Both the position numbers and the translations under genes were made by a program. This document shows, piece after piece, positions 1-60,335 of a DNA stretch of 60,335 nucleotides. The notes under the pieces are model-generated. The model worked only from the letters and a program-made list of their open reading frames with translations. It was not told the DNA's origin and searched no databases. This stretch comes from an uncultured Prevotellaceae bacterium (GTDB lineage: Bacteria; Bacteroidota; Bacteroidia; Bacteroidales; Bacteroidaceae): contig ONJJ01000018.1 of the NCBI GenBank assembly GCA_900318115.1, positions 1 to 60,335 on the forward strand. The letters are read 5' to 3'. The first letter of the stretch is position 1; the number at the start of each line of letters is the position of its first letter.

Positions 1-92
1 CGGGGTCCCACCTCTTCCCATCCCGAACAGAGAAGTTAAGCCCGCTTGCGCCGATGGTACTGCACACCCGTGGGAGAGTAGGTAGCCGCCAC
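1..92 (+). rRNA. rrf: 5S ribosomal RNA, 3' part (5' end outside the window)
   Basis: The sequence matches the conserved 3' two thirds of bacterial 5S rRNA: the CCACC-TCTTCCC-ATCCCGAACAG block, GAAGTTAAGCCC, the GCGCCGATGGTACTG loop region and the closing GTGGGAGAGTAGG-GCCGCC strand. The gene enters from the left edge, so the window starts inside the end of an rRNA operon. A terminator follows at once. An inverted near-copy of bases 66-87 lies at 149-170 (see findings). Confidence 0.95.
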
Positions 93-102
93 TTTTCAGA
101 AG

Positions 103-137
103 AAGCCCTCGCAGAGCAATCTGCGTGGGCTTTCTTC
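103..137 (+). terminator. Rho-independent terminator of the rRNA operon
   Basis: AAGCCC (103-108) and CGCAG (110-114) pair with CTGCG (121-125) and GGGCTT (127-132) around a short loop, followed by a T-rich stretch. It lies about ten bases after the 5S gene. Confidence 0.8.
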
Positions 138-154
138 GTGAAGGGACGGGCTGC

Positions 155-838
155 CTACTCTCCCACGGGTTTATGCTTTCTCGTGAACTTTTGTCCGTCG
201 AATTGGAGGGGGATGGCGTTGGTGAGGTGCTGCTGAAGGTCGGATTCTTCAATGTGGTAGATGATGGGTTCGCGGCTGTGGGGAAAACGGTTGAAATAAG
301 GGTCTGTGGTGTAGTACCAGGAAGTGGAGAGGAGATGGTAGCGTAGGGGTAAATTCCGAGCGATATGAAGGATGCGCGAAGAACTGCATACTGTGATGCC
401 TGTTCCATTGTCCAGATGGCTGACGCAGATGACTGCCGGACGTTGGAGTGTGTCCGTATCAAAGATTTCGCGGTTCGGATAGGATACGGAAATGTGGCGC
501 TGGTATCGGCTATTAATCTCGTTCATCATCTTCCGGAACAATCGGCCATGTGTGCTGGTGTCGTGCAGATTTTGAGTGTCAATGAAATAATGGATCATCT
601 CATGGATGATTATGTCATCGAGGTCTTCCTCTGGAAGGTCGAAGCGTCTGCTGAAGTTCAAGCTGAAGTCGTATTTCTCCCAGGTGCCGTCCGGACGTCT
701 ACGGTTGTGGAAACGCACCTGTCCGATATAGCTTTTGGCTGTCGTGAGCTGGAATACCGGCATCGTCAGCCTGCCGCCGAAGCAGAGGTGGTTGAAGTGT
801 TCGAAGCGCTCGCGTAGGTAGGGTAGGGTTGCTTTCAT
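155..838 (-). CDS. SprT-like zinc metallopeptidase domain protein
   Basis: About 227 residues. The zinc-metallopeptidase signature HEMIH lies at residues 79-83, and a third likely zinc ligand (His in STHGRLF) at about residue 97, the spacing of SprT/Spartan-like proteins. The N-terminal half (MKATLPYLRERF...) resembles SprT-like proteins of Bacteroidales. The C-terminal ~100 residues are not recognised and show no clear Cys-rich zinc ribbon. An in-frame ATG at 856 would add six residues; the start at 838 fits the family better. The last codons lie in an inverted repeat of the neighbouring 5S gene, so the C-terminus KHKPVGE is partly rRNA-derived sequence. The substrate is unknown; a DNA-protein crosslink or housekeeping protease role is inferred only from the family. 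Confidence 0.8.
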   Translation of the reverse strand: MKATLPYLRERFEHFNHLCFGGRLTMPVFQLTTAKSYIGQVRFHNRRRPDGTWEKYDFSLNFSRRFDLPEEDLDDIIIHEMIHYFIDTQNLHDTSTHGRLFRKMMNEINSRYQRHISVSYPNREIFDTDTLQRPAVICVSHLDNGTGITVCSSSRILHIARNLPLRYHLLSTSWYYTTDPYFNRFPHSREPIIYHIEESDLQQHLTNAIPLQFDGQKFTRKHKPVGE

Positions 839-850
839 GGAAGAGTCTTT

Positions 851-882
851 AAACAAAAAGAGCGTGCAGGTGTTGCACGCTC
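851..882 (-). terminator. Rho-independent terminator after the minus-strand lipoprotein gene
   Basis: A perfect 9-bp stem (GAGCGTGCA at 860-868 with TGCACGCTC at 874-882) is followed, read on the minus strand, by CTTTTTGTTT. It separates the lipoprotein gene from the SprT-like gene. Confidence 0.85.
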
Positions 883-906
883 TCGTTAAGTAGATTGGGT
901 GTTGGC

Positions 907-1608
907 TTATTTGCCAGCGCCACCGCTGTGCTGACCAGCCTGAGTGGTCTTAACGGTGACCTCGACATCCTTCTTGGTGTCGGTCTTGATGCTGGTGGGG
1001 TGAGCGATAGCGACCTCAGCAGTCTGACCTGATGCAGGAATGGTCACCTTTGACTCATCGCCCTTCTTGGTATCAGTCTTAACATTGGGTTGGCCAACCG
1101 GATTGCCGTTAGCATCCTTCTTGATAGTAGTGGTGGTCTGGACGAGGGTAGCGACGACAGTAGCAGTAGTGCCGGCGGGCTTCTTTCTCAGAGCAGCGAG
1201 AACTTCATCCATGGAGTTGTAGGTGACACCGTCAACCGTGTAGGTGTAAGAAGTCTCAACGGTAACCTCAGTCTGGGTGCCGTCGGCAGCGGTGGTGGTA
1301 ACCTTGTTGCCTTCCTGAGCAACCTGGGTGCCATCGTCAAATACGGTCTTGGTAACACCGCCAACGGTGGTGGGCTCACCTACCTGATGGGCACCAGAAT
1401 CCAGAATGCCCTGAATGATATCGGCTGCGTTCTGTGTGTTTGCGGTATTCTCAGCCTGAGTTTCAGCTTGCTGAAGTTCCGTGTTGTTAACGGTAGGAAT
1501 CACCACAACGGGTGTTTGAGTTGCGGTAACGTCTTCGTCCTTGCAGGAGGTGAAGAGGCAGAGGCTGACGAGAGCCATCATGCCGAGAGTTGAAAAAAGC
1601 TTTTTCAT
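907..1608 (-). CDS. Hypothetical Thr/Val-rich lipoprotein
   Basis: 233 residues. It starts with a lipoprotein signal peptide: MKK, a hydrophobic core, and a lipobox LFTSC with Cys at about 22, followed by KDEDV, an acidic stretch like those that direct surface lipoproteins in Bacteroidota. The rest is rich in Thr, Val, Gln and Lys, with TVDGVTYNSMDEVLAALRKK in the middle and a Lys/Thr-rich C-terminal half. No catalytic motif is recognised and I assign no function. It is monocistronic, closed by a strong terminator on the 3' side. Confidence 0.8.
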   Translation of the reverse strand: MKKLFSTLGMMALVSLCLFTSCKDEDVTATQTPVVVIPTVNNTELQQAETQAENTANTQNAADIIQGILDSGAHQVGEPTTVGGVTKTVFDDGTQVAQEGNKVTTTAADGTQTEVTVETSYTYTVDGVTYNSMDEVLAALRKKPAGTTATVVATLVQTTTTIKKDANGNPVGQPNVKTDTKKGDESKVTIPASGQTAEVAIAHPTSIKTDTKKDVEVTVKTTQAGQHSGGAGK

Positions 1609-1665
1609 TTTTGTTTTTGAAATTTTTAATTAAAAATTGGTTAAAGTTATTTGTTTATCATTCTC

Positions 1666-2895
1666 TTAGTGAAATGTTCCATTGAGTATGCGTGACACAT
1701 ATTCCTGAACATAGTCGGGTTCCCAATAGTGGGCAGAGTGATTTTCGTCAGGTTGCGTGGCATAGTCTCTTCCCATCTTTTCCTGCCAATACTTGAAGTA
1801 GGATTGATATGAGTATTCCCAACTGAAGTATTCTGGTAGTCTTGGGCGCAGGAACCATGTTCGCTTCTGTCGCTTGCCTCCCATGGGTATGGCGAAATGG
1901 AATCCGAAGTTCTTCTCTCCTCCTGTGAGGATGCCGTAGAGTCCGATGGCATATTCGCTGAAATGGCGTGTGACGTCAAGTCTGGCACCGCGGTCTCCGT
2001 AGAGGAACTGTCCACCTTGAAGTTCTATCTGGAGCTTGCTATGTGGCTCGTAGTACTCAGCCTTTGCCATGAGCATCAGTTTTCCGGAGTTGCTTACGAT
2101 TCCGAATCCCTTTACCATGGTGTTATTGGCCTCGAGGGTGTAGCCTCCTTCGGCATAGATGTTCAGCCCTCTGAAAGCGTGCAGTCCGATTTTCAGATGT
2201 GCTCCCACTCGTTCCGGATTAAAGAATCCAGCTGTAGCGGTTACTTTCCATCGCTTGGTGGAAAGGACTTGCTGGCTGAGTGTGGCATTACCTATCTGAA
2301 TATATTTTTGGGTGTCGCCATCGAGAAGGTTATTGACAATAGGGAAGATGGGTTGAAGAGTCAGTCGTGCTCCTTTCCAAAGTGTAGCTGCGAAAACAGG
2401 TGCAATGCGCAAACTATAATCGAAGAGGTGATCCAACTTGTTGTTGACAAGGCTGAACATAGGCACGAAAGTGATGTCTATCTTTCCTGTGGATGCAGCC
2501 TGTGGCTTCTCAGTCTTGAGCTGCTTCCTTGCCGATTCCATTTCTCGGTCCACTCTCACGTCCCATATTCCCTCACGCTTGAAGGCGTGGACAATGAGTT
2601 GTGGCATTTTATAGTCTGTCAGGAGAATCTCGAATTGATTGATTTCGGGATATTCTTCAGAGACTCTTTTTATGGCTGCTGCCGCTCCTCGGAAGGTACC
2701 TCTATGGGCTCGATCCTCGATGGATGCGAATAGGGTGTCGTTGCGAACCTTTGTCCGGATGTCTTCGAACCCTTCTTCTTGCAGCAAAGTAGGGATACCA
2801 ACCGATGCCGGTTTCTGCCCCCTTGCAACCAGAGCGGTCAGGAAGAACACACTGGCAGTGGTTATTATTTTCCTTATTCCGCTCATGTCGTTCAT
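1666..2895 (-). CDS. Outer-membrane/exported protein, YjbH-domain-like
   Basis: About 410 residues. A signal peptide follows MNDMSGIRKIITTASVFF. The body contains many alternating beta strands with aromatic residues (TLQPIFPIVNN, AEGGYTLEAN, LDVTRHFSEYAIGLYG), and the C-terminus resembles the YjbH-like family of Bacteroidales, whose relatives in proteobacteria take part in exopolysaccharide export. Start choice: the frame is open to 2937, but a -7 element (TACCTTTG on the minus strand, 2907-2914) lies inside that extension, so translation must begin at 2895 or 2886. It stands alone: no polysaccharide gene is adjacent. The family assignment is from recalled sequence similarity and is moderate. 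Confidence 0.65.
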   Translation of the reverse strand: MNDMSGIRKIITTASVFFLTALVARGQKPASVGIPTLLQEEGFEDIRTKVRNDTLFASIEDRAHRGTFRGAAAAIKRVSEEYPEINQFEILLTDYKMPQLIVHAFKREGIWDVRVDREMESARKQLKTEKPQAASTGKIDITFVPMFSLVNNKLDHLFDYSLRIAPVFAATLWKGARLTLQPIFPIVNNLLDGDTQKYIQIGNATLSQQVLSTKRWKVTATAGFFNPERVGAHLKIGLHAFRGLNIYAEGGYTLEANNTMVKGFGIVSNSGKLMLMAKAEYYEPHSKLQIELQGGQFLYGDRGARLDVTRHFSEYAIGLYGILTGGEKNFGFHFAIPMGGKRQKRTWFLRPRLPEYFSWEYSYQSYFKYWQEKMGRDYATQPDENHSAHYWEPDYVQEYVSRILNGTFH

Positions 2896-2906
2896 ATAAA
2901 CACGCG

Positions 2907-2914
2907 CAAAGGTA
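2907..2914 (-). promoter_or_regulatory. Bacteroidota -7 promoter element (YjbH-like gene)
   Basis: TACCTTTG on the minus strand, 12 bases before the 2895 ATG. It fixes the start of the downstream gene at 2895 or 2886. The -33 region is not a clear TTTG. Confidence 0.65.
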
Positions 2915-3049
2915 CGTGAAAATATCCAATTTGGCATTGTCTTTTAGAGTTTTTAACGTTTCTTTTGCGCTTTTTTTTGCATTCTCTTGATTTATGTCGG
3001 CTTTTTTGGCCTCAGGAGCTGTATTTCCAATCTCAGTGATACGATAAAA

Positions 3050-3640
3050 TTAATTTTCCAATAATTCAATGATGAGAGGCAGAACTTCCCGCTTGAGGAT
3101 CTCGTCATTGAGGAAATGATCGCCATCGAAAAGTCGGAAGTGTTCCCGTCCGTAATTCTTCAGGAATTGTGGTTGGCAATTGACTCTGCTGTCATGGTCT
3201 CCAAAGAGTCCATAGACGAGTTCTCGTTCCGCTGGTGTGATGCCTTCGAAGCAATGTTTTTCTATTTCTCGGAATTGGGCAATCATCTCTTTGTCAACTT
3301 TGAAGTCCTTGGCGCCATCCTGACGTGGATTCCGAAAGGGCTTGCGCCCCATGCCCATGAAGGTGAGCAGACGTGCCATGTTGAAGGAGGGATTGACGAG
3401 GATGCGAAGATGCCCCCGGAGTTGCTCTGCATACATCGCTCCCATAGAGGTGGCAACGATGAGATTTGGTTGAATTTCTGCGACTTGCTGGCGAAGGAAA
3501 GGAAGTGCTTCTGCCGGCATCACTGGTACATCAGGTGCCAGGACTTGAATGCCACGGGGGTAGAGAGCATTGCGCATACTGGTAGCTGTGCCTGTGGCAC
3601 CGCTGCTGGCAAAGCCGTGGATATATAGAATTTTGGTCAT
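3050..3640 (-). CDS. YqiA/YcfP-family alpha/beta-fold hydrolase
   Basis: 196 residues, the normal size for YqiA-like esterases. It begins with the beta-strand/oxyanion motif ILYIHGFASSG. The nucleophile elbow is TSMGA with Ser65. The acid is in LFGDHDSRV (Asp148 or Asp150) and the catalytic His is in DGDHFLND (His175). No signal peptide, so it is cytosolic. Family members hydrolyse short acyl esters; the natural substrate is not known. It is followed by the CotH gene after ~75 bases on the same strand but has no obvious functional link with it. Confidence 0.85.
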   Translation of the reverse strand: MTKILYIHGFASSGATGTATSMRNALYPRGIQVLAPDVPVMPAEALPFLRQQVAEIQPNLIVATSMGAMYAEQLRGHLRILVNPSFNMARLLTFMGMGRKPFRNPRQDGAKDFKVDKEMIAQFREIEKHCFEGITPAERELVYGLFGDHDSRVNCQPQFLKNYGREHFRLFDGDHFLNDEILKREVLPLIIELLEN

Positions 3641-3715
3641 CTTTTAGTAGGTTCATGAGCGGCGATGCAATCGTCGCAAATGGGCCTTTATCTATTAATT
3701 AATGCTGAAAATCTA

Positions 3716-6700
3716 TTAATTGATTGTGAATTTGAGGGTCGTCTCATCGTCGCCAAGCGTGGCTCGGGCTATGTAGATTCCGCGTGGAAGGAGTGCGAGG
3801 GAATGTGCATTGCCAGGTTGTACGCGTGCCGTGTGAACCAGGATACCTGTGGGAGTGAAGATGTCGAGACGAGCAGCGGCAGGAGCCTGGAGTGTGATGG
3901 CCTGGCCATCGAATGTGATGGCGAGGAGTTGGTCATCGATGGTCGTGGAGATGCCATCGTTCACCTTGGTGATGACGGGCTCATTCCATGCAACAGCAGC
4001 TGTAGTCAGGACGTTTGTCTGTCCGATGGTCGGACGTTCCATAACGTAGAGGTCGGAACTGCCGTCCGGGAAGAGTCCAACCGTGTGGTATCCGTCATGA
4101 CTGCAGTAGATGAGGGTGTCTGCCCAACTATGGTCGGCGGCGGTGAGAAGTACCAGGCAGCTGTCTTCGTTGTTGAGCTTGAAATCAGCGTGGAGTTGGG
4201 GTGAGGCAACCGTGCCTTCAGGAGCTGTGTTCTTATCTGCCCAGATGACGAGGTGTCCGTGGGCCGGGATGATCGTGTTGATATTCTCAGTGCCGGAAGT
4301 TATCTGCCATTTCTCGGGCTCATCGAGGTGGTCAGAGAGGAACATGCCTTCGACATCGATGTCCTGGTCTGTGGTGTTGTAGAGCTCAATCCAGTCGCTC
4401 TTTTTATAGAGGTCACTGACGTAGATGTCGTTGGCGGCGCTGACTTCGTTGATCTTGACCGGGTGTGCATCGCTGTTGGTCATTTCCGCGGAACTAAGTG
4501 GTTCGTAGGTGGCAACGAGGTTAAATTTCCCAGAGCTGGGGAGCTCGAAGGTCTCGCTGGTAGAAACGAAGTCGCCTGTGGTCTGTGTGGTCTGCGTGAG
4601 GGCAGCATCCCAATAGATATCCGTGGAGTTTGCAGCGTTGTTATGTACCTCCACTGCTATGACGTTTACGCCACGCTTGAAATATGTAGCTTTCAAGGAC
4701 ATCGTACCGCTCTCGGGATTTGCATTCGCGTAGGTGTCTGCGAAGCTGTTGAAGGTGGGTTCGGGGGTGTTGTCCATCAGGAAACGACCAGCTTCCATTC
4801 CGTTGACATAGACGACAAAGCCGTCATCAGCCACCCAGTCGAGCGTGAAAGTGTCGGTGGTCTTTGGGGTTGAAGACAGGCTGATCACCTTGCGGAAGTA
4901 ATAGGTCGGATATTTGTTGCTGTTGTCGGCTCCATAGTCGAGGAAAGTCTTGTAGCCACGTTGGTTGTTGGCATCGGAGGTAAAGTAGCCAAGCGGTGCA
5001 TTGCCCGTCTTCCAAGCGCTGGCGGAGTAGGAACTGTTCGTCCAGTCCTCTCCGTCCAATGAACCTTGGTCATAGTACGTCCACGATGAACCCAGCGAGA
5101 AGTAGTCCTTCTGATCTCCACCTTCTGCATTACGCCATCCTACGAACTTGTAGCCGGCGGGGGCGGAGGATTGAATGGTGATGGGGAGGAAGAGGGAACC
5201 GGAGAACTTGCCCGTAGGAACCTGCAGCCCGTTGATGAGAATGGTTGCTTCGCTGATATTAGAGCTGATTTTCGGCGTCAACGAGGAACCTAAGTCCAGA
5301 AAATTGCGCATGGCGGTGATGAGCATTCCAGGGCGGCTGGCGCTGAAATAGTTGCGAACGGAGTTTGCCGAGTTGGTGGCAGAACGTCCTTCGAGGGACA
5401 TTGCCGGATTGACGTGTGCGACCATGGCGTTGATGACTTCTGCAGCACGAGAAGATTCGAACACACTGCCTGCCACGATGCAGAATTGATCCACGAACTG
5501 CTTCTTGAAGTCTTCGTTCTGGAGCATGTTCAGGAAGATGGTGGTGAACTGGATTTCGTCGTAGATGCGTCCGGAGGGATAGAGATCGCTGACGCCATAG
5601 AGCTGGTCGAATGTCCACCACTGGGTGCCCTGGAACCAGGTGAAGGGATTGCTGGTAGCAAAAGCTCCGTCGGTGTCGAAAAGCACGAAGCGGAAACGAC
5701 TGTTGGAGAGGCCTTCGGACCGTTCGCGGAAGGACTTGATGTTGTTCTTGGGCCAGTCGGTTCCTGCGATATAGAGTTCAGCGGCCATGTAGTTGATGTA
5801 TTCTTCGATATCTACGATCTGCTTGATGCGTTCGTAGGAAATGGCGTCGTCGGAGCTCTGTGCGAGGGAGTACCATTCATCCCAGACGTCGCGTGTGCCA
5901 ACCTGCTGGACGTATCCGCTATCCGGCGACATCTTCCACTGATCCATCTCTGTGTCGTCGGTGCCGATGCCATAGTTGGCAAATCCGTAGTTCTTGTTGT
6001 TGGGTTCGCGCAGGTTTTGGACTCCGATGTAGCGTCCGTTTTGGAAGATATGTACGGGCTTGTAGCTCTGCGTTTCGACATAAAGTCCCGAGGTGCGGAC
6101 CACTTCCTGGATGGCTGCATCCTTGATGCGGTTGTCGTTGTCATTGCCGCCATTGCGCACCTTCAGTGCCTTGTGGCGCAGGAAGGGCTTATTCTCGAAG
6201 AACTGGTAGTCCATGCGGTTGACGCCTTCGTACACCTTGTTTGCCTTGATGTTGAAGGAATGCGGCGTCCAGGCGCGGCTCCATCCACCGGATGCCTCGA
6301 TGCCTACTTCCTGGGAGAATACCGCGTGTCCTTCTTCATCGAAGTATTCGATGTTGGCCTCGCGGTCCCATTCCATATTCCAGTTACATTTGCCGGACTG
6401 CCCGTTTCCGGGTCGTCCGTTGCCATTGCCTCGGACGAAGATGCCATAGTCTGCACCGTTGAGGTTGGCATTGTCGGATACCAGTGAAATGACGGGTAGT
6501 GTGTAGTTCTTGTCTTTATAAATAAAGGAACGTGTGATGACAGGGCTTGCCAGCTGTCCGTTCTGGAAGAGACGCAGGCGCAGGATGGTGGTCTCGGAGA
6601 TGTCGAAAGTGCCATCGGCACTGGTCTCTCCGTTTTCGAGCGTAGGTGTGCTGCCATCGGTGGTGTAGCGTAAAGTGGCGCCCTTGGGGATGCTGACCTT

Positions 6701-8059
6701 GGCGGTGAAAGGCGATGTGAAGAAGCCTCCCTGTGCATCAATGGTCGGTGCGGCCAGACGTGTGGCAGCAAAGGCCGAAGTGGTGTTGGTGGCCGAGGGT
6801 GTCGGTTGGTCTGTATAGTTCCAGGTGTTGCCTCCATCGCTGGTGCGTGCGTAAGAGGTGCGCGTGATGGCTGGGGGATAGGCTAACTCGGATAGGATGG
6901 TTCCTGCCTCGTTGGAGATGTAGAGGTTGCCACCATCACAATCGAGTTTGAAAGTCATCATCTTCGGTGACCAGCGGGAGTAGTGGTCGAACCAAAGGGT
7001 GAGGAATCCATGGGCGGGAATGGCTCCGTGGCGTTCGCTGATGAGTGCCATCTTCTTCAGGTTGGCTGCATCGTCGCTGATGTAGAGCCCGTCGAGACTG
7101 GCCGAGCGGTCGGTGGAGTTGTAGAGTTCCACCCAACCTCCGAAGTTGAAGGATGGGTCGAGGAACATGTCGAGGTTGGACTGTTGTATTTCGTTGATGA
7201 TGACGGCGTTGGCTGTTGCCTCGTTGGCCTCGACAGTGATGATGCAGCGAGCGGAGATGTCGGGGTAGTTGGTGGATGTCGCCGTGATAGTGGTGATGCC
7301 GGGGTGGCGAGCTGTGACGAGTCCGCTCTCATCCACGGTGGCTGCGTTTTCATTGCTACTCGTGAAGGAGATGCCGCGGAAGGTGGCATCGTCGGGCTTG
7401 ATGGTGGTAGTGAGCTGCAGTTGCTCGCCTTGTGTCATCGTGGCCTTGGTCTGGTTGAGTGTGATGCTTGTGACCTTGACTTCAATAGTGTAGATAAACA
7501 AGCGGACATTGTCGAACGCCAGCCAGTTTGCCGTTGAGCTTTGGGTTTGCACTCCGATGGTGAGTCCTTTTGTGGTGGTTGTCAGTTCCACGCTGAAATG
7601 CTCGGGAACGCCGTCTTGGGTGCTCATTTCCGTGGTGGCTTCGTTGTCGGCATCGTCCTTGATGAAGAGGTAAGTGCCCGTAACTTCAGAGTCACCGCCC
7701 CACCATCCTCCTCTGCTGCCCTGATTTACGGCAACAGCATCGGCCTCCAGGCGATAGACACCCTGAGGAATCTCGGTGATGTGCTGGTAAAATGAGCCGT
7801 CGCCGAGTTGTGCCTGATTCCAGTAGTCACTGGATCTCCATGCTTCGGCGAAGTTCTGGAGGTAGGAGTCACCGTTGTAATACGAGGCGCTCTGAAAGCC
7901 GTGGTTCTGGGCGGCACCTCCAAATTTGTCTGTCCATCCACTGATATTGCTGTCAAAGTTTGGATTCTTGACGTATTGTTCGGTGACGTCGAGCCACACT
8001 TGAGCCATGGAGGCAACCGTCGCGGTCATAGCCACGGCCAGAGAAAGGAGTCTTTTCAT
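3716..8059 (-). CDS. Large secreted CotH-kinase protein with lamin-tail, Big2 and chitobiase-like domains and a T9SS signal
   Basis: 1,447 residues with a signal peptide (MKRLLSLAVAM, cut near MAQ). Approximate order: N-terminal carbohydrate-binding-like domain (30-190); bacterial Ig-like Big2 (196-277); lamin-tail domain (283-400, INEIQQSNLDMFLDPSFNF); chitobiase C-terminal-like repeat (440-505, LRYTTDGSTPT); CotH kinase domain (520-880) with the conserved NNIKSFRE and VLFDTDGAF; a beta-sandwich with WVADDGFVVYVNG; a second lamin-tail domain (1203-1330); and a C-terminal type IX sorting domain (from ~1376, ending LPRGIYIARATL and TLKFTIN). CotH domains are atypical protein kinases; in Bacteroidota the extracellular target is unknown. 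The protein is inferred to be exported by T9SS and displayed on the surface. It has its own promoter at 8125-8132. Confidence 0.9.
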   Translation of the reverse strand: MKRLLSLAVAMTATVASMAQVWLDVTEQYVKNPNFDSNISGWTDKFGGAAQNHGFQSASYYNGDSYLQNFAEAWRSSDYWNQAQLGDGSFYQHITEIPQGVYRLEADAVAVNQGSRGGWWGGDSEVTGTYLFIKDDADNEATTEMSTQDGVPEHFSVELTTTTKGLTIGVQTQSSTANWLAFDNVRLFIYTIEVKVTSITLNQTKATMTQGEQLQLTTTIKPDDATFRGISFTSSNENAATVDESGLVTARHPGITTITATSTNYPDISARCIITVEANEATANAVIINEIQQSNLDMFLDPSFNFGGWVELYNSTDRSASLDGLYISDDAANLKKMALISERHGAIPAHGFLTLWFDHYSRWSPKMMTFKLDCDGGNLYISNEAGTILSELAYPPAITRTSYARTSDGGNTWNYTDQPTPSATNTTSAFAATRLAAPTIDAQGGFFTSPFTAKVSIPKGATLRYTTDGSTPTLENGETSADGTFDISETTILRLRLFQNGQLASPVITRSFIYKDKNYTLPVISLVSDNANLNGADYGIFVRGNGNGRPGNGQSGKCNWNMEWDREANIEYFDEEGHAVFSQEVGIEASGGWSRAWTPHSFNIKANKVYEGVNRMDYQFFENKPFLRHKALKVRNGGNDNDNRIKDAAIQEVVRTSGLYVETQSYKPVHIFQNGRYIGVQNLREPNNKNYGFANYGIGTDDTEMDQWKMSPDSGYVQQVGTRDVWDEWYSLAQSSDDAISYERIKQIVDIEEYINYMAAELYIAGTDWPKNNIKSFRERSEGLSNSRFRFVLFDTDGAFATSNPFTWFQGTQWWTFDQLYGVSDLYPSGRIYDEIQFTTIFLNMLQNEDFKKQFVDQFCIVAGSVFESSRAAEVINAMVAHVNPAMSLEGRSATNSANSVRNYFSASRPGMLITAMRNFLDLGSSLTPKISSNISEATILINGLQVPTGKFSGSLFLPITIQSSAPAGYKFVGWRNAEGGDQKDYFSLGSSWTYYDQGSLDGEDWTNSSYSASAWKTGNAPLGYFTSDANNQRGYKTFLDYGADNSNKYPTYYFRKVISLSSTPKTTDTFTLDWVADDGFVVYVNGMEAGRFLMDNTPEPTFNSFADTYANANPESGTMSLKATYFKRGVNVIAVEVHNNAANSTDIYWDAALTQTTQTTGDFVSTSETFELPSSGKFNLVATYEPLSSAEMTNSDAHPVKINEVSAANDIYVSDLYKKSDWIELYNTTDQDIDVEGMFLSDHLDEPEKWQITSGTENINTIIPAHGHLVIWADKNTAPEGTVASPQLHADFKLNNEDSCLVLLTAADHSWADTLIYCSHDGYHTVGLFPDGSSDLYVMERPTIGQTNVLTTAAVAWNEPVITKVNDGISTTIDDQLLAITFDGQAITLQAPAAARLDIFTPTGILVHTARVQPGNAHSLALLPRGIYIARATLGDDETTLKFTIN

Positions 8060-8124
8060 AGGACGAATGAAGCAGTTAGCATCTTTATAAATGTTTGCGG
8101 CGCAGAACTATTAGTTCCACGCCG

Positions 8125-8132
8125 CAAAGATA
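8125..8132 (-). promoter_or_regulatory. Bacteroidota -7 promoter element (CotH gene)
   Basis: TATCTTTG on the minus strand, 66 bases before the start codon. A TTTG lies four bases further upstream than the usual 20-base spacing, so the -33 box is uncertain. Confidence 0.6.
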
Positions 8133-8208
8133 CGGATTATTTCGCTAAAAGTGTCACAAAGACACATAATTTTGCGGAAAGAGGGTCCTAAAGAGCAAAA
8201 ATTGTTGC

Positions 8209-9831
8209 TTAGTCCTTGATATTCGGTTCTTCGAGACCCAATCCTTTCTTCTTATCGACCACTTTCAGGACGAGTCCGAGCAACAGAGCAGCAACGCCGA
8301 GGCATGCAAGCATGACGAGCGGAGCGGTGTAGTTGTACTGGGTGGGGTCGGTGACGCCGGGGTTGGTCTTGTCGAGCACCTTGCCGATGAGCAAGGGGAA
8401 GAGCCAAAGGCCGATGTTCTGTATCCAGAAGATGAGGGCGTAGGCAGAGCCGATGACCTTGGCGTCCACGAGCTTGGGAACGCTGGGCCATAAGCTGGCG
8501 GGAACAAGGGAGAACGAGGCGCCCAGGACGAGGATGGTCAGATAGGCAATGGCGATGCCGCCGATGGCGTTGCCCTTGAAAGCGGGCAGCACGAAGGCGA
8601 AGGTCAGGTGGCATACGATGAGCAGCACAGAACCCAGCACAAGCATGGATGCGGCCTTGCCCTTATGGTCTACGTAGGAACCGAGAATCGGGGTGATGAG
8701 CACGGCGAGCAGGGGGAATACGGCAAAGATGCTCTCGGCGGACTGACGCATGAATCCCATATAGCAATAGGTGATGAGGGAGAGGATGCTGAGCGCGAGC
8801 AGGCCGTACTTGGCGGTAGCCTTCTTCTGGAAATTGCTGGCGAAGCCCGTGGCTGCCACAATGAGCATGATGACGTACTGAACAACGGTCACGCTGTTGC
8901 TGGCCCAGAAGGAATCGGCACCGGGAGCCGTGAGCGTCAGGTTGCATTGGAGCATATTGACGGCGTACTTCTGGAAGGGGAAGATGGCGCTGTAGTAGAG
9001 CACGCAGAGCAGCGCAACGAGCCAGAAACCACTGGAGGTCAGGATCTGACCGATGTCGCTGATCTTGAAGGGGTCATCTTTTTCCTCGGCCTCGCCGGTC
9101 TGCTGGTCGAGCTTGCGGTCCATAAAGAAATATACGATGGTCATCATCAAGGCGATGCACATCAGTACTACGCCGAAGGCAACAGCACGGCTGACACTGA
9201 CGACTCCGCCCAGACGTGCAAAGAACGGCGAGAAGATCATCACGGTGGCTACGCCTAAGCGGGCGAGTGCCATCTCAGACCCCATGGCAAGTGCCATCTC
9301 ACGTCCCTTGAACCACTTGACGATACCGCGTGAGACGGTGATGCCGCACATCTCGCAACCGCAACCGAAGATCATGAAGCCGCAGGCGGCGAACTTGGCT
9401 GAGGCGGGCATGCCCTCGTAGAAGGGGGAAACGCCTAGCTCCTCGAAGAGGGGGATGTAGTTGAGGTTGTTGGTGAACCATGTCTCGAGGCTGCTTCCGA
9501 TGAAGGCATCGCTGACAGCGTACCACTTGACGAGGGCACCAACGAGCATGACGGCGGCGGAGAGGATGGCGGTGAAGCGGACTCCCATTTTGTCGAGGAT
9601 GATGCCGGCAAAGATAAGGAAGAAGGCGAAGACATTGAGGAACACCTCAGAGCCTTGCATGGTGCCGAAGGCGGTGGAGTCCCAGCCACGGGTTTCGAGC
9701 ATCAGGTCCTTGATGGGGGAAAGGATGTCCATGAAAATGTAGCTGCAAAACATGGCCAGCGCCAGCAGCAGCAAGGCGGTCCAGCGCATGGCGGCGCTGT
9801 CGCGGAGGGTTTTTTGGATAGCTTGTGTCAT
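8209..9831 (-). CDS. MFS transporter
   Basis: About 540 residues with roughly twelve hydrophobic segments; the first follows RWTALLLLALAMFCSYIFMD and the last is PLVMLACLGVAALLLGLVLKVV. A long cytoplasmic loop (around DRKLDQQTGEAEEKDDPFKI) separates the two halves. Start choice: the frame is open to 9879, but the added 16 residues (MRGLLLPPRKSSNIHQ) come from a repeat hairpin and a G-rich tract, and MTQAIQKTLRDSAAMRW at 9831 is a normal cytoplasmic N-terminus. The substrate cannot be read from sequence. It follows the S9 peptidase on the same strand, which could mean peptide or amino-acid uptake, but a minisatellite separates them. Confidence 0.85.
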   Translation of the reverse strand: MTQAIQKTLRDSAAMRWTALLLLALAMFCSYIFMDILSPIKDLMLETRGWDSTAFGTMQGSEVFLNVFAFFLIFAGIILDKMGVRFTAILSAAVMLVGALVKWYAVSDAFIGSSLETWFTNNLNYIPLFEELGVSPFYEGMPASAKFAACGFMIFGCGCEMCGITVSRGIVKWFKGREMALAMGSEMALARLGVATVMIFSPFFARLGGVVSVSRAVAFGVVLMCIALMMTIVYFFMDRKLDQQTGEAEEKDDPFKISDIGQILTSSGFWLVALLCVLYYSAIFPFQKYAVNMLQCNLTLTAPGADSFWASNSVTVVQYVIMLIVAATGFASNFQKKATAKYGLLALSILSLITYCYMGFMRQSAESIFAVFPLLAVLITPILGSYVDHKGKAASMLVLGSVLLIVCHLTFAFVLPAFKGNAIGGIAIAYLTILVLGASFSLVPASLWPSVPKLVDAKVIGSAYALIFWIQNIGLWLFPLLIGKVLDKTNPGVTDPTQYNYTAPLVMLACLGVAALLLGLVLKVVDKKKGLGLEEPNIKD

Positions 9832-9872
9832 TTGATGGATATTTGAGGATTTGCGGGGGGGGAGGAGGAGAC

Positions 9873-9900
9873 CGCGCAAATATGCGCGGCACTCAACCGA
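9873..9900. repeat. Short palindromic repeat, copy 1 (5' of the MFS gene)
   Basis: CCGCGCAAATATGCGCGG, a 7-bp stem with a 4-base loop, followed by CACTCAACC. The same hairpin plus CAC-N-N-ACCC tail occurs at ~12,069 (in the S9 peptidase) and ~14,129 (in yidC), all in the same orientation and flanked by purine-rich sequence on the plus strand. Confidence 0.85.
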
Positions 9901-9910
9901 AGTTACTTTT

Positions 9911-10036
9911 TAGCTTGGAGGGAGGCGAAGGGAGCCTGGAGGGAGGCGAGTTTGGTGGAGGGAGGCGAGCTTGGTGGAGGGAGGCGAGCTTGGTGGAGGG
10001 AGGCGAACTTGGTGGAGGGAGGCGAACCTGGAGGCA
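9911..10036. repeat. 19-bp tandem repeat (minisatellite)
   Basis: About six copies of the 19-bp unit GGTGGAGGGAGGCGAGCTT, with point changes (GAGTTT, GAACTT, GAACCT), fill the gap between the S9 peptidase stop and the MFS gene. The plus strand is almost pure purine outside the TT/CT steps. No gene is seen in it. Confidence 0.95.
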
Positions 10037-10048
10037 GGCAAGGAGGCT

Positions 10049-12502
10049 TTACTTCAGCCAGCGGGCGAGCCATGAGAAGTAGGTGCGCTGCCAGAGGATG
10101 CCGTTCTGGGGTTTGAGGACCCAGTGGTTTTCGTCGGGGTAGAGGAGGAGTTCGGCAGGGATTCCCTTCATGCGGGCGGCATTGAAGGCGGACATGCCTT
10201 GGGTGGCGTTGATGCGGTAGTCCTTCTCGCCGTGGATGCAGAGGATGGGGGTGTCCCACTGGTCGACGAAGAGGTGTGGTGAGTTGCGATAGGTGCGGTC
10301 GGCGTTGGCGGTGCGATCTCGGTTCCAGTAGGCGTCGTCGTACTCCCAGTTGGAGAACCAGTTCTCCTCGGTCTCGGTGTACATGGCTTCGAGGTTGAAG
10401 GCTCCGTCGTGCGAGATGAAGCACTTGAAACGCTTGTCGTGGTGCCCGGCGAGGTAGTAAACGCTGAATCCTCCGAAGGATGCTCCTACGCAGCCGAGTC
10501 GGTCGCGGTCGACGTATGGGAGTGAATCACAGGCATCGTCGATGGCGCTGAGGTAGTCGCGCATGCACTGACCTGTCCAGTCGCCGGAGATTTCTTCGAG
10601 CCATTCCTGGCCGAAGCCGGGGAGGCCGCGGCGGTTGGGTGCGATGATGACATACCCCTGCGAGGCCATGATGTAGAAGTTCCATCGGTAGCTCCAGAAC
10701 TGCGAAACGGGCGATTGTGGACCTCCTTCGCAGAAGAGCAGGGTGGGGTACTTCTTTGTGGGGTCGAAGTGTGGGGGCTTGATAATCCAGTAGAGAAGCT
10801 GCTGGCCATCTGTGGTCGGGCACCAGCGCGGCTCGGAGGTGCCGGGGGCCAGCTGGGCGAGGATGTGGTCGTTCTCGGCGGTGATGCGGTTGCAGTCATC
10901 GACGGAATCGCCGTTCACACGTACCAGGTAGAGGTCTGCGGGGTGGAAAAAGTCGTGACGCTCCATAAGGAGGGTAGCGGTGGCGGCCTCCTCTCGCACA
11001 GACCCGGAGGCGGCTTCGGTTGTCTGGACGGCTGCAATATCTTGCTTAGAAGTGGTTGCAGAAGGGACGAGCTGGAGGGCACCCCAGTCGGCTTGGAGGT
11101 TGGTGAGTTGGGCGACTTGGCCCTGGAGGTTGGTGCGATAGAGGTTGACGGTGGCGTGCCACACACCTATAAAATAAATGGTGCGGCTGTCTTCGGCCCA
11201 GCAGTAGTCATCGACATTCGAGTCGAAGGATTCTGTGACATAGACCTTGGCCGCTTCTGTGGGTTCGTTGTCCAGTTGGCGAAGGTCATAGACGCAGAGG
11301 CGCTGGCGGTCGGCTTCGTAGCCGTCACGTTCCATGGAGAGCCACGCGACGTAGCGGCCGTCGGGCGAGAACTTGGGGTTCTGGTCGTAGCCTACTTGCT
11401 GGTCGAAGGGAGCGATTCTCTTGTTGATGGCTTGATACTTGAGTGTCTTGGTCGGATTGAGAAGGTTGTCGGTGTGATAGGCCAGTCCCTCGTCCGGCAC
11501 GACGTCGAACTCGCACCCGTTCTTGCAGAGGTTGCGGGTCCGGTCCATGTCACCGCTTTCGACATCGTAGAGGAAGATATCGGAATCGGTGCTGATGCTG
11601 TAGTCGAGTCCTGTCTTGCAGCGGCAGGTGAAGGCTATGAACTTGCTGTCCGGTGACCATGCCAGTTGTTCGATGCCTCCGAAGGGTTCCATGGGACATT
11701 CGTAGGGGTAGCCTTCCAGGATGTCAAATTCCTTGTTGGTGGCGAGGTCGAGGACAAAAGGATGTGGAATGTTCTCGACGTAGTGGTCCCAGTGGCGGTA
11801 CATGAGGTCTGTGATGACGCGGCCGGTGCTCTTTGGGAGGTCGGCCGGGCGTTCGGCAATGATGTCGTGGAAGGGTATGGATTTGATGATGATGACTTTC
11901 TTCTGGTCGGGGGAGAAGAGGAATCCTTCGACGGCGCCTTCGGTGTGGGTGAGTTGCTCGAGTGCCTTGCCTTGAGTGTTCATGGTCCAGACCTCACCTT
12001 CACGGGCAAAAGCGATGCGGTCATCGGAGAGCCAGACGGGGGAGGAGCCGAGGCCGAGGAGGGTGGATTCCGCGCAAATATGCGCGGCACCAGACCCTGA
12101 CGCCGAAGGGGAGGGAGAGGGGGATTTCCCCGCGGCTGAAGGGGAGGACACCTCGGCAGAGGGGGAGGTCGCCGAGGCTGAGGGGGAGGCGGAGGGAGAG
12201 GTGGGCGATGGGGAAGGGGAGGTGGCGGGGATGTCCTGGAGGTAGAGGAGGGTGTTGCTGCGGTTCTGCTCTACGCTGTAGTAGGTTACTTGATAGCAGA
12301 GTTGCTTGCCGCTGGGAGAGACGGCGTAGCTACCTATGCGGCCCATAGCCCAGAGGGCTTCGGGGGTGAGGGTGTCTGAGGCGAGTGTGATGTCGCTTCG
12401 GCGGATGAGGTTTTCGTCGGCAGAGTTGCCCGTGCATGAAGTGAGGGGGGCAACGGTGGCGAGAATGGCGGATGCGGATAGGATTTTCAATGCTGTTTTC
12501 AT
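10049..12502 (-). CDS. S9-family prolyl oligopeptidase lipoprotein (DPP/acylaminoacyl-peptidase-like) with a Ser/Pro-rich insertion
   Basis: 817 residues. Lipoprotein signal with lipobox LTSC (Cys23). A WD-like beta-propeller fills ~45-540 (PDQKKVIIIKS, SPDSKFIAFTC, SPDGRYVAWLS). The C-terminal alpha/beta hydrolase has nucleophile GASFGGFSVYY (Ser about 676), acid in CIHGEKDYRI (about 758) and His in DENHWVL (about 795). Such exported S9 enzymes trim peptides in the periplasm or at the surface. Odd: residues ~93-147 are a Ser/Pro/Ala stretch ending GAAHICAES, encoded by a CT-rich coding strand plus the palindromic repeat. It sits in a propeller loop between LLYLQDIP and LLGLGSSPVWLS, so the fold and catalytic triad should survive. 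The reading frame is intact. Confidence 0.92.
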   Translation of the reverse strand: MKTALKILSASAILATVAPLTSCTGNSADENLIRRSDITLASDTLTPEALWAMGRIGSYAVSPSGKQLCYQVTYYSVEQNRSNTLLYLQDIPATSPSPSPTSPSASPSASATSPSAEVSSPSAAGKSPSPSPSASGSGAAHICAESTLLGLGSSPVWLSDDRIAFAREGEVWTMNTQGKALEQLTHTEGAVEGFLFSPDQKKVIIIKSIPFHDIIAERPADLPKSTGRVITDLMYRHWDHYVENIPHPFVLDLATNKEFDILEGYPYECPMEPFGGIEQLAWSPDSKFIAFTCRCKTGLDYSISTDSDIFLYDVESGDMDRTRNLCKNGCEFDVVPDEGLAYHTDNLLNPTKTLKYQAINKRIAPFDQQVGYDQNPKFSPDGRYVAWLSMERDGYEADRQRLCVYDLRQLDNEPTEAAKVYVTESFDSNVDDYCWAEDSRTIYFIGVWHATVNLYRTNLQGQVAQLTNLQADWGALQLVPSATTSKQDIAAVQTTEAASGSVREEAATATLLMERHDFFHPADLYLVRVNGDSVDDCNRITAENDHILAQLAPGTSEPRWCPTTDGQQLLYWIIKPPHFDPTKKYPTLLFCEGGPQSPVSQFWSYRWNFYIMASQGYVIIAPNRRGLPGFGQEWLEEISGDWTGQCMRDYLSAIDDACDSLPYVDRDRLGCVGASFGGFSVYYLAGHHDKRFKCFISHDGAFNLEAMYTETEENWFSNWEYDDAYWNRDRTANADRTYRNSPHLFVDQWDTPILCIHGEKDYRINATQGMSAFNAARMKGIPAELLLYPDENHWVLKPQNGILWQRTYFSWLARWLK
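12060..12245. repeat. In-frame palindromic repeat copy 2 plus CT-rich low-complexity tract inside the S9 peptidase gene
   Basis: The hairpin CCGCGCAAATATGCGCGG lies near 12,069, followed on the plus strand by CACCAGACCCTGACGCC and then ~140 bases of GGGGAGG/GCGGAGG-type purine repeats. Read on the coding strand it yields Ser-Pro-rich repeats ending in AAHICAE, the same peptide as in YidC. Confidence 0.9.
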
Positions 12503-12510
12503 TGTTGCGG

Positions 12511-12630
12511 GGTGGCTCCGGCAGGGTAGCGCGGGGCGCTGATTATGAGAGGTGCTTTCTTCTTCTGGTGGCTCCGGGTGGGTAGCGCTGGACGCTGATT
12601 ATGAGGGGCTTTCTACTTCTGGTGGCGGAG
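12511..12630. repeat. 54/56-bp tandem duplication in the yidC to S9-peptidase gap
   Basis: Copy 1 (12511-12566) and copy 2 (12567-12620) share GGTGGCTCCGG, GGGTAGCGC, CGCTGATTATGAG and GGCTTTCT/CTTCT; a third partial copy begins with GGTGGCGGAG. The remaining gap to 12,713 is G-rich with no gene or clear terminator. Confidence 0.9.
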
Positions 12631-12713
12631 AGGATTGTCACGCAGAGTAGAGGACCTACGCTGGAGGGAGGCCCCGCGTGAGGGAGGGTGTCACACAGAA
12701 GGGAGGAATGGGG

Positions 12714-14681
12714 TTACTTCTTTTGCTGGCGTTGGGCTTCTTCGGCCATCTTCTGGAGGGCTTCGAGTCGTGCGGCCATGCCGGATTGCTTCTTGGGGTT
12801 GTTGGCGTTGCGGGCCTTGTAGGCTTCGAGCTGCGCGAGGAGCTTGTCGTCATCGGTGGTCTTGCGGAGGAACCACATGATGAGCACGGTGGTGAGTCCG
12901 GAGAGGAAGTAGTAGTAGTTGAGGCCTGAACTGTAGTTGTTGAGGACAAAGAAGAACATGAGTGGCATGAGGTACATCATCCAACGCATCATCTTCATGC
13001 TCTGTTCCTGTTCGGGGGACATGGCGGCGCTCTGTTGCTGCTTCATGCTGATCCAGGTCGTTGCAATCTGCATGATGCAGAAGAGTACGCAGAAGATGCT
13101 GAGGTGGTCTCCGATGAGCCAGATGTCCTTGCCCCAGCTGATGACGTCGTCGTAGGCGCTGAGGTCGTCAGCCCAGAGGAAGCTCTGGCCGCGCAGCTCG
13201 ATGGCGTTGGGGACGAAGTTGAAGAGAGCTATCCAGATGGGCGCCTGAATGAGTGCAGGCAGGCATCCGCCCATGGGCGATACGCCGTATTGGGAGTAGA
13301 GTTGCATCATCTCCTGCTGCTTCTTCATGGCGTCTTCCTGCTTGGGATATTTCTTGTTGAGTTCATCCATCTTGGGCTTGAGCACGCGCATGCGGGCGCT
13401 GGCGAGGTAGCTCTTCTTGGTGGCGGGATAGACGAGTGCCTTGACGATGATGGTCAGCAGCAGGAGTACGAGTCCCATATGGAGGCCGAAGCCTTTGAGC
13501 CAGTCGAAGAGGTAGATGATGAACCATCGGTTGATCCACCTGACGATGGGCCATCCGAGGTAAACGAGGTCCTCGAGTTCGAGGTCGTGGTCGGGGTTGA
13601 GGCTGAGGTCGTTGGTGGCCTTGAGAGTGTGGAAATCATTGGGTCCGAGGTACATCTGGAGCTGGGTGGGCTGCTGGCCGGTGGGGTCGAAGGCGGTCTG
13701 CATGGTTGCCTCGTAGTTCTTCAGGTAGCCCTGTCCTTTCTGGTAGAGTTTGGAGCTGAAGTGGGCGTTTGTGAGTTGCTGGTGGCTGATAAGTACGGCA
13801 GAGAAGAACTGGTTCTTGAATGCGACCCAGTCGAGGGGTTCTTCGATGTCCTTCTCCTTGTCGCTGGTCTCGCTGAGGTTGTCTGTGCTGCCGTCGGCTT
13901 CGTGGTAGCGGATGCAAGCGTAGCGCTGCTCGAAGTCGAAGCCTTTCTCGAGCTGGCGTGCGCGGTCGGTCCACCGGAGGTCGAGGGTGCGCATGGAGGG
14001 GGCGAAGTGGTTGGCTATGCCGCGGGCGGTGATGATCATATCGACCATGTAGGAGCCGGGGCGCAGGTGGTAGTCGATGTCGAGGGAACCTCCGTCGGAG
14101 AGGGGGAGGCGGAGGGTGAGGGAGTTTTCCGCGCAAATATGCGCGGCACCCAACCCTGCTGCGGAGGGGGAGGAAGCTTCAGGGGAAGAGGAAGAAACTT
14201 CAGGGGAGGGGGGAGCGAGATGGGTGGGGGAGGCAATCTGGAAGTAGAGGTCTCGGGTGACGATGTTCTCGTTCTTTCCGGCGAGGGAAAGGGTGAGGGC
14301 GGCGTCTTCCTTGGTGAGGAGCCGGACGGGCTGCTTTTGCTGGTCGAGGTGGTTCTTGACCACGGCTTCCTCAATCATGCCTCCGTGGGTGTTGATGGTG
14401 AGGCGGACGAGGTCGTTTTCGAGGGTTATGAGTTGGTCTGTGCCCTGGCTTGCTGCAAAGAGTGCAGAGGTGGAGTCGAGCGGGGCAGATGCGGCTGCGG
14501 CCTGCTGGCGGGCTGCGGCCTGTGCTGCTTCGGCTTCCATGGCCATTTGCTGCTGCAGGGCAGCGATGGAGTCGCGCTCGTGTGCGGCTCGGAGTTGTTC
14601 TTCAGAGGGGCGGCTGTACCAGGTGAATGCTATGAGAACAGCGGCCATTAGGACGAATCCTGTGACGGTGTTTTTATCCAT
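12714..14681 (-). CDS. yidC: Membrane protein insertase YidC, with an in-frame repeat insertion
   Basis: 655 residues. The N-terminal TM anchor (residues 5-21) is followed by an Ala/Gln-rich coiled region (30-65), the periplasmic P1 beta-sandwich (~85-350) and the conserved five-TM core (~375-600): WLKGFGLHMGLVLLLLTIIVK, ARMRVLKPKMDELNKKY, SPMGGCLPALIQAPIWIALF, FVLNNYSSGLNYYY. The C-terminal tail is Lys/Gln-rich. It inserts inner-membrane proteins with or without SecYEG. Odd: residues ~153-186 (LAPPSPEVSSSSPEASS...AAHICAEN) are a low-complexity insertion in P1 carrying the peptide also seen in the S9 peptidase. Orthologues I recall run straight from the strand before it to TLRLPLSDGGSLDIDY. 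The gene is otherwise intact and presumably functional. Confidence 0.97.
   Translation of the reverse strand: MDKNTVTGFVLMAAVLIAFTWYSRPSEEQLRAAHERDSIAALQQQMAMEAEAAQAAARQQAAAASAPLDSTSALFAASQGTDQLITLENDLVRLTINTHGGMIEEAVVKNHLDQQKQPVRLLTKEDAALTLSLAGKNENIVTRDLYFQIASPTHLAPPSPEVSSSSPEASSPSAAGLGAAHICAENSLTLRLPLSDGGSLDIDYHLRPGSYMVDMIITARGIANHFAPSMRTLDLRWTDRARQLEKGFDFEQRYACIRYHEADGSTDNLSETSDKEKDIEEPLDWVAFKNQFFSAVLISHQQLTNAHFSSKLYQKGQGYLKNYEATMQTAFDPTGQQPTQLQMYLGPNDFHTLKATNDLSLNPDHDLELEDLVYLGWPIVRWINRWFIIYLFDWLKGFGLHMGLVLLLLTIIVKALVYPATKKSYLASARMRVLKPKMDELNKKYPKQEDAMKKQQEMMQLYSQYGVSPMGGCLPALIQAPIWIALFNFVPNAIELRGQSFLWADDLSAYDDVISWGKDIWLIGDHLSIFCVLFCIMQIATTWISMKQQQSAAMSPEQEQSMKMMRWMMYLMPLMFFFVLNNYSSGLNYYYFLSGLTTVLIMWFLRKTTDDDKLLAQLEAYKARNANNPKKQSGMAARLEALQKMAEEAQRQQKK
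14105..14225. repeat. In-frame palindromic repeat copy 3 plus CT-rich tract inside yidC
   Basis: The hairpin CCGCGCAAATATGCGCGG (about 14,129-14,146) is followed by CACCCAACCCTGCTGCGG and then purine-rich plus-strand sequence (GAGGGGGAGGAAGC, GGGGAAGAGGAAG). Same order and orientation as copy 2, and in frame in the host gene. Confidence 0.9.
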
Positions 14682-14785
14682 TTATAGTTTTTTTCTTTAT
14701 TTCCGGCGGCGTTATGCCGTTGTGGATGGGTTTCTAGTTTCGGGTGTGTGGCGTCAGCCTGTACTTGGAACGCCGGTTTGCTGGT

Positions 14786-15403
14786 TTATGTTTGGATTTC
14801 CTTGTTTATGGTCTCGATGTATGCGAGTAGTTCTTCGCGCCCGAGTCGTGTCTCGGCAGAGGTGACGAAGTGCGGGGGCAGTGGTTCCCAGTCCTGGGCT
14901 AAGCGCGCGAGGTAGTTGTTGATGTTCTCGTTGAGGCGTGCCCTGCTGAGTTTGTCGGCTTTGGTGAAGACGATGCTGAATGGGACGTTGCTTTCTCCGA
15001 GCCAGTTCATGAACTCGAGGTCTATCTGCTGGGGTTCGTGGCGGGAGTCGATGAGTACGAAGAGGTTGGATAGTTGTCGGCGCTGGAGGATGTAGCCAGA
15101 GATCATCTGCTCGAGCTTGGTGCGCTGGGTCTTGCTTCGCTGGGCAAATCCGTAGCCGGGGAGGTCAACGAGGTACCATGCAGCATTGGGGGTGGTGCCG
15201 TTGATGATGAAGTGGTTGATGAGCAGGGTCTTGCCAGGCGTGGCGGACGTCTTGGCCAGCTTGCGGTTGGCGGTGAGCATATTGATGAGGCTGGACTTGC
15301 CTACGTTGGATCGGCCGATGAAGGCGTACTCGGGCAGCTGGTGGTCTGGGCACTGGTAGGCATGGGCGCTGCTGATGACGAAGGTGGCGTTCTTTATTTC
15401 CAT
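14786..15403 (-). CDS. yihA: Ribosome biogenesis GTP-binding protein YihA/YsxC (EngB)
   Basis: 205 residues, normal family length. G1 is [14 protein letters not shown], switch region [15 protein letters not shown]3 is [12 protein letters not shown]4 is FTKADKLSR and G5 is [15 protein letters not shown]-class GTPase needed for late assembly of the 50S subunit. It lies ~100 bases upstream of yidC on the same strand and ~100 bases downstream of the DUF3078 gene, so co-transcription is possible. Confidence 0.97.
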
Positions 15404-15507
15404 AGTGGAATGGGTTTCCCGGCGGGCACACCGCGGGGTTCCGACGTGGTATGGGGATTAGGGAAATGTGATCTTCAAGGGAGGATGCGGTGGTGTGGGC
15501 GTTGTGG

Positions 15508-16884
15508 TCAGAAGTCGTAGCTGAGTCCGAGTGAGAGGTATTCCTTGAACATCCAGTAGGTCTCTCGTGCGCTGTCTTCGGCAAGTGTGCCGTCCTCGTT
15601 GCGCTTGACGTTGTAGTACTTGGTGTCTTCGTAGCGGGGATTCAGGAAGATCATCGCAGAGAGGTACTTGTTGATGGTGAAGTTGAATGTGTTCTCGTTC
15701 TCGATGCGTGTCATGTTGAAGTTCGAGAACCAGTAGAGTCGCGATTGCCACGTGACGTTCTTGACGATCTTCCACGTGAACTTGGCTTCGACGTTGGGAC
15801 CCCACTCGTGCTTGCTGTGGTGGTTGGGTCGTATTCCGTAGCGGCTGACGAGTCCCTTGCGCTCGACGTATGTGATGACGTAGGAGAGTGGTGCGAGCAT
15901 GAGATTGAGATTGAATTTGGGCTTGTCGAGCTTGTAGTTCATACCGATGGATGACCGCACATAGAGAGGTGATACGAAGTCTCCGGTCACGTTTCTGGTG
16001 CTTCCCTGGTAGCTCATGTAAGGCTGTGTCTGGAGCTGGAGCTGAGCGGAGTAGTTCCACTTCCCGACGGCCTTGATGCCGAGGTTTGAGGTCAGTCGCA
16101 GGAGGTTGCTGGTGGGGCGGAATTTGGGGTCGCTGCTCTCGGAGGTTTGGAATCCGAGCTGCGCCTCCAGCCGGTTGTCGAGCTGAACCTTGCGCTGGTT
16201 GTTGAAGTTGGCGTCCACGACCAGAGCCATGAGCATGGAGTAAGCGTTCTCGCCGCCCTGGTACCAGTTCTTGGAGAAGTAGTTTTGGGTGAATTGCAAT
16301 TTGCCGTTGCCCTTGAAAGTCCAGAAGTTGGGCCGCTTGACTTCGGGCTCCACGGCTTCGACTTCCACCTGTGGCACCTCCTCGATGACTTTCTCTGCAA
16401 TCTTCTTCTCTTCTTCCACTTTCTGGGCGAGGTCTGTGCGCAGCTTGGTGGTGCTCATGAGTTCTGCCTGCGTGGTGGCAAAGAGGCCTGGGTGCAGGAC
16501 GTAGGCCCGGTTGAGCTGCTCGTTGATGATCTGGTTGAGGGTGAGCTGGCGGTCGGTGGTCTGCCCGAGGGAGGGCAGGGTGGAGGCGTAGATGGAAGGC
16601 GAGGGTACGGCTGTGCTGTCCTCGGCATCGATGCTCATGTTCTGCTGTAGGGCGCTGCTGTAGAGCGTTCCTGGTGCAAAGAGGCGGAAGAGGTAGGGGT
16701 TGGGCCTGACGGTGCCGGGCTGCATGTGCTGCATGGCCTGGCTGGCCACGAGGTCTTCTAGCTTCTGGGTGTAGCTGGCCACGATGGAGTCTGCGCTGGA
16801 CAGGGGTTCGCTTTTGCGTCTCTCGGCTTGGATGCCGGAGGGGAGGGTCAGCGCGAGGCTGAGAAGAAGAGCTATAGGTGTGCG
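15508..16884 (-). CDS. DUF3078 domain-containing exported protein
   Basis: About 458 residues with a signal peptide (MRTPIALLLSLALTLPSG). A Glu/Val-rich stretch (about 145-175) precedes the conserved DUF3078 beta-rich domain: FWTFKGNGKLQFTQNYFSKN, WYQGGENAYSML, LEAQLGFQTSE, QTQPYMSYQG, and a C-terminal aromatic strand ending LSLGLSYDF, typical of an outer-membrane beta-barrel. Start choice: the frame is open to 16917, but the -7 promoter element at 16915-16922 overlaps that ATG, so the start is taken at 16884, which also leaves a clean signal peptide. The role is unknown; barrel-like outer-membrane location is inferred. Confidence 0.88.
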   Translation of the reverse strand, partial: RTPIALLLSLALTLPSGIQAERRKSEPLSSADSIVASYTQKLEDLVASQAMQHMQPGTVRPNPYLFRLFAPGTLYSSALQQNMSIDAEDSTAVPSPSIYASTLPSLGQTTDRQLTLNQIINEQLNRAYVLHPGLFATTQAELMSTTKLRTDLAQKVEEEKKIAEKVIEEVPQVEVEAVEPEVKRPNFWTFKGNGKLQFTQNYFSKNWYQGGENAYSMLMALVVDANFNNQRKVQLDNRLEAQLGFQTSESSDPKFRPTSNLLRLTSNLGIKAVGKWNYSAQLQLQTQPYMSYQGSTRNVTGDFVSPLYVRSSIGMNYKLDKPKFNLNLMLAPLSYVITYVERKGLVSRYGIRPNHHSKHEWGPNVEAKFTWKIVKNVTWQSRLYWFSNFNMTRIENENTFNFTINKYLSAMIFLNPRYEDTKYYNVKRNEDGTLAEDSARETYWMFKEYLSLGLSYDF

Positions 16885-16914
16885 CATATGCGTGTGTTCT
16901 TTAATAATGTGGCG

Positions 16915-16922
16915 CAAAGGTA
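16915..16922 (-). promoter_or_regulatory. Bacteroidota -7 promoter element (DUF3078 gene)
   Basis: TACCTTTG on the minus strand, 31 bases before the chosen ATG. Its overlap with the longest possible reading frame is the main reason to use the internal start. Confidence 0.7.
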
Positions 16923-17002
16923 CGCAAAAAATCCGAAACAGCCATAAAATCCTCCCGCCTTAGGCGCTATTTTTTGCAAGAAAGCGAAAAAACGCTGATT
17001 TC

Positions 17003-17035
17003 TTGCATCAGTTTAGGGGATTTTATGTACTTTTG
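17003..17035 (+). promoter_or_regulatory. Promoter of the BadF-type kinase gene
   Basis: TACTTTTG (17028-17035) fits the TAnnTTTG -7 box; a TTG lies at 17003-17005. The start codon is 37 bases downstream. It is divergent from the DUF3078 promoter. Confidence 0.6.
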
Positions 17036-17071
17036 TCGGCATTAAGAACAATATAAAACAGCAAAAGTCTT

Positions 17072-17938
17072 ATGAAACTGATTGTAGATAGCGGCTCGAC
17101 GAAAGCCGCCTGGTATGTGGCCCTCCCCGGAAGCATGAGTTTTATGATACGTACGGCGGGCATCAATCCCGTCCGCGATGACCTGGATGCCATGAGGGCC
17201 GTGGTTGGTGGGGCCCGTGTGTCTGTCGAGAGCGAGTTGGTGTTGGGCCGGGCGAGTTCGCTGGGGCAAATGCTACGCTTCAGCCATGTCTATTTCTACG
17301 GTGCCGGGTGCATCCCGCCGTATTCCGGGTCGCTGTGTTCGCTGCTGCAGGAGGTGTTCCCGGAGGCTGAGGTGGCGGTCGAAAGCGACCTGCTGGGTGC
17401 CGCTCGCGCTTTATGTGGCCACGCGGAGGGTATCGCCTGCATCCTCGGCACGGGGGCCAATTCCTGCCTCTACGACGGCCGCGACATAGCCCGCCAGACG
17501 CCGGCCCTGGGCTGGATCTTGGGCGACGAAGGCAGCGGTGCCGTGCTGGGCCGCCTGCTGGTGAGCGATGTGCTGAAGGGGCAGCTGCCGCCGGCACTGT
17601 GCACGGAGTTCCTGGAGCGTTTCCGTCTGACGCAGGCTGAGGTCATCGAGCGCGTCTATCGCCAGCCGCAGCCCAACCGCTTCCTGGCCTCGCTGGTTCC
17701 TTTCTTGGCCGACCATGCGGAGGATGCTGCCGTGCACGCGCTGCTCGTCGGTGAGTTCCGCCGTTTCCTCGTGAGGAATGTCGCAGCCTACGGGCGCCGG
17801 GATTTGACCGTCTCGTTCGTGGGCGGTGTGGCATGGCAGTTCCGGTCGGAATTGCAGCAGGCGCTGGAGGCTGAAGGCTATGTGCTCGGGCGCATAGAGA
17901 AGGAACCCATCCGCCGGATGGCAGAGTTTCATCAGTAA
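17072..17938 (+). CDS. BadF/BadG-type ATPase, probable N-acetylglucosamine-kinase-like sugar kinase
   Basis: 288 residues. ASKHA fold: phosphate 1 motif LIVDSGSTKAAW at the N-terminus, SDLLGAARALCG, the phosphate 2 region ACILGTGANSCLYDG, and the family motif GWILGDEGSGAVLGRLL. The C-terminal half carries the VYRQPQPNRFLASLVPFLA block typical of the Bacteroidales version, and ends with VSFVGGVAWQF. It probably phosphorylates an amino sugar in the cytosol using ATP; the exact sugar is not shown by sequence. It is monocistronic and followed by a repeat-rich gap. GC-rich codon use matches its neighbours. Confidence 0.85.
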   Translation: MKLIVDSGSTKAAWYVALPGSMSFMIRTAGINPVRDDLDAMRAVVGGARVSVESELVLGRASSLGQMLRFSHVYFYGAGCIPPYSGSLCSLLQEVFPEAEVAVESDLLGAARALCGHAEGIACILGTGANSCLYDGRDIARQTPALGWILGDEGSGAVLGRLLVSDVLKGQLPPALCTEFLERFRLTQAEVIERVYRQPQPNRFLASLVPFLADHAEDAAVHALLVGEFRRFLVRNVAAYGRRDLTVSFVGGVAWQFRSELQQALEAEGYVLGRIEKEPIRRMAEFHQ

Positions 17939-18131
17939 AAAATAAGGGAGGGCGTTGCAGACGTGACTTCCTTCGGGAGGGGAACCCTGAAAAAGGTTGG
18001 TGTCCCCCCCTCTCCTTTCGGTTTTCAAACCCAGGTCGGTCATTGTAATATGCGATTGCTGATTTGGGGGGCTTTGTAGTTAAAAATGGTTAAGGTTTAA
18101 GTGCCGCAAAAACGGCTTGCAAAGCCCATGG

Positions 18132-18285
18132 TCCGTCCTCGTGGTTTTGTGTTTTCGTCCTTATGTAGTCGGTTTTATATCCTCACATATTTGATTCTTC
18201 GTCCGAACATATTTGTGTTTATGTCCGGACGTGTTCGTGTTTGTGTTCGGACGTAGTAGCATTTTAGTCCGTCCGTTCGTGATGC
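18132..18285. repeat. 22-bp degenerate tandem repeat array A (7 units)
   Basis: Seven consecutive 22-base units fit without gaps. Best pair: units 4 and 5, which share GTCCG, AC and TT-GTGTT. Working consensus TTCGTCCGGACGTGTTNGTGTT in two halves: TTCGTCCGGAC and GTGTTNGTGTT. A second array with the same core (GTCCG-ACGTGT) and the same period lies at 41527-41658. Confidence 0.85.
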
Positions 18286-18298
18286 AGGTGCATATACA

Positions 18299-18383
18299 CA
18301 AAAGGACCGCTTCGCAGCGGCCCTATTGCTTCTTATTTTAGGTATTAGTTCGTTTAAGGTAAAAAGATTGTTTTCAGGATAAC
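18299..18383 (-). ncRNA. Candidate small RNA transcribed toward the 22-bp array
   Basis: A good -7 box (TATCTTTG, minus strand, 18389-18396) is followed about 60 bases later by a strong hairpin (GGGCCGCT-GCGA-AGCGGTCC, minus strand) and TTTT, predicting an ~85-base transcript with no reading frame. The -33 box is poor. Alternatively, the hairpin may be a second terminator for read-through from GH92. Confidence 0.35.
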
Positions 18384-18529
18384 GGCCACAAAGATAGTGG
18401 TGAATCGGATACGATGTACCGCGCGAGGATATGTTTAAAAACATGTTTTGCTAAAAAGTTACGAAAAAGTGGCATTTTTATGTTGATTAGCAGGTTTTTT
18501 TGGTGGTCTTGGGCAAGTTCAGAGACGGA

Positions 18530-18563
18530 AAAAGGGCGACTCTGGAGGTAGAATCGCCCTTTT
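18530..18563 (-). terminator. Terminator after the GH92 gene
   Basis: AAAAGGGCGA pairs with TCGCCCTTTT around a loop of about 14 bases, giving a T-run in either direction. It lies ~40 bases beyond the GH92 stop codon and closes the GT2-fusion/GH92 transcription unit. Confidence 0.85.
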
Positions 18564-18601
18564 CCCGGGGTAAACGAGAAAAATTCGGGAAGTACTGGTT
18601 G

Positions 18602-20860
18602 CTACTTGGTCATATAGACGTCCAGCGTGCCTCCGCGCATGATGTCCTCGTGGCGCAGGATGAAGGGTGCTGTGAAACCCTTTGGCAGGCGGTCGGTGCA
18701 GGCCTTGAAGGCATCGCAGGCAGGCAGTGGTTGCCCGTTCAGCATCACGCGCTTGATGTAGATGGCCTTCTCGGAGGCACCATGTACGTGAATTTCAAAG
18801 TTTTTTCCTGCGCCCACCTGCAACGTGGCATCCTGCACCAGGGGGCTGCCCATGACGTAACGTCCGCCGCAGGGCTCCACCTGATAGAAGCCCAGCGCCG
18901 AGAGGATGTACCAGGCGGACATCTGACCCACGTCCTCGTTACCGCAGAGGCCTGCGGGCTGATCGTCGTAGAGCTCGCGCTGGATCTGGCGCACAAGGGC
19001 TGCCGTCTTGCGGGGCTGGCCCATGAGAGCGTAGAGGTATGCGATGTGGTGGCTGGGCTCGTTGCCATGGGCGTACTGGCCGATGAGTCCACTGATGTCG
19101 GGTTGTGCGCCGTCGTTGAGCTGGCTGTCGGCGAGGAAGAGGCTGTCCAGGCGCTTCACCGCCTGCTCGCGGCCGCCAAGCATCTCCACGAGTCCGTCGA
19201 CGTCCTGGGGCACGAGCCAGAGGTACTGCCATGCGTTGCCCTCGGTGAAGGCGCGTGTCTGGTGTTGCGGGTTGAAGTCCTCGAGCCCATCGAACGAGCC
19301 GTCGGAGTTTTTGCCGCGCATGAAGTTCACGCGCCGATCGTAGAGCTGGGCATAGCCGTGGGAGCGGCGTTCGAGGAAATCTATGGTCTTGCGCAGCTCT
19401 TCGTTGTCGGGATAATTCTTGCATACGGCCTTGCCCGCCTGTGCAGCGGACCAGTCGGCGAGCATATATTCCAGGGTGCGCGAGAGGCTTTCTCCGTGGT
19501 GGTCGTTGCAGACGTATCCGTGGCTCTTCATGTCATCCAGTCCGCGTTCGTCCATGAGCAACGAGGAGGTCATGGCCTTCATGGCTTCCAGGGAGTCCTT
19601 GACATAGCCCTTCAGCAGGGCGTCTGCCAGGATGGGCACGGCGGGGCAGCCGACCATGCAGTCGGTCTCCTGCGACATGAGGTGCCACACGGGCAGCTTG
19701 CCCTGCTCGCGGAAGATGCGGAGGTACGTCTCGGCGATGCTCGGCATCATGTCCGGCAGGATGATGGTCGAGAGGGGTGCCGCGGCACGGTAGGTGTCCC
19801 AGAGGGAGAGGGTGGTGAGGTAGGAGGGTGCTGCTCCGAAGGGTGCTCCGTTCTCTTCCAGAGGCCATGCGCGGCGAGTGCGGTAAACGCGGTTGTCGGC
19901 TCCGCGCCAGTCGCCGTTTGCATCGTCCCAAGTCTGGGGTGCGACCATGAAGTGGTACATGGCGGTGTAGAAGATGCGGCGGTCGCGGTCGCTGCGGAAG
20001 GTGGCCCGGACGCGGCCGAGTTCCCGGTTCCAAGCGGCGTCGGCCTCAGAACGCACCTGCTCGAAGGTGCTCCCCTCGGGAAGCAGGTTCTGCATGGCGT
20101 TGAATTCCGAGACGGGGCTGATGGCCACGGTCACGATGAGCGGCTCCTCCGAGGGGGCGAAACTCAGGCCGTAGTAGCCTTCCGTGGTATCGTCTGGCTC
20201 GGCATTGACGGGGCGTGAGAAGCTCATGGCGAAGTAGCAATGTTGCTCGTAGGCCCATCCGTGACTGATGCGGTAGCCCGCGCAATGTGTGCCGTCGAGC
20301 ATCGTCAGGCGGGAGTTGCGCATGCGGTCGCCTACGCCATTGGCGAGGTCCACAATGAGTCTGTGCGTCTGCGCGCCCTTGGGGAACGTGATGCGGTAAA
20401 CGGCATTGCGCCGGGCCGCGGTGACCTCCGTGTGGATGTATTTGGAGAGGTCGCCGTCAGCAATTTTCTTGTTCGTTCCGAGGTAGATGCTGTAATATCC
20501 CGGGCGCACTTGTTCGTTCTCGTGGCTGTAGGCAGTGGCCAGTCCCTCGCGGCTGTAGTTGAGAGGACCGGTGGCGGGCATGATGGCCACGTCGCCCAGG
20601 TCGGAGCAGCCCGTGCCACTGAGGTGCGTTTGGGCGAAGCCAACGATTTGGGTTCCGCTCTCATGGTAGCCGGAAGTCCAGTCCCAGCCCTCTTCCAGCT
20701 GGGTGGGGCCGGCGTTGACCATGCCGAAGGGCACGTTGGCTCCTACGAAGACATGACCGTGGTCGCCCGTTCCGATGCGGGGATCGACGTACTGGGTCAG
20801 TGACTGCGCCGCGACCATCAGTGGCAGGGCGAAGAGCAGGGTGAATGAGATTCGTTTCAT
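18602..20860 (-). CDS. GH92 family glycosidase (putative alpha-mannosidase), exported
   Basis: About 752 residues with a signal peptide (MKRISFTLLFALPLMVAAQ). GH92 signatures: QYVDPRIGTGDHGHVFVGANVPFGMVN near the N-terminus, FAQTHLSGTGCSDLGD, SLWDTYRAAAPL, GNEPSHHIAYLYAL and GNEDVGQMSAWYILSALGFY, which contribute the catalytic acids and the calcium site in characterised GH92 exo-alpha-mannosidases. Length is normal. It likely removes mannose from host or yeast N-glycans in the periplasm. An ATG four codons upstream (20872) is possible. It starts 25 bases after the stop of the GT2/DUF4922/SpoIID gene and probably shares its promoter. No SusC/D pair is nearby. Confidence 0.93.
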   Translation of the reverse strand: MKRISFTLLFALPLMVAAQSLTQYVDPRIGTGDHGHVFVGANVPFGMVNAGPTQLEEGWDWTSGYHESGTQIVGFAQTHLSGTGCSDLGDVAIMPATGPLNYSREGLATAYSHENEQVRPGYYSIYLGTNKKIADGDLSKYIHTEVTAARRNAVYRITFPKGAQTHRLIVDLANGVGDRMRNSRLTMLDGTHCAGYRISHGWAYEQHCYFAMSFSRPVNAEPDDTTEGYYGLSFAPSEEPLIVTVAISPVSEFNAMQNLLPEGSTFEQVRSEADAAWNRELGRVRATFRSDRDRRIFYTAMYHFMVAPQTWDDANGDWRGADNRVYRTRRAWPLEENGAPFGAAPSYLTTLSLWDTYRAAAPLSTIILPDMMPSIAETYLRIFREQGKLPVWHLMSQETDCMVGCPAVPILADALLKGYVKDSLEAMKAMTSSLLMDERGLDDMKSHGYVCNDHHGESLSRTLEYMLADWSAAQAGKAVCKNYPDNEELRKTIDFLERRSHGYAQLYDRRVNFMRGKNSDGSFDGLEDFNPQHQTRAFTEGNAWQYLWLVPQDVDGLVEMLGGREQAVKRLDSLFLADSQLNDGAQPDISGLIGQYAHGNEPSHHIAYLYALMGQPRKTAALVRQIQRELYDDQPAGLCGNEDVGQMSAWYILSALGFYQVEPCGGRYVMGSPLVQDATLQVGAGKNFEIHVHGASEKAIYIKRVMLNGQPLPACDAFKACTDRLPKGFTAPFILRHEDIMRGGTLDVYMTK

Positions 20861-20885
20861 AGTTGTTGTCATGAAAGGTTGTTAT

Positions 20886-23800
20886 TTAATATTTTCGTGT
20901 AAGTTCCGCGCCCGGGTAGTAGTGCTGCAGAATCTGCTCGTAGGAGTAGCCCTGATGGCCCATCACCGCGGCTCCGATCTGGCACATGCCCACTCCGTGG
21001 CCCCATCCGTGGCCGCGCAGGACGAAGCGGGCGGGCACTCCGTCGGCATCCACGTCCAGGCGCTCCACCTCGAAGGCGGAACTCTTCAGGTGCGACTCGG
21101 AGAGGGCGCTGCGGATTTCCAGTTCCTTGCCGATGACCAGCGTGCGCTCGGTGCCTACGATCTTCAGGCGGACGATGCGGCCGCTCTTGCCTCGTTGGAT
21201 GGGGATGAGGTCCTTGATTTGCCCGAAGTTCAACTTTAGCTGAGCCTCGATGAACCGTTGGGCATCTGCTTGCTCGATGACTTCCGTCCAGTCGTGGAAG
21301 TCTGTGGTCTCCTGGTCGTAATCGTTCAGCACCTCACGCAGGATGGCTGCATCATGTGTGTCGCAGAAGGGGTCCTCCACACTCTCGAGGTACGAGTAGT
21401 GCTTGTCCTCCCAGCAACTTTCGAACTCCTCGGTCCGTCCTCCGCAGCACTTCGAGAACCGGGCGTCGCAGATCTCCCCTTCGGAGGTCAGCACTTGTCC
21501 GGCGGTGGCCCTGACGGCCGCTTCTACTTCCGGACGCGTGGCGCGCGTGATGCCCTGGTAGCGCTGGCAATGATCATCGGCGCAGACGTCGAAGATGGTG
21601 TGGTCTTCGCGGTCGTGCCATCGGATGAGTTCGGTGTCCGTGCGAGTGAAGGTGAAGAAATCGTGGCTGGTCGAGCCCAGTCTTCGGCGCTTCTCCATCT
21701 GGGCCAGCAACCAGCTCCGGCTGATGACGGCCGAGGCCTTCAGGAACTCGCTGCTGCAGGTGGCACTCATCTCGCTACTGATGACGCTGACGAGGTATTC
21801 TTCGATGTCTATATCGTTGATGCACACTATTTTGTCCTCGTCCACAATCAGGCGGAGCGAGCCGCGGAAGGTCTGTGCCTGAAGGCGTTGCCAGTGGAAA
21901 TCCTTGCCGATGACGACGTCTTGGAGCGTGAAGCTGGCTTCTTCCGACTCCGGCACGAAGGTCAGTTGGCGGTACACCTGGTCGTTCCAGAGCAGGCCGC
22001 CGTTGGCCAGTACGACTTCCTGGGGACCCTCGAGCGAGGCGCCCTTGGCCGTGAACAAACCGTTGAGGCAGAAGCGGATGCGGTCGGCAGAGAGGAGCCC
22101 TACGGAGAGAAACTCTCCGACGCCCCTCGACGAGGGCGGCGCTGAATGATTCGATGTCTGAGAACCCTTCTCCTCGGGAGTGGCAGGACCCTCTAAGAGG
22201 GAGGGATGGGAGTCCGTCACCTTCTCGATGACCTCCTTCAGTTCCTCCTCTGTCATCGTCACTTCACGCAGGATTTCCACAGCCCACTCGGGCGTCAGCT
22301 TGCGGAAATCCTCTTCGCGCGGAGTGATGAACAGCCCGCCCATATCCAGGGCGCCTGGGCTGAGCATGAGTGTGTCGGGGTAGCAATCCGGGCGGTGTTT
22401 CTTCCGGGGAAACACGAGGGTAATGATTTCGTCGGGGCGGCTCTCGTCGCCCTCCTGGCGCCAGGTGATGACATTCATGCGCGGCTCGTTCTCGTCACCA
22501 TGAATGGGCAGGGCGTGATACAGGCGTTGGCAGAGCAGACTGTCCTTCTCCTCCGGTTGCGACCGGATGACGAAGACGGGGCAGGCATAGGAGGTCAGCA
22601 GGTAGAGGCCGCAACGCTGGCTGGTGTTGCCCGCCTCGGCCATTTCCTGGACTCCGATGCCGGTCAAAGGGTAGAGCTTCTCAAGGTGATTCTCATAGAG
22701 TTGCCAATCCCGCTCTATGGGCACTACTCCGCGCGAGCCCGCCTGCAGATGCATGTGGTCCGGGCACGAGGCGCCGCACAGGGGACCGTTATAGAAGACG
22801 ATGTGATGAGGCATCGTCCAAGCCAGATGGCGCATGGTCCCGAAGTGTTCCCAGATGCTTTGGGGCTTGTGTCTGCGAGTGGGAATGGTAAAGTGGCGGG
22901 GTAGGATGGGGAAGGGGTTTATAAGTACCTGGTAATGATGCCTGATCATCAGCGAGTGCTGCTCCTTCGGACGATTCTCGTCGCAGAGGAAGCAGGGACG
23001 CGATTCGATGCTGGCCTTGTCGATTTTGGCACCCGTGGACACCACCCGGGCGGGATTCCATTGCACCGCCAGCGAGCCGTCGCCGAAGGGCAGGTCACGC
23101 TTCTGCACCTGCTGGGCCAATGCCTCATAGCGCTCGCGTGCTTGGTTCCAATTCCGTAGCTCGCTATCGAAGAACGCTTCCACGTCCTCCTCCGATGCCT
23201 CCTGCCTCCAGCGGCGGTTCATGGCTTGGCGAGCCAGTATTTCCGAGGTGCGCAGTTGGTCCTTGTAGAGGTTGTTCTTGTTCTGCTTTTCCCAGCTCAG
23301 GGCGGCATCACTATTGCCCTCCCATCGGCGGCAGAGGTAGAGTTCATCGAAGATGCGTCCGATGCGGTAGCGACGCCCGATCATGAGGCCCAGGGCGTAG
23401 TCCTCGCCGTAGCTGGTGTTCGGAATCTGAATCTTGCGCAGAACGGGAGTGTAGAAAGCTCGGGGAGCACCTAATCCGTTGATGCGGAGGGCGTTGTTGC
23501 GCCCGTTCTGAGGCGTCCACTCGGCGTGGTCGATGAGTCCCGGAGGCAGCGTCTCGAGTTGGAAGTTCGTCATGCGGTAGGAACCGATGACCATGGCGGC
23601 ACGTTGCTCGCGGAAGGCATCAACGATGCGTTGCAGAGTGTCCTCGCCGCTATAGAGGTCATCCGAGTCCAACTGGACTACGAAGCGGCCGCACAAGGGA
23701 TGGTGCACCGCCAGATTCCAGCAACCGCCGATGCCCAAGTCATCCCTCGACGGGACTAGATGAATGAGGAGGGACTCTCCTCCGGTCCTCTCTGTTAGGG

Positions 23801-24728
23801 AGGAAGCAGAATGATTTGGATGCAGCGGCCCCTCGTCTTTTCTGAGGACAGCTCCCTCCCGGGCAGGGAGGGCGGCGGGAGATTCTACCAGCTTCTCTAT
23901 CACCTCGCTTGTTCCGTCGTCGCTATGGTTGTCTACCACAATCAGGTTGAAGGGGAATGTGGTCTTCTGGCGTAGCACACTCAGGATGGCATCCTCGATG
24001 GTGCGCACGCGATTGCGCACGGGAATGACCACCGTAGCTTCCACGGGGAACTCCTCGTCGTCGAAGCGGATTTCATCAAACTCATCCGGAGCCAGCAGGG
24101 CGCCGATGGCTTTCAGGTGTCGCGTGCACGCGCGTTCCATTTCTATTTGTCGGGCCCGATTGCGTGGGTCCACATAGTCAAATTGCTTCTGGCCGCTCAG
24201 GCGGGTGTCCGTCTCAATCTCTGTATAGAGCATCTCCGAGACGTGTACGGGCAGCATTCGGCGCGAGAGGAACAGGCGCAGGTCATAGAGCCCTGCCCAC
24301 TGGTATTCGCGAAGGCGCTCCTGGCGGAAGTAGGCCTGTACGTCCTCCGTCTTCAGCAAAAGAAGAGAGCCGAAGGCGAAGTCATCACGCACGGAGCCCA
24401 GCTGGCAATCGATGAGTGGGCGCACTTCCTGCTGCCCCGAAGGCAGAACCACACGATGGTCTGCATAGAGCATGGAGGCATCGGTATCCTCGGCTACGGT
24501 CAACATACGCGTCAGAGCGTAATAGCCTAACTGGAGGTCGAAGTGCTTAGTATAGAGAAGTATGTAGGGAGAAGTCGCCAAATGGGACATCTCGCGCAGA
24601 GATTTTGTCTGGAAGGGATTGTCGATTGTATGTATCGAGGCCACCTCGTCGCTTGCGCGAAGAGCGGAAATGGTCGAGGCTCCCTCTTTTTCGTCTGCAA
24701 AAGGCAGAAAGCAGTCGATTTTGTGCAT
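20886..24728 (-). CDS. Three-part fusion: GT2 glycosyltransferase, DUF4922 (HIT-like) and SpoIID/LytB domain, with two repeat insertions
   Basis: 1,280 residues, no signal peptide. Residues ~1-225 are a degenerate GT-like part. A GT2 domain (~230-480) has [45 protein letters not shown] and [12 protein letters not shown]. The DUF4922 domain (~590-820) has [11 protein letters not shown] and a HIT-type HMHLQAG near 659, like nucleotide-sugar phosphorylases. The C-terminal SpoIID/LytB domain (~980-1280) has [28 protein letters not shown] and [16 protein letters not shown] recall this fusion in other Bacteroidales, so it is not a local accident. Its function is unknown, and SpoIID normally acts outside the membrane, which conflicts with the missing signal. 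Two in-frame insertions (about residues 279-318 and 843-873) are repeat-derived. It leads the unit with GH92. Confidence 0.9.
22110..22205. repeat. In-frame two-hairpin repeat, copy A, inside the GT2/DUF4922/SpoIID gene
   Basis: Coding strand order: hairpin CCCTC-TTA-GAGGG near 22,190, a spacer, GAATCATTCAGC, then hairpin GCCCTCGTCGAGGGGC near 22,125. It encodes PSLLEGP...[12 protein letters not shown] between native-like KVTDSH and [12 protein letters not shown]. It shares architecture and the NHSA-coding core with copy B. Confidence 0.8.
23775..23890. repeat. In-frame two-hairpin repeat, copy B, inside the same gene
   Basis: Coding strand order: hairpin CCCTCCCTGCCCGGGAGGG near 23,860, a spacer, AAATCATTCTGC, then an imperfect hairpin CTCCCT-AACAG-AGAGGACCGGAGGAG near 23,785. 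It encodes LPAREGAV...[15 protein letters not shown] between EKLVES and [15 protein letters not shown], a site with no insertion in the orthologues I recall. Confidence 0.8.
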
Positions 24729-24770
24729 AAGAATGTATTAAGAATGTATGTTTTTTGGGGAAAGATGCCA

Positions 24771-24778
24771 CAAAGGTA
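24771..24778 (-). promoter_or_regulatory. -7 promoter element of the GT2-fusion/GH92 unit
   Basis: TACCTTTG on the minus strand, 43 bases before the start codon at 24728. The -33 box is not clear. Confidence 0.6.
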
Positions 24779-24852
24779 GTCTTTTCTTCGCACTTTCCCC
24801 TAATAAAATGAAAAAATCTGTCTTTTTCGTGCTGTCTATGCACAAAAATACT

Positions 24853-24860
24853 TATCTTTG
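24853..24860 (+). promoter_or_regulatory. -7 promoter element of the GH109 gene
   Basis: TATCTTTG, 40 bases before the ATG at 24900. It is divergent from the GT2-fusion promoter. Confidence 0.65.
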
Positions 24861-24899
24861 CAGCGAATTTTAATCCCAAACTCATAAACTAAAACCAAC

Positions 24900-26492
24900 A
24901 TGAAGAAACTATTGACCCTTGTAGCTGCCGCATGCCTGTCGATGGCCGCTGGCGCGCAATCGTTGTCCCTCTCCCCTGACGAGTGGCATTGGGAGAAAGG
25001 AACCATCGTCACGAACATCCCTCAGCGTCCTGCCGGACAGACGGATGTCCTACAACTCACGGCTCCCAAACTTGAGACCGTTCGCGTGGCATTCGTTGGC
25101 CTCGGCATGCGTGGGCCAGGTGCTGTGGCTCGTTTCACCTACATTCCTGGTGTGCAAATCGTGGCTCTCTGCGACTATGTCGAATCTCGGGCCGAGGCTT
25201 GCCAGAAGTACCTCCGCGATGCAGGACTGCCCCCAGCCGACATCTATAGCGGTGAGAAAGGTTACGAAGAGATTTGCAAGCGCGAGGACGTTGACCTCGT
25301 ATATGTAGCTACTGACTGGGATCATCACTTCCCCGTGGCCAAGTGTGCGCTCGAGAACGGCAAGCACACTGCCATCGAAGTACCTTCTGCCATGAACGTT
25401 AAGCAGTGCTGGGAACTCATCAACCTCAGCGAACGCACACGCAAGCATTGCATGATCCTGGAGAACTGTTGCTATGATTGGTATGAACTGAACACCCTGA
25501 ACATGGCTCAGAACGGTGTCTTCGGCGAAATCCTGCGTGGCGAGGGTGCATATATCCACAACCTCGATGAATTCTGGGACTATTACTGGAAGAATCCCGA
25601 TGGATCAGACCCCGACCAGCTCGGATGGCGCATGAAGTACAACATGGAGAACCGTGGTGACCTCTATGCTACCCACGGCCTCGGCCCTGTGGCATTGGCG
25701 ATGAATATCCACCGCGGCGATCGCTTCACCACACTTGTGGCTATGGACACCAAGAGCGCACATGGTAAAGATTATGTAGAGAAGAAAACCGGCAAGCGTC
25801 CAGATGTCTATCGCAATGGAGACCAGACCACTACACTCATGCGTACGGCAGAAGGAAAGGTCGTGGAAATTCAGCACAACGTCATGAACCCCCAGCCCTA
25901 CAACCGCCTCTATAAGCTCACCGGCACCAAGGGATATGCTACCAAGTACCCCGAGGCCCACTACGCTCTCGATAAGAGCCAACTTACGGCCAGTGGCGTA
26001 GCACCTAAGGTTGATGACCTCAGCAGCCACGGCTTCCTCCCCGAGGCTGAGCACAAGGCGCTTTGGGACAAGTACACACATCCCATCATCAAGAAGTACG
26101 GCGAGATGGCCCAGAAGGTGGGTGGTCACGGAGGTATGGACTTTTTCATGGATGTCCGCCTCGTCTATTGCCTCCAGAACGGACTTCCCCTGGACATGGA
26201 TGTCTATGACCTCGCCGAATGGTGCTGCCTGGCTGAGCTCGGATCGCTCTCCATGGACAATAATTGCGCCAGCGTAGAATTCCCCGATTTCACACGCGGA
26301 GCTTGGCAGAAGGTCAACGGATTCCAGTTCGCATGGGCTGAGCCCGAGGCAGAAGCTGCCGCTCAGGCCGCAGCCGAGGCCAGCACACAGGCCCAGAAGG
26401 ACCTCTGCGCCAAGAAGAAACTCTGGGAGAAGTACGACAAGGAAAAAATCAAGAAGACCGCCAAGAAAATTTTGCCTAAGAAACGCAAATAA
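24900..26492 (+). CDS. Exported Gfo/Idh/MocA-type glycosidase, GH109-like (alpha-N-acetylgalactosaminidase family)
   Basis: 530 residues. Signal peptide MKKLLTLVAAACLSMAAGAQ. A Rossmann nucleotide-binding domain begins VRVAFVGLGMRGPGAVARF, followed by ATDWDHHFPVAKCAL and HTAIEVPSAMNVKQCWELI. The GH109-type core continues with NCCYDWYELNTLNMAQNGVFGEI, YNMENRGDLYATHGLGPVALAMNIHRGDRF. GH109 enzymes use tightly bound NAD to remove alpha-linked GalNAc by an oxidation-elimination route. The C-terminal ~55 residues are an Ala/Glu-rich then strongly Lys-rich tail (EKIKKTAKKILPKKRK), unusual for an exported enzyme and perhaps a wall or glycan anchor. The substrate is not proven by sequence. It has its own promoter and terminator. 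Confidence 0.88.
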   Translation: MKKLLTLVAAACLSMAAGAQSLSLSPDEWHWEKGTIVTNIPQRPAGQTDVLQLTAPKLETVRVAFVGLGMRGPGAVARFTYIPGVQIVALCDYVESRAEACQKYLRDAGLPPADIYSGEKGYEEICKREDVDLVYVATDWDHHFPVAKCALENGKHTAIEVPSAMNVKQCWELINLSERTRKHCMILENCCYDWYELNTLNMAQNGVFGEILRGEGAYIHNLDEFWDYYWKNPDGSDPDQLGWRMKYNMENRGDLYATHGLGPVALAMNIHRGDRFTTLVAMDTKSAHGKDYVEKKTGKRPDVYRNGDQTTTLMRTAEGKVVEIQHNVMNPQPYNRLYKLTGTKGYATKYPEAHYALDKSQLTASGVAPKVDDLSSHGFLPEAEHKALWDKYTHPIIKKYGEMAQKVGGHGGMDFFMDVRLVYCLQNGLPLDMDVYDLAEWCCLAELGSLSMDNNCASVEFPDFTRGAWQKVNGFQFAWAEPEAEAAAQAAAEASTQAQKDLCAKKKLWEKYDKEKIKKTAKKILPKKRK

Positions 26493-26522
26493 ATCTGTTC
26501 TGGCACACTTTTTGCAACAATC

Positions 26523-26556
26523 AAGTCGGGCACGTCTCATTCGCGCCCGACTTTTC
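26523..26556 (+). terminator. Terminator after the GH109 gene
   Basis: AAGTCGGGC (26523-26531) pairs with GCCCGACTT (26545-26553), followed by TTTC. It lies 30 bases after the stop codon and before the Bax-inhibitor-like gene. Confidence 0.85.
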
Positions 26557-26577
26557 TAAATAAAACATACAACGACA

Positions 26578-27339
26578 ATGAACGACTACATCGAAATCCA
26601 AGACCACTACGATCGTGGCACAACTCATGCCTCGTCTGGGTCCCTCGTGGGCGCAGGAGTATTCTCTGGTGTCATGACCCGAGTTTACCTCTGGATGGCC
26701 GCTGCACTGGCTATAACAGCTGGCACGGCATTCCTCACTATCAGCAGCCCCACGCTATTGCAGATGATTTATGGAAAACCACTTGTCATCTGGATCTTCT
26801 TCGCAGCGGAACTCCTGTTGGTCATCTCGCTTTCTACGGCCATCAACCGGATGTCGCCTACCGTGGCAACCTCTATCTTCCTGGCCTACGCCGCCGTCAA
26901 TGGTTTCACCCTCTCCAGCCTTTTCTTTGTCTATTCCATCGGCACTATCACTCAGGCCTTTGCTGCATCGGCACTGACTTTCGGAGCGATGAGTATCTTT
27001 GGAGCAACGACGAAGAAGGATCTCTCCGGCCTAGGCGGAATACTTATCATGGCTCTCATAGGGCTCATCGTGGCCAGCGTCATCAACATCTTCTGGGCAA
27101 ATTCCACCATGGACGCCATCATCACCTATGCAGGCGTATTCATCTTCGTGGGGCTCACGGCCTACGATACTCAGAAAATCAAGGCTATGACCTCCGCCGT
27201 AGAAGATAGTGTTGTCAATGGCTACGGCGATGCATCCATGCCGCGTAAGATTGCTATCATCGGCGCACTCACTCTTTATCTTGATTTCATCAATCTGTTC
27301 ATCTATATTTTGCGCCTTTTGGGGCGGAATAGAGACTAA
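26578..27339 (+). CDS. Bax inhibitor-1/YccA-family membrane protein
   Basis: 253 residues with about seven TM segments, starting after VMTRVYLWMAAALAITAGTAF. The family signature near the C-terminus is VGLTAYDTQKIKAM, followed by NLFIYILRLLGRNRD. Relatives such as bacterial BsYetJ form pH-dependent calcium leak channels, and E. coli YccA modulates FtsH; which applies here is unknown. It stands between the GH109 terminator and the rlmN promoter, so it is probably transcribed alone. Confidence 0.92.
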   Translation: MNDYIEIQDHYDRGTTHASSGSLVGAGVFSGVMTRVYLWMAAALAITAGTAFLTISSPTLLQMIYGKPLVIWIFFAAELLLVISLSTAINRMSPTVATSIFLAYAAVNGFTLSSLFFVYSIGTITQAFAASALTFGAMSIFGATTKKDLSGLGGILIMALIGLIVASVINIFWANSTMDAIITYAGVFIFVGLTAYDTQKIKAMTSAVEDSVVNGYGDASMPRKIAIIGALTLYLDFINLFIYILRLLGRNRD

Positions 27340-27373
27340 TTTCTGCCATTTTGGCATAAAAAAGCTTAAAAAC

Positions 27374-27404
27374 TTGCTTGTTCGGGCAGTTTGATGTAAC
27401 TTTG
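27374..27404 (+). promoter_or_regulatory. Promoter of the rlmN-to-secG cluster
   Basis: TAACTTTG at 27397-27404 with TTG at 27374-27376 and a 20-base spacer. It excludes the longest rlmN start at 27378 and supports a start at 27456 or 27474. Confidence 0.75.
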
Positions 27405-27473
27405 CACCGCAGTAGCCTCAAGACAACGAGGTTGCTGCGGTTATTTATAATAATAATGTACGCGCGCGTAGGC

Positions 27474-28652
27474 ATGAAAATAGAGAAGACACCATTGTTG
27501 GGGCTGACTATCGACGAACTCAAAAGCGTGGCGGCAGAAGTGGGGCTCCCTGCTTTCGCCGCCAAGCAGATGGCATCATGGCTCTATCAGAAAGGTGTCA
27601 CCTCCATCGATGAGATGACGAACATCAGCCTTGCTGCACGCCAGAGGCTCTGCCAGCACTTCGAGGTCGGGCGCAGAGATCCACTCTTGAGGCAGCAGAG
27701 TGTAGACGGAACCGCTAAGTATCTCTTCCCCACGAGTGATGGACACCGCGTGGAGGCCGTATTCATTCCTGATGAGGAGCGAGGGACCATTTGCGTCAGT
27801 TGTCAGGTAGGGTGCAAGATGGCATGCCGCTTTTGCATGACCGGGCGCCAGGGCTTCCAAGGCCAGCTCACGCCTACGGACATCCTCAACCAAATTTATT
27901 CCCTTCCTGAACGCGAGCGATTGACGAATATCGTCTTCATGGGACAGGGCGAACCCTTGGACAACCTCGACGCCATTCTGCGCGCCACGCAACTGCTCAT
28001 GGCCGACTATGGCTGGGCCTGGAGTCCTAAGCGTATTACAGTATCTACAGTAGGCCTGCGCAAGGGGCTCAAACGCTTCCTCGACGAGAGTCCCTGTCAT
28101 CTCGCCATCAGTCTGCACAATCCCTTCCACAATGAGCGTGCTGCTATGATGCCAGCAGAGAGGAGCTATCAGCTTGATGAAATGCTGGAACTACTTCGCC
28201 AGTATGACTGGACCGGTCAACGCCGTCTCTCCTTCGAGTACATCGTCTTTGGCGGACAAAATGATACAGACCGCCATGCCCGCGAACTTGTCCGCCTCCT
28301 CTCCCCCCTCGAATGTCGTGTCAACCTCATTCGCTGGCATGCCATCCCAGCAGCCCCATCTTCCATGCCTTCCCTCTCCAGTGCTGCCCCGCCCTCCCAT
28401 TCATACGAGGTCCCGTCCCTTTCACATGCGACCCCGTCCCTTTCACCTGCAGCTGTAGTGCCTGATGGTTCCTCATCGGGTCTCCCACTCTCCGATGCGG
28501 TCACTTTCCACGAAGCCGTCCCTGCCCGTATGGTTGCTTTCCGCGATTACCTCACCAGGCATGGTGTCCGTTGTACCATTCGTGCTTCGCGCGGTCAGGA
28601 CATCGATGCCGCTTGTGGCCTTCTCAATACCAAAGAACAAAACAAAGATTAA
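27474..28652 (+). CDS. rlmN: 23S rRNA (adenine-2503-C2)/tRNA methyltransferase RlmN, with a Ser/Pro-rich insertion
   Basis: About 392 residues. Start MKIEKTPLLGLTIDEL matches the family; 27456 is an alternative. The radical-SAM cluster motif is CKMACRFC (after CVSCQVG), with the SAM-binding MGQGEPLDNLD, and the substrate Cys is in RHGVRCTIRASRGQDIDAACGLL. Dual-specificity methylase of A2503 in 23S rRNA and A37 of some tRNAs. Odd: between VNLIRWHAIP and FHEAVPARMVAFRDYL lie ~50 extra residues (about 291-344) rich in Ser, Pro and Ala, with a 21-bp direct duplication in the DNA (GTCCCTTTCAC repeated). Orthologues I recall have a short loop here. All catalytic residues remain. First gene of a cluster in which the next start is only 8 bases away. 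Confidence 0.95.
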   Translation: MKIEKTPLLGLTIDELKSVAAEVGLPAFAAKQMASWLYQKGVTSIDEMTNISLAARQRLCQHFEVGRRDPLLRQQSVDGTAKYLFPTSDGHRVEAVFIPDEERGTICVSCQVGCKMACRFCMTGRQGFQGQLTPTDILNQIYSLPERERLTNIVFMGQGEPLDNLDAILRATQLLMADYGWAWSPKRITVSTVGLRKGLKRFLDESPCHLAISLHNPFHNERAAMMPAERSYQLDEMLELLRQYDWTGQRRLSFEYIVFGGQNDTDRHARELVRLLSPLECRVNLIRWHAIPAAPSSMPSLSSAAPPSHSYEVPSLSHATPSLSPAAVVPDGSSSGLPLSDAVTFHEAVPARMVAFRDYLTRHGVRCTIRASRGQDIDAACGLLNTKEQNKD

Positions 28653-28659
28653 ACGAACA

Positions 28660-29724
28660 ATGAACAATAGAATTATCTTTAGCCTAATGATGGTGGGCAC
28701 CCTGCTCTTGAGCAGCTGCCGCAAGGAATTCGTCTTACCGCGCGCCAGCGGACGCCCCTATGAGGTCATGGTCGTCATGAGTGACCGGGATTGGCAAGCG
28801 CCCCATGGCCGTGCCCTCTTCGGAGTGCTGGATACCGATATACCTGGTTTGCCCCAGCCTGAGCGCTCGTTCCATATTTCGCAGGTGGACCCCAAGCGCT
28901 TTGATAGCATTCTCAATATCTTTCGCAATATCATCCTCGTGGATATCAATCGTCAAATCTATTCCAAGACCACGATGAAGTTCACACGCGACAAGTATTC
29001 TATTGATCAAATTGTTCTCACCATACAGAGTCCGACGCCAGAGGCATTCGCGACCTTCTGCCAGGAACATGGGCAGGAAATCATTGACTTCTTCACCAAG
29101 ATGGAGATGAATCGCCTCGTCAAAGAACTGAAGGACAAATATTCCAAGGTTACGGCGCAGTTGGCTCATGAACTCTTCGATTGCGAATTCCATGCTCCCG
29201 ACGAGATCAAGAGTTACAAGCGCGGCGACAACTTCTTCTGGACCAGCAGCAACGGCGCATCGGCTATGGTCAATATTTGTATGTATAGCTATCCTTACGA
29301 AGGCCCCGAGACATTCAACAAGCAGTATGTCCTCGCCAAGCGAGACAGCATCATGGCGGAGAACATTCCCGGTACTTTGCCATCCATGCACATGGCTACC
29401 GACACTCTCTGTACAAGTGTTAAGCCCATCATCGTACACAATCAGTATGCCTTGGAGGCCCGGGGCCTCTGGTATATGGAGAATGACGGCATGGGAGGTC
29501 CCTTTGTCAGTCACTCTCGAGTGGACACGACACGCAACATCGTTATTGTCGTCGAAGGCTTTGTCTTCGCTCCAGAGAAAATGAAGCGAGGCCTCATGCG
29601 CCGGCTCGAAGGTTCGCTCTACACCCTCAATCTTCCCGACGAGAAGACAACATCCATCGTAACCACCATGGAAGAGGTGGCCGTCACGGCAGAAGACCGA
29701 CGGGCCGCCCGCCAAAAGAAATAA
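28660..29724 (+). CDS. DUF4837 family lipoprotein
   Basis: 354 residues. Start MNNRIIFSLMMVGTLLLSSC: signal peptide with lipobox LSSC, Cys20. The DUF4837 body starts SGRPYEVMVVMSDRDW and includes FFWTSSNGASAMVNICMYSYPYEG and RGLWYMENDGMGGPFVSHSRVD. Function unknown. It follows rlmN by 8 bases and precedes pdxA by 12 bases, the usual Bacteroidales order. A diverged paralogue is at 43908-45002. The longer frame starting at 28465 overlaps rlmN and is rejected. Confidence 0.92.
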   Translation: MNNRIIFSLMMVGTLLLSSCRKEFVLPRASGRPYEVMVVMSDRDWQAPHGRALFGVLDTDIPGLPQPERSFHISQVDPKRFDSILNIFRNIILVDINRQIYSKTTMKFTRDKYSIDQIVLTIQSPTPEAFATFCQEHGQEIIDFFTKMEMNRLVKELKDKYSKVTAQLAHELFDCEFHAPDEIKSYKRGDNFFWTSSNGASAMVNICMYSYPYEGPETFNKQYVLAKRDSIMAENIPGTLPSMHMATDTLCTSVKPIIVHNQYALEARGLWYMENDGMGGPFVSHSRVDTTRNIVIVVEGFVFAPEKMKRGLMRRLEGSLYTLNLPDEKTTSIVTTMEEVAVTAEDRRAARQKK

Positions 29725-29736
29725 TTTTATTATTCT

Positions 29737-30804
29737 ATGAGTAAGATCAAAGTAGGTATCACCCATGGAGACCCCAATGGCATCGGCTATGAGGTCATCC
29801 TCAAGACTTTTGCAGATCCCGCCATGCTGGAACTCTGCACCCCTATTATCTATGGTTCGCCCAAGGTGGCCAGCTACCATCGTAAAGCGTTGGAACTCCA
29901 AACGAACTTCGCAACCGTCAGTTCCGTGGCCAATGTCCAACCTGACAATCTCAACCTCATCCCCTGCACGGCCGAGGAAGTGAAAATAGATTTTGGGCAG
30001 GCCACTCAGGAAGCAGGAGAGGCTGCACTCGCAGCACTCGAGAGAGCCGTCAAGGACTGGAAGGATGGACTCATCGATGTCCTGGTCACGGCACCCATCA
30101 ACAAACATAGCATCCAGAGTGAACGCTTCAATTTCCCAGGTCACACAGAGTACATCCAGGCATGCGTAGGACATGATGACCAGCAAGCACTGATGATCCT
30201 GATGAACGAACGCATGCGCGTGGCGCTTGTAACCACTCACCTTCCTATAGCCAAGGTCGCATCTACCATCACACAGGAACTTGTGCTTCAGAAACTTCGC
30301 ACGCTGGATCATTCTTTGCGTCGTGACTTCTTTATCTCCAATCCTCGCATTGCCGTTCTGGCCCTGAATCCCCATGCCGGTGAGGAAGGCTTGCTCGGCA
30401 AGGAAGAGCAGGATGTTATCATCCCCGCTATGCAGCAAGCCGAGGAGGAAGGTATACACGCCTTTGGTCCCTATGCCGCAGATGGCTTCTTCGGCACTCG
30501 TGCCTACGAGTCCTTCGATGCCGTGCTTGCAATGTACCACGATCAGGGTCTGGCACCATTCAAGCTTTTGGCGATGGACGATGGCGTGAATTTCACGGCA
30601 GGACTGGACCTTGTTCGCACAAGCCCGGACCACGGCACAGCGTTTGACATAGCTGGCAAGGGCGTGGCTGACGAGAATTCGTTCCGTCAAGCCGTTTACT
30701 CAGCCATCGATGTCTTCCGCAACCGCGCCTCTTGGGACGAAGGCCGTAAGGATCCTCTGCCCAAACTCTTCGTTGACAAGCGCGACAAATCTGAACGAGG
30801 ATAA
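29737..30804 (+). CDS. pdxA: 4-hydroxythreonine-4-phosphate dehydrogenase PdxA
   Basis: 355 residues. PdxA signatures: ITHGDPNGIGYEVI at the N-terminus, VTAPINKHSI, FPGHTEYIQ (metal and substrate His), ALNPHAGEEGLLGKEE, and the C-terminal YHDQGLAPFKLL and TSPDHGTAFDIAGKG. It oxidises 4-phosphooxy-threonine in the DXP-dependent branch of pyridoxal phosphate synthesis, using NAD. Its stop codon overlaps the ATG of the next gene by one base (TAATG), so the two are translationally coupled. Confidence 0.97.
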   Translation: MSKIKVGITHGDPNGIGYEVILKTFADPAMLELCTPIIYGSPKVASYHRKALELQTNFATVSSVANVQPDNLNLIPCTAEEVKIDFGQATQEAGEAALAALERAVKDWKDGLIDVLVTAPINKHSIQSERFNFPGHTEYIQACVGHDDQQALMILMNERMRVALVTTHLPIAKVASTITQELVLQKLRTLDHSLRRDFFISNPRIAVLALNPHAGEEGLLGKEEQDVIIPAMQQAEEEGIHAFGPYAADGFFGTRAYESFDAVLAMYHDQGLAPFKLLAMDDGVNFTAGLDLVRTSPDHGTAFDIAGKGVADENSFRQAVYSAIDVFRNRASWDEGRKDPLPKLFVDKRDKSERG

Positions 30805-32069
30805 TGGACTATAAAGAACTTCAACCCATCAAGCAACGCTACGGTATTGTCGGCAATTGTGAGGGGCTGAACCACGCCCTCGACATAGCCCTTCAGGTAG
30901 CTAAGACCGACCTCTCTGTCCTCATCACCGGTGAGAGCGGTGTCGGTAAGGAAGTCATTCCGCGCCTGATTCATGACAATAGCCGCAGACGAATGCGCAA
31001 ATACTTCGCCATCAACTGCGGAAGCATTCCTGAAGGAACCATTGATAGCGAACTTTTCGGTCATGAAAAAGGTGCTTTTACGGGTGCCATAGCGGAGCAC
31101 GAAGGCTATTTCGGTGCAGCAAATGGCGGAACGCTCTTCCTCGATGAAGTTGGTGAACTTCCTCTCAGCACTCAGGCGCGTCTCCTGCGCGTATTGGAGA
31201 CCGGCGAGTACATCCGAGTCGGCTCCAGCGAGGTTCGCAAGACGGATGTCCGCATCGTCGCCGCCACCAACGTGAACATTCAGAATGCTATTCGTGACGG
31301 TAAGTTCCGCGAGGACCTCTTCTTCCGCCTAAGCACCATCCCCATTAAGATGCCTCCTCTGCGAGAACGAGGCGAGGACATCATTCTCCTCTTCAAGAAA
31401 TTCGCCATGGAGATTGCAGCCAAGTATCAGATGCCCGAGCGCATCACACTCACCCCCGAGGCTGCTGAGGTCATGAAGCGCTATAAGTGGCCAGGGAACA
31501 TTCGCCAACTGAAGAACGTCACGGAGCAGATGTCCATCCTCATGCGTGAGAGCCGTATCGTCACCCCCGAAATACTCTCGGATTATGAGATATGGCCGAC
31601 AATAGCTGAACAAGGTGGGCTGGTGCGTGTAGGAGTTTCCAATGGCGATTCCCACACCTATCAGTCGGAGCGTGAGATGCTGTTCCAGATGATCAATGCC
31701 CTGCACCGCGAGGTCAATGAACTGAAACAGCAAATCTCGCACGGGGCAGGGATGGCGCAGATTCCGCTGGAGACCCACGTGACGGTTCCTTCTGTGCCCC
31801 AGGTCACTCCCTCGGTCACTGTGATGTCTTCGCCCACGGTTGCCCCTGCGGCCTACCACGACCGAAATGCTCCCGAACGCCCCGACGCCACTCCCTATGC
31901 TGAAGAATACATAGAGGAGTCTCTTTCCATCGAGGATCAAGAGAAACGACTTATCATCAAGGCGCTGGAGAAGAACCATGGTCGGCGCAAGAAAGCGGCA
32001 GAAGAACTGCATATCAGTGAACGAACCCTCTACCGCAAAATCAAGGAATATGGACTTGAAGAGATTTAG
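30804..32069 (+). CDS. Sigma-54-dependent AAA+ transcriptional activator without a receiver domain
   Basis: 421 residues. The AAA+ domain starts almost at the N-terminus: Walker A GESGVGKE, the sigma54-contacting GAFTGA loop within HEKGAFTGAIAEHEG, Walker B TLFLDEVGEL, and arginine-finger region FREDLFFRLSTIPI. A Pro/Val-rich linker (~310-360) leads to a Fis-type helix-turn-helix (KKAAEELHISERTLYRKIKEYG). There is no N-terminal sensory domain, so activity is likely set by protein level or partners. It is conserved in this position in Bacteroidales next to lptE. Target promoters are unknown. Confidence 0.95.
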   Translation: MDYKELQPIKQRYGIVGNCEGLNHALDIALQVAKTDLSVLITGESGVGKEVIPRLIHDNSRRRMRKYFAINCGSIPEGTIDSELFGHEKGAFTGAIAEHEGYFGAANGGTLFLDEVGELPLSTQARLLRVLETGEYIRVGSSEVRKTDVRIVAATNVNIQNAIRDGKFREDLFFRLSTIPIKMPPLRERGEDIILLFKKFAMEIAAKYQMPERITLTPEAAEVMKRYKWPGNIRQLKNVTEQMSILMRESRIVTPEILSDYEIWPTIAEQGGLVRVGVSNGDSHTYQSEREMLFQMINALHREVNELKQQISHGAGMAQIPLETHVTVPSVPQVTPSVTVMSSPTVAPAAYHDRNAPERPDATPYAEEYIEESLSIEDQEKRLIIKALEKNHGRRKKAAEELHISERTLYRKIKEYGLEEI

Positions 32070-32171
32070 CAATCTGAAGGAATCCAATCGACGGACGCCT
32101 GAAAATGGACCATGGCTCCGGATGGCAGGAACTGAATGTGAAATATCGTCAGGGCTGAGAAAACAGGAAAG

Positions 32172-32774
32172 ATGAAAAATGAATCGAAAAATATGATAAT
32201 GAGCAAGATACATTTAAAGAGTTTTGGTCTGAAGAGTCATGGCGTCATTTCCATGGCCTTGAAAAGTGTGTTTTATTTTTCATTCCTCATTCTCCCTCTT
32301 TTCACTCTTTTCTCCTCCTGCGCCATCTCCTATAAATTCAATGGCGCCAGCATCGATTATTCTAAGACAAAGACCATCCAGATAGATCCATTCCCCATCC
32401 GTTCCACCTACGTCTGGGCGCCTATGCAGTCCATATTCAACAACAAACTGACCGATCTATACGCTCAGCAGACAAAACTCAAGCAGGTGAAGCGCGGGGG
32501 GGACCTCGTAGTGGCAGGCGAAATCACGGGCTTCGACCAATACAATAAAGGAGTCTCTGCCGACGGATATAGTTCTCAGGTTCAGTTGAAGATGACCGTC
32601 AACGTCCGTTTTACCAACACCAAGAACCACAAGGAAGACTTTGAACGTCAATTCTCGGCCACAACGGAGTATGACGCCAGCCAGCAGCTCATCGCCGTGC
32701 AGGAGGAATTGGTCACGCAGATGACAAAGGATATTTGCGAGCAAATTTTCAATGCTACCGTGGCCAACTGGTAG
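32172..32774 (+). CDS. lptE: LPS assembly lipoprotein LptE
   Basis: Up to 200 residues. Lipobox LFSSC followed by AISYKFNGASIDYSKTKTIQ, the sequence start seen in Bacteroidota LptE. The fold-defining parts FPIRSTYVW, ALKSVF and GEITGFDQYNKG follow. LptE plugs the LptD barrel that places LPS on the outer leaflet. Start: 32172 leaves ~47 residues before the lipid Cys, too long for a signal peptide; ATG at 32253 (MALKSVFYFSFLILPLF) gives a normal signal and may be the real start. It lies ~100 bases after the sigma54 activator. Confidence 0.88.
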   Translation: MKNESKNMIMSKIHLKSFGLKSHGVISMALKSVFYFSFLILPLFTLFSSCAISYKFNGASIDYSKTKTIQIDPFPIRSTYVWAPMQSIFNNKLTDLYAQQTKLKQVKRGGDLVVAGEITGFDQYNKGVSADGYSSQVQLKMTVNVRFTNTKNHKEDFERQFSATTEYDASQQLIAVQEELVTQMTKDICEQIFNATVANW

Positions 32775-32833
32775 GATTCCTCGGCACAAGAAACCTTCGA
32801 AAAAAGAATATAGTGAAATAATAGACCCTAAGT

Positions 32834-32911
32834 GTTATGCAATCATAGACCGCATACTTCTCGTAACGAAAGAAGGATTTATACTTAAGCACTCAAAATG
32901 TTATGCAATCA
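32834..32911 (+). repeat. Direct repeat covering the start codon of the TPR-like gene
   Basis: GTTATGCAATCA occurs at 32834-32845 and 32900-32911, exactly 66 bases apart, within a ~26-base imperfect match. Copy 2 holds the start codon of the next gene (ATG CAA TCA CTG). Copy 1 reads ATG CAA TCA TAG, a three-codon frame with a stop. Confidence 0.8.
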
Positions 32912-33769
32912 CTGACTACATACATCCAGAATCCAGAACTTATGGACGCTCAGGTTGTTGATGAACTATGGCAACTTGTAGAACGCAATCCGACCTATCA
33001 GGCAGCTTGGTTGTTGCTCGTGCGAGGACTCTATCAGCAGCAGGACCAGCGCTTCGGTGCTACTTTACGCAAGGCGGCACTGATGGTTCCTGATCGGGCA
33101 AAACTCTTTGAGCTGATAGAGGGCGATAAATACCGGGTTCAACCAGAGCGCCGTTCGCTCTTGAGCAGTCTTAGTGAGGAAGGCACGTCTGATCGCACCC
33201 AGTCGCTCATCGATTCCTTCCTCTCCAGCATTCCAGAGGAGCCTCGTCCTCGGCGCCAGCATCCCACCGATGCTTCTGTCGATTATATATCATATCTCCT
33301 CCAAATGGAAGATGCCCCTGCCGGGGAAGATTCCCGAGATGAGAAAGATGACCCTGTTAGCGTAGAAGTTCCTGCAGAGCAGTTCTTAGGATTAGAGGAA
33401 GTGCCTTCCGTGGGTTCCCCTTCCGCGGGTTCCCCTTCCGCGGGCTCCTCTTCCGTGGGCATTCTTTCGGATGATGTTCCAAATGCGGATTCTGAAATCT
33501 TGACAGAAGAGGATGCACATACTCCAGAAGAAAATTCCGATGAATGGTTCGAAGAAGAAGATAAGGATGATAAAAATGCACCTTCTGAGGTCTATTTTAC
33601 CGAAACTTTAGCCCGAATTTACATTAAACAATGCAAATATGACAAGGCAATTGAAATTATTCGGCGATTAAGTTTGAATTATCCAAAAAAAAGTCGTTAC
33701 TTTGCAGACCAAATACGGTTCCTAGAGAAGTTAATTCTCAACGAACGGTTCAAAAATAAGGAAAAGTAA
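32903..33769 (+). CDS. TPR-like protein of the lptE-secG cluster
   Basis: 288 residues. The N-terminus (TTYIQNPELMDAQVVDELWQLVERNPTYQAAWLLLVRGLYQQ) and C-terminus (ETLARIYIKQCKYDKAIEIIRRLSLNYPKKSRYFADQIRFLEKLI) form helical TPR-like hairpins, matching a conserved but uncharacterised protein at this place in Bacteroidales. No signal peptide. The middle (~155-215) is acidic and low complexity. It includes three 15-bp tandem units giving GSPSAGSPSAGSSSVG (about 33,410-33,460), another case of Ser/Pro expansion. Its function is not known; a scaffold role is inferred from TPRs only. Confidence 0.85.
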   Translation: MQSLTTYIQNPELMDAQVVDELWQLVERNPTYQAAWLLLVRGLYQQQDQRFGATLRKAALMVPDRAKLFELIEGDKYRVQPERRSLLSSLSEEGTSDRTQSLIDSFLSSIPEEPRPRRQHPTDASVDYISYLLQMEDAPAGEDSRDEKDDPVSVEVPAEQFLGLEEVPSVGSPSAGSPSAGSSSVGILSDDVPNADSEILTEEDAHTPEENSDEWFEEEDKDDKNAPSEVYFTETLARIYIKQCKYDKAIEIIRRLSLNYPKKSRYFADQIRFLEKLILNERFKNKEK

Positions 33770-33789
33770 TCATTAAATTCATAAACAAA

Positions 33790-34170
33790 ATGTACACATT
33801 ATTTGTAATTCTCGTTCTCATCGCATCTGTTCTCATGTGCCTCGTTGTCCTCATTCAGGAATCCAAGGGAGGTGGTCTCGCCAGCGGTTTCGCCAGTGGT
33901 AACCAACTCATGGGTGTTCGCAAGACCACAGATGTCATCGAGAGAGTAACCTGGGGACTGGCCATTGCCATGGTTGTCTTCAGCGTATTATCCGTCTACA
34001 CCATTCCTGCAGCAGGCACCGATGCTTCCGTCATGGAGAACGCAGCCGTCGAGCAGCAGACCACCGCTCCCACCAATCTCCCCGGCATCCCCGCTACGGA
34101 TATTCAGGAAGCACCCGCTGAGGCTCCTGCCGAGGCTCCTGCAGCACCTGCCGAGGCTCCTGCCAACTAA
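33790..34170 (+). CDS. secG: Preprotein translocase subunit SecG
   Basis: 126 residues. Two TM helices (residues 2-22 and ~55-75) flank the conserved cytoplasmic loop QESKGGGLASGFASGNQLMGVRKTTDVIERVTW, the SecG signature. The C-terminal tail (~85-126) is Ala/Pro/Glu-rich with repeats EAPAEAPA and EAPAN, as seen in longer form in Bacteroidota SecG. It is a non-essential part of SecYEG that aids SecA-driven export. Last gene of the cluster begun at rlmN, 16 bases before the next start. Confidence 0.95.
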   Translation: MYTLFVILVLIASVLMCLVVLIQESKGGGLASGFASGNQLMGVRKTTDVIERVTWGLAIAMVVFSVLSVYTIPAAGTDASVMENAAVEQQTTAPTNLPGIPATDIQEAPAEAPAEAPAAPAEAPAN

Positions 34171-34186
34171 TTAAAGAAGCGCGTCA

Positions 34187-36310
34187 ATGCTTGCACAAAG
34201 GATGAAATGTTTTGCCTCGACCGTTGTCTTGGCACTGATAGCGCTGACCTCTCAGGCCAGCGCTTTCGTTTTACCTGGTCACTCGACCCTCCGTGTTTTT
34301 CTCGACAAGGGTCTGGAACCTGTAGTCACTACCGCCTATGACCTTGTCTGCTCTGATCTCCAACGGGTGATGGATGTTACCCCTCAATTGACGGACGAGG
34401 ATCCTCAGGTCATCATCGGTTCTGTGCAGGGCACCGATGTTGTCAATTTGAAGGCGTCTGGAGTGGATCTGACCCCCTTGTATAACGAAGGTCAGGCATT
34501 CGTCATAGCCACCAATGCCCTGGGGCAACTCATCATAGCCGGTAGCGATGACTGGGGTACGGCCTATGGTCTCATGGAATTTTCTCGCCTGCTGGGTGTT
34601 TCGCCGCTGGTATGGTGGGCAGACGTGGATCCCGAGCAGATTTCTCAGCTGCAAGTGCCCGATGGCTACTATAACCATCAGTCGCCCTACGTTAGTTTCC
34701 GTGGCATACATGTCGCCGATATCGAGTGGGGCTTGCAGGCTTGGATCACCCGCACGTTTGACCCCTCAGGGTTGCACACAATAGACCAGAAGACGGCTCG
34801 CAATATTTTCGAGCTCTTGTTGCGTCTGCGTGCCAACTTGTTCTGGTCGCCGAACGATGAGTCCTCGAGGGCTTTCTTTGCTTCGGCTGAAGGCAAGGCG
34901 CTGGCCCGGGCGTATGGCATCTACCTCGGCACAGACCCTCAGAATGCTATAGATCTCCCCGGACTGGCTCAGCCGCTCATGTGTGAGGACGACGGTTTCG
35001 GCTATCTGCGTCGTTTCCCCACGGAAGCCGAGCGCCAGCAGGATCGGGGTTGCGGCATCTATTATCATGCCAATTTCAGTGGCGGTCCCCACGACTATCT
35101 CTGGCAGGGCACGGCCAGCCCTTTCCTCATGTTCCAGCAGCTCAGCGAGGCCTACTATCATGGTGCCTACCGGCTCTGGGTGCTCAATGTAGGTGACATC
35201 AAGCCTTGTGAGTACCAGCTCTCGCTCTTCACGGACATGGCCTGGGATCTCGGCGCCGTGCGTGAACTCAGCATCGGTCGCCACCTCGAAGAGTTTTTCG
35301 CCCAGACCATCGGGCGCGATGTGGCGCGGCTGATTTCCATCTATATGAAGGAGTTCTACCACCTCTCGTTCCAGCGTAAGCCCGAGCATCTGGCCGGCAC
35401 TCGCACGGAGGAAGCTATTGATGGAAGTACGGACTGGAACACCGTTCGTGACCTTCCTTGGAGCGAGAAGCGCATTCGTCATCGTCTGGGACGCTATGAG
35501 CTCATGCGCAAGAATGTCCTCTGGGTCGCAGATTCCGTGCGCCGCACTCATCCCTCGCGCTATGATGCCTATTTCGAGCTGGTGGAGTACCCCGTCATCA
35601 CCGTATGTGATCAGAATCAGAAATATCTGTTCGCTCAGTTGGCCCGACATGGACGTCCTTGGCTCTCTCGAGAGAGCGTGGCCGACACCTGGCGCCGTAG
35701 CGACCAGGCTCACAACCATATCCAGACTCTCACCCTGCAATACAATGCTCTGCGCAATAACAAGTGGCAGGGCATCATGAGCAGCAACCCGGCCGGACGT
35801 CAGGTCTTCCAGCCCGTTCCCCACACCCAGGTTCAGGGTACTCTTCCCAGCGACCCCACGGCCATCGCCTCGTTCTACGGAGCCAGTTACCATGCCTCGA
35901 GCTTTTCGGGTGGAAGTGTGCTCGACCCTGTGTTGGGCTTGGGTGCCAGCATTCGCGCCATGCCTATCCCCAAGGATTGCAACGTGACCTACAAGTTCAG
36001 GCATAACTACGGTCAGGCCAGGTCCACCGTGGTTCTGATGCGCTTATTACCTACCCATCCAATAGATGCCGAGCAGCGCTTCACGCTATCTCTGGACGGC
36101 AGCGAACCTCAGACCTACACTTACGACACGGAGGTCGGCACCGAGCAGTGGAAGCGCAACGTGCTGCGTAACTATGCCGTGGTCGTGGCCCGTCTGCCCA
36201 TCACTCGTGCTACGGGTGAGCATCAGCTCGTAGTCAGCGCTCTGGACGATGGCGTGGTCGTAGACGAGGTCTTCGTCTTCCCCGCCTCGCAGGTCGTGGT
36301 GGAGCAGTAA
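34187..36310 (+). CDS. GH115-like glycosidase (xylan alpha-glucuronidase family), exported, short form
   Basis: 707 residues with a signal peptide (ATG at 34187 or 34202; CFASTVVLALIALTSQASA). The N-terminal half resembles GH115: IIAGSDDWGTAYGLMEFSRLLGVSPLVWWADV, ISFRGIH-type motif, YYHANFSGGPHDYLW and YRLWVLNVGDIKPCEYQLSLF. The C-terminal ~150 residues look like the GH115 beta-sandwich (RFTLSLDGSEPQTYTYD). It is shorter than the ~830-960 residues I recall for characterised GH115, mainly in the C-terminal half, so the activity may differ from removing (methyl)glucuronic acid from xylan. It starts 16 bases after secG, so read-through from that cluster is likely. Confidence 0.82.
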   Translation: MLAQRMKCFASTVVLALIALTSQASAFVLPGHSTLRVFLDKGLEPVVTTAYDLVCSDLQRVMDVTPQLTDEDPQVIIGSVQGTDVVNLKASGVDLTPLYNEGQAFVIATNALGQLIIAGSDDWGTAYGLMEFSRLLGVSPLVWWADVDPEQISQLQVPDGYYNHQSPYVSFRGIHVADIEWGLQAWITRTFDPSGLHTIDQKTARNIFELLLRLRANLFWSPNDESSRAFFASAEGKALARAYGIYLGTDPQNAIDLPGLAQPLMCEDDGFGYLRRFPTEAERQQDRGCGIYYHANFSGGPHDYLWQGTASPFLMFQQLSEAYYHGAYRLWVLNVGDIKPCEYQLSLFTDMAWDLGAVRELSIGRHLEEFFAQTIGRDVARLISIYMKEFYHLSFQRKPEHLAGTRTEEAIDGSTDWNTVRDLPWSEKRIRHRLGRYELMRKNVLWVADSVRRTHPSRYDAYFELVEYPVITVCDQNQKYLFAQLARHGRPWLSRESVADTWRRSDQAHNHIQTLTLQYNALRNNKWQGIMSSNPAGRQVFQPVPHTQVQGTLPSDPTAIASFYGASYHASSFSGGSVLDPVLGLGASIRAMPIPKDCNVTYKFRHNYGQARSTVVLMRLLPTHPIDAEQRFTLSLDGSEPQTYTYDTEVGTEQWKRNVLRNYAVVVARLPITRATGEHQLVVSALDDGVVVDEVFVFPASQVVVEQ

Positions 36311-36340
36311 CAACGTATATAAAGTCAATAGAATATTCTT

Positions 36341-37666
36341 ATGTTTGAAAATCTATCCGAACGCCTTGAACGTTCCTTCAAGATCTTGAAGGGCGAAGGC
36401 AGAATCACAGAAATCAACGTCGCCGAGACCCTGAAGGATGTCCGCCGCGCCCTCCTCGATGCCGACGTCAACTATAAGGTTGCCAAGCAGTTCACCGACA
36501 CCGTGAAGCAGAAAGCTCTCGGGCAGAATGTCCTCACCGCCGTGAAGCCTCAGCAGATGATGGTCAAGATCGTCCATGACGAACTGGCCCTGCTCATGGG
36601 CGGCGAGACGTCCGAGTTGCAGCTGAAGGGTCATCCTGCCGTCATCCTCATGGCAGGTCTGAATGGTGCCGGTAAGACTACCTTCGCGGGCAAACTGGCC
36701 AACATGCTGAAGCAGAAGCGCCAGCGCCATCCCTTGCTGGCCGCTTGTGACGTCTATCGTCCTGCTGCCGTGGAACAGTTGCGGGTCCTGGGCGAACAGA
36801 TTGGCGTGCCCGTGTACATGGAACCGGATAATCAGGATCCTGTTCAGATAGCGCTCAACGCCATCCACGAGGCTAAGGCCAAGAGCTATGACACCGTCAT
36901 CGTCGACACCGCAGGCCGACTGGCCATCGACGAGAAGCTGATGCAGGAGATTGCCGCCATCAAGGAGGCTATCAATCCAGACGAGACCCTCTTCGTGGTA
37001 GATGCCATGACGGGTCAGGATGCCGTGAATACGGCCAAGGAGTTCAACGACCGGCTGGACTACACGGGTGTGGTGCTTACCAAGTTGGATGGCGACACCC
37101 GCGGCGGTGCTGCCCTCTCTATCCGCACGGTGGTCGACAAGCCCATCAAGTTTGTGGGCACGGGCGAGAAGATGGAGGCTATAGATCCGTTCCACCCCGC
37201 GCGCATGGCCGATCGTATCCTCGGCATGGGTGACATTGTCAGCCTCGTGGAGCGAGCGCAGGAGCAGTATGATGAGGAAGAGGCTCGTCGGCTGGAGAAG
37301 AAAATCCGCAAGAACCAGTTCGACTTCAATGACTTCTACGCTCAGATCCAGCAAATCAAGAAGATGGGTAACATCAAGGACCTGGCGTCGATGATTCCTG
37401 GCGTTGGCAAGGCCTTGAAGGACATCGACATCGATGACGACGCGTTCAAGGGCATCGAGGCCATCATCCTCTCGATGACGCCCTACGAGCGCACGCACCC
37501 CGAGTGCCTGAACACCAGTCGTCGCCAGCGCATCGCCCGCGGTTCGGGTACCGACATCCAGCAGGTGAACCGACTCATCAAGCAGTTCGACCAGACGCGC
37601 AAGATGATGAAGATGGTCACCAATCCCAAGATGGCGCAGATGATGGCGAAGATGCCGAAGAGGTGA
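36341..37666 (+). CDS. ffh: Signal recognition particle protein Ffh
   Basis: 441 residues. N domain (MFENLSERLERSFKIL), then G domain: G1 GLNGAGKTTFAGKLA, DVYRPAAVEQLRVLGEQ, G3 DTAGRLAIDEKLM, G4 LTKLDGDTRGGAALS, followed by the M domain with KKMGNIKDLASMIPG and the RNA-binding SRRQRIARGSG. It ends MKMVTNPKMAQMMAKMPKR. It binds signal sequences on ribosomes and 4.5S RNA and docks with FtsY. Located 30 bases after the GH115 gene. Confidence 0.97.
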   Translation: MFENLSERLERSFKILKGEGRITEINVAETLKDVRRALLDADVNYKVAKQFTDTVKQKALGQNVLTAVKPQQMMVKIVHDELALLMGGETSELQLKGHPAVILMAGLNGAGKTTFAGKLANMLKQKRQRHPLLAACDVYRPAAVEQLRVLGEQIGVPVYMEPDNQDPVQIALNAIHEAKAKSYDTVIVDTAGRLAIDEKLMQEIAAIKEAINPDETLFVVDAMTGQDAVNTAKEFNDRLDYTGVVLTKLDGDTRGGAALSIRTVVDKPIKFVGTGEKMEAIDPFHPARMADRILGMGDIVSLVERAQEQYDEEEARRLEKKIRKNQFDFNDFYAQIQQIKKMGNIKDLASMIPGVGKALKDIDIDDDAFKGIEAIILSMTPYERTHPECLNTSRRQRIARGSGTDIQQVNRLIKQFDQTRKMMKMVTNPKMAQMMAKMPKR

Positions 37667-37740
37667 TCGTTTTCTGCGCTGAGCGAAGTTGAAACAGAGA
37701 ACATAAAACTTTAATCCTTACATCTTTAAACTTTACACGT

Positions 37741-38616
37741 ATGACTTTAATCGACGGTAAGGCCACCGCAGCCACCATCAAGGCAGAAATCAAGCAGGAG
37801 GTCGAACGCATCGTAGCCGCCGGGGGCAAGCGCCCTCACCTCGCAGCCATCCTCGTGGGCCACGACGGCGGCTCGGAGACGTATGTTAATAATAAGGTAC
37901 GCGCGTGCGAGGAGTGTGGATTCCAGAGCACCCTTCTTCGTTTCGAGGACGACATCACGGAGGGGGCGTTGCTGGCTGAAGTGCAAAAGTTGAATGAGGA
38001 CTCCAGTGTGGACGGCTTCATCGTTCAACTTCCTCTGCCTAAGCACATCGACGAGCAGAAGGTCATCGAGGCTATTGACTATCATAAGGATGTCGATGGC
38101 TTCCATCCCATCAACGTCGGGCGCATGGCCATCGGCCTGCCCGCCTTCGTCAGCGCCACTCCCAAGGGCATCCTGGAACTTCTGCGCCGCTATGGCGTAG
38201 AGACTTCGGGCAAGAAGTGCGTCATCCTCGGCCGCTCCAACATTGTGGGCAAGCCAATGTCGCAGCTGATGATGCAGAAGGGTGTGGACGCCACCGTCAC
38301 GGTCTGCCACTCGCGCTCCAAGACCCTGAAGGAAGAATGTCTGCAGGCCGACATCATCATCGCCGCCATTGGCCAGCCCGCCTTCCTCAAGGGCGACATG
38401 GTCAAGCCCGGTGTTGTGGTCATCGACGTGGGCACCACTCGCGTTCCCGATTCCACTCGCAAGAGCGGTTTCCGCCTTCAGGGCGACGTGGACTTCGATG
38501 CTGTGGCTCCTCTGGCCTCGAAGATAACACCCGTGCCTGGTGGCGTGGGTCCCATGACTATCTGTATGCTCATGCAGAACACCCTCTCGGCTGCCAAACA
38601 CGAGTACTACGCGTGA
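37741..38616 (+). CDS. folD: Bifunctional methylenetetrahydrofolate dehydrogenase/cyclohydrolase FolD
   Basis: 291 residues. FolD motifs: [15 protein letters not shown] with the catalytic Lys, [31 protein letters not shown] (NADP site), and [18 protein letters not shown]. It converts 5,10-methylene-THF to 10-formyl-THF in the cytosol for purine and formyl-Met synthesis. It follows ffh by 74 bases. No strong terminator is seen before the tRNA promoter. Confidence 0.97.
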
Positions 38617-38661
38617 AATCTGCTCCTTTTTGCCCGGAAATCAAAAAAAATGGGCAAAAAG

Positions 38662-38693
38662 TTTGGCCATTTCCGCGGAAAAGAGTACCTTTG
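38662..38693 (+). promoter_or_regulatory. Promoter of tRNA-His
   Basis: TTTG (38662-38665), 20-base spacer, TACCTTTG (38686-38693): a full match to the Bacteroidota sigma consensus, ~42 bases before the tRNA. It serves as an internal reference for judging other promoters in the window. Confidence 0.85.
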
Positions 38694-38734
38694 CACCCGC
38701 AAAAGCCAATGAGGCCGCAGCTTCGGCTGCACAT

Positions 38735-38809
38735 GGTGACTATAGTTCAGTTGGTTAGAGCGTCAGATTGTGGTTCTGAATGTCGTGGGTTCGAGTCCCA
38801 CTAGTCACC
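38735..38809 (+). tRNA. tRNA-His (anticodon GTG)
   Basis: Acceptor GTGACTA pairs with TAGTCAC. A G at 38735 supplies the extra G-1 of tRNA-His, opposite discriminator C at 38809. The anticodon stem TCAGA/TCTGA closes loop TTGTGGT with anticodon GTG at 38770-38772. D-loop AGTTGGTTAGA and T-arm GTGGGTTCGAGTCCCAC are standard. CCA is encoded at 38810-38812. Confidence 0.97.
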
Positions 38810-38823
38810 CCACCACTGAAGAG

Positions 38824-38857
38824 AATCCTGCGAGCATGATGTGTTCGCGGGATTTTT
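38824..38857 (+). terminator. Terminator of tRNA-His
   Basis: AATCCTGCGA pairs with TCGCGGGATT (one T-G wobble), followed by TTTTTGG. It lies ~15 bases after the tRNA. Confidence 0.85.
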
Positions 38858-38868
38858 TGGTTTTAAGT

Positions 38869-38944
38869 AACCCTTCGAGAAGCAATATCATACAACCCTT
38901 CGAGAGGTAATATCAGACAAACCTTCGAGAGGCAATATCAGACA
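38869..38944. repeat. 25-bp tandem repeat (3 copies)
   Basis: Three copies of AACCCTTCGAGAGGYAATATCAGAC-type units (25 bp) with few changes lie between the tRNA terminator and the MscS-type gene, ending ~10 bases before its start codon, so they form most of that gene's leader. Confidence 0.92.
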
Positions 38945-38954
38945 TATACCTATC

Positions 38955-41504
38955 ATGATGACAATGAAACGGATAGTATTCCTCGCGCTGGCGGCAATGA
39001 TGTCGGTTCTGCCCGCCGGTGCCGTACTGAAGGAGCGCGACCTGGCTCGCACCCTGGGCGTGCTGCGTGCCGAACTCGAGGCCGACCACCAGAAGCAGCA
39101 GGTCTTCATGGCCCGCTACGAGCAGCAGGGGGCGCAGCAGCACCAGCAACTGGTGCGGTATATGAACCAGTGCGAACAGATAGGGCTGATGCTCTACTCC
39201 CAGTCCACGGACAACACGTTCGACATGGCCTATGCCTGCCAGCAGGCCGTGAATCTCTATCGCGAGCTGGGTGCCCACGGAGGTCGCACGCTGCCCTACG
39301 AGCGTATCATAGAGCGCATGCGGGGCGAGATCGAGCGCTACGATGCCCTGATAGCGTCGCTCAAGAGTATGCCTCCCGTGGCCAAGGACGATGAGGACCT
39401 GCTCACGGAGAGCGATAGTATCCTGCTCAACGCCATAGATTCCCTGGAGAACAGAATCGACTCTCTCGGGTTGCCCGAAGTGCCGGCCGGAGTTCCCGGC
39501 GGCAAGGCCGGAGGGGGCGAGCCGCGCGAACCGCTGTACCTCACGGGGCAGCAGCTGCAGGATCGCCGGGCTTGCCTCACGTACGCCCAAGCCCTGCGGG
39601 ACAACATGCAGACCTTCCTCGAGAGCATGGAGGCCGAGAGTTCGTACTACCAGAGTGTGCAGGAGAAGGTTCAGCAGCTGAACGTCTTTGCCCAGTCGCG
39701 CTACAAGATTCTGCAGGATAACATCTTCGTCACGGGCGGTCCGAATTATTTCAGCGTCCTGGCATCGTTGCCCCGCTATTTCAAGCAGGCTCAGCGCTCG
39801 GCCCAGACGAAGTATGCTCCCTTCCGCGAGAAGGGGCGCTCGTACTCCGAGTGGCGCGGTGTGCCGGTGTTGTTCATCAGTGTCTTTGTCTTCTTCTACC
39901 TCTCGCTGGCACTGGGTCTGACGTATGCCGTCATGCGTTGGCTGCTGCCTCGCAAGTGGCGTGGCGAGAAGTACAAGATCAAGCGGCAGATGCTCACCAA
40001 TGTCATCGGCATCGGTCTCTTTGCCGTCATCGTCATGGTGGTGCGCTCGCTGGTTCATCGGAATTTCATCCAGATGTCAACGGAGCTCATCATCTCCATC
40101 GCGTGGCTGATGGAAGTGATATTCCTCTCGCTGTATATTCGCCTGAAGGGCAAGCAGATGCTGCATGCCGCCCTGATCTACACTCCTCTGATGGTGCTGG
40201 CCTTCGCGGTCATCATGTTCCGCATCGTGCTGCTGCCGAACAGCATCCTGAACCTCATCTTCCCGCCGCTGCTGCTGGCCTTTGTGCTCTGGCAGGTGTG
40301 GATGGTTCGTCGCCACAAGGACGGGCTGCCCCTTCAGGACATCGTCTATTCGCACCTGACGACCATCGTGATGATAGTGGCCTGCGCCACGTCCTGGGCG
40401 GGCTACACGCTGCTCTCCGTGCAGATTCTCATCTGGTGGACGTTCCAGCTGGCTGCCATCACCACTATCACGTGCCTCTACGACTTGATGGAGCTCTATG
40501 AGCAGCGCCACCATATTCATCAGAAGAACATCACGCAGACGTGGGGCTACGACCTGGTCCGCCTGACGCTGGTTCCCATCCTGGCGGTGGGTAGTGTGCT
40601 GCTGAGCATCTGGTGGGCGGCGCAGGTGTTCGAGATGACCTCCGTCTGCCAGAAGGCGTTCTTCTACGACTTCATCAACCAGCAGGACCTCATCCGTGTG
40701 TCGCTCTTCAAGCTCTGTCTCGTGGTCGCTCTCTGGTTCGTGTTCCGCTTCCTCAACTATGCCGTCCGTGAGTTCTACGCCTATTTCCGGCAGAAGGCCC
40801 GTCCGGACGACACGATGAACCTCACGCTGGCCAAGAACGTGATCGCCATCATCGCCTGGGGCCTCTATTTCATCATCGCCCTGGTCATCCTTCATGTCCC
40901 CAAGTCGGGCATCAGCATCGTCACGGCCGGCTTGATGACGGGTCTGGGTTTCGCCATGCAGGACTTGATCGAGAACTTCTTCTACGGCATCTCGCTCATG
41001 GCCGGTCGCTTGCGCGTGGGCGACTACATCGAGTGCGACGGCATCACGGGTCGTGTGGAGAGCATCACGTACCAGAGCGTGCAGGTCATCACGGCCGACG
41101 GCTGCGTCATCGCTTTCCTGAACAAGACGTTGTTCAACAAGAACTTCAAGAACATGACTCGCAACCACTCCTACGAGCTAATTAAGATTCCCGTGGGTGT
41201 GGCCTACGGCACCGACATCCCCCACGTGCGCTCGTTGCTCATCGAGGCCCTGACGCCGGTGTGTTCGGCCAGGAGTGTCGCCACGGGTGAGCCGGTCAGC
41301 GACCCCGAGCGCCCCGTCAGCGTCCTCTTCTCGGACTTCGGCGAGAGTTCGGTGGACCTCTACGTGTGTGTGTGGATGCTGGTGGAGGAGAAGTATGCGC
41401 TGGCGGGACGTGTCAAGGAGGCCATCTACGACACTCTCAACCGCAACCACATCGAAATCCCGTTCCCCCAGCGCGATCTGCACATCATCCAGCAGGCGCA
41501 GTAG
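38955..41504 (+). CDS. Large MscS-family mechanosensitive channel
   Basis: 849 residues. Signal peptide (MKRIVFLALAAMMSVLPAGA), then a ~280-residue periplasmic helical region (ARTLGVLRAELEADHQKQQ, VRYMNQCEQIGLMLYSQ). About eight or more TM helices follow from ~300 (VPVLFISVFVFFYLSLALGLTYAV onward). The pore helix and MscS beta domain lie at ~640-842: GISIVTAGLMTGLGFAMQDLIENFFYGI, RVGDYIECDGITGRVESITYQS, LFNKNFKNMTRN. The size class matches MscK/YbdG-like channels that release solutes on hypoosmotic shock. Ion choice is not shown. Its 3' end is crossed by a possible antisense transcript from 41,662. Confidence 0.93.
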   Translation: MMTMKRIVFLALAAMMSVLPAGAVLKERDLARTLGVLRAELEADHQKQQVFMARYEQQGAQQHQQLVRYMNQCEQIGLMLYSQSTDNTFDMAYACQQAVNLYRELGAHGGRTLPYERIIERMRGEIERYDALIASLKSMPPVAKDDEDLLTESDSILLNAIDSLENRIDSLGLPEVPAGVPGGKAGGGEPREPLYLTGQQLQDRRACLTYAQALRDNMQTFLESMEAESSYYQSVQEKVQQLNVFAQSRYKILQDNIFVTGGPNYFSVLASLPRYFKQAQRSAQTKYAPFREKGRSYSEWRGVPVLFISVFVFFYLSLALGLTYAVMRWLLPRKWRGEKYKIKRQMLTNVIGIGLFAVIVMVVRSLVHRNFIQMSTELIISIAWLMEVIFLSLYIRLKGKQMLHAALIYTPLMVLAFAVIMFRIVLLPNSILNLIFPPLLLAFVLWQVWMVRRHKDGLPLQDIVYSHLTTIVMIVACATSWAGYTLLSVQILIWWTFQLAAITTITCLYDLMELYEQRHHIHQKNITQTWGYDLVRLTLVPILAVGSVLLSIWWAAQVFEMTSVCQKAFFYDFINQQDLIRVSLFKLCLVVALWFVFRFLNYAVREFYAYFRQKARPDDTMNLTLAKNVIAIIAWGLYFIIALVILHVPKSGISIVTAGLMTGLGFAMQDLIENFFYGISLMAGRLRVGDYIECDGITGRVESITYQSVQVITADGCVIAFLNKTLFNKNFKNMTRNHSYELIKIPVGVAYGTDIPHVRSLLIEALTPVCSARSVATGEPVSDPERPVSVLFSDFGESSVDLYVCVWMLVEEKYALAGRVKEAIYDTLNRNHIEIPFPQRDLHIIQQAQ

Positions 41505-41526
41505 GGCACTCTGCCCTTTGTCTTCT

Positions 41527-41658
41527 GTGTCCGCACGTGTCGGCCGCCACGTCCTTTCGTGTCGGGTGTTACGTCCGCACGTGTCGGCCACCATGTGCGT
41601 TCGTGTCCGGTGCTACGTCCGTCCGTGTTGGCCACCACGTCCTTTCGTTCCTTCGACG
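41527..41658. repeat. 22-bp degenerate tandem repeat array B (6 units)
   Basis: Six gapless 22-base units, e.g. units 1 and 3 (GTCCGCACGTGTCGGCC shared) and units 2 and 6 (ACGTCCTTTCGT shared). Units alternate, giving a 44-bp higher-order period. The core GTCCG-ACGTGT equals that of array A at 18132-18285. Confidence 0.9.
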
Positions 41659-41661
41659 CTG

Positions 41662-41693
41662 CAAAGGTACTACATTTCCGCGAGGCGACCAAA
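41662..41693 (-). promoter_or_regulatory. Orphan promoter reading through array B
   Basis: On the minus strand TTTG (41690-41693), 20-base spacer, TACCTTTG (41662-41669): as good as the tRNA-His and FadL-gene promoters. Transcription would start at the edge of the 22-bp array and run antisense into the 3' end of the MscS-type gene. No reading frame of note follows. Confidence 0.75.
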
Positions 41694-41719
41694 TCCGCGG
41701 GGGGACTTAGGGTGTTTTT

Positions 41720-42072
41720 TCAGCAAAAAACGCGCGGCGGGGTGCTTTCAGTTTTCAGTTTTCAGTTTTTTTGCGCATGGGTAGGAGAGTACGAAAGTGG
41801 CGGCAGGAGGGTGGAGAGGGAAGAAAAAAATCTGTGTAGTATTTAGTAGTATTATTATATATATTATATATATAATATATATAATAATACTAAATCTAAA
41901 CCCGTACCTTCCCAACCCTTTTGGGGGGTATTCAGATTAAAACTGAAAACTGAAATAACTGAAATCGTTTTTTGTTCTCGGGATGTTTTCTGAACACAGC
42001 GCGCGGCATGCTTTCAGTTATTTCAGTTTTCAGTTTTTTTGCGCATGGGTGGGAGAGTACGAAAAGTGCCGG
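41720..42072. repeat. Pair of direct repeats flanking a 46-bp palindrome
   Basis: Module copies near 41,720-41,800 and 41,988-42,072 share CGCGCGGC, GTGCTTTCAGTT or ATGCTTTCAGTT, TTTTCAGTTTTTTTGCGCATG and GGAGAGTACGAAA. Between them lies the perfect palindrome 41847-41892 (TAGTATTATTATATATATT and its reverse complement). Confidence 0.85.
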
Positions 42073-42185
42073 TTACAATGGAACCCCATTGCGCCCTCAA
42101 AAACGACAAGGCATCTGATTAAAAATAACAATGGTTATCATCATAACTCTAATGACCGATCTGGGGGGTAAGTTGTCCGGGGTGC

Positions 42186-43802
42186 TCACTCCCCCGTGAC
42201 CTTGATCCAGTCGATGTCCATCCATCCCCGGTTGGCATGGCGTTCTGCGCAGAGGGCCAGGAATCCGAATTTGGCTCCTATCCACTTGCCCTCCTTCAGG
42301 GTGAATGCGGGTCCGGCATCGTGGTAGCGGCGCCCCTCGAGGCTGTAGGCGAAGCGGCATTGTCCGCGGCGCACGCTCAGGCGCAGGTAGATGTCGAGGT
42401 ACGTGGCGGGCGAGTAGGGGATGGTGTCGCGGTCAGTGGCCGGGATGGTGGCCAGCGTGGTGCTCGTCTGGGCTTGCTGCTCATCGGCTCCGATGCAGGT
42501 GTGGCGCTGGAGCTCGAAGGCGTCGCCCCGGCGCAGGATGACGAGGGCCGAGTAGTCGCGCCCCATCATCACCAGCCCGCCGTACTGCCCGTCTTCCTTG
42601 GCCGCAAGGCGCACACGTGCGGTGGCCGTGAAGCGGTCGGAGGGTGTCTTCTGAAGCAGCAGGCTGGGCACTTGCCAGAGGCTCTGGAACGGCGTGGGGA
42701 GGTCGCTGGTGAAGAGGCGGAAATGGCCGTCGGCGGTGGGCATGCCGTAGAGCAGGCTGTAGTTGGCATGCCATTGCCATTGCATCCCCAGGCGGCCTGC
42801 ATCGAACTCGTCGGAGGTCTGAGGTTGCTGCACGAGGTCGCTGGAGCTGCGCGGCTTGCGGTGGCGCAGCAGGGGGCGTCCGCCGTCGCCCATGACGGGC
42901 CATCCCGAGGTCCAGTCCACGGGTTGGAGGTAAACCACCCGCCCCAGGGCTCCGCGGTCGTTGAAGTGCAGGAACCAGTCTTCGTCGTAGGGCGTGTGGA
43001 CCCAGGCTCCCTGGTGGGGTCCGTTGATGTCCGTGTCGGCCTGCTCCAGCACCCGGCGTGCTTCGTAGGGGCCGAAGGGCGAGCTCGCGCGCATGGCCAG
43101 CTGCCATCCCATGGCCACTCCTCCGGCGGGGCATAGGATCCAGTAGCAGCCTTGCCGCTTGTAGAACTTAGGTCCCTCGCAGGTGTGGTTCTCCTGGCCT
43201 CCGTCGAAGACGATGCACGGTTGTCCGATGGCGCGCGTGCCGTCCGCCGAGAGTTCGCGCACGGTCAGCACGGAGTTCAGCCCCGCGCGGCTGGCGGCCC
43301 AGGCGTGGACGAGGTAGCATCGCCCGTCGTCGTCCCAGAGCGGGCAGGGGTCTATCATCCCTCGGCCGGGGATGACGCAGGTGGGCTGCGACCACTCTCC
43401 GGCAGGGTCGGCCGCATGCACCATGAAGATGCCCTGGTCCGGGTCGCCCCAGTAGATGTAGAACTCTCCCGCGTGGTGGCGGATGCTGGGAGCCCAGACG
43501 CCCTTGCCGTGCTGAGGCTGGTCGAAGAGCTCGCGCGGCAGCAGCTCCGGCAGGGCGTGGCCGACGATGGTCCAGTTCACGAGGTCGCGCGAATGCAGGA
43601 TGGGCAGCCCCGGCACGCAGTTGAAGGACGAGGCCGTCAGGTAGTAGTCTTCGCCCACGGCGCAGACGTCAGGGTCGCTGTAGTCGGCATAGAGCACGGG
43701 GTTGGTGTAGGTGCCGTCGCCATTGTCGGGCGACCAGGCTTGGGCGGAGGCCGTGGCTGAGGCCATGAAACAGCCCATTAGGAGTGCGGGAATCTTTTTC
43801 AT
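42186..43802 (-). CDS. GH43-family glycosidase (beta-xylosidase/arabinofuranosidase-like), exported
   Basis: 538 residues from the ATG at 43802. Signal peptide MKKIPALLMGCFMASATASA. Five-bladed GH43 domain (~25-320) with the catalytic base in YADYSDPDV, the pKa-tuning Asp in GMIDPCPLWDDDG and the acid Glu in TCEGPKFYKRQG; HQGAWVHT follows. A C-terminal GH43_C2-like beta-sandwich (~345-538) includes DRFTATARVRL and the EGRRYHDAG region. It trims xylose or arabinose side chains, but the exact linkage is unknown. A longer frame starts at 43913, but the -7 box at 43810-43817 lies inside it, so 43802 is the start and the mRNA leader must be very short. Confidence 0.92.
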   Translation of the reverse strand: MKKIPALLMGCFMASATASAQAWSPDNGDGTYTNPVLYADYSDPDVCAVGEDYYLTASSFNCVPGLPILHSRDLVNWTIVGHALPELLPRELFDQPQHGKGVWAPSIRHHAGEFYIYWGDPDQGIFMVHAADPAGEWSQPTCVIPGRGMIDPCPLWDDDGRCYLVHAWAASRAGLNSVLTVRELSADGTRAIGQPCIVFDGGQENHTCEGPKFYKRQGCYWILCPAGGVAMGWQLAMRASSPFGPYEARRVLEQADTDINGPHQGAWVHTPYDEDWFLHFNDRGALGRVVYLQPVDWTSGWPVMGDGGRPLLRHRKPRSSSDLVQQPQTSDEFDAGRLGMQWQWHANYSLLYGMPTADGHFRLFTSDLPTPFQSLWQVPSLLLQKTPSDRFTATARVRLAAKEDGQYGGLVMMGRDYSALVILRRGDAFELQRHTCIGADEQQAQTSTTLATIPATDRDTIPYSPATYLDIYLRLSVRRGQCRFAYSLEGRRYHDAGPAFTLKEGKWIGAKFGFLALCAERHANRGWMDIDWIKVTGE

Positions 43803-43809
43803 TGCGCCG

Positions 43810-43888
43810 CAAATATACGCATAAATGCAGATTTCCCGCACTTTGTGCCCCAAAAAATTGCACGGATGGGACAGAAAACGTATTTTTG
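43810..43888. promoter_or_regulatory. Divergent promoter pair (GH43 and DUF4837 paralogue)
   Basis: Minus strand: TATATTTG at 43810-43817, only 8 bases from the GH43 start codon. Plus strand: TTG at 43858-43860, 20-base spacer, TATTTTTG at 43881-43888, serving the gene at 43908. Confidence 0.7.
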
Positions 43889-43907
43889 TGGCCGAAAAAA
43901 GAATGGA

Positions 43908-45002
43908 ATGCACATGAGATATGCTTCACCACGTATGTGGATGGCGCTGATGCTGCTGCTGGCAGCGGTGTTGCCCATGGCCTGCAAGGGCGGGGCAGGG
44001 GAGGCGTCGGACGAGCAGGATGCCGCAGCCCGGAAACCGCTCTCCCGCGGCCTGCCCTATGAACTGGTGCTGGTGATTCCCCGGGGGCTCTATACGGGCG
44101 AGTTGCGCGACACGCTGGACGCCGTGCTCCAGGGCAGTACCCCCGTGCTGCCCCAGCACGAGCCTATGTTCCGGCTGGACGTGGCCTACACGGACGTGAA
44201 CCAGACGCCCTGGCGCACCTTCCGCAATCGCCTGCTCGTGGCCACCGATGCCCGGCTCCGCCGACCCCAGCTGGCCGTGGTGCTGGATCCCGTGGCCCGG
44301 CCGCAGATAGAGGTGACGGTCGCCGCCCGTACGCCGCACGAGTTGGCGGAGTACTTGGGGCGCCAGCGCCAGCGTCTGACGGACCTCTTCGTAGATCACG
44401 AACTGGAATGCGAGGCCGCCAACCTGCGGCGCAAGCACGATGGCCGCACGCGCGACTCGTTGCTGGCACTCTGCCATCGCGAGGTCTGTGTGCCTCCCGC
44501 CTTCAGGGCCGCAAAGGTGGGGCGCGATTTCCTCTGGACGGGCACGAACCTGAACGACCGCGACCAGAACTTCATTTACTACAGTTATCCCTGGGATGGC
44601 CGCCCCCTCTCGCCCCGGCAGTTCGTGGAGAAGCACGATAGCGTCTTGCGCGTCAATATTCCCGGGGCAAGGCCGGGGCAATGGATGCAGACGGCCCGTG
44701 CCCGTGCCGCCTACTCTTCCACCTCCGCTTCTGACGCCGCCTCCGCTTCCGCTTCTTCTCCCTCCCTCCCTCCGCTCATCCTCGCGCGCACGCGCACGAT
44801 AGATAAAAAGGTGGTTCAGCAGGTGCATGGCCTTTGGGAACTGAAGAATGGCGCCCTGGGAGGTCCCTTCGTAGCTCTGGAGCGCGTGGATACTGCGGCT
44901 GCGCGGGTGCTGGTTTGCGAGGGGTTCATCTACTCTCCACATTCCCCCAAGCGCGACCTGCTGCGCCAAATGGAAGCTGCCCTGCGCACCTTCTCGCCCT
45001 GA
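43908..45002 (+). CDS. DUF4837-like lipoprotein, second paralogue
   Basis: 364 residues from the ATG at 43908 (earlier in-frame ATGs lie in or before the promoter). Signal peptide with lipobox LPMAC. Aligned by eye with the DUF4837 protein at 28660: RGLPYELVLVIPRGLY with RPYEVMVVMSDRDW; FLWTGTNLNDRDQNFIYYSYPWDG with FFWTSSNGASAMVNICMYSYPYEG; GLWELKNGALGGPFVALERVD with GLWYMENDGMGGPFVSHSRVD. It therefore belongs to the same family but is strongly diverged. Residues ~265-290 are an Ala/Ser-rich expansion (STSASDAASASASSPSLPP). Function unknown. It is monocistronic, with a pyrimidine tract following. Confidence 0.82.
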   Translation: MHMRYASPRMWMALMLLLAAVLPMACKGGAGEASDEQDAAARKPLSRGLPYELVLVIPRGLYTGELRDTLDAVLQGSTPVLPQHEPMFRLDVAYTDVNQTPWRTFRNRLLVATDARLRRPQLAVVLDPVARPQIEVTVAARTPHELAEYLGRQRQRLTDLFVDHELECEAANLRRKHDGRTRDSLLALCHREVCVPPAFRAAKVGRDFLWTGTNLNDRDQNFIYYSYPWDGRPLSPRQFVEKHDSVLRVNIPGARPGQWMQTARARAAYSSTSASDAASASASSPSLPPLILARTRTIDKKVVQQVHGLWELKNGALGGPFVALERVDTAAARVLVCEGFIYSPHSPKRDLLRQMEAALRTFSP

Positions 45003-45266
45003 CCTTACTCCCCCTTTTCCCCCTTTCCCCCTCCTTTTTTCCCCCTCCTTTTTTCCTCCTCCTTCTTTCCTTCATCCCCTCCTCCTTCTTTCCTTCATCC
45101 CCTCATCCCTTCTTTCCTTCATCCTCTCATCCCTTCTTTCCCTCATCCCTTCTTTTCTTCATCCCCCTTCTTTCCTTCATCCCCCTTCTCCTTCCCTCTT
45201 TTCCGTAACCCCTTTCCCCCTATCTTTTCCCTTTTCCCTTCCTTCTCTTTTTCCCCTTCTTCTTGC
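45003..45266. repeat. Pyrimidine tract of ~260 bp
   Basis: Almost every plus-strand base is C or T, apart from rare A/G steps (mostly CAT). Imperfect 16-17-bp repeats of TTCTTTCCTTCATCCCC recur in its middle. No gene is seen; the frames are simple-sequence peptides. The remaining bases to 45,431 hold the porin promoter. Confidence 0.92.
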
Positions 45267-45348
45267 CTCGAGCGGGGTGGTATCTCTTACAGATTGCACA
45301 AGAAAGCGCACTTTGTGCAGCACTCGGAGTAACTTTTTGTGCAATTTG

Positions 45349-45380
45349 TTTGCAGGTTTCGGTGTTTTGACGTACCTTTG
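45349..45380 (+). promoter_or_regulatory. Promoter of the FadL-like gene
   Basis: TTTG (45349-45352), 20-base spacer, TACCTTTG (45373-45380): a full consensus match, 52 bases before the start codon. Confidence 0.85.
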
Positions 45381-45431
45381 CGCCCGTTTTCAGAGAAAAA
45401 GTAACAAAAATACTCAAAAATCGGAAAAGAA

Positions 45432-46964
45432 ATGAAGAAAATTCTACTCTCGATGGCCGCTGCACTCACGATGGCTTCCACGGTTCAGGCCGGCGGCTAT
45501 GTCACAAACACAAACCACAATGCCGCCTTCCTCCGCAATCCCGCTCAGGAAGCTAAAATCGACATCAATGCCCTCTACCCGAACCCTGCAGGCATCGGTT
45601 TCCTCGACAAAGGATGGCACCTGAGTTTCAACATCCAGAGTGCCTTCCAGCATCGCGATGTCACCAGCAACTTCGGCCAGCAGCCCGGATATTTCACCCT
45701 CGGCACCGTCAACTCCCAGCGCAATGCCACCGGGGAGAAGGAGTTCAGGGGGCGCGCCAAGGCTCCCGTCATTCCTGCCCTGGACGTCGCCTACGTGCAT
45801 GATCGGTGGAGCGCCATGTTCCACTTCGCCCTCGGCGGAGGTGGCGGCAAGTGCGACTTCGAGGATGGTCTGGGCTCCTTCGAGAGCATCGGAGCCATGC
45901 TGCCCGTGGCACTCAACGGAATAGCCCAGTCCATGAGCAACGGCCAGGTGGGAACGGCTGCCAACCCCATTGTCGATGGATATTCGCTCAATAGCTGGAT
46001 GAAGGGACGCCAGTACTACTATGGATTCCAGCTCCAGGGAGGATACAAAGTCCTGGATAACCTCAACGTAAGTGCTGGACTCAGAGGTGTTTACGCCACC
46101 TGCTTCTATGAAGGATACATGGGTGACCTGGCCGTGCACACCACCCAGGCCGCTGCAGCACTCGGACTGCCCGCAGGCCAGAACGTGCCCGCACAAGCCC
46201 TGGTGCAGAACTTGCCATTGCCCGCTGCCACGGCCGCCGCGGCTTCCGCTCTCGTGCAGAACCGGTCGCTGGAAGTGGACCAGAGCGGCTTCGGACTCAC
46301 ACCCGTGCTGGGCGTGGACTGGCGCATCAACGACCAGTGGAACGTTGCCGCAAAGTATGAGTTCAAGACCCGTCTGCGCCTGAAGAACGACACCCACGTC
46401 AACACCACCGGACTTCCCGCTTATGACGACGGAGTGAAGCAGGCTGCCGACATTCCGGCGCTGCTGACCTTGGGAGCCCAGTACAACCCCCTCCGGAACT
46501 TGCATCTCAACGTGGGCGCGCACATATACTTCGACAAGCAGGCCAGTCAGTACGACGCCTCCACCGGCCAGAACACCAAGCAGGAGAAGCTCAACGGGCA
46601 GACCTGGGAGATCCTCGCCGGCGTGGAATGGGATATCGAGGATTGGGTCACCGTATCCGCCGGATGGCAGACCACCAACTACGGGCTGGGCGACAACAGC
46701 CAGTACATCAGCGACATGAGCTTCGTCACCAATAGCAATAGCATCGGGCTGGGCGCACGCTTCAATATCTCCAAGGTCGTGGCCATCGACGTGGCTTACT
46801 TCAAGACACTCTACAAGCACTACCGCGTGGACTACGAAGACTACAACGGACTCGGAGCGCGCCTCGGACAAGCTCTGGGAAACCCCGATCTCAAGATCCC
46901 AGGCTACAACGACTTCTATCGGACCAACGACGTCTTTGGTGTGGGCGTGAACGTCAAGTTCTAA
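45432..46964 (+). CDS. OmpP1/FadL-family outer-membrane porin
   Basis: 510 residues. Signal peptide MKKILLSMAAALTMASTVQA. FadL-family N-terminal hatch with the NPA motif: AAFLRNPAQEA and LYPNPAGIGFLDKGWHLSFN. Repeated amphipathic strands follow, such as WNVAAKYEFKTRLRLKN and VSAGWQTTNYGLGDNSQYISD, and the C-terminal strand ends FGVGVNVKF with a terminal Phe. The fold predicts a 14-strand barrel that passes hydrophobic compounds such as fatty acids. It has its own promoter and terminator. Length and motifs are normal for the family. Confidence 0.92.
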   Translation: MKKILLSMAAALTMASTVQAGGYVTNTNHNAAFLRNPAQEAKIDINALYPNPAGIGFLDKGWHLSFNIQSAFQHRDVTSNFGQQPGYFTLGTVNSQRNATGEKEFRGRAKAPVIPALDVAYVHDRWSAMFHFALGGGGGKCDFEDGLGSFESIGAMLPVALNGIAQSMSNGQVGTAANPIVDGYSLNSWMKGRQYYYGFQLQGGYKVLDNLNVSAGLRGVYATCFYEGYMGDLAVHTTQAAAALGLPAGQNVPAQALVQNLPLPAATAAAASALVQNRSLEVDQSGFGLTPVLGVDWRINDQWNVAAKYEFKTRLRLKNDTHVNTTGLPAYDDGVKQAADIPALLTLGAQYNPLRNLHLNVGAHIYFDKQASQYDASTGQNTKQEKLNGQTWEILAGVEWDIEDWVTVSAGWQTTNYGLGDNSQYISDMSFVTNSNSIGLGARFNISKVVAIDVAYFKTLYKHYRVDYEDYNGLGARLGQALGNPDLKIPGYNDFYRTNDVFGVGVNVKF

Positions 46965-47004
46965 GTCCTATTTGGAAAAAACGATTATTTTTTGTATAAA
47001 GTGA

Positions 47005-47037
47005 ATCCGCAGACCAAAAAAGCTGCGGATTTTTTTG
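47005..47037 (+). terminator. Terminator after the FadL-like gene
   Basis: ATCCGCAG (47005-47012) pairs with CTGCGGAT (47023-47030), followed by seven T. The T-run also provides the -33 TTTG of the next promoter. Confidence 0.9.
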
Positions 47038-47065
47038 GTTCATGTCTCAAAATGACGTATCTTTG
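47034..47065 (+). promoter_or_regulatory. Promoter of the C10 protease gene
   Basis: TTTG (47034-47037), 20-base spacer, TATCTTTG (47058-47065), 43 bases before the start codon. It overlaps the upstream terminator's T-run, a compact terminator-promoter arrangement. Confidence 0.8.
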
Positions 47066-47108
47066 CCGTCAAATTTAATAATTAGTATATACTATAATTT
47101 TTTAGCTT

Positions 47109-50100
47109 ATGAAGAAAATCTACTCTCTTTTGGGACTCTTGCTGATGACGATTTCCGTCTGCGCAGCTCCCGTGAGCCGTGAGCAGGCCTTAGGCGAGGC
47201 CCGTGCCTTTCTGCTGAAGAATGTGCAGGGCAAGTCCGGCATGAGGCTGGCTCCCGCGCGCCAGAGCCTCTCCGTCGGGGCGGAGGCCGAGGCATTTTTC
47301 ATCTTCAACGTAGGCGCCGATCAGGGCTTTGTGGTTGTCAGTGCCGACGACCGCACGCCTGCCGTGCTCGGATATGTGGATCAGGGCGCGTTCGACGCTG
47401 CTACCTGCCCTGCTCCCCTGAAGTCTTTTCTGGAGGGCTATGCCGCTGAAATCCGTTCGCTCGACCTGCAGCCTCAGAAGAAGGCTCCCTTGCGAGTGAC
47501 CATCAAGCGTGCCATCAGCCCCCTGCTGCAGACACTCTGGGATCAGTCCGAACCCTATAACCTAGCATGCCCCGTATTCTTCGACCTCGAGAAGTATGGT
47601 ATGACCGTGGCCGGCTGCGTCGCTACCGCGATGTCCCAGGTCATGAAGTACTACCAGTGGCCCGAGGCCACGACACAGGCCATTCCCGCCTACACCTGCC
47701 CCGTGGAGTTCACCGGACTGGGCCGCATCTCCGTGCCTGAGGTTCCGGCCGGAACCAAGTTCGACTGGGACAACATGCTCTACGAGTACATGGGCAACGA
47801 GACGGAGGCGCAAATCAACGCCGTGGCACGCCTGATTGCTGCCACCGGAGCGTCCGTGGCTATGGACTATAGGTCCGATGCCTCCGGAGGTTCCAATGCT
47901 TCGAACAGCAACGTGCCCGTCGCCCTCCAGAAGTATTTCAACTACGCCGCCAGCACCCGCCACGTGGAACGAAAGAACTATCTCCTTCAGGAATGGAACG
48001 AGATGATATACAACGAACTGCGACAGCAGCGAGTCGTCATCATGGGTGGCCAGTCAACGGGAGGCGGACATGCCTTCGTCGTGGACGGCTACAGCAGCGA
48101 TGACTATTTCCACATCAACTGGGGGTGGGGAGGATTCTGCAACGGATACTTCCTGCTCGGCGTATGCAACCCCGGCAGCTCGGCCGGTGTGGGAGCAAGT
48201 AATTCCAGCGATGGCTATAGCATGAGCCAGGATGCCATCATTGGCATTGAACCCAATCGGGGGCAGGCCGTGAAGAACGAGCAGTATCGCATGATTACGC
48301 AGCTCGTCAGCGCCGAAGGAAACGAGATACACGCCACCTACTATAGTCAGGTCGATGGCACCAACGTGTTCAACTTCGGCATCGGATATGTGAAGCCCGA
48401 CGGCACCCTGCAACCCATCGACGGATGGCAGAAGTCCGAAGAACTCCAGCTCAACCAGGGCTACGTCAACGTCATCTTCCCCGTGAAAGGACTGGCCGAC
48501 GGCACCTACAAGATCCTGCCCATCGGCAAACTGCTCTCCGATTCAGAGTGGTTATCCTCCCTGAATCCGAACATCAGCTACGTCGAGGCCGTCGTCAGCG
48601 GAGGTCAGGTGCAGCTGAAACTCGTGCAGCCCGTGCCGGACTTGACGGTCAAGAGCGTACATCCTCAGACCATTCCCATGGAGGGCGCGGCCCTGGCATT
48701 GGATGTCGAAATAGAGAATAAGGGCGATGAGTTCTATGGATGGCTCTATCTGCGCCAGGACCTCGCGCCCGTGGCTCAGCTCGGAGTGAGCCTGCCCGCA
48801 GAGTCCGTTACAAAGGTCACATTCTACTTCGTGCCCTCTGCCGCCGGAACCTTCGATTTCGACATCACACCCGACATGCGCACCGTGATCAAGGCTGGTT
48901 CCCTTACCGTCAATTCCGCTCATGGAGCTACCGCAAGTATTGAGGTGACCGACTTGGCATTCTCCAATCCCGAGGCGGGCACACCCTACCCGAATATCTA
49001 TGCTTTGCTGGCCGGTGACGTCACCGTCAAGAACCCCACACAGGTAGATTTCAAGGATCGCCTGGCATTCGTATGCCAGCTATATGACCCCATCTCGGGA
49101 AAGTATCTCGAAATGACCTACTACTGGCAGGAGGTCGTGGTGCCTGCTTCCTCCGAGAAGAAGGTGCACTTCGAGTTCCCCGGAGTGCCCGAAGGATACC
49201 TCTGCTGGCCACTCGTGCTGGCAAGTGATGGCACCACCACTCTCTATGCCGACCAGACCAAGCTTGCATACCTCCACGCCGGAGCCATCGTCTTTGACAT
49301 GGAGGGCAACCGGGAGGGTGTGAAGGTGGAAAACACCTTCAATGTGCCCGAAAAGGCCATTGCCGTACATTTCAAGGGCGAGAACGAGTTCTCCGAGGTC
49401 ACCGGTGGAACACCCAACACCCTCTTCTTCTTCGATACGGATGCTAAGGTGCCAAGCACCCTGACAAAGAACGTCATCAAGGGCTCTGAAGCACAGAACA
49501 TCGTACTCGAGGATGGTTACCCGTTCGCCACCCCCATCGGTTTCGTGGCAAAGAATATCAGCTACACGCGGACCTTTAAACCCGCATTCACCGGCAAGGC
49601 TGGGTGGGAGTCCATCGTGCTTCCCTTCGATGTCACCTCCGTCAAGGCAGATGGGAAGGAAGTCACATGGAAGGGCGCAAACGCTGCATTCCAGCTCGTA
49701 GAGTTCTCCGACGAACGCGGGCAGGACGTCTATTTCTCCGGTGCCGACAAGTTCGAGGCCAACGTGCCTTATCTCTTCGGCTTCCCCGCTAAGGACAACC
49801 AGGCAACCGTCACTTTCACCGGTGGCGAGACCTTCATCGGAACCGCATTCGCTGCTATCCTGACCGGACAGAATGTCAAGATGGAAGGCGTCATGACGGA
49901 GAGAGACGCCGATGGCATCCTGACCCTGAATGCACAGGGAGCAGCCTTTGAACGCAAAGGGGGCGTCGTAGATCCTTTCCGCGCTTACTTTGCACCTACC
50001 GCCAATGCCAACCGCACCTTCGATACACTGAACATCGTGATTCAGGCATTGACCGGGGTGCAGAACCTCGCCGGCGATGACACTCAGGCCGCAGGCCAGT

Positions 50101-50183
50101 GGTTCACCATCGACGGATGTCGCGTGGCCCAGCCCCGAAAGGGTATCTACATCCGCGGAGGAAAGAAGATTGTAGTGAAGTAG
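47109..50183 (+). CDS. C10-family cysteine protease (streptopain-like) with a T9SS C-terminal signal
   Basis: 1,024 residues. Signal peptide MKKIYSLLGLLLMTISVCA. An N-terminal inhibitory propeptide (~20-130, REQALGEARAFLLKN, FVVVSADDRTPAVLGY) precedes the papain-like C10 domain: YGMTVAGCVATAMSQVMKYY (catalytic Cys near 168) and GGGHAFVVDGYSSDDYFHINWGWGG (catalytic His near 320). Several beta-sandwich domains follow to ~980. The C-terminus (QWFTIDGCRVAQPRKGIYIRGGKKIVVK region) is a type IX sorting domain. Made as a zymogen, it is inferred to be exported by T9SS as a surface or secreted protease, like SpeB-related enzymes of oral and gut Bacteroidales. Host targets cannot be told from sequence. 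Confidence 0.94.
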   Translation: MKKIYSLLGLLLMTISVCAAPVSREQALGEARAFLLKNVQGKSGMRLAPARQSLSVGAEAEAFFIFNVGADQGFVVVSADDRTPAVLGYVDQGAFDAATCPAPLKSFLEGYAAEIRSLDLQPQKKAPLRVTIKRAISPLLQTLWDQSEPYNLACPVFFDLEKYGMTVAGCVATAMSQVMKYYQWPEATTQAIPAYTCPVEFTGLGRISVPEVPAGTKFDWDNMLYEYMGNETEAQINAVARLIAATGASVAMDYRSDASGGSNASNSNVPVALQKYFNYAASTRHVERKNYLLQEWNEMIYNELRQQRVVIMGGQSTGGGHAFVVDGYSSDDYFHINWGWGGFCNGYFLLGVCNPGSSAGVGASNSSDGYSMSQDAIIGIEPNRGQAVKNEQYRMITQLVSAEGNEIHATYYSQVDGTNVFNFGIGYVKPDGTLQPIDGWQKSEELQLNQGYVNVIFPVKGLADGTYKILPIGKLLSDSEWLSSLNPNISYVEAVVSGGQVQLKLVQPVPDLTVKSVHPQTIPMEGAALALDVEIENKGDEFYGWLYLRQDLAPVAQLGVSLPAESVTKVTFYFVPSAAGTFDFDITPDMRTVIKAGSLTVNSAHGATASIEVTDLAFSNPEAGTPYPNIYALLAGDVTVKNPTQVDFKDRLAFVCQLYDPISGKYLEMTYYWQEVVVPASSEKKVHFEFPGVPEGYLCWPLVLASDGTTTLYADQTKLAYLHAGAIVFDMEGNREGVKVENTFNVPEKAIAVHFKGENEFSEVTGGTPNTLFFFDTDAKVPSTLTKNVIKGSEAQNIVLEDGYPFATPIGFVAKNISYTRTFKPAFTGKAGWESIVLPFDVTSVKADGKEVTWKGANAAFQLVEFSDERGQDVYFSGADKFEANVPYLFGFPAKDNQATVTFTGGETFIGTAFAAILTGQNVKMEGVMTERDADGILTLNAQGAAFERKGGVVDPFRAYFAPTANANRTFDTLNIVIQALTGVQNLAGDDTQAAGQWFTIDGCRVAQPRKGIYIRGGKKIVVK

Positions 50184-50205
50184 CAGAGACCCGGAATAGC
50201 AAGAC

Positions 50206-50679
50206 TTACAAATCCTCATACGAAGGCACTTGTGGGACAAACTCATAAGTGCCTTTTTCTATGTCTATGTGGCAACAGACGTGTTGCAAGCCATTGGAGA
50301 CGATGAGCCATTCTACACGAAGAACCATATTGTAGCGGCTGATCTGGTCGAAAACCTTCTGGGTGAGCGGAACGATGGGAGCCTTGTACTCAACGATCAT
50401 GCGAGGCTGCCCGTCACGACCATATACCACCGAGTCGCAACGCCGGGCTGTGCCATTCAGCGTCAGAGAGACCTCATTCCCCAGGAGGCCCGAAGGGTAA
50501 CCCTTCTCTCGAATCAGGTAGGACGTGAAGTGTTGCCGCACCCACTCCTCGGGCGTCAGGCGCACTATGCGTCGGCGAAGAGGATCGAACACCGAGGGCT
50601 CACCATCCTGTTCGCTTAGGCTTAGGGGCGCTGGAGGAAGGTTCAGAGGGGGATATTTCTTGCGGAAATCTCTTTTCAT
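50206..50679 (-). CDS. Stand-alone HsdR N-terminal-like nuclease domain protein
   Basis: 157 residues from the ATG at 50679. Matches the type I restriction enzyme R N-terminal domain (HSDR_N_2): RLTPEEWVRQHFTSYLI, CDSVVYGRDGQPRMIVEYKAP (the D-EYK core of a PD-(D/E)XK nuclease) and VFDQISRYN. No helicase, HsdM or HsdS gene is nearby, so it is not a restriction system. Start choice: a -7 box (TATTTTTG, minus strand, 50684-50691) rules out the 50712 ATG. Its 3' end overlaps the terminator hairpin of the C10 gene. It is usually beside holA in Bacteroidales as far as I recall; its role is unknown. Confidence 0.82.
   Translation of the reverse strand: MKRDFRKKYPPLNLPPAPLSLSEQDGEPSVFDPLRRRIVRLTPEEWVRQHFTSYLIREKGYPSGLLGNEVSLTLNGTARRCDSVVYGRDGQPRMIVEYKAPIVPLTQKVFDQISRYNMVLRVEWLIVSNGLQHVCCHIDIEKGTYEFVPQVPSYEDL
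50223..50259 (+). terminator. Terminator of the C10 gene, lying in the antisense gene's 3' end
   Basis: AAGGCACTT (50223-50231) pairs with AAGTGCCTT (50247-50255), followed by TTT. The right arm is also coding sequence for the C-terminus of the minus-strand HsdR-N-like protein. Confidence 0.75.
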
Positions 50680-50755
50680 GGCGCAAAAATACGATTTATT
50701 CGCCGCTTTCACGAATAAAAAGACCCCGAATCCATGTTTTCCCGTCGAAAAGTGC

Positions 50756-50763
50756 TAACTTTG
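50756..50763 (+). promoter_or_regulatory. -7 promoter element of amn
   Basis: TAACTTTG, 22 bases before the start codon at 50786. A T-rich stretch replaces the -33 TTTG. Confidence 0.6.
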
Positions 50764-50785
50764 CACTCGAATAAACAAAGAAACT

Positions 50786-51562
50786 ATGAAAACGAAACAG
50801 GAAATCGTCGAAAATTGGTTGCCGCGATATACCAATCGCCCACTCGAGGACTTCACGGACCTCGTCTTGCTGACCAATTTCAATAATTACGTGGACATAT
50901 TCTGCAACCATTTCGGCATTCCGACACCCGAGTACGAAGCGAATATGCGCATGGCGACCGCCGATGGGCTGACGATGATAAACTTCGGAATGGGATCGCC
51001 CAATGCCGCCATCGTCATGGACCTGCTCAGCGCCATCCATCCCAGGGCATGCCTCTTCCTGGGTAAGTGCGGAGGCATTCCCGCAAAGGTCAAAATGGGG
51101 GACCTCATCCTGCCCCTGGCAGGCATCCGAGGAGAAGGTACCAGCAATGACTACTACCCGCCAGAGGTTCCGGCACTTCCTGCATTCATGCTCCAGCGTG
51201 CCGTGAGCTCTGCCATTCGCGATGCCGGGCACGACTATTGGACGGGCACCGTGTACACTACCAACCGCCGTATTTGGGAGCACGATGAGACGTTCAAGGA
51301 ATACTTGCGGACCACCCGGGCTATGGCTGTGGATATGGAGACCGCTACGCTCTTCACCACGGGCTTTGCCAACCATATTCCCACAGGAGCGCTACTGCTC
51401 GTCTCCGACAACCCAATGACTCCCGACGGGGTCAAGACGGCCGAGAGCGACCACCACGTCACCTCGGAGTTTGTGCATGACCACGTTCTCATAGGAATCC
51501 AGTCGCTCGAGAAAATCAAGAAGGAAGACAAGACCGTCAAGCACCTGAAGTTCGACTGGTAA
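50786..51562 (+). CDS. amn: AMP nucleosidase
   Basis: 258 residues: only the catalytic domain of the family (E. coli Amn is ~480 with an extra regulatory domain). Motifs of the nucleoside phosphorylase/hydrolase fold: NFGMGSPNAAIVMDLLSAI, LGKCGGIPAKVKMGDLILPLAGIRGEG, and AVDMETATLFTTGFAN with the purine-binding Glu, then LLVSDNPMTPDGVK. It splits AMP to adenine and ribose-5-phosphate in the cytosol, helping set adenylate levels. Followed by holA after ~85 bases holding a GC hairpin. Confidence 0.94.
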   Translation: MKTKQEIVENWLPRYTNRPLEDFTDLVLLTNFNNYVDIFCNHFGIPTPEYEANMRMATADGLTMINFGMGSPNAAIVMDLLSAIHPRACLFLGKCGGIPAKVKMGDLILPLAGIRGEGTSNDYYPPEVPALPAFMLQRAVSSAIRDAGHDYWTGTVYTTNRRIWEHDETFKEYLRTTRAMAVDMETATLFTTGFANHIPTGALLLVSDNPMTPDGVKTAESDHHVTSEFVHDHVLIGIQSLEKIKKEDKTVKHLKFDW

Positions 51563-51613
51563 ACCCTCCTTTTGGCTTCCATCACGCTCCTTTCGATAAG
51601 CATTGGCAGTAGT

Positions 51614-51640
51614 GCCCGTCCCGTCAGGGACGGGGGAAAA
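51614..51640. repeat. Perfect GC hairpin in the holA leader
   Basis: CCCGTCCC-GTCA-GGGACGGG: 8-bp stem with a 4-base loop, followed by GGAAAAA, ending ~10 bases before the holA start codon. It resembles the CCCTCCC-type hairpins of the in-gene repeats. It may be a repeat remnant or affect holA translation; it lacks the T-run of a terminator. Confidence 0.6.
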
Positions 51641-51648
51641 ACATCAAT

Positions 51649-52689
51649 ATGGCAAAGAAAACCGGCATCACGTACGAAGAGATTGTCCGCCAAGTCCAGG
51701 CGGGCGATTTCAAACCCGTCTATTACTTGATGGGCGAGGAGTCCTATTACATCGATCGAGTCTCGGACTACATCGTCCAAAAAGCTCTCACGGAAGATGA
51801 AAAGGACTTCAACCTCACCATTCTCTATGGGCCGCAAACCACGGGCGAAGAAGTCGTAAATGCCGCAAAAAGATATCCCATGATGGCTGAGCGGCAGGTG
51901 GTACTCGTCAGAGAGGCACAGACCCTCGAACATCGCGATGTGCTCGCTTTCTACATGCAGGACCCCCTGCTGTCAACCATTCTCATCCTTTGCCACAAAA
52001 ATGGAACTCTGGATCGACGTACCAAGCTCGCATCCGAGATTCAGAAGGCTGGAATACTCTTCGAATCGCGCAAACTTTATGACCGGGAACTACCCTCATT
52101 CATAAACGCTTACGTGCGGCGCAAACGCCTTGAGATTGCGCCAGACGCATGCCAGATCCTTTGTGAACACGTAGGCGCAGATCTCAACCGGCTTGCGGGG
52201 GAGCTCGACAAACTCGTGCTGGCCATTCAGGCCGGAGGTCAGGGGCGAGCCGCCGCCACTCGCATAGATGCCCAACTCATTCAGGACCATATTGGCATCA
52301 GCAAAGACTACAACGCATTCGAGTTGGTGTCTGCCCTTGCCGTCAAGGATGTGATGAAGGCAAATAAGATAGTAAAATACTTTGACAGCAACCCCAAGAA
52401 CTTTGCCCTTCAACCAGTGCTCGCTACTTTGTTCCGGTTCTATACCAATTTGATGCTTGCATACTATTCGCCGGTGAAGTCAGAGGAGGGGATAGCGGCA
52501 TGGTTGGAGCAGTCTCTTTGGCAAGCTCGGAGGGACATCTTGCCAGCCATGCGATACTATACCGCTACAAAGGTATTCAACATCCTGGATGAAATACGCA
52601 AAACTGATGCTGCTTCAAAGGGGGTAGGAGGCCAAAAAACAACCGATGGAGACCTCCTGAAAGAGCTTATCTTCCGAATCCTGCACTGA
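51649..52689 (+). CDS. holA: DNA polymerase III subunit delta
   Basis: 346 residues. HolA features: N-terminal YEEIVRQVQAGDFKPVYYLMGEESYYID (degenerate AAA+ domain I), FNLTILYGPQTTGEEVVNAAKRYPMMAERQVVLVREAQ, domain II with CEHVGADLNRLAGELDKLVL, and the C-terminal collar domain from LIQDHIGISKDYNAFELVSALAVKDV. It opens the beta clamp within the clamp loader. The ~20 residues after the last helix (KGVGGQKTTDGDLLKELIFRI) are typical of the family in this phylum. Confidence 0.93.
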   Translation: MAKKTGITYEEIVRQVQAGDFKPVYYLMGEESYYIDRVSDYIVQKALTEDEKDFNLTILYGPQTTGEEVVNAAKRYPMMAERQVVLVREAQTLEHRDVLAFYMQDPLLSTILILCHKNGTLDRRTKLASEIQKAGILFESRKLYDRELPSFINAYVRRKRLEIAPDACQILCEHVGADLNRLAGELDKLVLAIQAGGQGRAAATRIDAQLIQDHIGISKDYNAFELVSALAVKDVMKANKIVKYFDSNPKNFALQPVLATLFRFYTNLMLAYYSPVKSEEGIAAWLEQSLWQARRDILPAMRYYTATKVFNILDEIRKTDAASKGVGGQKTTDGDLLKELIFRILH

Positions 52690-53445
52690 TTTTGTTGCTA
52701 TTTTGACGGAATCTGTAAACGGGAATTTCTCCCCTTATTTCTCTTTGTTCAAGCCTCTTAGCTACTTTTTTGCCATCGTGAGAATCGTGCAAAAATGTGC
52801 CCTTGCCCAACTTTTCGTGCGCAGAAGTTTCTCGCCGATTTTCCGGCCCGAGATTTTGTGTTCACAATCATTAAGCTTTAGAAAGCAAAACCTGTGAATT
52901 TTCACAATTTACATTTCTGAATCAAAATCCTGAACGGGGCCAGAGTTTTGTTCCCGTAAAGCAGATCTCATTTTCGTTAATTTGGAAATTGAAAATGTAA
53001 ATTCATCAATTTAAATAAACGAATGAATGTGAATTATCTCTGTATTTTTAATGGTAATATATTAAAAAGCAGTGACTTGTGTGTGAATATTCAATAATCA
53101 CACCATGGGCTTTTGTCCGAATTCACGAAAAAGCGCGATTCGGGAATGAATATAGCTATTAACAATGGTGGTAACGGAGTTTGGTTCAGTATTTTACGGG
53201 AAATAATTAAAGTTTAAAGTTTAGGATTTTGAAGATGGAAACGTTGGAGTTTGGCTTTTGAAATCTAAACTTTCAAAGTGTTGAGTTTAGTTTTCTGAAC
53301 TTTAAAAAAGAGAACTGTTTGGAAGAAAATAATTAAGATTTTTATTCTAAAATTTGGTGGAATGAAATCTTTTTTCTTACTTTGCACCGCCAAACAGAGG
53401 ATATCACCCTCCTCCGCACCCAAAATACTATAGAAAAAAGATACG
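52690..53445. other. AT-rich intergenic region, nothing recognised
   Basis: A 756-bp gap clearly more AT-rich than the rest of the window. Short inverted and direct motifs (TGTGAATTTTCACA near 52,893; AAAGTTTAAAGTTTAG near 53,210; related AAACTTTCAAAGT near 53,267) are present, but no RNA fold, DnaA-box cluster or gene is convincing. The last ~95 bases contain the HTH-gene promoter. Confidence 0.6.
53353..53384 (+). promoter_or_regulatory. Promoter of the HTH regulator gene
   Basis: TTTG (53353-53356), 20-base spacer, TTACTTTG (53377-53384; one mismatch to TAnnTTTG), ~60 bases before the start codon. Confidence 0.65.
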
Positions 53446-53928
53446 ATGAAAGAAAGAATTCGCAAGGTCATGGAACGCGAGGATATGTCCCAGAAAGAAT
53501 TTTCTGCGGCGATCGGAATTTCGCAAGCTTCTCTTTCGAGTATCTTGAATGGTCGCACCCAACCCACCAGCCGTCTCGTTGAAGCTATCCACAGACGGTT
53601 TCCAGATATCAGTACGAACTGGATCATGTTTGGCGAAGGTCAGATGGCAATCGTTGGGCAAGCTGCCCACCCGACACCAGAAGACGCAGAGGACACTTCC
53701 GATTATGTAGGCGAAAGCGTTCGCCCTGAAGATGTGAATCCCACCCTTTTCAATTCCGCTCTGCCGGAAGTCGGAAGTATCACCCCCAAAGAGACTCTTC
53801 AGCAACCGCCTGCAGTTGTTAGGGAAATAATAAAATATGTTGACAAACCGCAGCGCAGAGTGAGAGAGATTCAAGTTATCTATGATGATGGTATGCTTGA
53901 GACGTTTGTGCTGAAGACCGACAAATGA
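53446..53928 (+). CDS. XRE-family helix-turn-helix transcriptional regulator
   Basis: 160 residues. An N-terminal HTH (residues 1-65) reads MKERIRKVMEREDMSQKEF, IGISQASLSSILNGRTQPT, and FPDISTNWIMFGEGQM, a Cro/CI-type DNA-binding domain. The middle is acidic, and the C-terminal segment VREIIKYVDKPQRRVREIQVIYDDG may mediate dimerisation. The size and C-terminal motif match a small conserved regulator I recall from Bacteroidales. No phage or plasmid genes are adjacent, so it is probably a chromosomal regulator. It is flanked by a 750-bp AT-rich gap and a strong terminator. The target is unknown. Confidence 0.9.
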   Translation: MKERIRKVMEREDMSQKEFSAAIGISQASLSSILNGRTQPTSRLVEAIHRRFPDISTNWIMFGEGQMAIVGQAAHPTPEDAEDTSDYVGESVRPEDVNPTLFNSALPEVGSITPKETLQQPPAVVREIIKYVDKPQRRVREIQVIYDDGMLETFVLKTDK

Positions 53929-54029
53929 ATTTCGTTCAACCGATAAATAAGACACATTCATATATCACTTTTACCCAAGAATGCTGGCCGCACAATTTCC
54001 GTTTCTACTCCTTATTTTCTTCAGCGGCC

Positions 54030-54078
54030 AAAAAGGGAGCACTAACCCGTGAGGGCCGGTCTCCCTTTTTATTTTTTC
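54030..54078 (+). terminator. Terminator after the HTH regulator gene
   Basis: AAAAAGGGAG (54030-54039) pairs with CTCCCTTTTT (54061-54070), with a further inner stem, followed by ATTTTTT. Confidence 0.85.
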
Positions 54079-54087
54079 CTCATCTTT

Positions 54088-54189
54088 GCTGCTTATGGGT
54101 TGTAATTGTGTGCTGTTTTCAAGCTGTTCTTGACATGGCCCAGCAAGGCATAAGCTGCTTTTGTGTTGTAATTGTGTGCTCTTTTCAAG
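54088..54189. repeat. Pair of 36-bp direct repeats separated by 30 bp
   Basis: Bases 54088-54123 and 54154-54189 agree at about 33 of 36 positions; the shared core includes TTGTAATTGTGTGCT and TTTTCAAG. Repeat and gap lengths mimic a CRISPR unit, but only two copies exist and no cas gene is present. Confidence 0.85.
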
Positions 54190-54240
54190 GCGCAGCTATA
54201 GAAAGTGCATGAAAATGGAGGTTCAATGAAAATAAAGTTG

Positions 54241-54248
54241 TATCTTTG
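54241..54248 (+). promoter_or_regulatory. -7 promoter element of pyrK-pyrD
   Basis: TATCTTTG, 58 bases before the pyrK start codon. The -33 region is not clear. Confidence 0.6.
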
Positions 54249-54305
54249 CGCACAGAAAAGCTTTTTTTATTGACTCAAGGAAATCCCTTTAATATATAAT
54301 AAGGT

Positions 54306-55094
54306 ATGAAAAAGTATATTTTGGACTTGGTCCTTCGGCGTTCGACCCAACCTCGTCCCGGCTATGTCCTTTTGCAGCTGACTAATCCAGAAAAGCCGCT
54401 GCCGGAGATGCTTCCTGGTCAGTTCGTGGAGGTGCGCGTCGATGGTTCTCCATCGACTTTTCTGCGACGTCCAATCAGTATCAACCTTGTCAACCGCCAG
54501 CATAACGAACTTTGGTTGCTCGTGCACGCCGTGGGTGCTGGCACGCGGGCTTTGGCTGCTCTCTCGGAGGGGGCGGTACTCAATGTCGTCCTACCGCTGG
54601 GACGTGGGTTCACGTTGCCTGAAGATTCCTCACGGGAAAACCGTGAGGCACGGTATTTACTTGTGGGTGGAGGCGTAGGCACCGCTCCGTTGCTCTATCT
54701 GGGGCAGGAACTGGTGGCACGTGGCTGCAAACCCACATTCCTCTTGGGTGCCCGCTCCGCCGATGATCTCTTGCAGGTGGATGATTTCCGGCGTTTTGGC
54801 GAGGTCTTTCTGACCACAGAGGATGGTTCTGCCGGCGAGCGTGGTTTCGTCACCCAGCACAGCCTCTGGAAGGCTGCCGCCTTCACTCGCATCTGTACTT
54901 GCGGACCCAAACCGATGATGGTTGCCGTGGCCCGCTTGGCCCGCGAGAAAGGAATCCCCAGCGAGGCTTCGCTTGAGAACATGATGGCCTGCGGCCTTGG
55001 TGCCTGCCTCTGCTGTGTCGAGGACACGGTGGACGGCAATGTCTGCGTCTGCAAGGAAGGCCCTGTTTTTTCCACCGATAAACTCAAATGGTAA
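54306..55094 (+). CDS. pyrK: Dihydroorotate dehydrogenase B electron-transfer subunit PyrK
   Basis: 262 residues. FAD domain with [26 protein letters not shown], then the NAD domain with [18 protein letters not shown] and [20 protein letters not shown]. The 2Fe-2S ligands lie near the C-terminus in [17 protein letters not shown] and VCVCKEG (about residues 227-250). It passes electrons from PyrD to NAD. Its stop overlaps the pyrD ATG by one base (TAATG), so the two subunits are coupled. Confidence 0.96.
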
Positions 55095-56008
55095 TGGCTG
55101 ATTTACGTACAAACTTAGGAGCCTTGGAGCTCAAGAACCCCGTCATGACGGCTTCAGGCACTTTTGGCTATGGTCTGGAGTTCGCAGATTTCGTGGACCT
55201 TTCCGCTATTGGCGGCATTATTGTCAAGGGAACTACCCTCGAACCTCGTCAGGGCAATGCCTATCCTCGCATGGCGGAGACCGCGCAGGGAATGTTGAAC
55301 TGCGTGGGGTTGCAGAACAAGGGTGTGGACTACTTTTGTCAACATATCTATCCCGAAGTGCGCAAAATAGATACCGCCGTATTGGTCAACGTCAGTGGCA
55401 ATAGCCCAGAGACTTACGCGGAATGTGCCCGCCGTATTGCTGAGTTGGATGACATACCCGCCATTGAGCTGAATATCTCCTGCCCGAATGTGAAGGAGGG
55501 AGGCATGGCATTTGGCGTCACTTGCGGGGGTGCGGCTTCGGTCGTCAAGGCCGTACGTGCTGTGTACCCGAAGACGCTCATTGTGAAGCTCTCGCCCAAC
55601 GTGACCTCCATCGCAGACATTGCTCGTGCCGTGGAGGCAGAGGGAGCAGATGCTGTCTCGCTAATCAACACGTTGATGGGTATGGCTATCGATGCCGAGA
55701 AGCGTCGTCCTATTCTCAGCATTGGTACTGGTGGCCTCTCTGGTCCTGCCGTGAAACCCGTGGCGTTGCGCATGGTGTGGCAGGTGTTCGAGGCTGTGCA
55801 GATTCCCATCGTAGGGCTTGGGGGTATCATGAATGCAACCGATGCCGTGGAGTTCCTGCTGGCCGGTGCCTCAGCCATTGAAGTTGGTACAGCCAATTTC
55901 ATCGACCCGGCAGTGACCGTCAAGGTGGCGTGCGGGATTGAAGAATACCTGGACCGCCATGGCTTCGCCTCTGTTCGTGAGATTGTGGGGCTGGCGCATG
56001 AGGGGTAG
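55094..56008 (+). CDS. pyrD: Dihydroorotate dehydrogenase B catalytic subunit PyrD
   Basis: 304 residues from ATG 55094; an ATG two codons earlier is less likely because 55094 gives the coupled TAATG. Class 1B motifs: [31 protein letters not shown] with catalytic Cys-region residues, [33 protein letters not shown] and [20 protein letters not shown]. It oxidises dihydroorotate to orotate in pyrimidine synthesis using FMN and the PyrK partner. A heptamer array follows its stop. Confidence 0.96.
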
Positions 56009-56065
56009 GTGAAGTTGCCGTGTTCGGAAGTATATACAACCGAGTTTGTTTAGCTTCTTTCGAAC

Positions 56066-56222
56066 CTCACCTTTCACCCTTCACCCTTCATCCTTCACCC
56101 TTCACCCTTCACCCTTCACCCATCACCTTTCACCCTTCACCCCTCACCCTTCATCCTTCACCTTTCACCCATCACCTTTCACCCTTCATCCTTCACCCAT
56201 CACCTTTCACCCCTCAATCCTT
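56066..56222. repeat. Heptanucleotide tandem array (about 21 copies of CCTTCAC variants)
   Basis: Units are CCTTCAC, CTTTCAC, CCATCAC, CCTTCAT and CCCTCAC, keeping the 7-base period throughout; CCATCAC-CTTTCAC pairs recur three times. It fills most of the pyrD to ComEA-like gene gap. All frames are simple-sequence peptides. Confidence 0.95.
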
Positions 56223-56251
56223 AACCTTCAACTCTCTTCTTACAACTTTCC

Positions 56252-57367
56252 ATGCGCTTCAACCGTTCCGACCGCCGAGTTGTTCTTCTTCTCTTTGTTG
56301 TCATCCTTGCTGTATGGGGTGGTGTGCTGCTGGATCGCTGGTTCTTGCAGCCTCGCCACGAATTTGTCAGTCTGGATGAGGCTGGAATGGACTCGCTTGA
56401 GGCCGGATGGAGTGGGGGAGTGGATTCGTTTTCGGGTGCTGAAGCAACCAGTTCATCGACTTCAGGTTATTACGCCGTCCCCGTGCAGAAGCCAGAGACA
56501 TTCCCTTTCGATCCTAACAGCGCAGATTCCACGGTACTCCTCCGTCTGGGCCTCGCGCCCTGGCAGGTCCGTGCCATCTATAAGTACCGCGCTCGCGGAG
56601 GTCGCTATCATCGTCCGGAAGATTTCAAGCGCCTGCCTGGAATGACACCGGAACTCTGGAACCGCCTGTCCTCTTCCATCCGCATCGGGGAGAACTATCA
56701 GTACTATGACCGCGAAGCTCTGGCTCGCGAGGCCCGTGCGGCGTTTGCCTATTCCTCATCCTCTGCGGACTCAACGTCTTCTCCCGTTTCGTCCTCTTCT
56801 CCCGTTTCGTCTTCCTCCTCCTCTGATCCCGCCACCGAGTCGCTTTCCTCAGCCACCCGCTCTTCCTCTTCTGTTGCAGCGTCCTCTGGCTCCCACCCTT
56901 CTTCTTCCGTTGGATCCTCCGATGCTTCTCTGTCTGGTTCCCGACCATCCACCTTTCCCCGTCAGGAGAAGTTCACGGAGCTCATTCACCTCGACCTCAA
57001 CACCGTCGACACCACCACCCTGAAGAAAGTGCCCGGCATCGCCTCCTATCGTGCCCGCCAGATTGTCCGTTACCGCGACCGCCTTGGTGGCTTCTCGTCT
57101 GTAGAGCAACTCTCTGAAATAGAGAACCTGCCAGTGGAGCTGCAAGCCTGGTTCGTTATCCAGACAGGAATCTATCGCAAACTGAACCTTAACACGGCTT
57201 CCATTGGCGAGCTTGCACGCCACCCCTACATCGGCTCCGCCCGCGCCAAAGCCATCGCCGACTATCGCCGTGTGCAGGGCCGCCTCCATTCCCTCCAGGA
57301 TCTCAGCCTCCTGTCGGACTTCTCTCCAGAAGTCATCCAGCGCCTCGAACCCTACGTTGAATTTTAA
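56252..57367 (+). CDS. ComEA-like helix-hairpin-helix protein with a Ser-rich linker
   Basis: 371 residues. One N-terminal TM segment (VVLLLFVVILAVWGGVLL, residues ~10-27) anchors a periplasmic part. A first helix-hairpin-helix region (~88-150: PNSADSTVLLRLGLAPWQVRAIYKYRARGG, RLPGMTP) is followed by a Ser-rich linker (~168-235, SSSPVSSSSS and similar). Two more HhH units come after: LDLNTVDTTTLKKVPGIASYRARQIVRYR and LNLNTASIGELARHPYIGSARAKAIADYR. ComEA-like proteins bind DNA during uptake; in Bacteroidota similar multi-HhH proteins are of uncertain use. The Ser linker is CT-rich and irregular in length. Confidence 0.9.
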   Translation: MRFNRSDRRVVLLLFVVILAVWGGVLLDRWFLQPRHEFVSLDEAGMDSLEAGWSGGVDSFSGAEATSSSTSGYYAVPVQKPETFPFDPNSADSTVLLRLGLAPWQVRAIYKYRARGGRYHRPEDFKRLPGMTPELWNRLSSSIRIGENYQYYDREALAREARAAFAYSSSSADSTSSPVSSSSPVSSSSSSDPATESLSSATRSSSSVAASSGSHPSSSVGSSDASLSGSRPSTFPRQEKFTELIHLDLNTVDTTTLKKVPGIASYRARQIVRYRDRLGGFSSVEQLSEIENLPVELQAWFVIQTGIYRKLNLNTASIGELARHPYIGSARAKAIADYRRVQGRLHSLQDLSLLSDFSPEVIQRLEPYVEF

Positions 57368-57382
57368 TCATCTCCCCTCCTT

Positions 57383-59449
57383 ATGAAACTCTCCTTCCGA
57401 CTTCTTGTATTCAGTTTCTTCCTGCTATTCGCCCTTCCCCTTTCTGCCAGGAAACCGAAGGCCGCTGCGCAGCGTCCTCTCCGTGTGGCCTGCGTGGGCA
57501 ATAGTGTCACCTTCGGCTATGGCCTCCGCCATCGCGACCGCGATGCCTATCCAGTCCGTCTGCAGCAGATGCTCGATGCCACCTATGGTGCCGGCCGCTT
57601 CGAGGTGGGCAACTTCGGTCGCTCTGGTGCCACGCTGCTCAATCGTGGTCATCGTCCATATATGAAGCAGCCGGAGTTCCGCCAGGCGATGGACTTCAAG
57701 GCCGACTGGGTGGTCATCCACCTGGGTCTGAACGACACCGATCCCCGCGACTGGCCGGACTGGAAGGAAGATTTCATTCCCGACTACCGGGCTCTCATCG
57801 ACAGTTTCCTCGTCGTAAATCCAGAGGCGCGCGTGCTCGTCTGCCTCATGACACCCATCTTCGACCGCCATGCCCGCTTCCAGAGCGGCACGCGCGACTG
57901 GCATGCCCAGATTCAAGAGGCCATTCGCAAGGTTGCTTTAGGAACCAACGTCCAGCTCATCGACCTCTACACGCCCCTGCACTCGCACCCCGACCTCTTC
58001 CCCGACGCCCTTCATCCTAATCCCGAGGGCGCACAGATTTTGGCTCGCACCGTTTACTCCGCCCTCACTGGTGACTATGGCGGTCTGCGCCTGCCGCCCG
58101 TCTATTCCAGCGGCATGGTCTTGCCCCGCGACGAGCACCTCCTGATTGAGGGCGCGGCAGATGCACGTTGCAAAATTCATCGTGTGCTGAGCAAGGATGG
58201 AAAAGTGGTGGATGAGGGTGAGGCCTTTAGCCGTGCCGACGGCTCATGGTCGATGGAATTGCCACACATGAAAGCCGGAGGACCCTACACGCTCCGCTTC
58301 ACCACCGCCCCCTTGCCCATCAACCACTATTGCTCCTACTACCCTGCCCGCTATCCCTTCGACCTCCAGAACCTCACCCAGGCCAAGACGCAGACGCTGA
58401 CGATAGACAGCCTGTACTTCGGCGACCTGTGGCTGGCCAGCGGGCAGTCGAACATGGAACTGCGTGTGGACCAGTGTAATACCATAGAACAGGACCTTGC
58501 CGATGCCGCCCGTCTCGCAGGTCGCCTGCACCTTTATAATATGCCGGCGCGTGCACGCACAGATGCCGTGGAGTGGCCCGACAGCGTGCTCGCCTTCACC
58601 AATCGCTTGGAACACATGGACTTCCAGGGATGGAGGTCGGCTTCGCCCGAGGTCGTGGCCCGTTTCTCTGCCGTTGCCTTCAACTTCGGACGCGTCCTCT
58701 GCGACTCCCTCCCCGACATTCCCATCGGCATCATCTGCAATGCCGTGGGCGGCTCCACCACGGAGTCTTGGGTGGATCGTTCCACTCTCGAGTGGGAACT
58801 CCCGAATATCCTGCACGACTGGCGCAACGGCGACTACGGTCAGCCCTGGGCACGCGGCCGTATGACTCAGAACATCGCCCGTGCCGTCAGCGTTCCCGAA
58901 GGTTCGCCCGAAGGCACCAAACCCAAGAATCCGCTCCAGCGCCACCCCTACGAACCGAGCTATCTTTTTGAAGCTGCCATCGCGCCCCTCGGTCATCTGC
59001 CCATCAAGGGAGTCTTGTGGTACCAGGGCGAGAGCAATGCCCACAACCTCGAACTCCACGAGCAGCTCTTCCGCCTGCTGGAACAATCCTGGCGTCGGCA
59101 CTTCGCCCGTCGTTGGAGCTGCGAGTTCCAGAAGAAGCCCGACCTCCCCTTCTACGTCGTCCAGCTCAGCAGCCTCCCCCGTCCCTCGTGGCCCGCTTTC
59201 CGCGACAGCCAACGCCGCCTTGCCCACGAGCTTCCTCACACCTGGATGGCTGTCAGCAGCGATGTAGGCGATGCCTCCGATGTGCACTATCGCACCAAGC
59301 GTCCTGTGGGCGAGCGTTTGGCATTGCAGGCCCTCCACCACACCTACGGCCACTCCCTCGTGAGCGAAGGCCCCGTCCCCGTGAACGCTTTTGCCGTCAA
59401 CTCCGGAACAGAGAAAGCCCATGCCAGCATCCTTTTCGAGAACGCCGAC
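57383..59449 (+). CDS. SGNH hydrolase plus sialate O-acetylesterase (SASA) fusion, 3' end lost at a junction
   Basis: At least 689 residues. Signal peptide MKLSFRLLVFSFFLLFALPLSA. An SGNH domain (~30-225) has the block I motif CVGNSVTFGYG, GLNDTD and DALHPNPEG. The sialate O-acetylesterase-type domain (~235-690) has LASGQSNMELRV, ICNAVGGSTTESWV and LWYQGESNAH, the Ser, Gly and Glu/His blocks of that fold. It likely deacetylates O-acetylated glycans such as sialic acids or xylan. The frame runs on to a stop at 59467, but the sequence after HASILFENAD no longer resembles the family; the homologous tail is missing where guaB-derived DNA begins (59441-59450). Confidence 0.85.
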
Positions 59450-60124
59450 CGACGCGCCGACCCGTAGCCGACCCGTAGCGTCTTTGCACGCGTCAGGGAA
59501 GTTGTGCGTCATATCGACGTCGCGAATGGTTATGAGACCCGTCAGGCGGTTGTCCTCGTCGACGAGCAGTAGCTTCTCGACCTTGCTGCGCATGAGTATC
59601 TGCGCGGCTTCTTCTAGCCCGACGTCGCCGCTCGCCTTAACGAGATTCTTCGTTGTCATAACGTCGGCGACTGGCGTCTTGGAATCGTCGACGAATCGTA
59701 GGTCGCGCTTCGTAACGATACCGACAAGCCGGTATTCTTCGTCGACGACCGGAACGCCGCTGACGTGGTGCACGTCCATAACCTCGCGAATCTGTTCCAC
59801 GTTGGCGGACGTTGTAACGGTCGCAGGATTACGGATGACGCCGTTCGCTGAGCGTTTAACCTGCGCGACCTCTTCCGCTTGCTTATCGATCGTTAGGTTC
59901 TTATGAATGACGCCGACGCCTCCCGCTTGCGCGAGCGCGATCGCCATCTTGCTTTCGGTAACGGAATCCATGGGCGCGCTAATAAGCGGAATATTGAGCG
60001 CGATGCGGCGTGTCAGTTTGGTCTGTACGTTGACGAGCTTTGGTACGACTTCACTGTACTGCGGTTCGAGCAACACGTCGTCAAAGGTAACGGCGACTTC
60101 TTGTAGGTCTTGTGGATTTAGCAT
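59441..60124 (-). pseudogene. guaB: 5' fragment of guaB (IMP dehydrogenase), foreign to the rest of the window
   Basis: About 228 residues of an IMP dehydrogenase: VTFDDVLLEPQYSEV, SAPMDSVTESKMAIALAQAGGVGVIHKNL, two CBS domains (from ~95 to 205; RLVGIVTKRDLRF and RLTGLITIRDVDM), ending GRLRVGASVGV, where family members continue into the catalytic Cys loop. After that the frame runs antisense through the esterase gene to 58244 and is not protein-like. The sequence differs from Bacteroidota GuaB as I recall it. Codon choice is unlike the neighbours, with many GCG, GTC and GTT codons and CGTCG runs, and the promoter is of sigma70 type. It is either a chimeric assembly end or, less likely, a recombination scar. 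Confidence 0.85.
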
Positions 60125-60185
60125 GGCGGCTTGCTCCTAACGTCTCGAAGTAATCGCAACGCGCGCATAGTGTTCCGACGTTGAG

Positions 60186-60216
60186 AAAAAGCGTCGGGCA
60201 TGAGCGGACGCTTTTT
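60186..60216. terminator. Bidirectional terminator-like hairpin in the guaB leader
   Basis: AAAAAGCGTC (60186-60195) pairs with GACGCTTTTT (60207-60216). It lies between the promoter and the guaB start codon on the minus strand, so it may be an attenuator, or a terminator of a neighbouring transcript. Confidence 0.6.
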
Positions 60217-60304
60217 CGCTAAACGTCGTATAATAACGAACGCGCGGTCGGTTGTAACGCCGACTGCTGCGCGCGAAGGGTGAAAAAACGTCTAAATTTC
60301 GCTA

Positions 60305-60332
60305 ATTGTACGTCGAGACGATTAGTTGTCAA
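60305..60332 (-). promoter_or_regulatory. Sigma70-type promoter upstream of guaB
   Basis: On the minus strand TTGACA (60327-60332), 16-base spacer, TACAAT (60305-60310). This is the -35/-10 form of most other bacteria and unlike the TTTG-N20-TAnnTTTG promoters elsewhere in the window. Confidence 0.7.
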
Positions 60333-60335
60333 GCG

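Follow-up and report, generated by a model that had tools for sequence, protein, structure and literature searches.

The three palindromic hairpins in the window (the whole stretch of 60,335 nucleotides that was analysed) belong to a dispersed element family that is very probably of the REP type: a non-autonomous palindrome that would be mobilised by a RAYT, survive in permissive protein loops and give rise, through repeats on its foot side, to Ser/Pro-rich segments. In the window, the 18-mer CCGCGCAAATATGCGCGG has exactly three matches, all on the plus strand (9872-9889, 12070-12087 and 14129-14146), against a mean of 0.10 matches at ≤3 mismatches in 100 dinucleotide shuffles. The original prediction of a hairpin occurring three times in one orientation, in frame in an S9 peptidase and in YidC, was borne out by these exact matches, the first of which starts at 9872 and not at 9873. 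The tail had been given as CAC-N-N-ACCC; the three tails are in fact CACTCAACCG, CACCAGACCC and CACCCAACCC. A model search detected no fourth copy above noise in the window (E ≤ 2.1e-13 for the three copies, 0.0092 for the match after them). Genome-wide, the exact 18-mer has five copies and the reversed control pattern none. The features concerned are:

8209..9831, minus strand: MFS transporter gene, downstream of copy 1 (MFS_1, E 8e-19; start codon picked by eye)
9872..9899, plus strand: element copy 1, hairpin CCGCGCA-AATA-TGCGCGG and tail CACTCAACCG
9936..10039, plus strand: G-rich tandem repeat of about 5.7 copies with period 19, on the tail side of copy 1
10049..12502, minus strand: S9 peptidase gene (Pfam Peptidase_S9, E 1.4e-51)
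12068..12226, borders approximate, minus strand: whole in-frame insert of the S9 peptidase, Ser/Pro-rich repeats with the element at the C-terminal edge (from alignment and repeats)
12070..12097, plus strand: element copy 2, in frame in the S9 peptidase gene, which is coded on the opposite strand
12714..14681, minus strand: yidC (Pfam 60KD_IMP, E 3.1e-49; YidC_periplas, E 5.1e-29)
14127..14225, borders approximate, minus strand: whole in-frame insert of YidC (about residues 153-185), a Ser/Pro-rich stretch plus the element
14129..14156, plus strand: element copy 3, in frame in yidC (pattern and model match)

Copy 1 lies upstream of the MFS gene, about 40 nt from its ATG as read from the sequence. 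Translated, copy 2 yields GSGAAHICAE (residues 136-145 of 817 in the S9 peptidase) and copy 3 yields GLGAAHICAE (residues 176-185 of 655 in YidC). The peptide AAHICAE, which had been singled out, is indeed common to both proteins; it simply results from both genes reading this stem in one phase, and all three phases are used among the in-gene copies of the genome.

The search for further copies that had been proposed was productive. Model R1 identified 44 copies in the genome of the window (E ≤ 5.1e-7); R1 was built from 38 of the same 44 copies that it counts, and copies inside one array (C38, C19) and a RAYT pair are included in the number, yet are not independent. Of 16 CAC-tailed hairpins, 12 were taken for analysis and four with other loops were left out. 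The 28-nt core, within the 20-40 bp typical of a REP, consists of a 7-bp stem with compensatory changes, an AATA loop and a tail with the consensus CACCCAACCG. The stem covaries: 94.3% of its cells are paired, compared with 68.6% after shuffling, and double changes were observed in 50 cells, compared with 14.1 (0/500 shuffles). A conserved foot of 10 nt, 5'-CGGTTGGGTG, adjoins the stem on the strand that is mostly coding; in the alignment of 38 copies it has GGTG beside the stem and neither a GT[AG]G nor a CGTC tag. Ten copies share a flank of at least 24 nt with another copy (9/946 pairs), a pattern expected from copying. Inverted pairs with the feet pointing inward were found at L059, L063, L064, L065, L066 and L083 and, in the genome of the window, at C42:69204/69435; most copies in this genome are single. 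The distribution is patchy, with the element present in 15/139 same-genus genomes, and an extended pattern retrieved no stretch from viral contigs. The host is a rumen bacterium.

REPs take their name from an extragenic location. The family is not predominantly extragenic in this genome, since 21 family-supported genes contain 28/44 copies, all in frame and mostly in mid-gene positions. Carriers include IlvD, AroE and a RimO-like protein, as well as a phosphoglycerate mutase with three copies; the stem is imperfect in one of the in-gene copies (C51:2652, 30.5 bits). Another 15 copies are outside family-supported genes, and some copies closely precede the start codons of MFS, GH36, MacB and RAYT genes. 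Orientation relative to the genes is biased (19/20 genes). Strand bias relative to genes and local GC skew agree in direction in 38/44 copies, and as GC skew in the window tends to go with gene orientation, a replication effect and an effect of gene orientation are inseparable. FtsZ was dropped as an essential-gene carrier, the carrier being a second FtsZ-like paralogue, with another FtsZ-like gene at C39:29361. In Tex (C68:8276), the match falls within the S1 domain match (648-718) and adds no evident length; we regard it as native and kept it out of the 28.

To what extent the sites are empty in relatives was analysed by protein alignments, followed by R1 on the DNA, for YidC, the S9 peptidase and the phosphoglycerate mutase, which together hold 5/28 in-gene copies. 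YidC lacks the element in 20/20 aligned same-genus orthologues (taken from 38 relatives in which YidC was matched), and the S9 peptidase lacks it in 17/18, the exception being G018, which has one at the same site. All three phosphoglycerate mutase inserts are absent in 26/26 orthologues. On the DNA of these loci, R1 gave strong matches in G018 only, one in the S9 gene and one upstream of yidC. The orthologue comparison thus agrees with the expectation of insertion-free relatives, and with the view that conserved proteins tolerate an inserted in-frame palindrome, as is the case for Rickettsia palindromic elements (RPEs).

The element is associated with a single group of RAYT genes. Nine RAYT genes that hold it between the HuH and tyrosine motifs form exactly one clade (SH-aLRT 100), and 0/500 shuffles on the 62-row tree were as clustered; the placement covers these 62 rows and 19 pieces added later, which are part of all RAYT matches. 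In pattern-only sampling, 8 of the 39 loci, drawn from 12 genomes, have an intact RAYT gene that encloses the element. Its presence in one RAYT clade, and inside RAYT at these loci, argues that the element is of the REP type, and from such sequence associations the cognate RAYT is likely its mobiliser. Clade-1 RAYTs are HuH/Y1 transposases with a C-terminal extension of roughly 150 residues, and their aligned motifs are DHFH, WEKG/WERG/WQKG and YVRDNP/YIHDNP. The RAYT matches NCBIfam REP_Tyr_transpos (E 3.5e-10) and Y1 transposase structures (2xm3, which we take to be the ISDra2 transposase, and others; E 1.5e-4), while its scores in NCBIfam and Pfam are under the curated cut-offs or absent. 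As a detector, Pfam Y1_Tnp missed the cognate RAYT, probably because of the in-gene insert and divergence. The C-terminal part has a weak DprA-like PDB profile match (E 0.085). The RAYT on C40 was rejected as cognate enzyme, its in-gene hairpin belonging to another class; the C42 RAYT fits instead. L319, a RAYT of another clade, has a weak internal match to the element (E 0.0058). Among 14 element-bearing genomes, no clade-1 RAYT was found in four draft assemblies (G018, with 48 matches, G010, G019 and G071), and in these the RAYT may have been lost, be unassembled or not be needed; the genomes named were chosen for holding the element. Among element-free genomes, as far as sampled, 0/33 have a clade-1 RAYT, counting G003 and G029, which give weak R1 matches (E 2e-5 and 2.5e-4).

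Mechanistically, the cognate RAYT would move the element as single-stranded DNA, its own gene being a carrier of the copies that it would mobilise. In-gene copies would persist only if they leave the reading frame open and place their extra residues in a loop that permits them, a limit that could account for the in-frame insertions in YidC, the S9 peptidase and about 19 further genes. On the foot side of the hairpin, a tandem repeat would then grow, or arrive in part with the element.

Tandem repeats are indeed found beside the element, predominantly on one side. In the genome of the window, 30/44 copies have an array that begins no more than 60 nt away on the tail side, and 5/44 have one that ends no more than 60 nt away on the other side; at the collection loci, arrays are on the tail side in 26/56 and on the other side in 6/56. 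The repeats on one side of the element encode Ser/Pro-rich segments. Pre-existing minisatellites could instead have served as landing sites, beside or inside which the element inserted, so that the repeats would be target and not product, an explanation we consider unlikely. The genome is rich in element-free arrays (173 merged arrays >100 nt from any copy and 38 near a copy, in 451 kb). In G016, G019 and G075, the corresponding YidC loop has element-free repeats, indicating that repeats can arise without the element, and G018 has an element-free repeat near site 1 of the phosphoglycerate mutase. However, landing in an array predicts repeats on both sides. Moreover, at sites 2 and 3 of the phosphoglycerate mutase a long repeat is present in 0/26 orthologues, several of which are longer by about 5-20 residues at site 3. 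Finally, the repeat unit includes part or all of the element in C37, C38 and C19 and at L069 and L072 of the collection, so that here duplication came after the element. As an extension of the preferred reading, in which repeats grow beside an inserted REP-type hairpin, the hairpin might seed protein evolution: RAYT nicking or re-ligation at the foot, or fork stalling at the hairpin, would drive one-sided repeat growth and thereby growing in-frame disordered segments in housekeeping enzymes, with several such RAYT/REP pairs in the genome and every RAYT gene tagged by the hairpin of its own pair. We regard this as tentative, possible rather than probable.

The covarying stem, the biased gene orientation and the copies shortly upstream of start codons would also suit a hairpin with a regulatory role in genes, as functional RNA or terminator. 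Nevertheless, an Rfam scan of the window gave tRNA and 5S rRNA only and no match at the hairpins, no T-run lies beside the stems of the copies inspected, and the mid-gene positions and patchy presence fit this role poorly, which makes it very improbable.

Still less probable is a true RPE or a horizontally acquired relative. The RPE-like reading of the original prediction holds for the in-frame behaviour: according to the accessible passages of PMC2229807, RPEs are palindromic, occur in many copies and in frame in conserved proteins, and one carrier enzyme, gmk, was shown to be active. However, RPE lengths are given there as 105-146 bp, compared with a 28-nt core here (the comparison is by length alone), those passages mention neither a RAYT nor tandem-repeat coupling, and the phylum is different. 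The short RPE-4 and RPE-6 were assigned to CGTC repeats (PMC3733652), and the core here lacks CGTC. In addition, 39/39 collection stretches are labelled as Bacteroidales metagenome genomes, and the RAYT clade with which the element is associated is a local one. The part of the reading that made the element an orphan is not sustained, since it is REP-type with a likely cognate RAYT, and the earlier interpretation as a whole is partly supported. That ancestral low-complexity segments converged through codon bias is hardly credible: relatives do have element-free low-complexity segments, but one hairpin with a 10-nt tail recurs in unrelated genes, in three phases and in leaders, and the clean empty sites rule out an ancestral origin for the three genes tested.

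The statement that no named counterpart exists in Bacteroidales was too strong, as RAYT subclasses with REPs (PMC6006769) and CGTC repeats (PMC3733652) have been reported in Bacteroidetes. Akin to REP/REPIN and RAYT/TnpA_REP systems, the family combines a short footed hairpin with a compensated stem, many dispersed copies, inverted pairs and a cognate HuH/Y1 gene. The closest likeness is to TnpA_REP subclass 2.4, where the REP likewise interrupts tnpA_REP in frame, in the part that separates HuH from Y (Quentin 2018, PMC6006769). Subclass 2.4 has the motifs NH[IFV]H, WQ and YIxNNP (PMC6006769, Table 1), from which those of the RAYTs described here differ, as does their C-terminal extension; the foot ends in GGGTG and not in GT[AG]G. 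In-frame intragenic REPs are known: GTAG and CGTC REPs were described inside conserved genes, possibly neutral in linkers or loops (Di Nocera 2013, PMC3733652). Most REPs of that study are intergenic, however, and its Table 1 lists the CGTC class without transposase association, whereas the present family has one. The foot, the intragenic majority and the tandem repeats on one flank are unusual for REPs.

These results describe a REP-type family that, despite the extragenic name, has most of its copies in frame within genes in one genome, with carriers including YidC, IlvD, AroE, a RimO-like protein and, three times, one phosphoglycerate mutase. The clade-exact association points out a likely enzyme and widens the range of RAYT/REP pairs to a foot that belongs to neither the GTAG nor the CGTC superfamily (PMC3733652). 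The link to one-sided repeats suggests a testable route by which short mobile DNA may give rise to low-complexity protein segments.

The 18-mer CCGCGCAAATATGCGCGG is present in three exact copies in the window, all on one strand:

9872-9889, + strand, first copy of CCGCGCAAATATGCGCGG, upstream of the MFS gene
12070-12087, + strand, second copy, inside the S9 peptidase gene
14129-14146, + strand, third copy, inside yidC

The original prediction of a threefold hairpin on one strand was borne out by these exact matches; when as many as three mismatches were allowed, shuffled versions of the window averaged 0.10 matches. The genome assembly of the window's organism (G000; 3.33 Mb, 74 contigs, 87% complete) contained five exact copies and none of the reversed control. 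Many copies with up to three mismatches were altered on both arms (TCGCGC..GCGCGA, CCGCAC..GTGCGG, CCGCGCG..CGCGCGG). The family layout is a hairpin, N6-R-AATA-Y-N6, followed by the tail CACCCAACCG. With the stem left free, the loop and tail pattern was found at 52 places in G000 (≤2 mismatches) versus 11 for the reversed control. The genome-wide search suggested with the prediction, carried out with the search model R1, yielded 44 places at E ≤ 5.1e-7, the next match having an E value of 0.0023. The AATA loop and the C-G pair two positions out from it are invariant across an alignment of 38 copies, as are C..C and AC in the tail. Stem covariation was counted on 30 distinct rows and compared with 500 shuffles. 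Paired stem cells (94.3% vs 68.6% shuffled), double-change cells (50 vs 14.1) and covariation (0.632 vs 0.196) were reached by none of the 500; on the same rows, pairs with a double change and further pair types did not exceed the shuffles. The family and its compensated hairpin are established. Ten of the 44 copies (9 of 946 pairs) have at least 24 nt of flank in common with another copy, as in C34:59420 and C25:67299 (contigs of G000), with common flanks of about 26 and 25 nt. Therefore, the mobile unit can be larger than the element core.

In G000, 21 genes with family support contain 28 of the 44 copies, all in frame.

In-frame copies of the element in G000
Phosphoglycerate mutase: three copies
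FtsZ paralogue (C38:38506-39939): three copies, in the C-terminal linker
RimO-like: two copies
DPPIV-type peptidase: two copies
RAYT, REP-associated tyrosine transposase (C42): two copies; family support is an NCBIfam match below cut-off
One copy each: YidC, S9 peptidase, IlvD, AroE, RmlD, methionine synthase activation domain, agmatine-deiminase-like, alpha-2-macroglobulin, sulfatase, GH97, GH2, DUF6057, AMP-ligase, U32 peptidase, TonB receptor, PIF1 helicase

A match in Tex, outside these 28, is probably native sequence. The other 15 copies are not in family-supported genes, four of them being directly upstream of a gene (MFS, GH36, MacB and RAYT). With RAYT and Tex left out, element and gene are on opposite strands in 19 of 20 genes (p 4e-5). 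Replication or transcription may cause this bias, as may selection against G-rich mRNA. The 24 copies antisense to their carrier gene are read in three phases at frequencies of 16, 4 and 4 (chi-square p 0.0025). The peptide AAHICAE, predicted to be common to YidC and the S9 peptidase, is indeed present in both, and the match arises because a common stem is read in the commonest phase. G000 has two FtsZ-like genes, C38:38506-39939 and C39:29361-30380, the former with its best relatives in genomes G016 and G003.

Empty sites were established for three carrier genes, YidC, the S9 peptidase and phosphoglycerate mutase. YidC, which is essential in most bacteria, was detected in 39 of 41 genus genomes, and 20 orthologues were fetched and aligned. 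Here the proposed comparison upheld the reading as an insertion, the element being absent from 20/20 YidC and 17/18 S9 orthologues. In the YidC loop, G016, G019 and G075 carry repeats without the element, and some other relatives a few added residues. The exception among S9 orthologues, G018, has the element at the same site with a different stem (CCGCGCT-AATA-AGCGCGG vs CCGCGCA-AATA-TGCGCGG in G000). Phosphoglycerate mutase measures 666 aa in G000 and 402-449 aa in 24 of 26 orthologues (G016, 650; G003, 581); all three inserts are absent from all 26. G018 has a repeat insert without the element close to site 1, and several orthologues have about 5-20 added residues at site 3. R1 searches of the DNA of 46 orthologue loci gave strong matches in G018 alone (S9 and upstream of yidC) and one weak match elsewhere, in G029 (E 0.0036). 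In all three proteins the element forms the C-terminal edge of the insert, adjoining native sequence or a few residues from it. None of six aligned relatives of the FtsZ paralogue contained the element peptides.

Most copies of the element are flanked by tandem repeats, and these are mainly one-sided. In element orientation, 30 of the 44 copies have an array that begins no more than 60 nt away on the tail side, and five have one that ends within that distance on the non-tail side (30/35, binomial p 2.2e-5); 56 copies from 39 collection loci gave 26 and 6 (p 5e-4). Repeat units vary between copies, and several in relatives are not purine-rich (e.g. TTTCAAC, GTGTTAAC). At C37, C38, C19 and the collection loci L069 and L072 the element is contained, wholly or partly, in the repeat unit, and duplication there is therefore later than its arrival. 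At L069:2597-2792 (RUG13587), five copies stand in direct tandem at a spacing of 41-43 nt. Of the merged arrays in 451 kb, 38 are near a copy and 173 more than 100 nt from any, which speaks against a strict link between array and element. Among these 173, 36 are strongly strand-biased, and at six of the 36 a different hairpin occupies the same edge, mostly near [G/A]CGG-GAAAA-CCG[C/T] + CAC. The window has pyrimidine-rich arrays with no element near at 45009-45189 and 56067-56216. For the 73 hairpins in 477 kb that are long and perfect, CAC was the commonest neighbouring triplet when both flanks were counted (16 vs ≤6). Of the 16 CAC-tailed hairpins, 12 were examined for arrays, which start on the tail side in five and end on the other in one. 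A second class, CCTCACGGGAAAACCGTGAGG followed by CAC, occurs at 54628-54648 (+) within the ORF 54306-55094, where, judged by eye, it seems to keep the reading frame of a dehydrogenase-subunit-like protein. Hairpins like it were seen in L107, L110, L113 (tandem), L115, L197, L289, L291 and L292. A hairpin CCCTCCCT..AGGGAGGG, perhaps a third class, adjoins purine-rich arrays at L116:5098-5245 and L202:5088-5141.

The element was found in 15 of 139 genus genomes including G000 (E ≤ 1e-6, stricter filters), in none of 24 genomes from other families of the order and in no viral contig. All 39 collection stretches with it are titled Bacteroidales metagenome genomes, many naming rumen. A Pfam Y1_Tnp search of G000 returned three genes. 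The likely cognate RAYT gene (C42:68654-70057) was recognized from two in-frame elements within it and a third at its start. A long-RAYT profile, A3, matched 32 of 47 genomes, many with several copies; in G000 it matched nine places (C10, C20, C26, C30, C40, two in C42, C43, C55), one with an internal stop. With R1, nine RAYT genes, each from a different genome, were found to contain the element (best match of each E ≤ 5.4e-13); a weak match fell inside L319, a RAYT of another clade (E 0.0058), and RAYT loci L284-L287 had none. In a 62-row tree (columns filled in ≥70% of rows) the nine form a single clade, clade-1 (SH-aLRT 100), and element presence requires one change vs 8.6 when shuffled (0/500 shuffles), which establishes the link to this clade. 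At 39 loci from 12 genomes drawn by DNA pattern alone, the element was inside an intact RAYT in eight; at a ninth, L058, the distance from the element to a RAYT, of a different clade, is about 570 nt. Clade-1 RAYTs occur in 10 of 14 element-bearing genomes (nine intact, plus a 124-residue piece in G062) and, as far as sampled, in 0 of 33 others; in the draft genomes G018, G010, G019 and G071, which have the element, none was detected. Many RAYTs of other clades have other hairpins at the same place in the gene, and a clade-typical hairpin between the HuH and Y motifs was seen in many RAYT genes.

REPs that are intragenic or in frame are already known (PMC3733652), as are REPs lying in frame within tnpA_REP itself (PMC6006769), and Rickettsia palindromic elements (RPEs) behave like this element (PMC2229807). 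A limited literature search found no published report of this foot (the conserved tail), of a family that is mostly intragenic with repeats on one side, or of the clade-1 RAYT. By analogy with the TnpA_REP chemistry in PMC6006769, the RAYT would mobilize the element as single-stranded DNA. Selection would leave in-frame loop insertions, and the tandem repeat would grow at the foot. Clade-1 proteins have the motifs DHFH, W-E/Q-K/R-G and Y-V/I-x-DNP. The NCBIfam REP-associated tyrosine transposase model matched at 3.5e-10, 1.1e-10 and, for the C40 RAYT, 6.5e-14, all below cut-off, and a PDB profile search retrieved the Y1 transposases 2xm3, 2xma and 2xo6 at about 1.5e-4. The clade-1 RAYTs also have a C-terminal extension, which (e.g. 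L063:2849-3943) shows a weak likeness to DprA (PDB profile E 0.085). Such a pairing of a HuH nuclease with a DprA-like part in one protein would, if true, be noteworthy.
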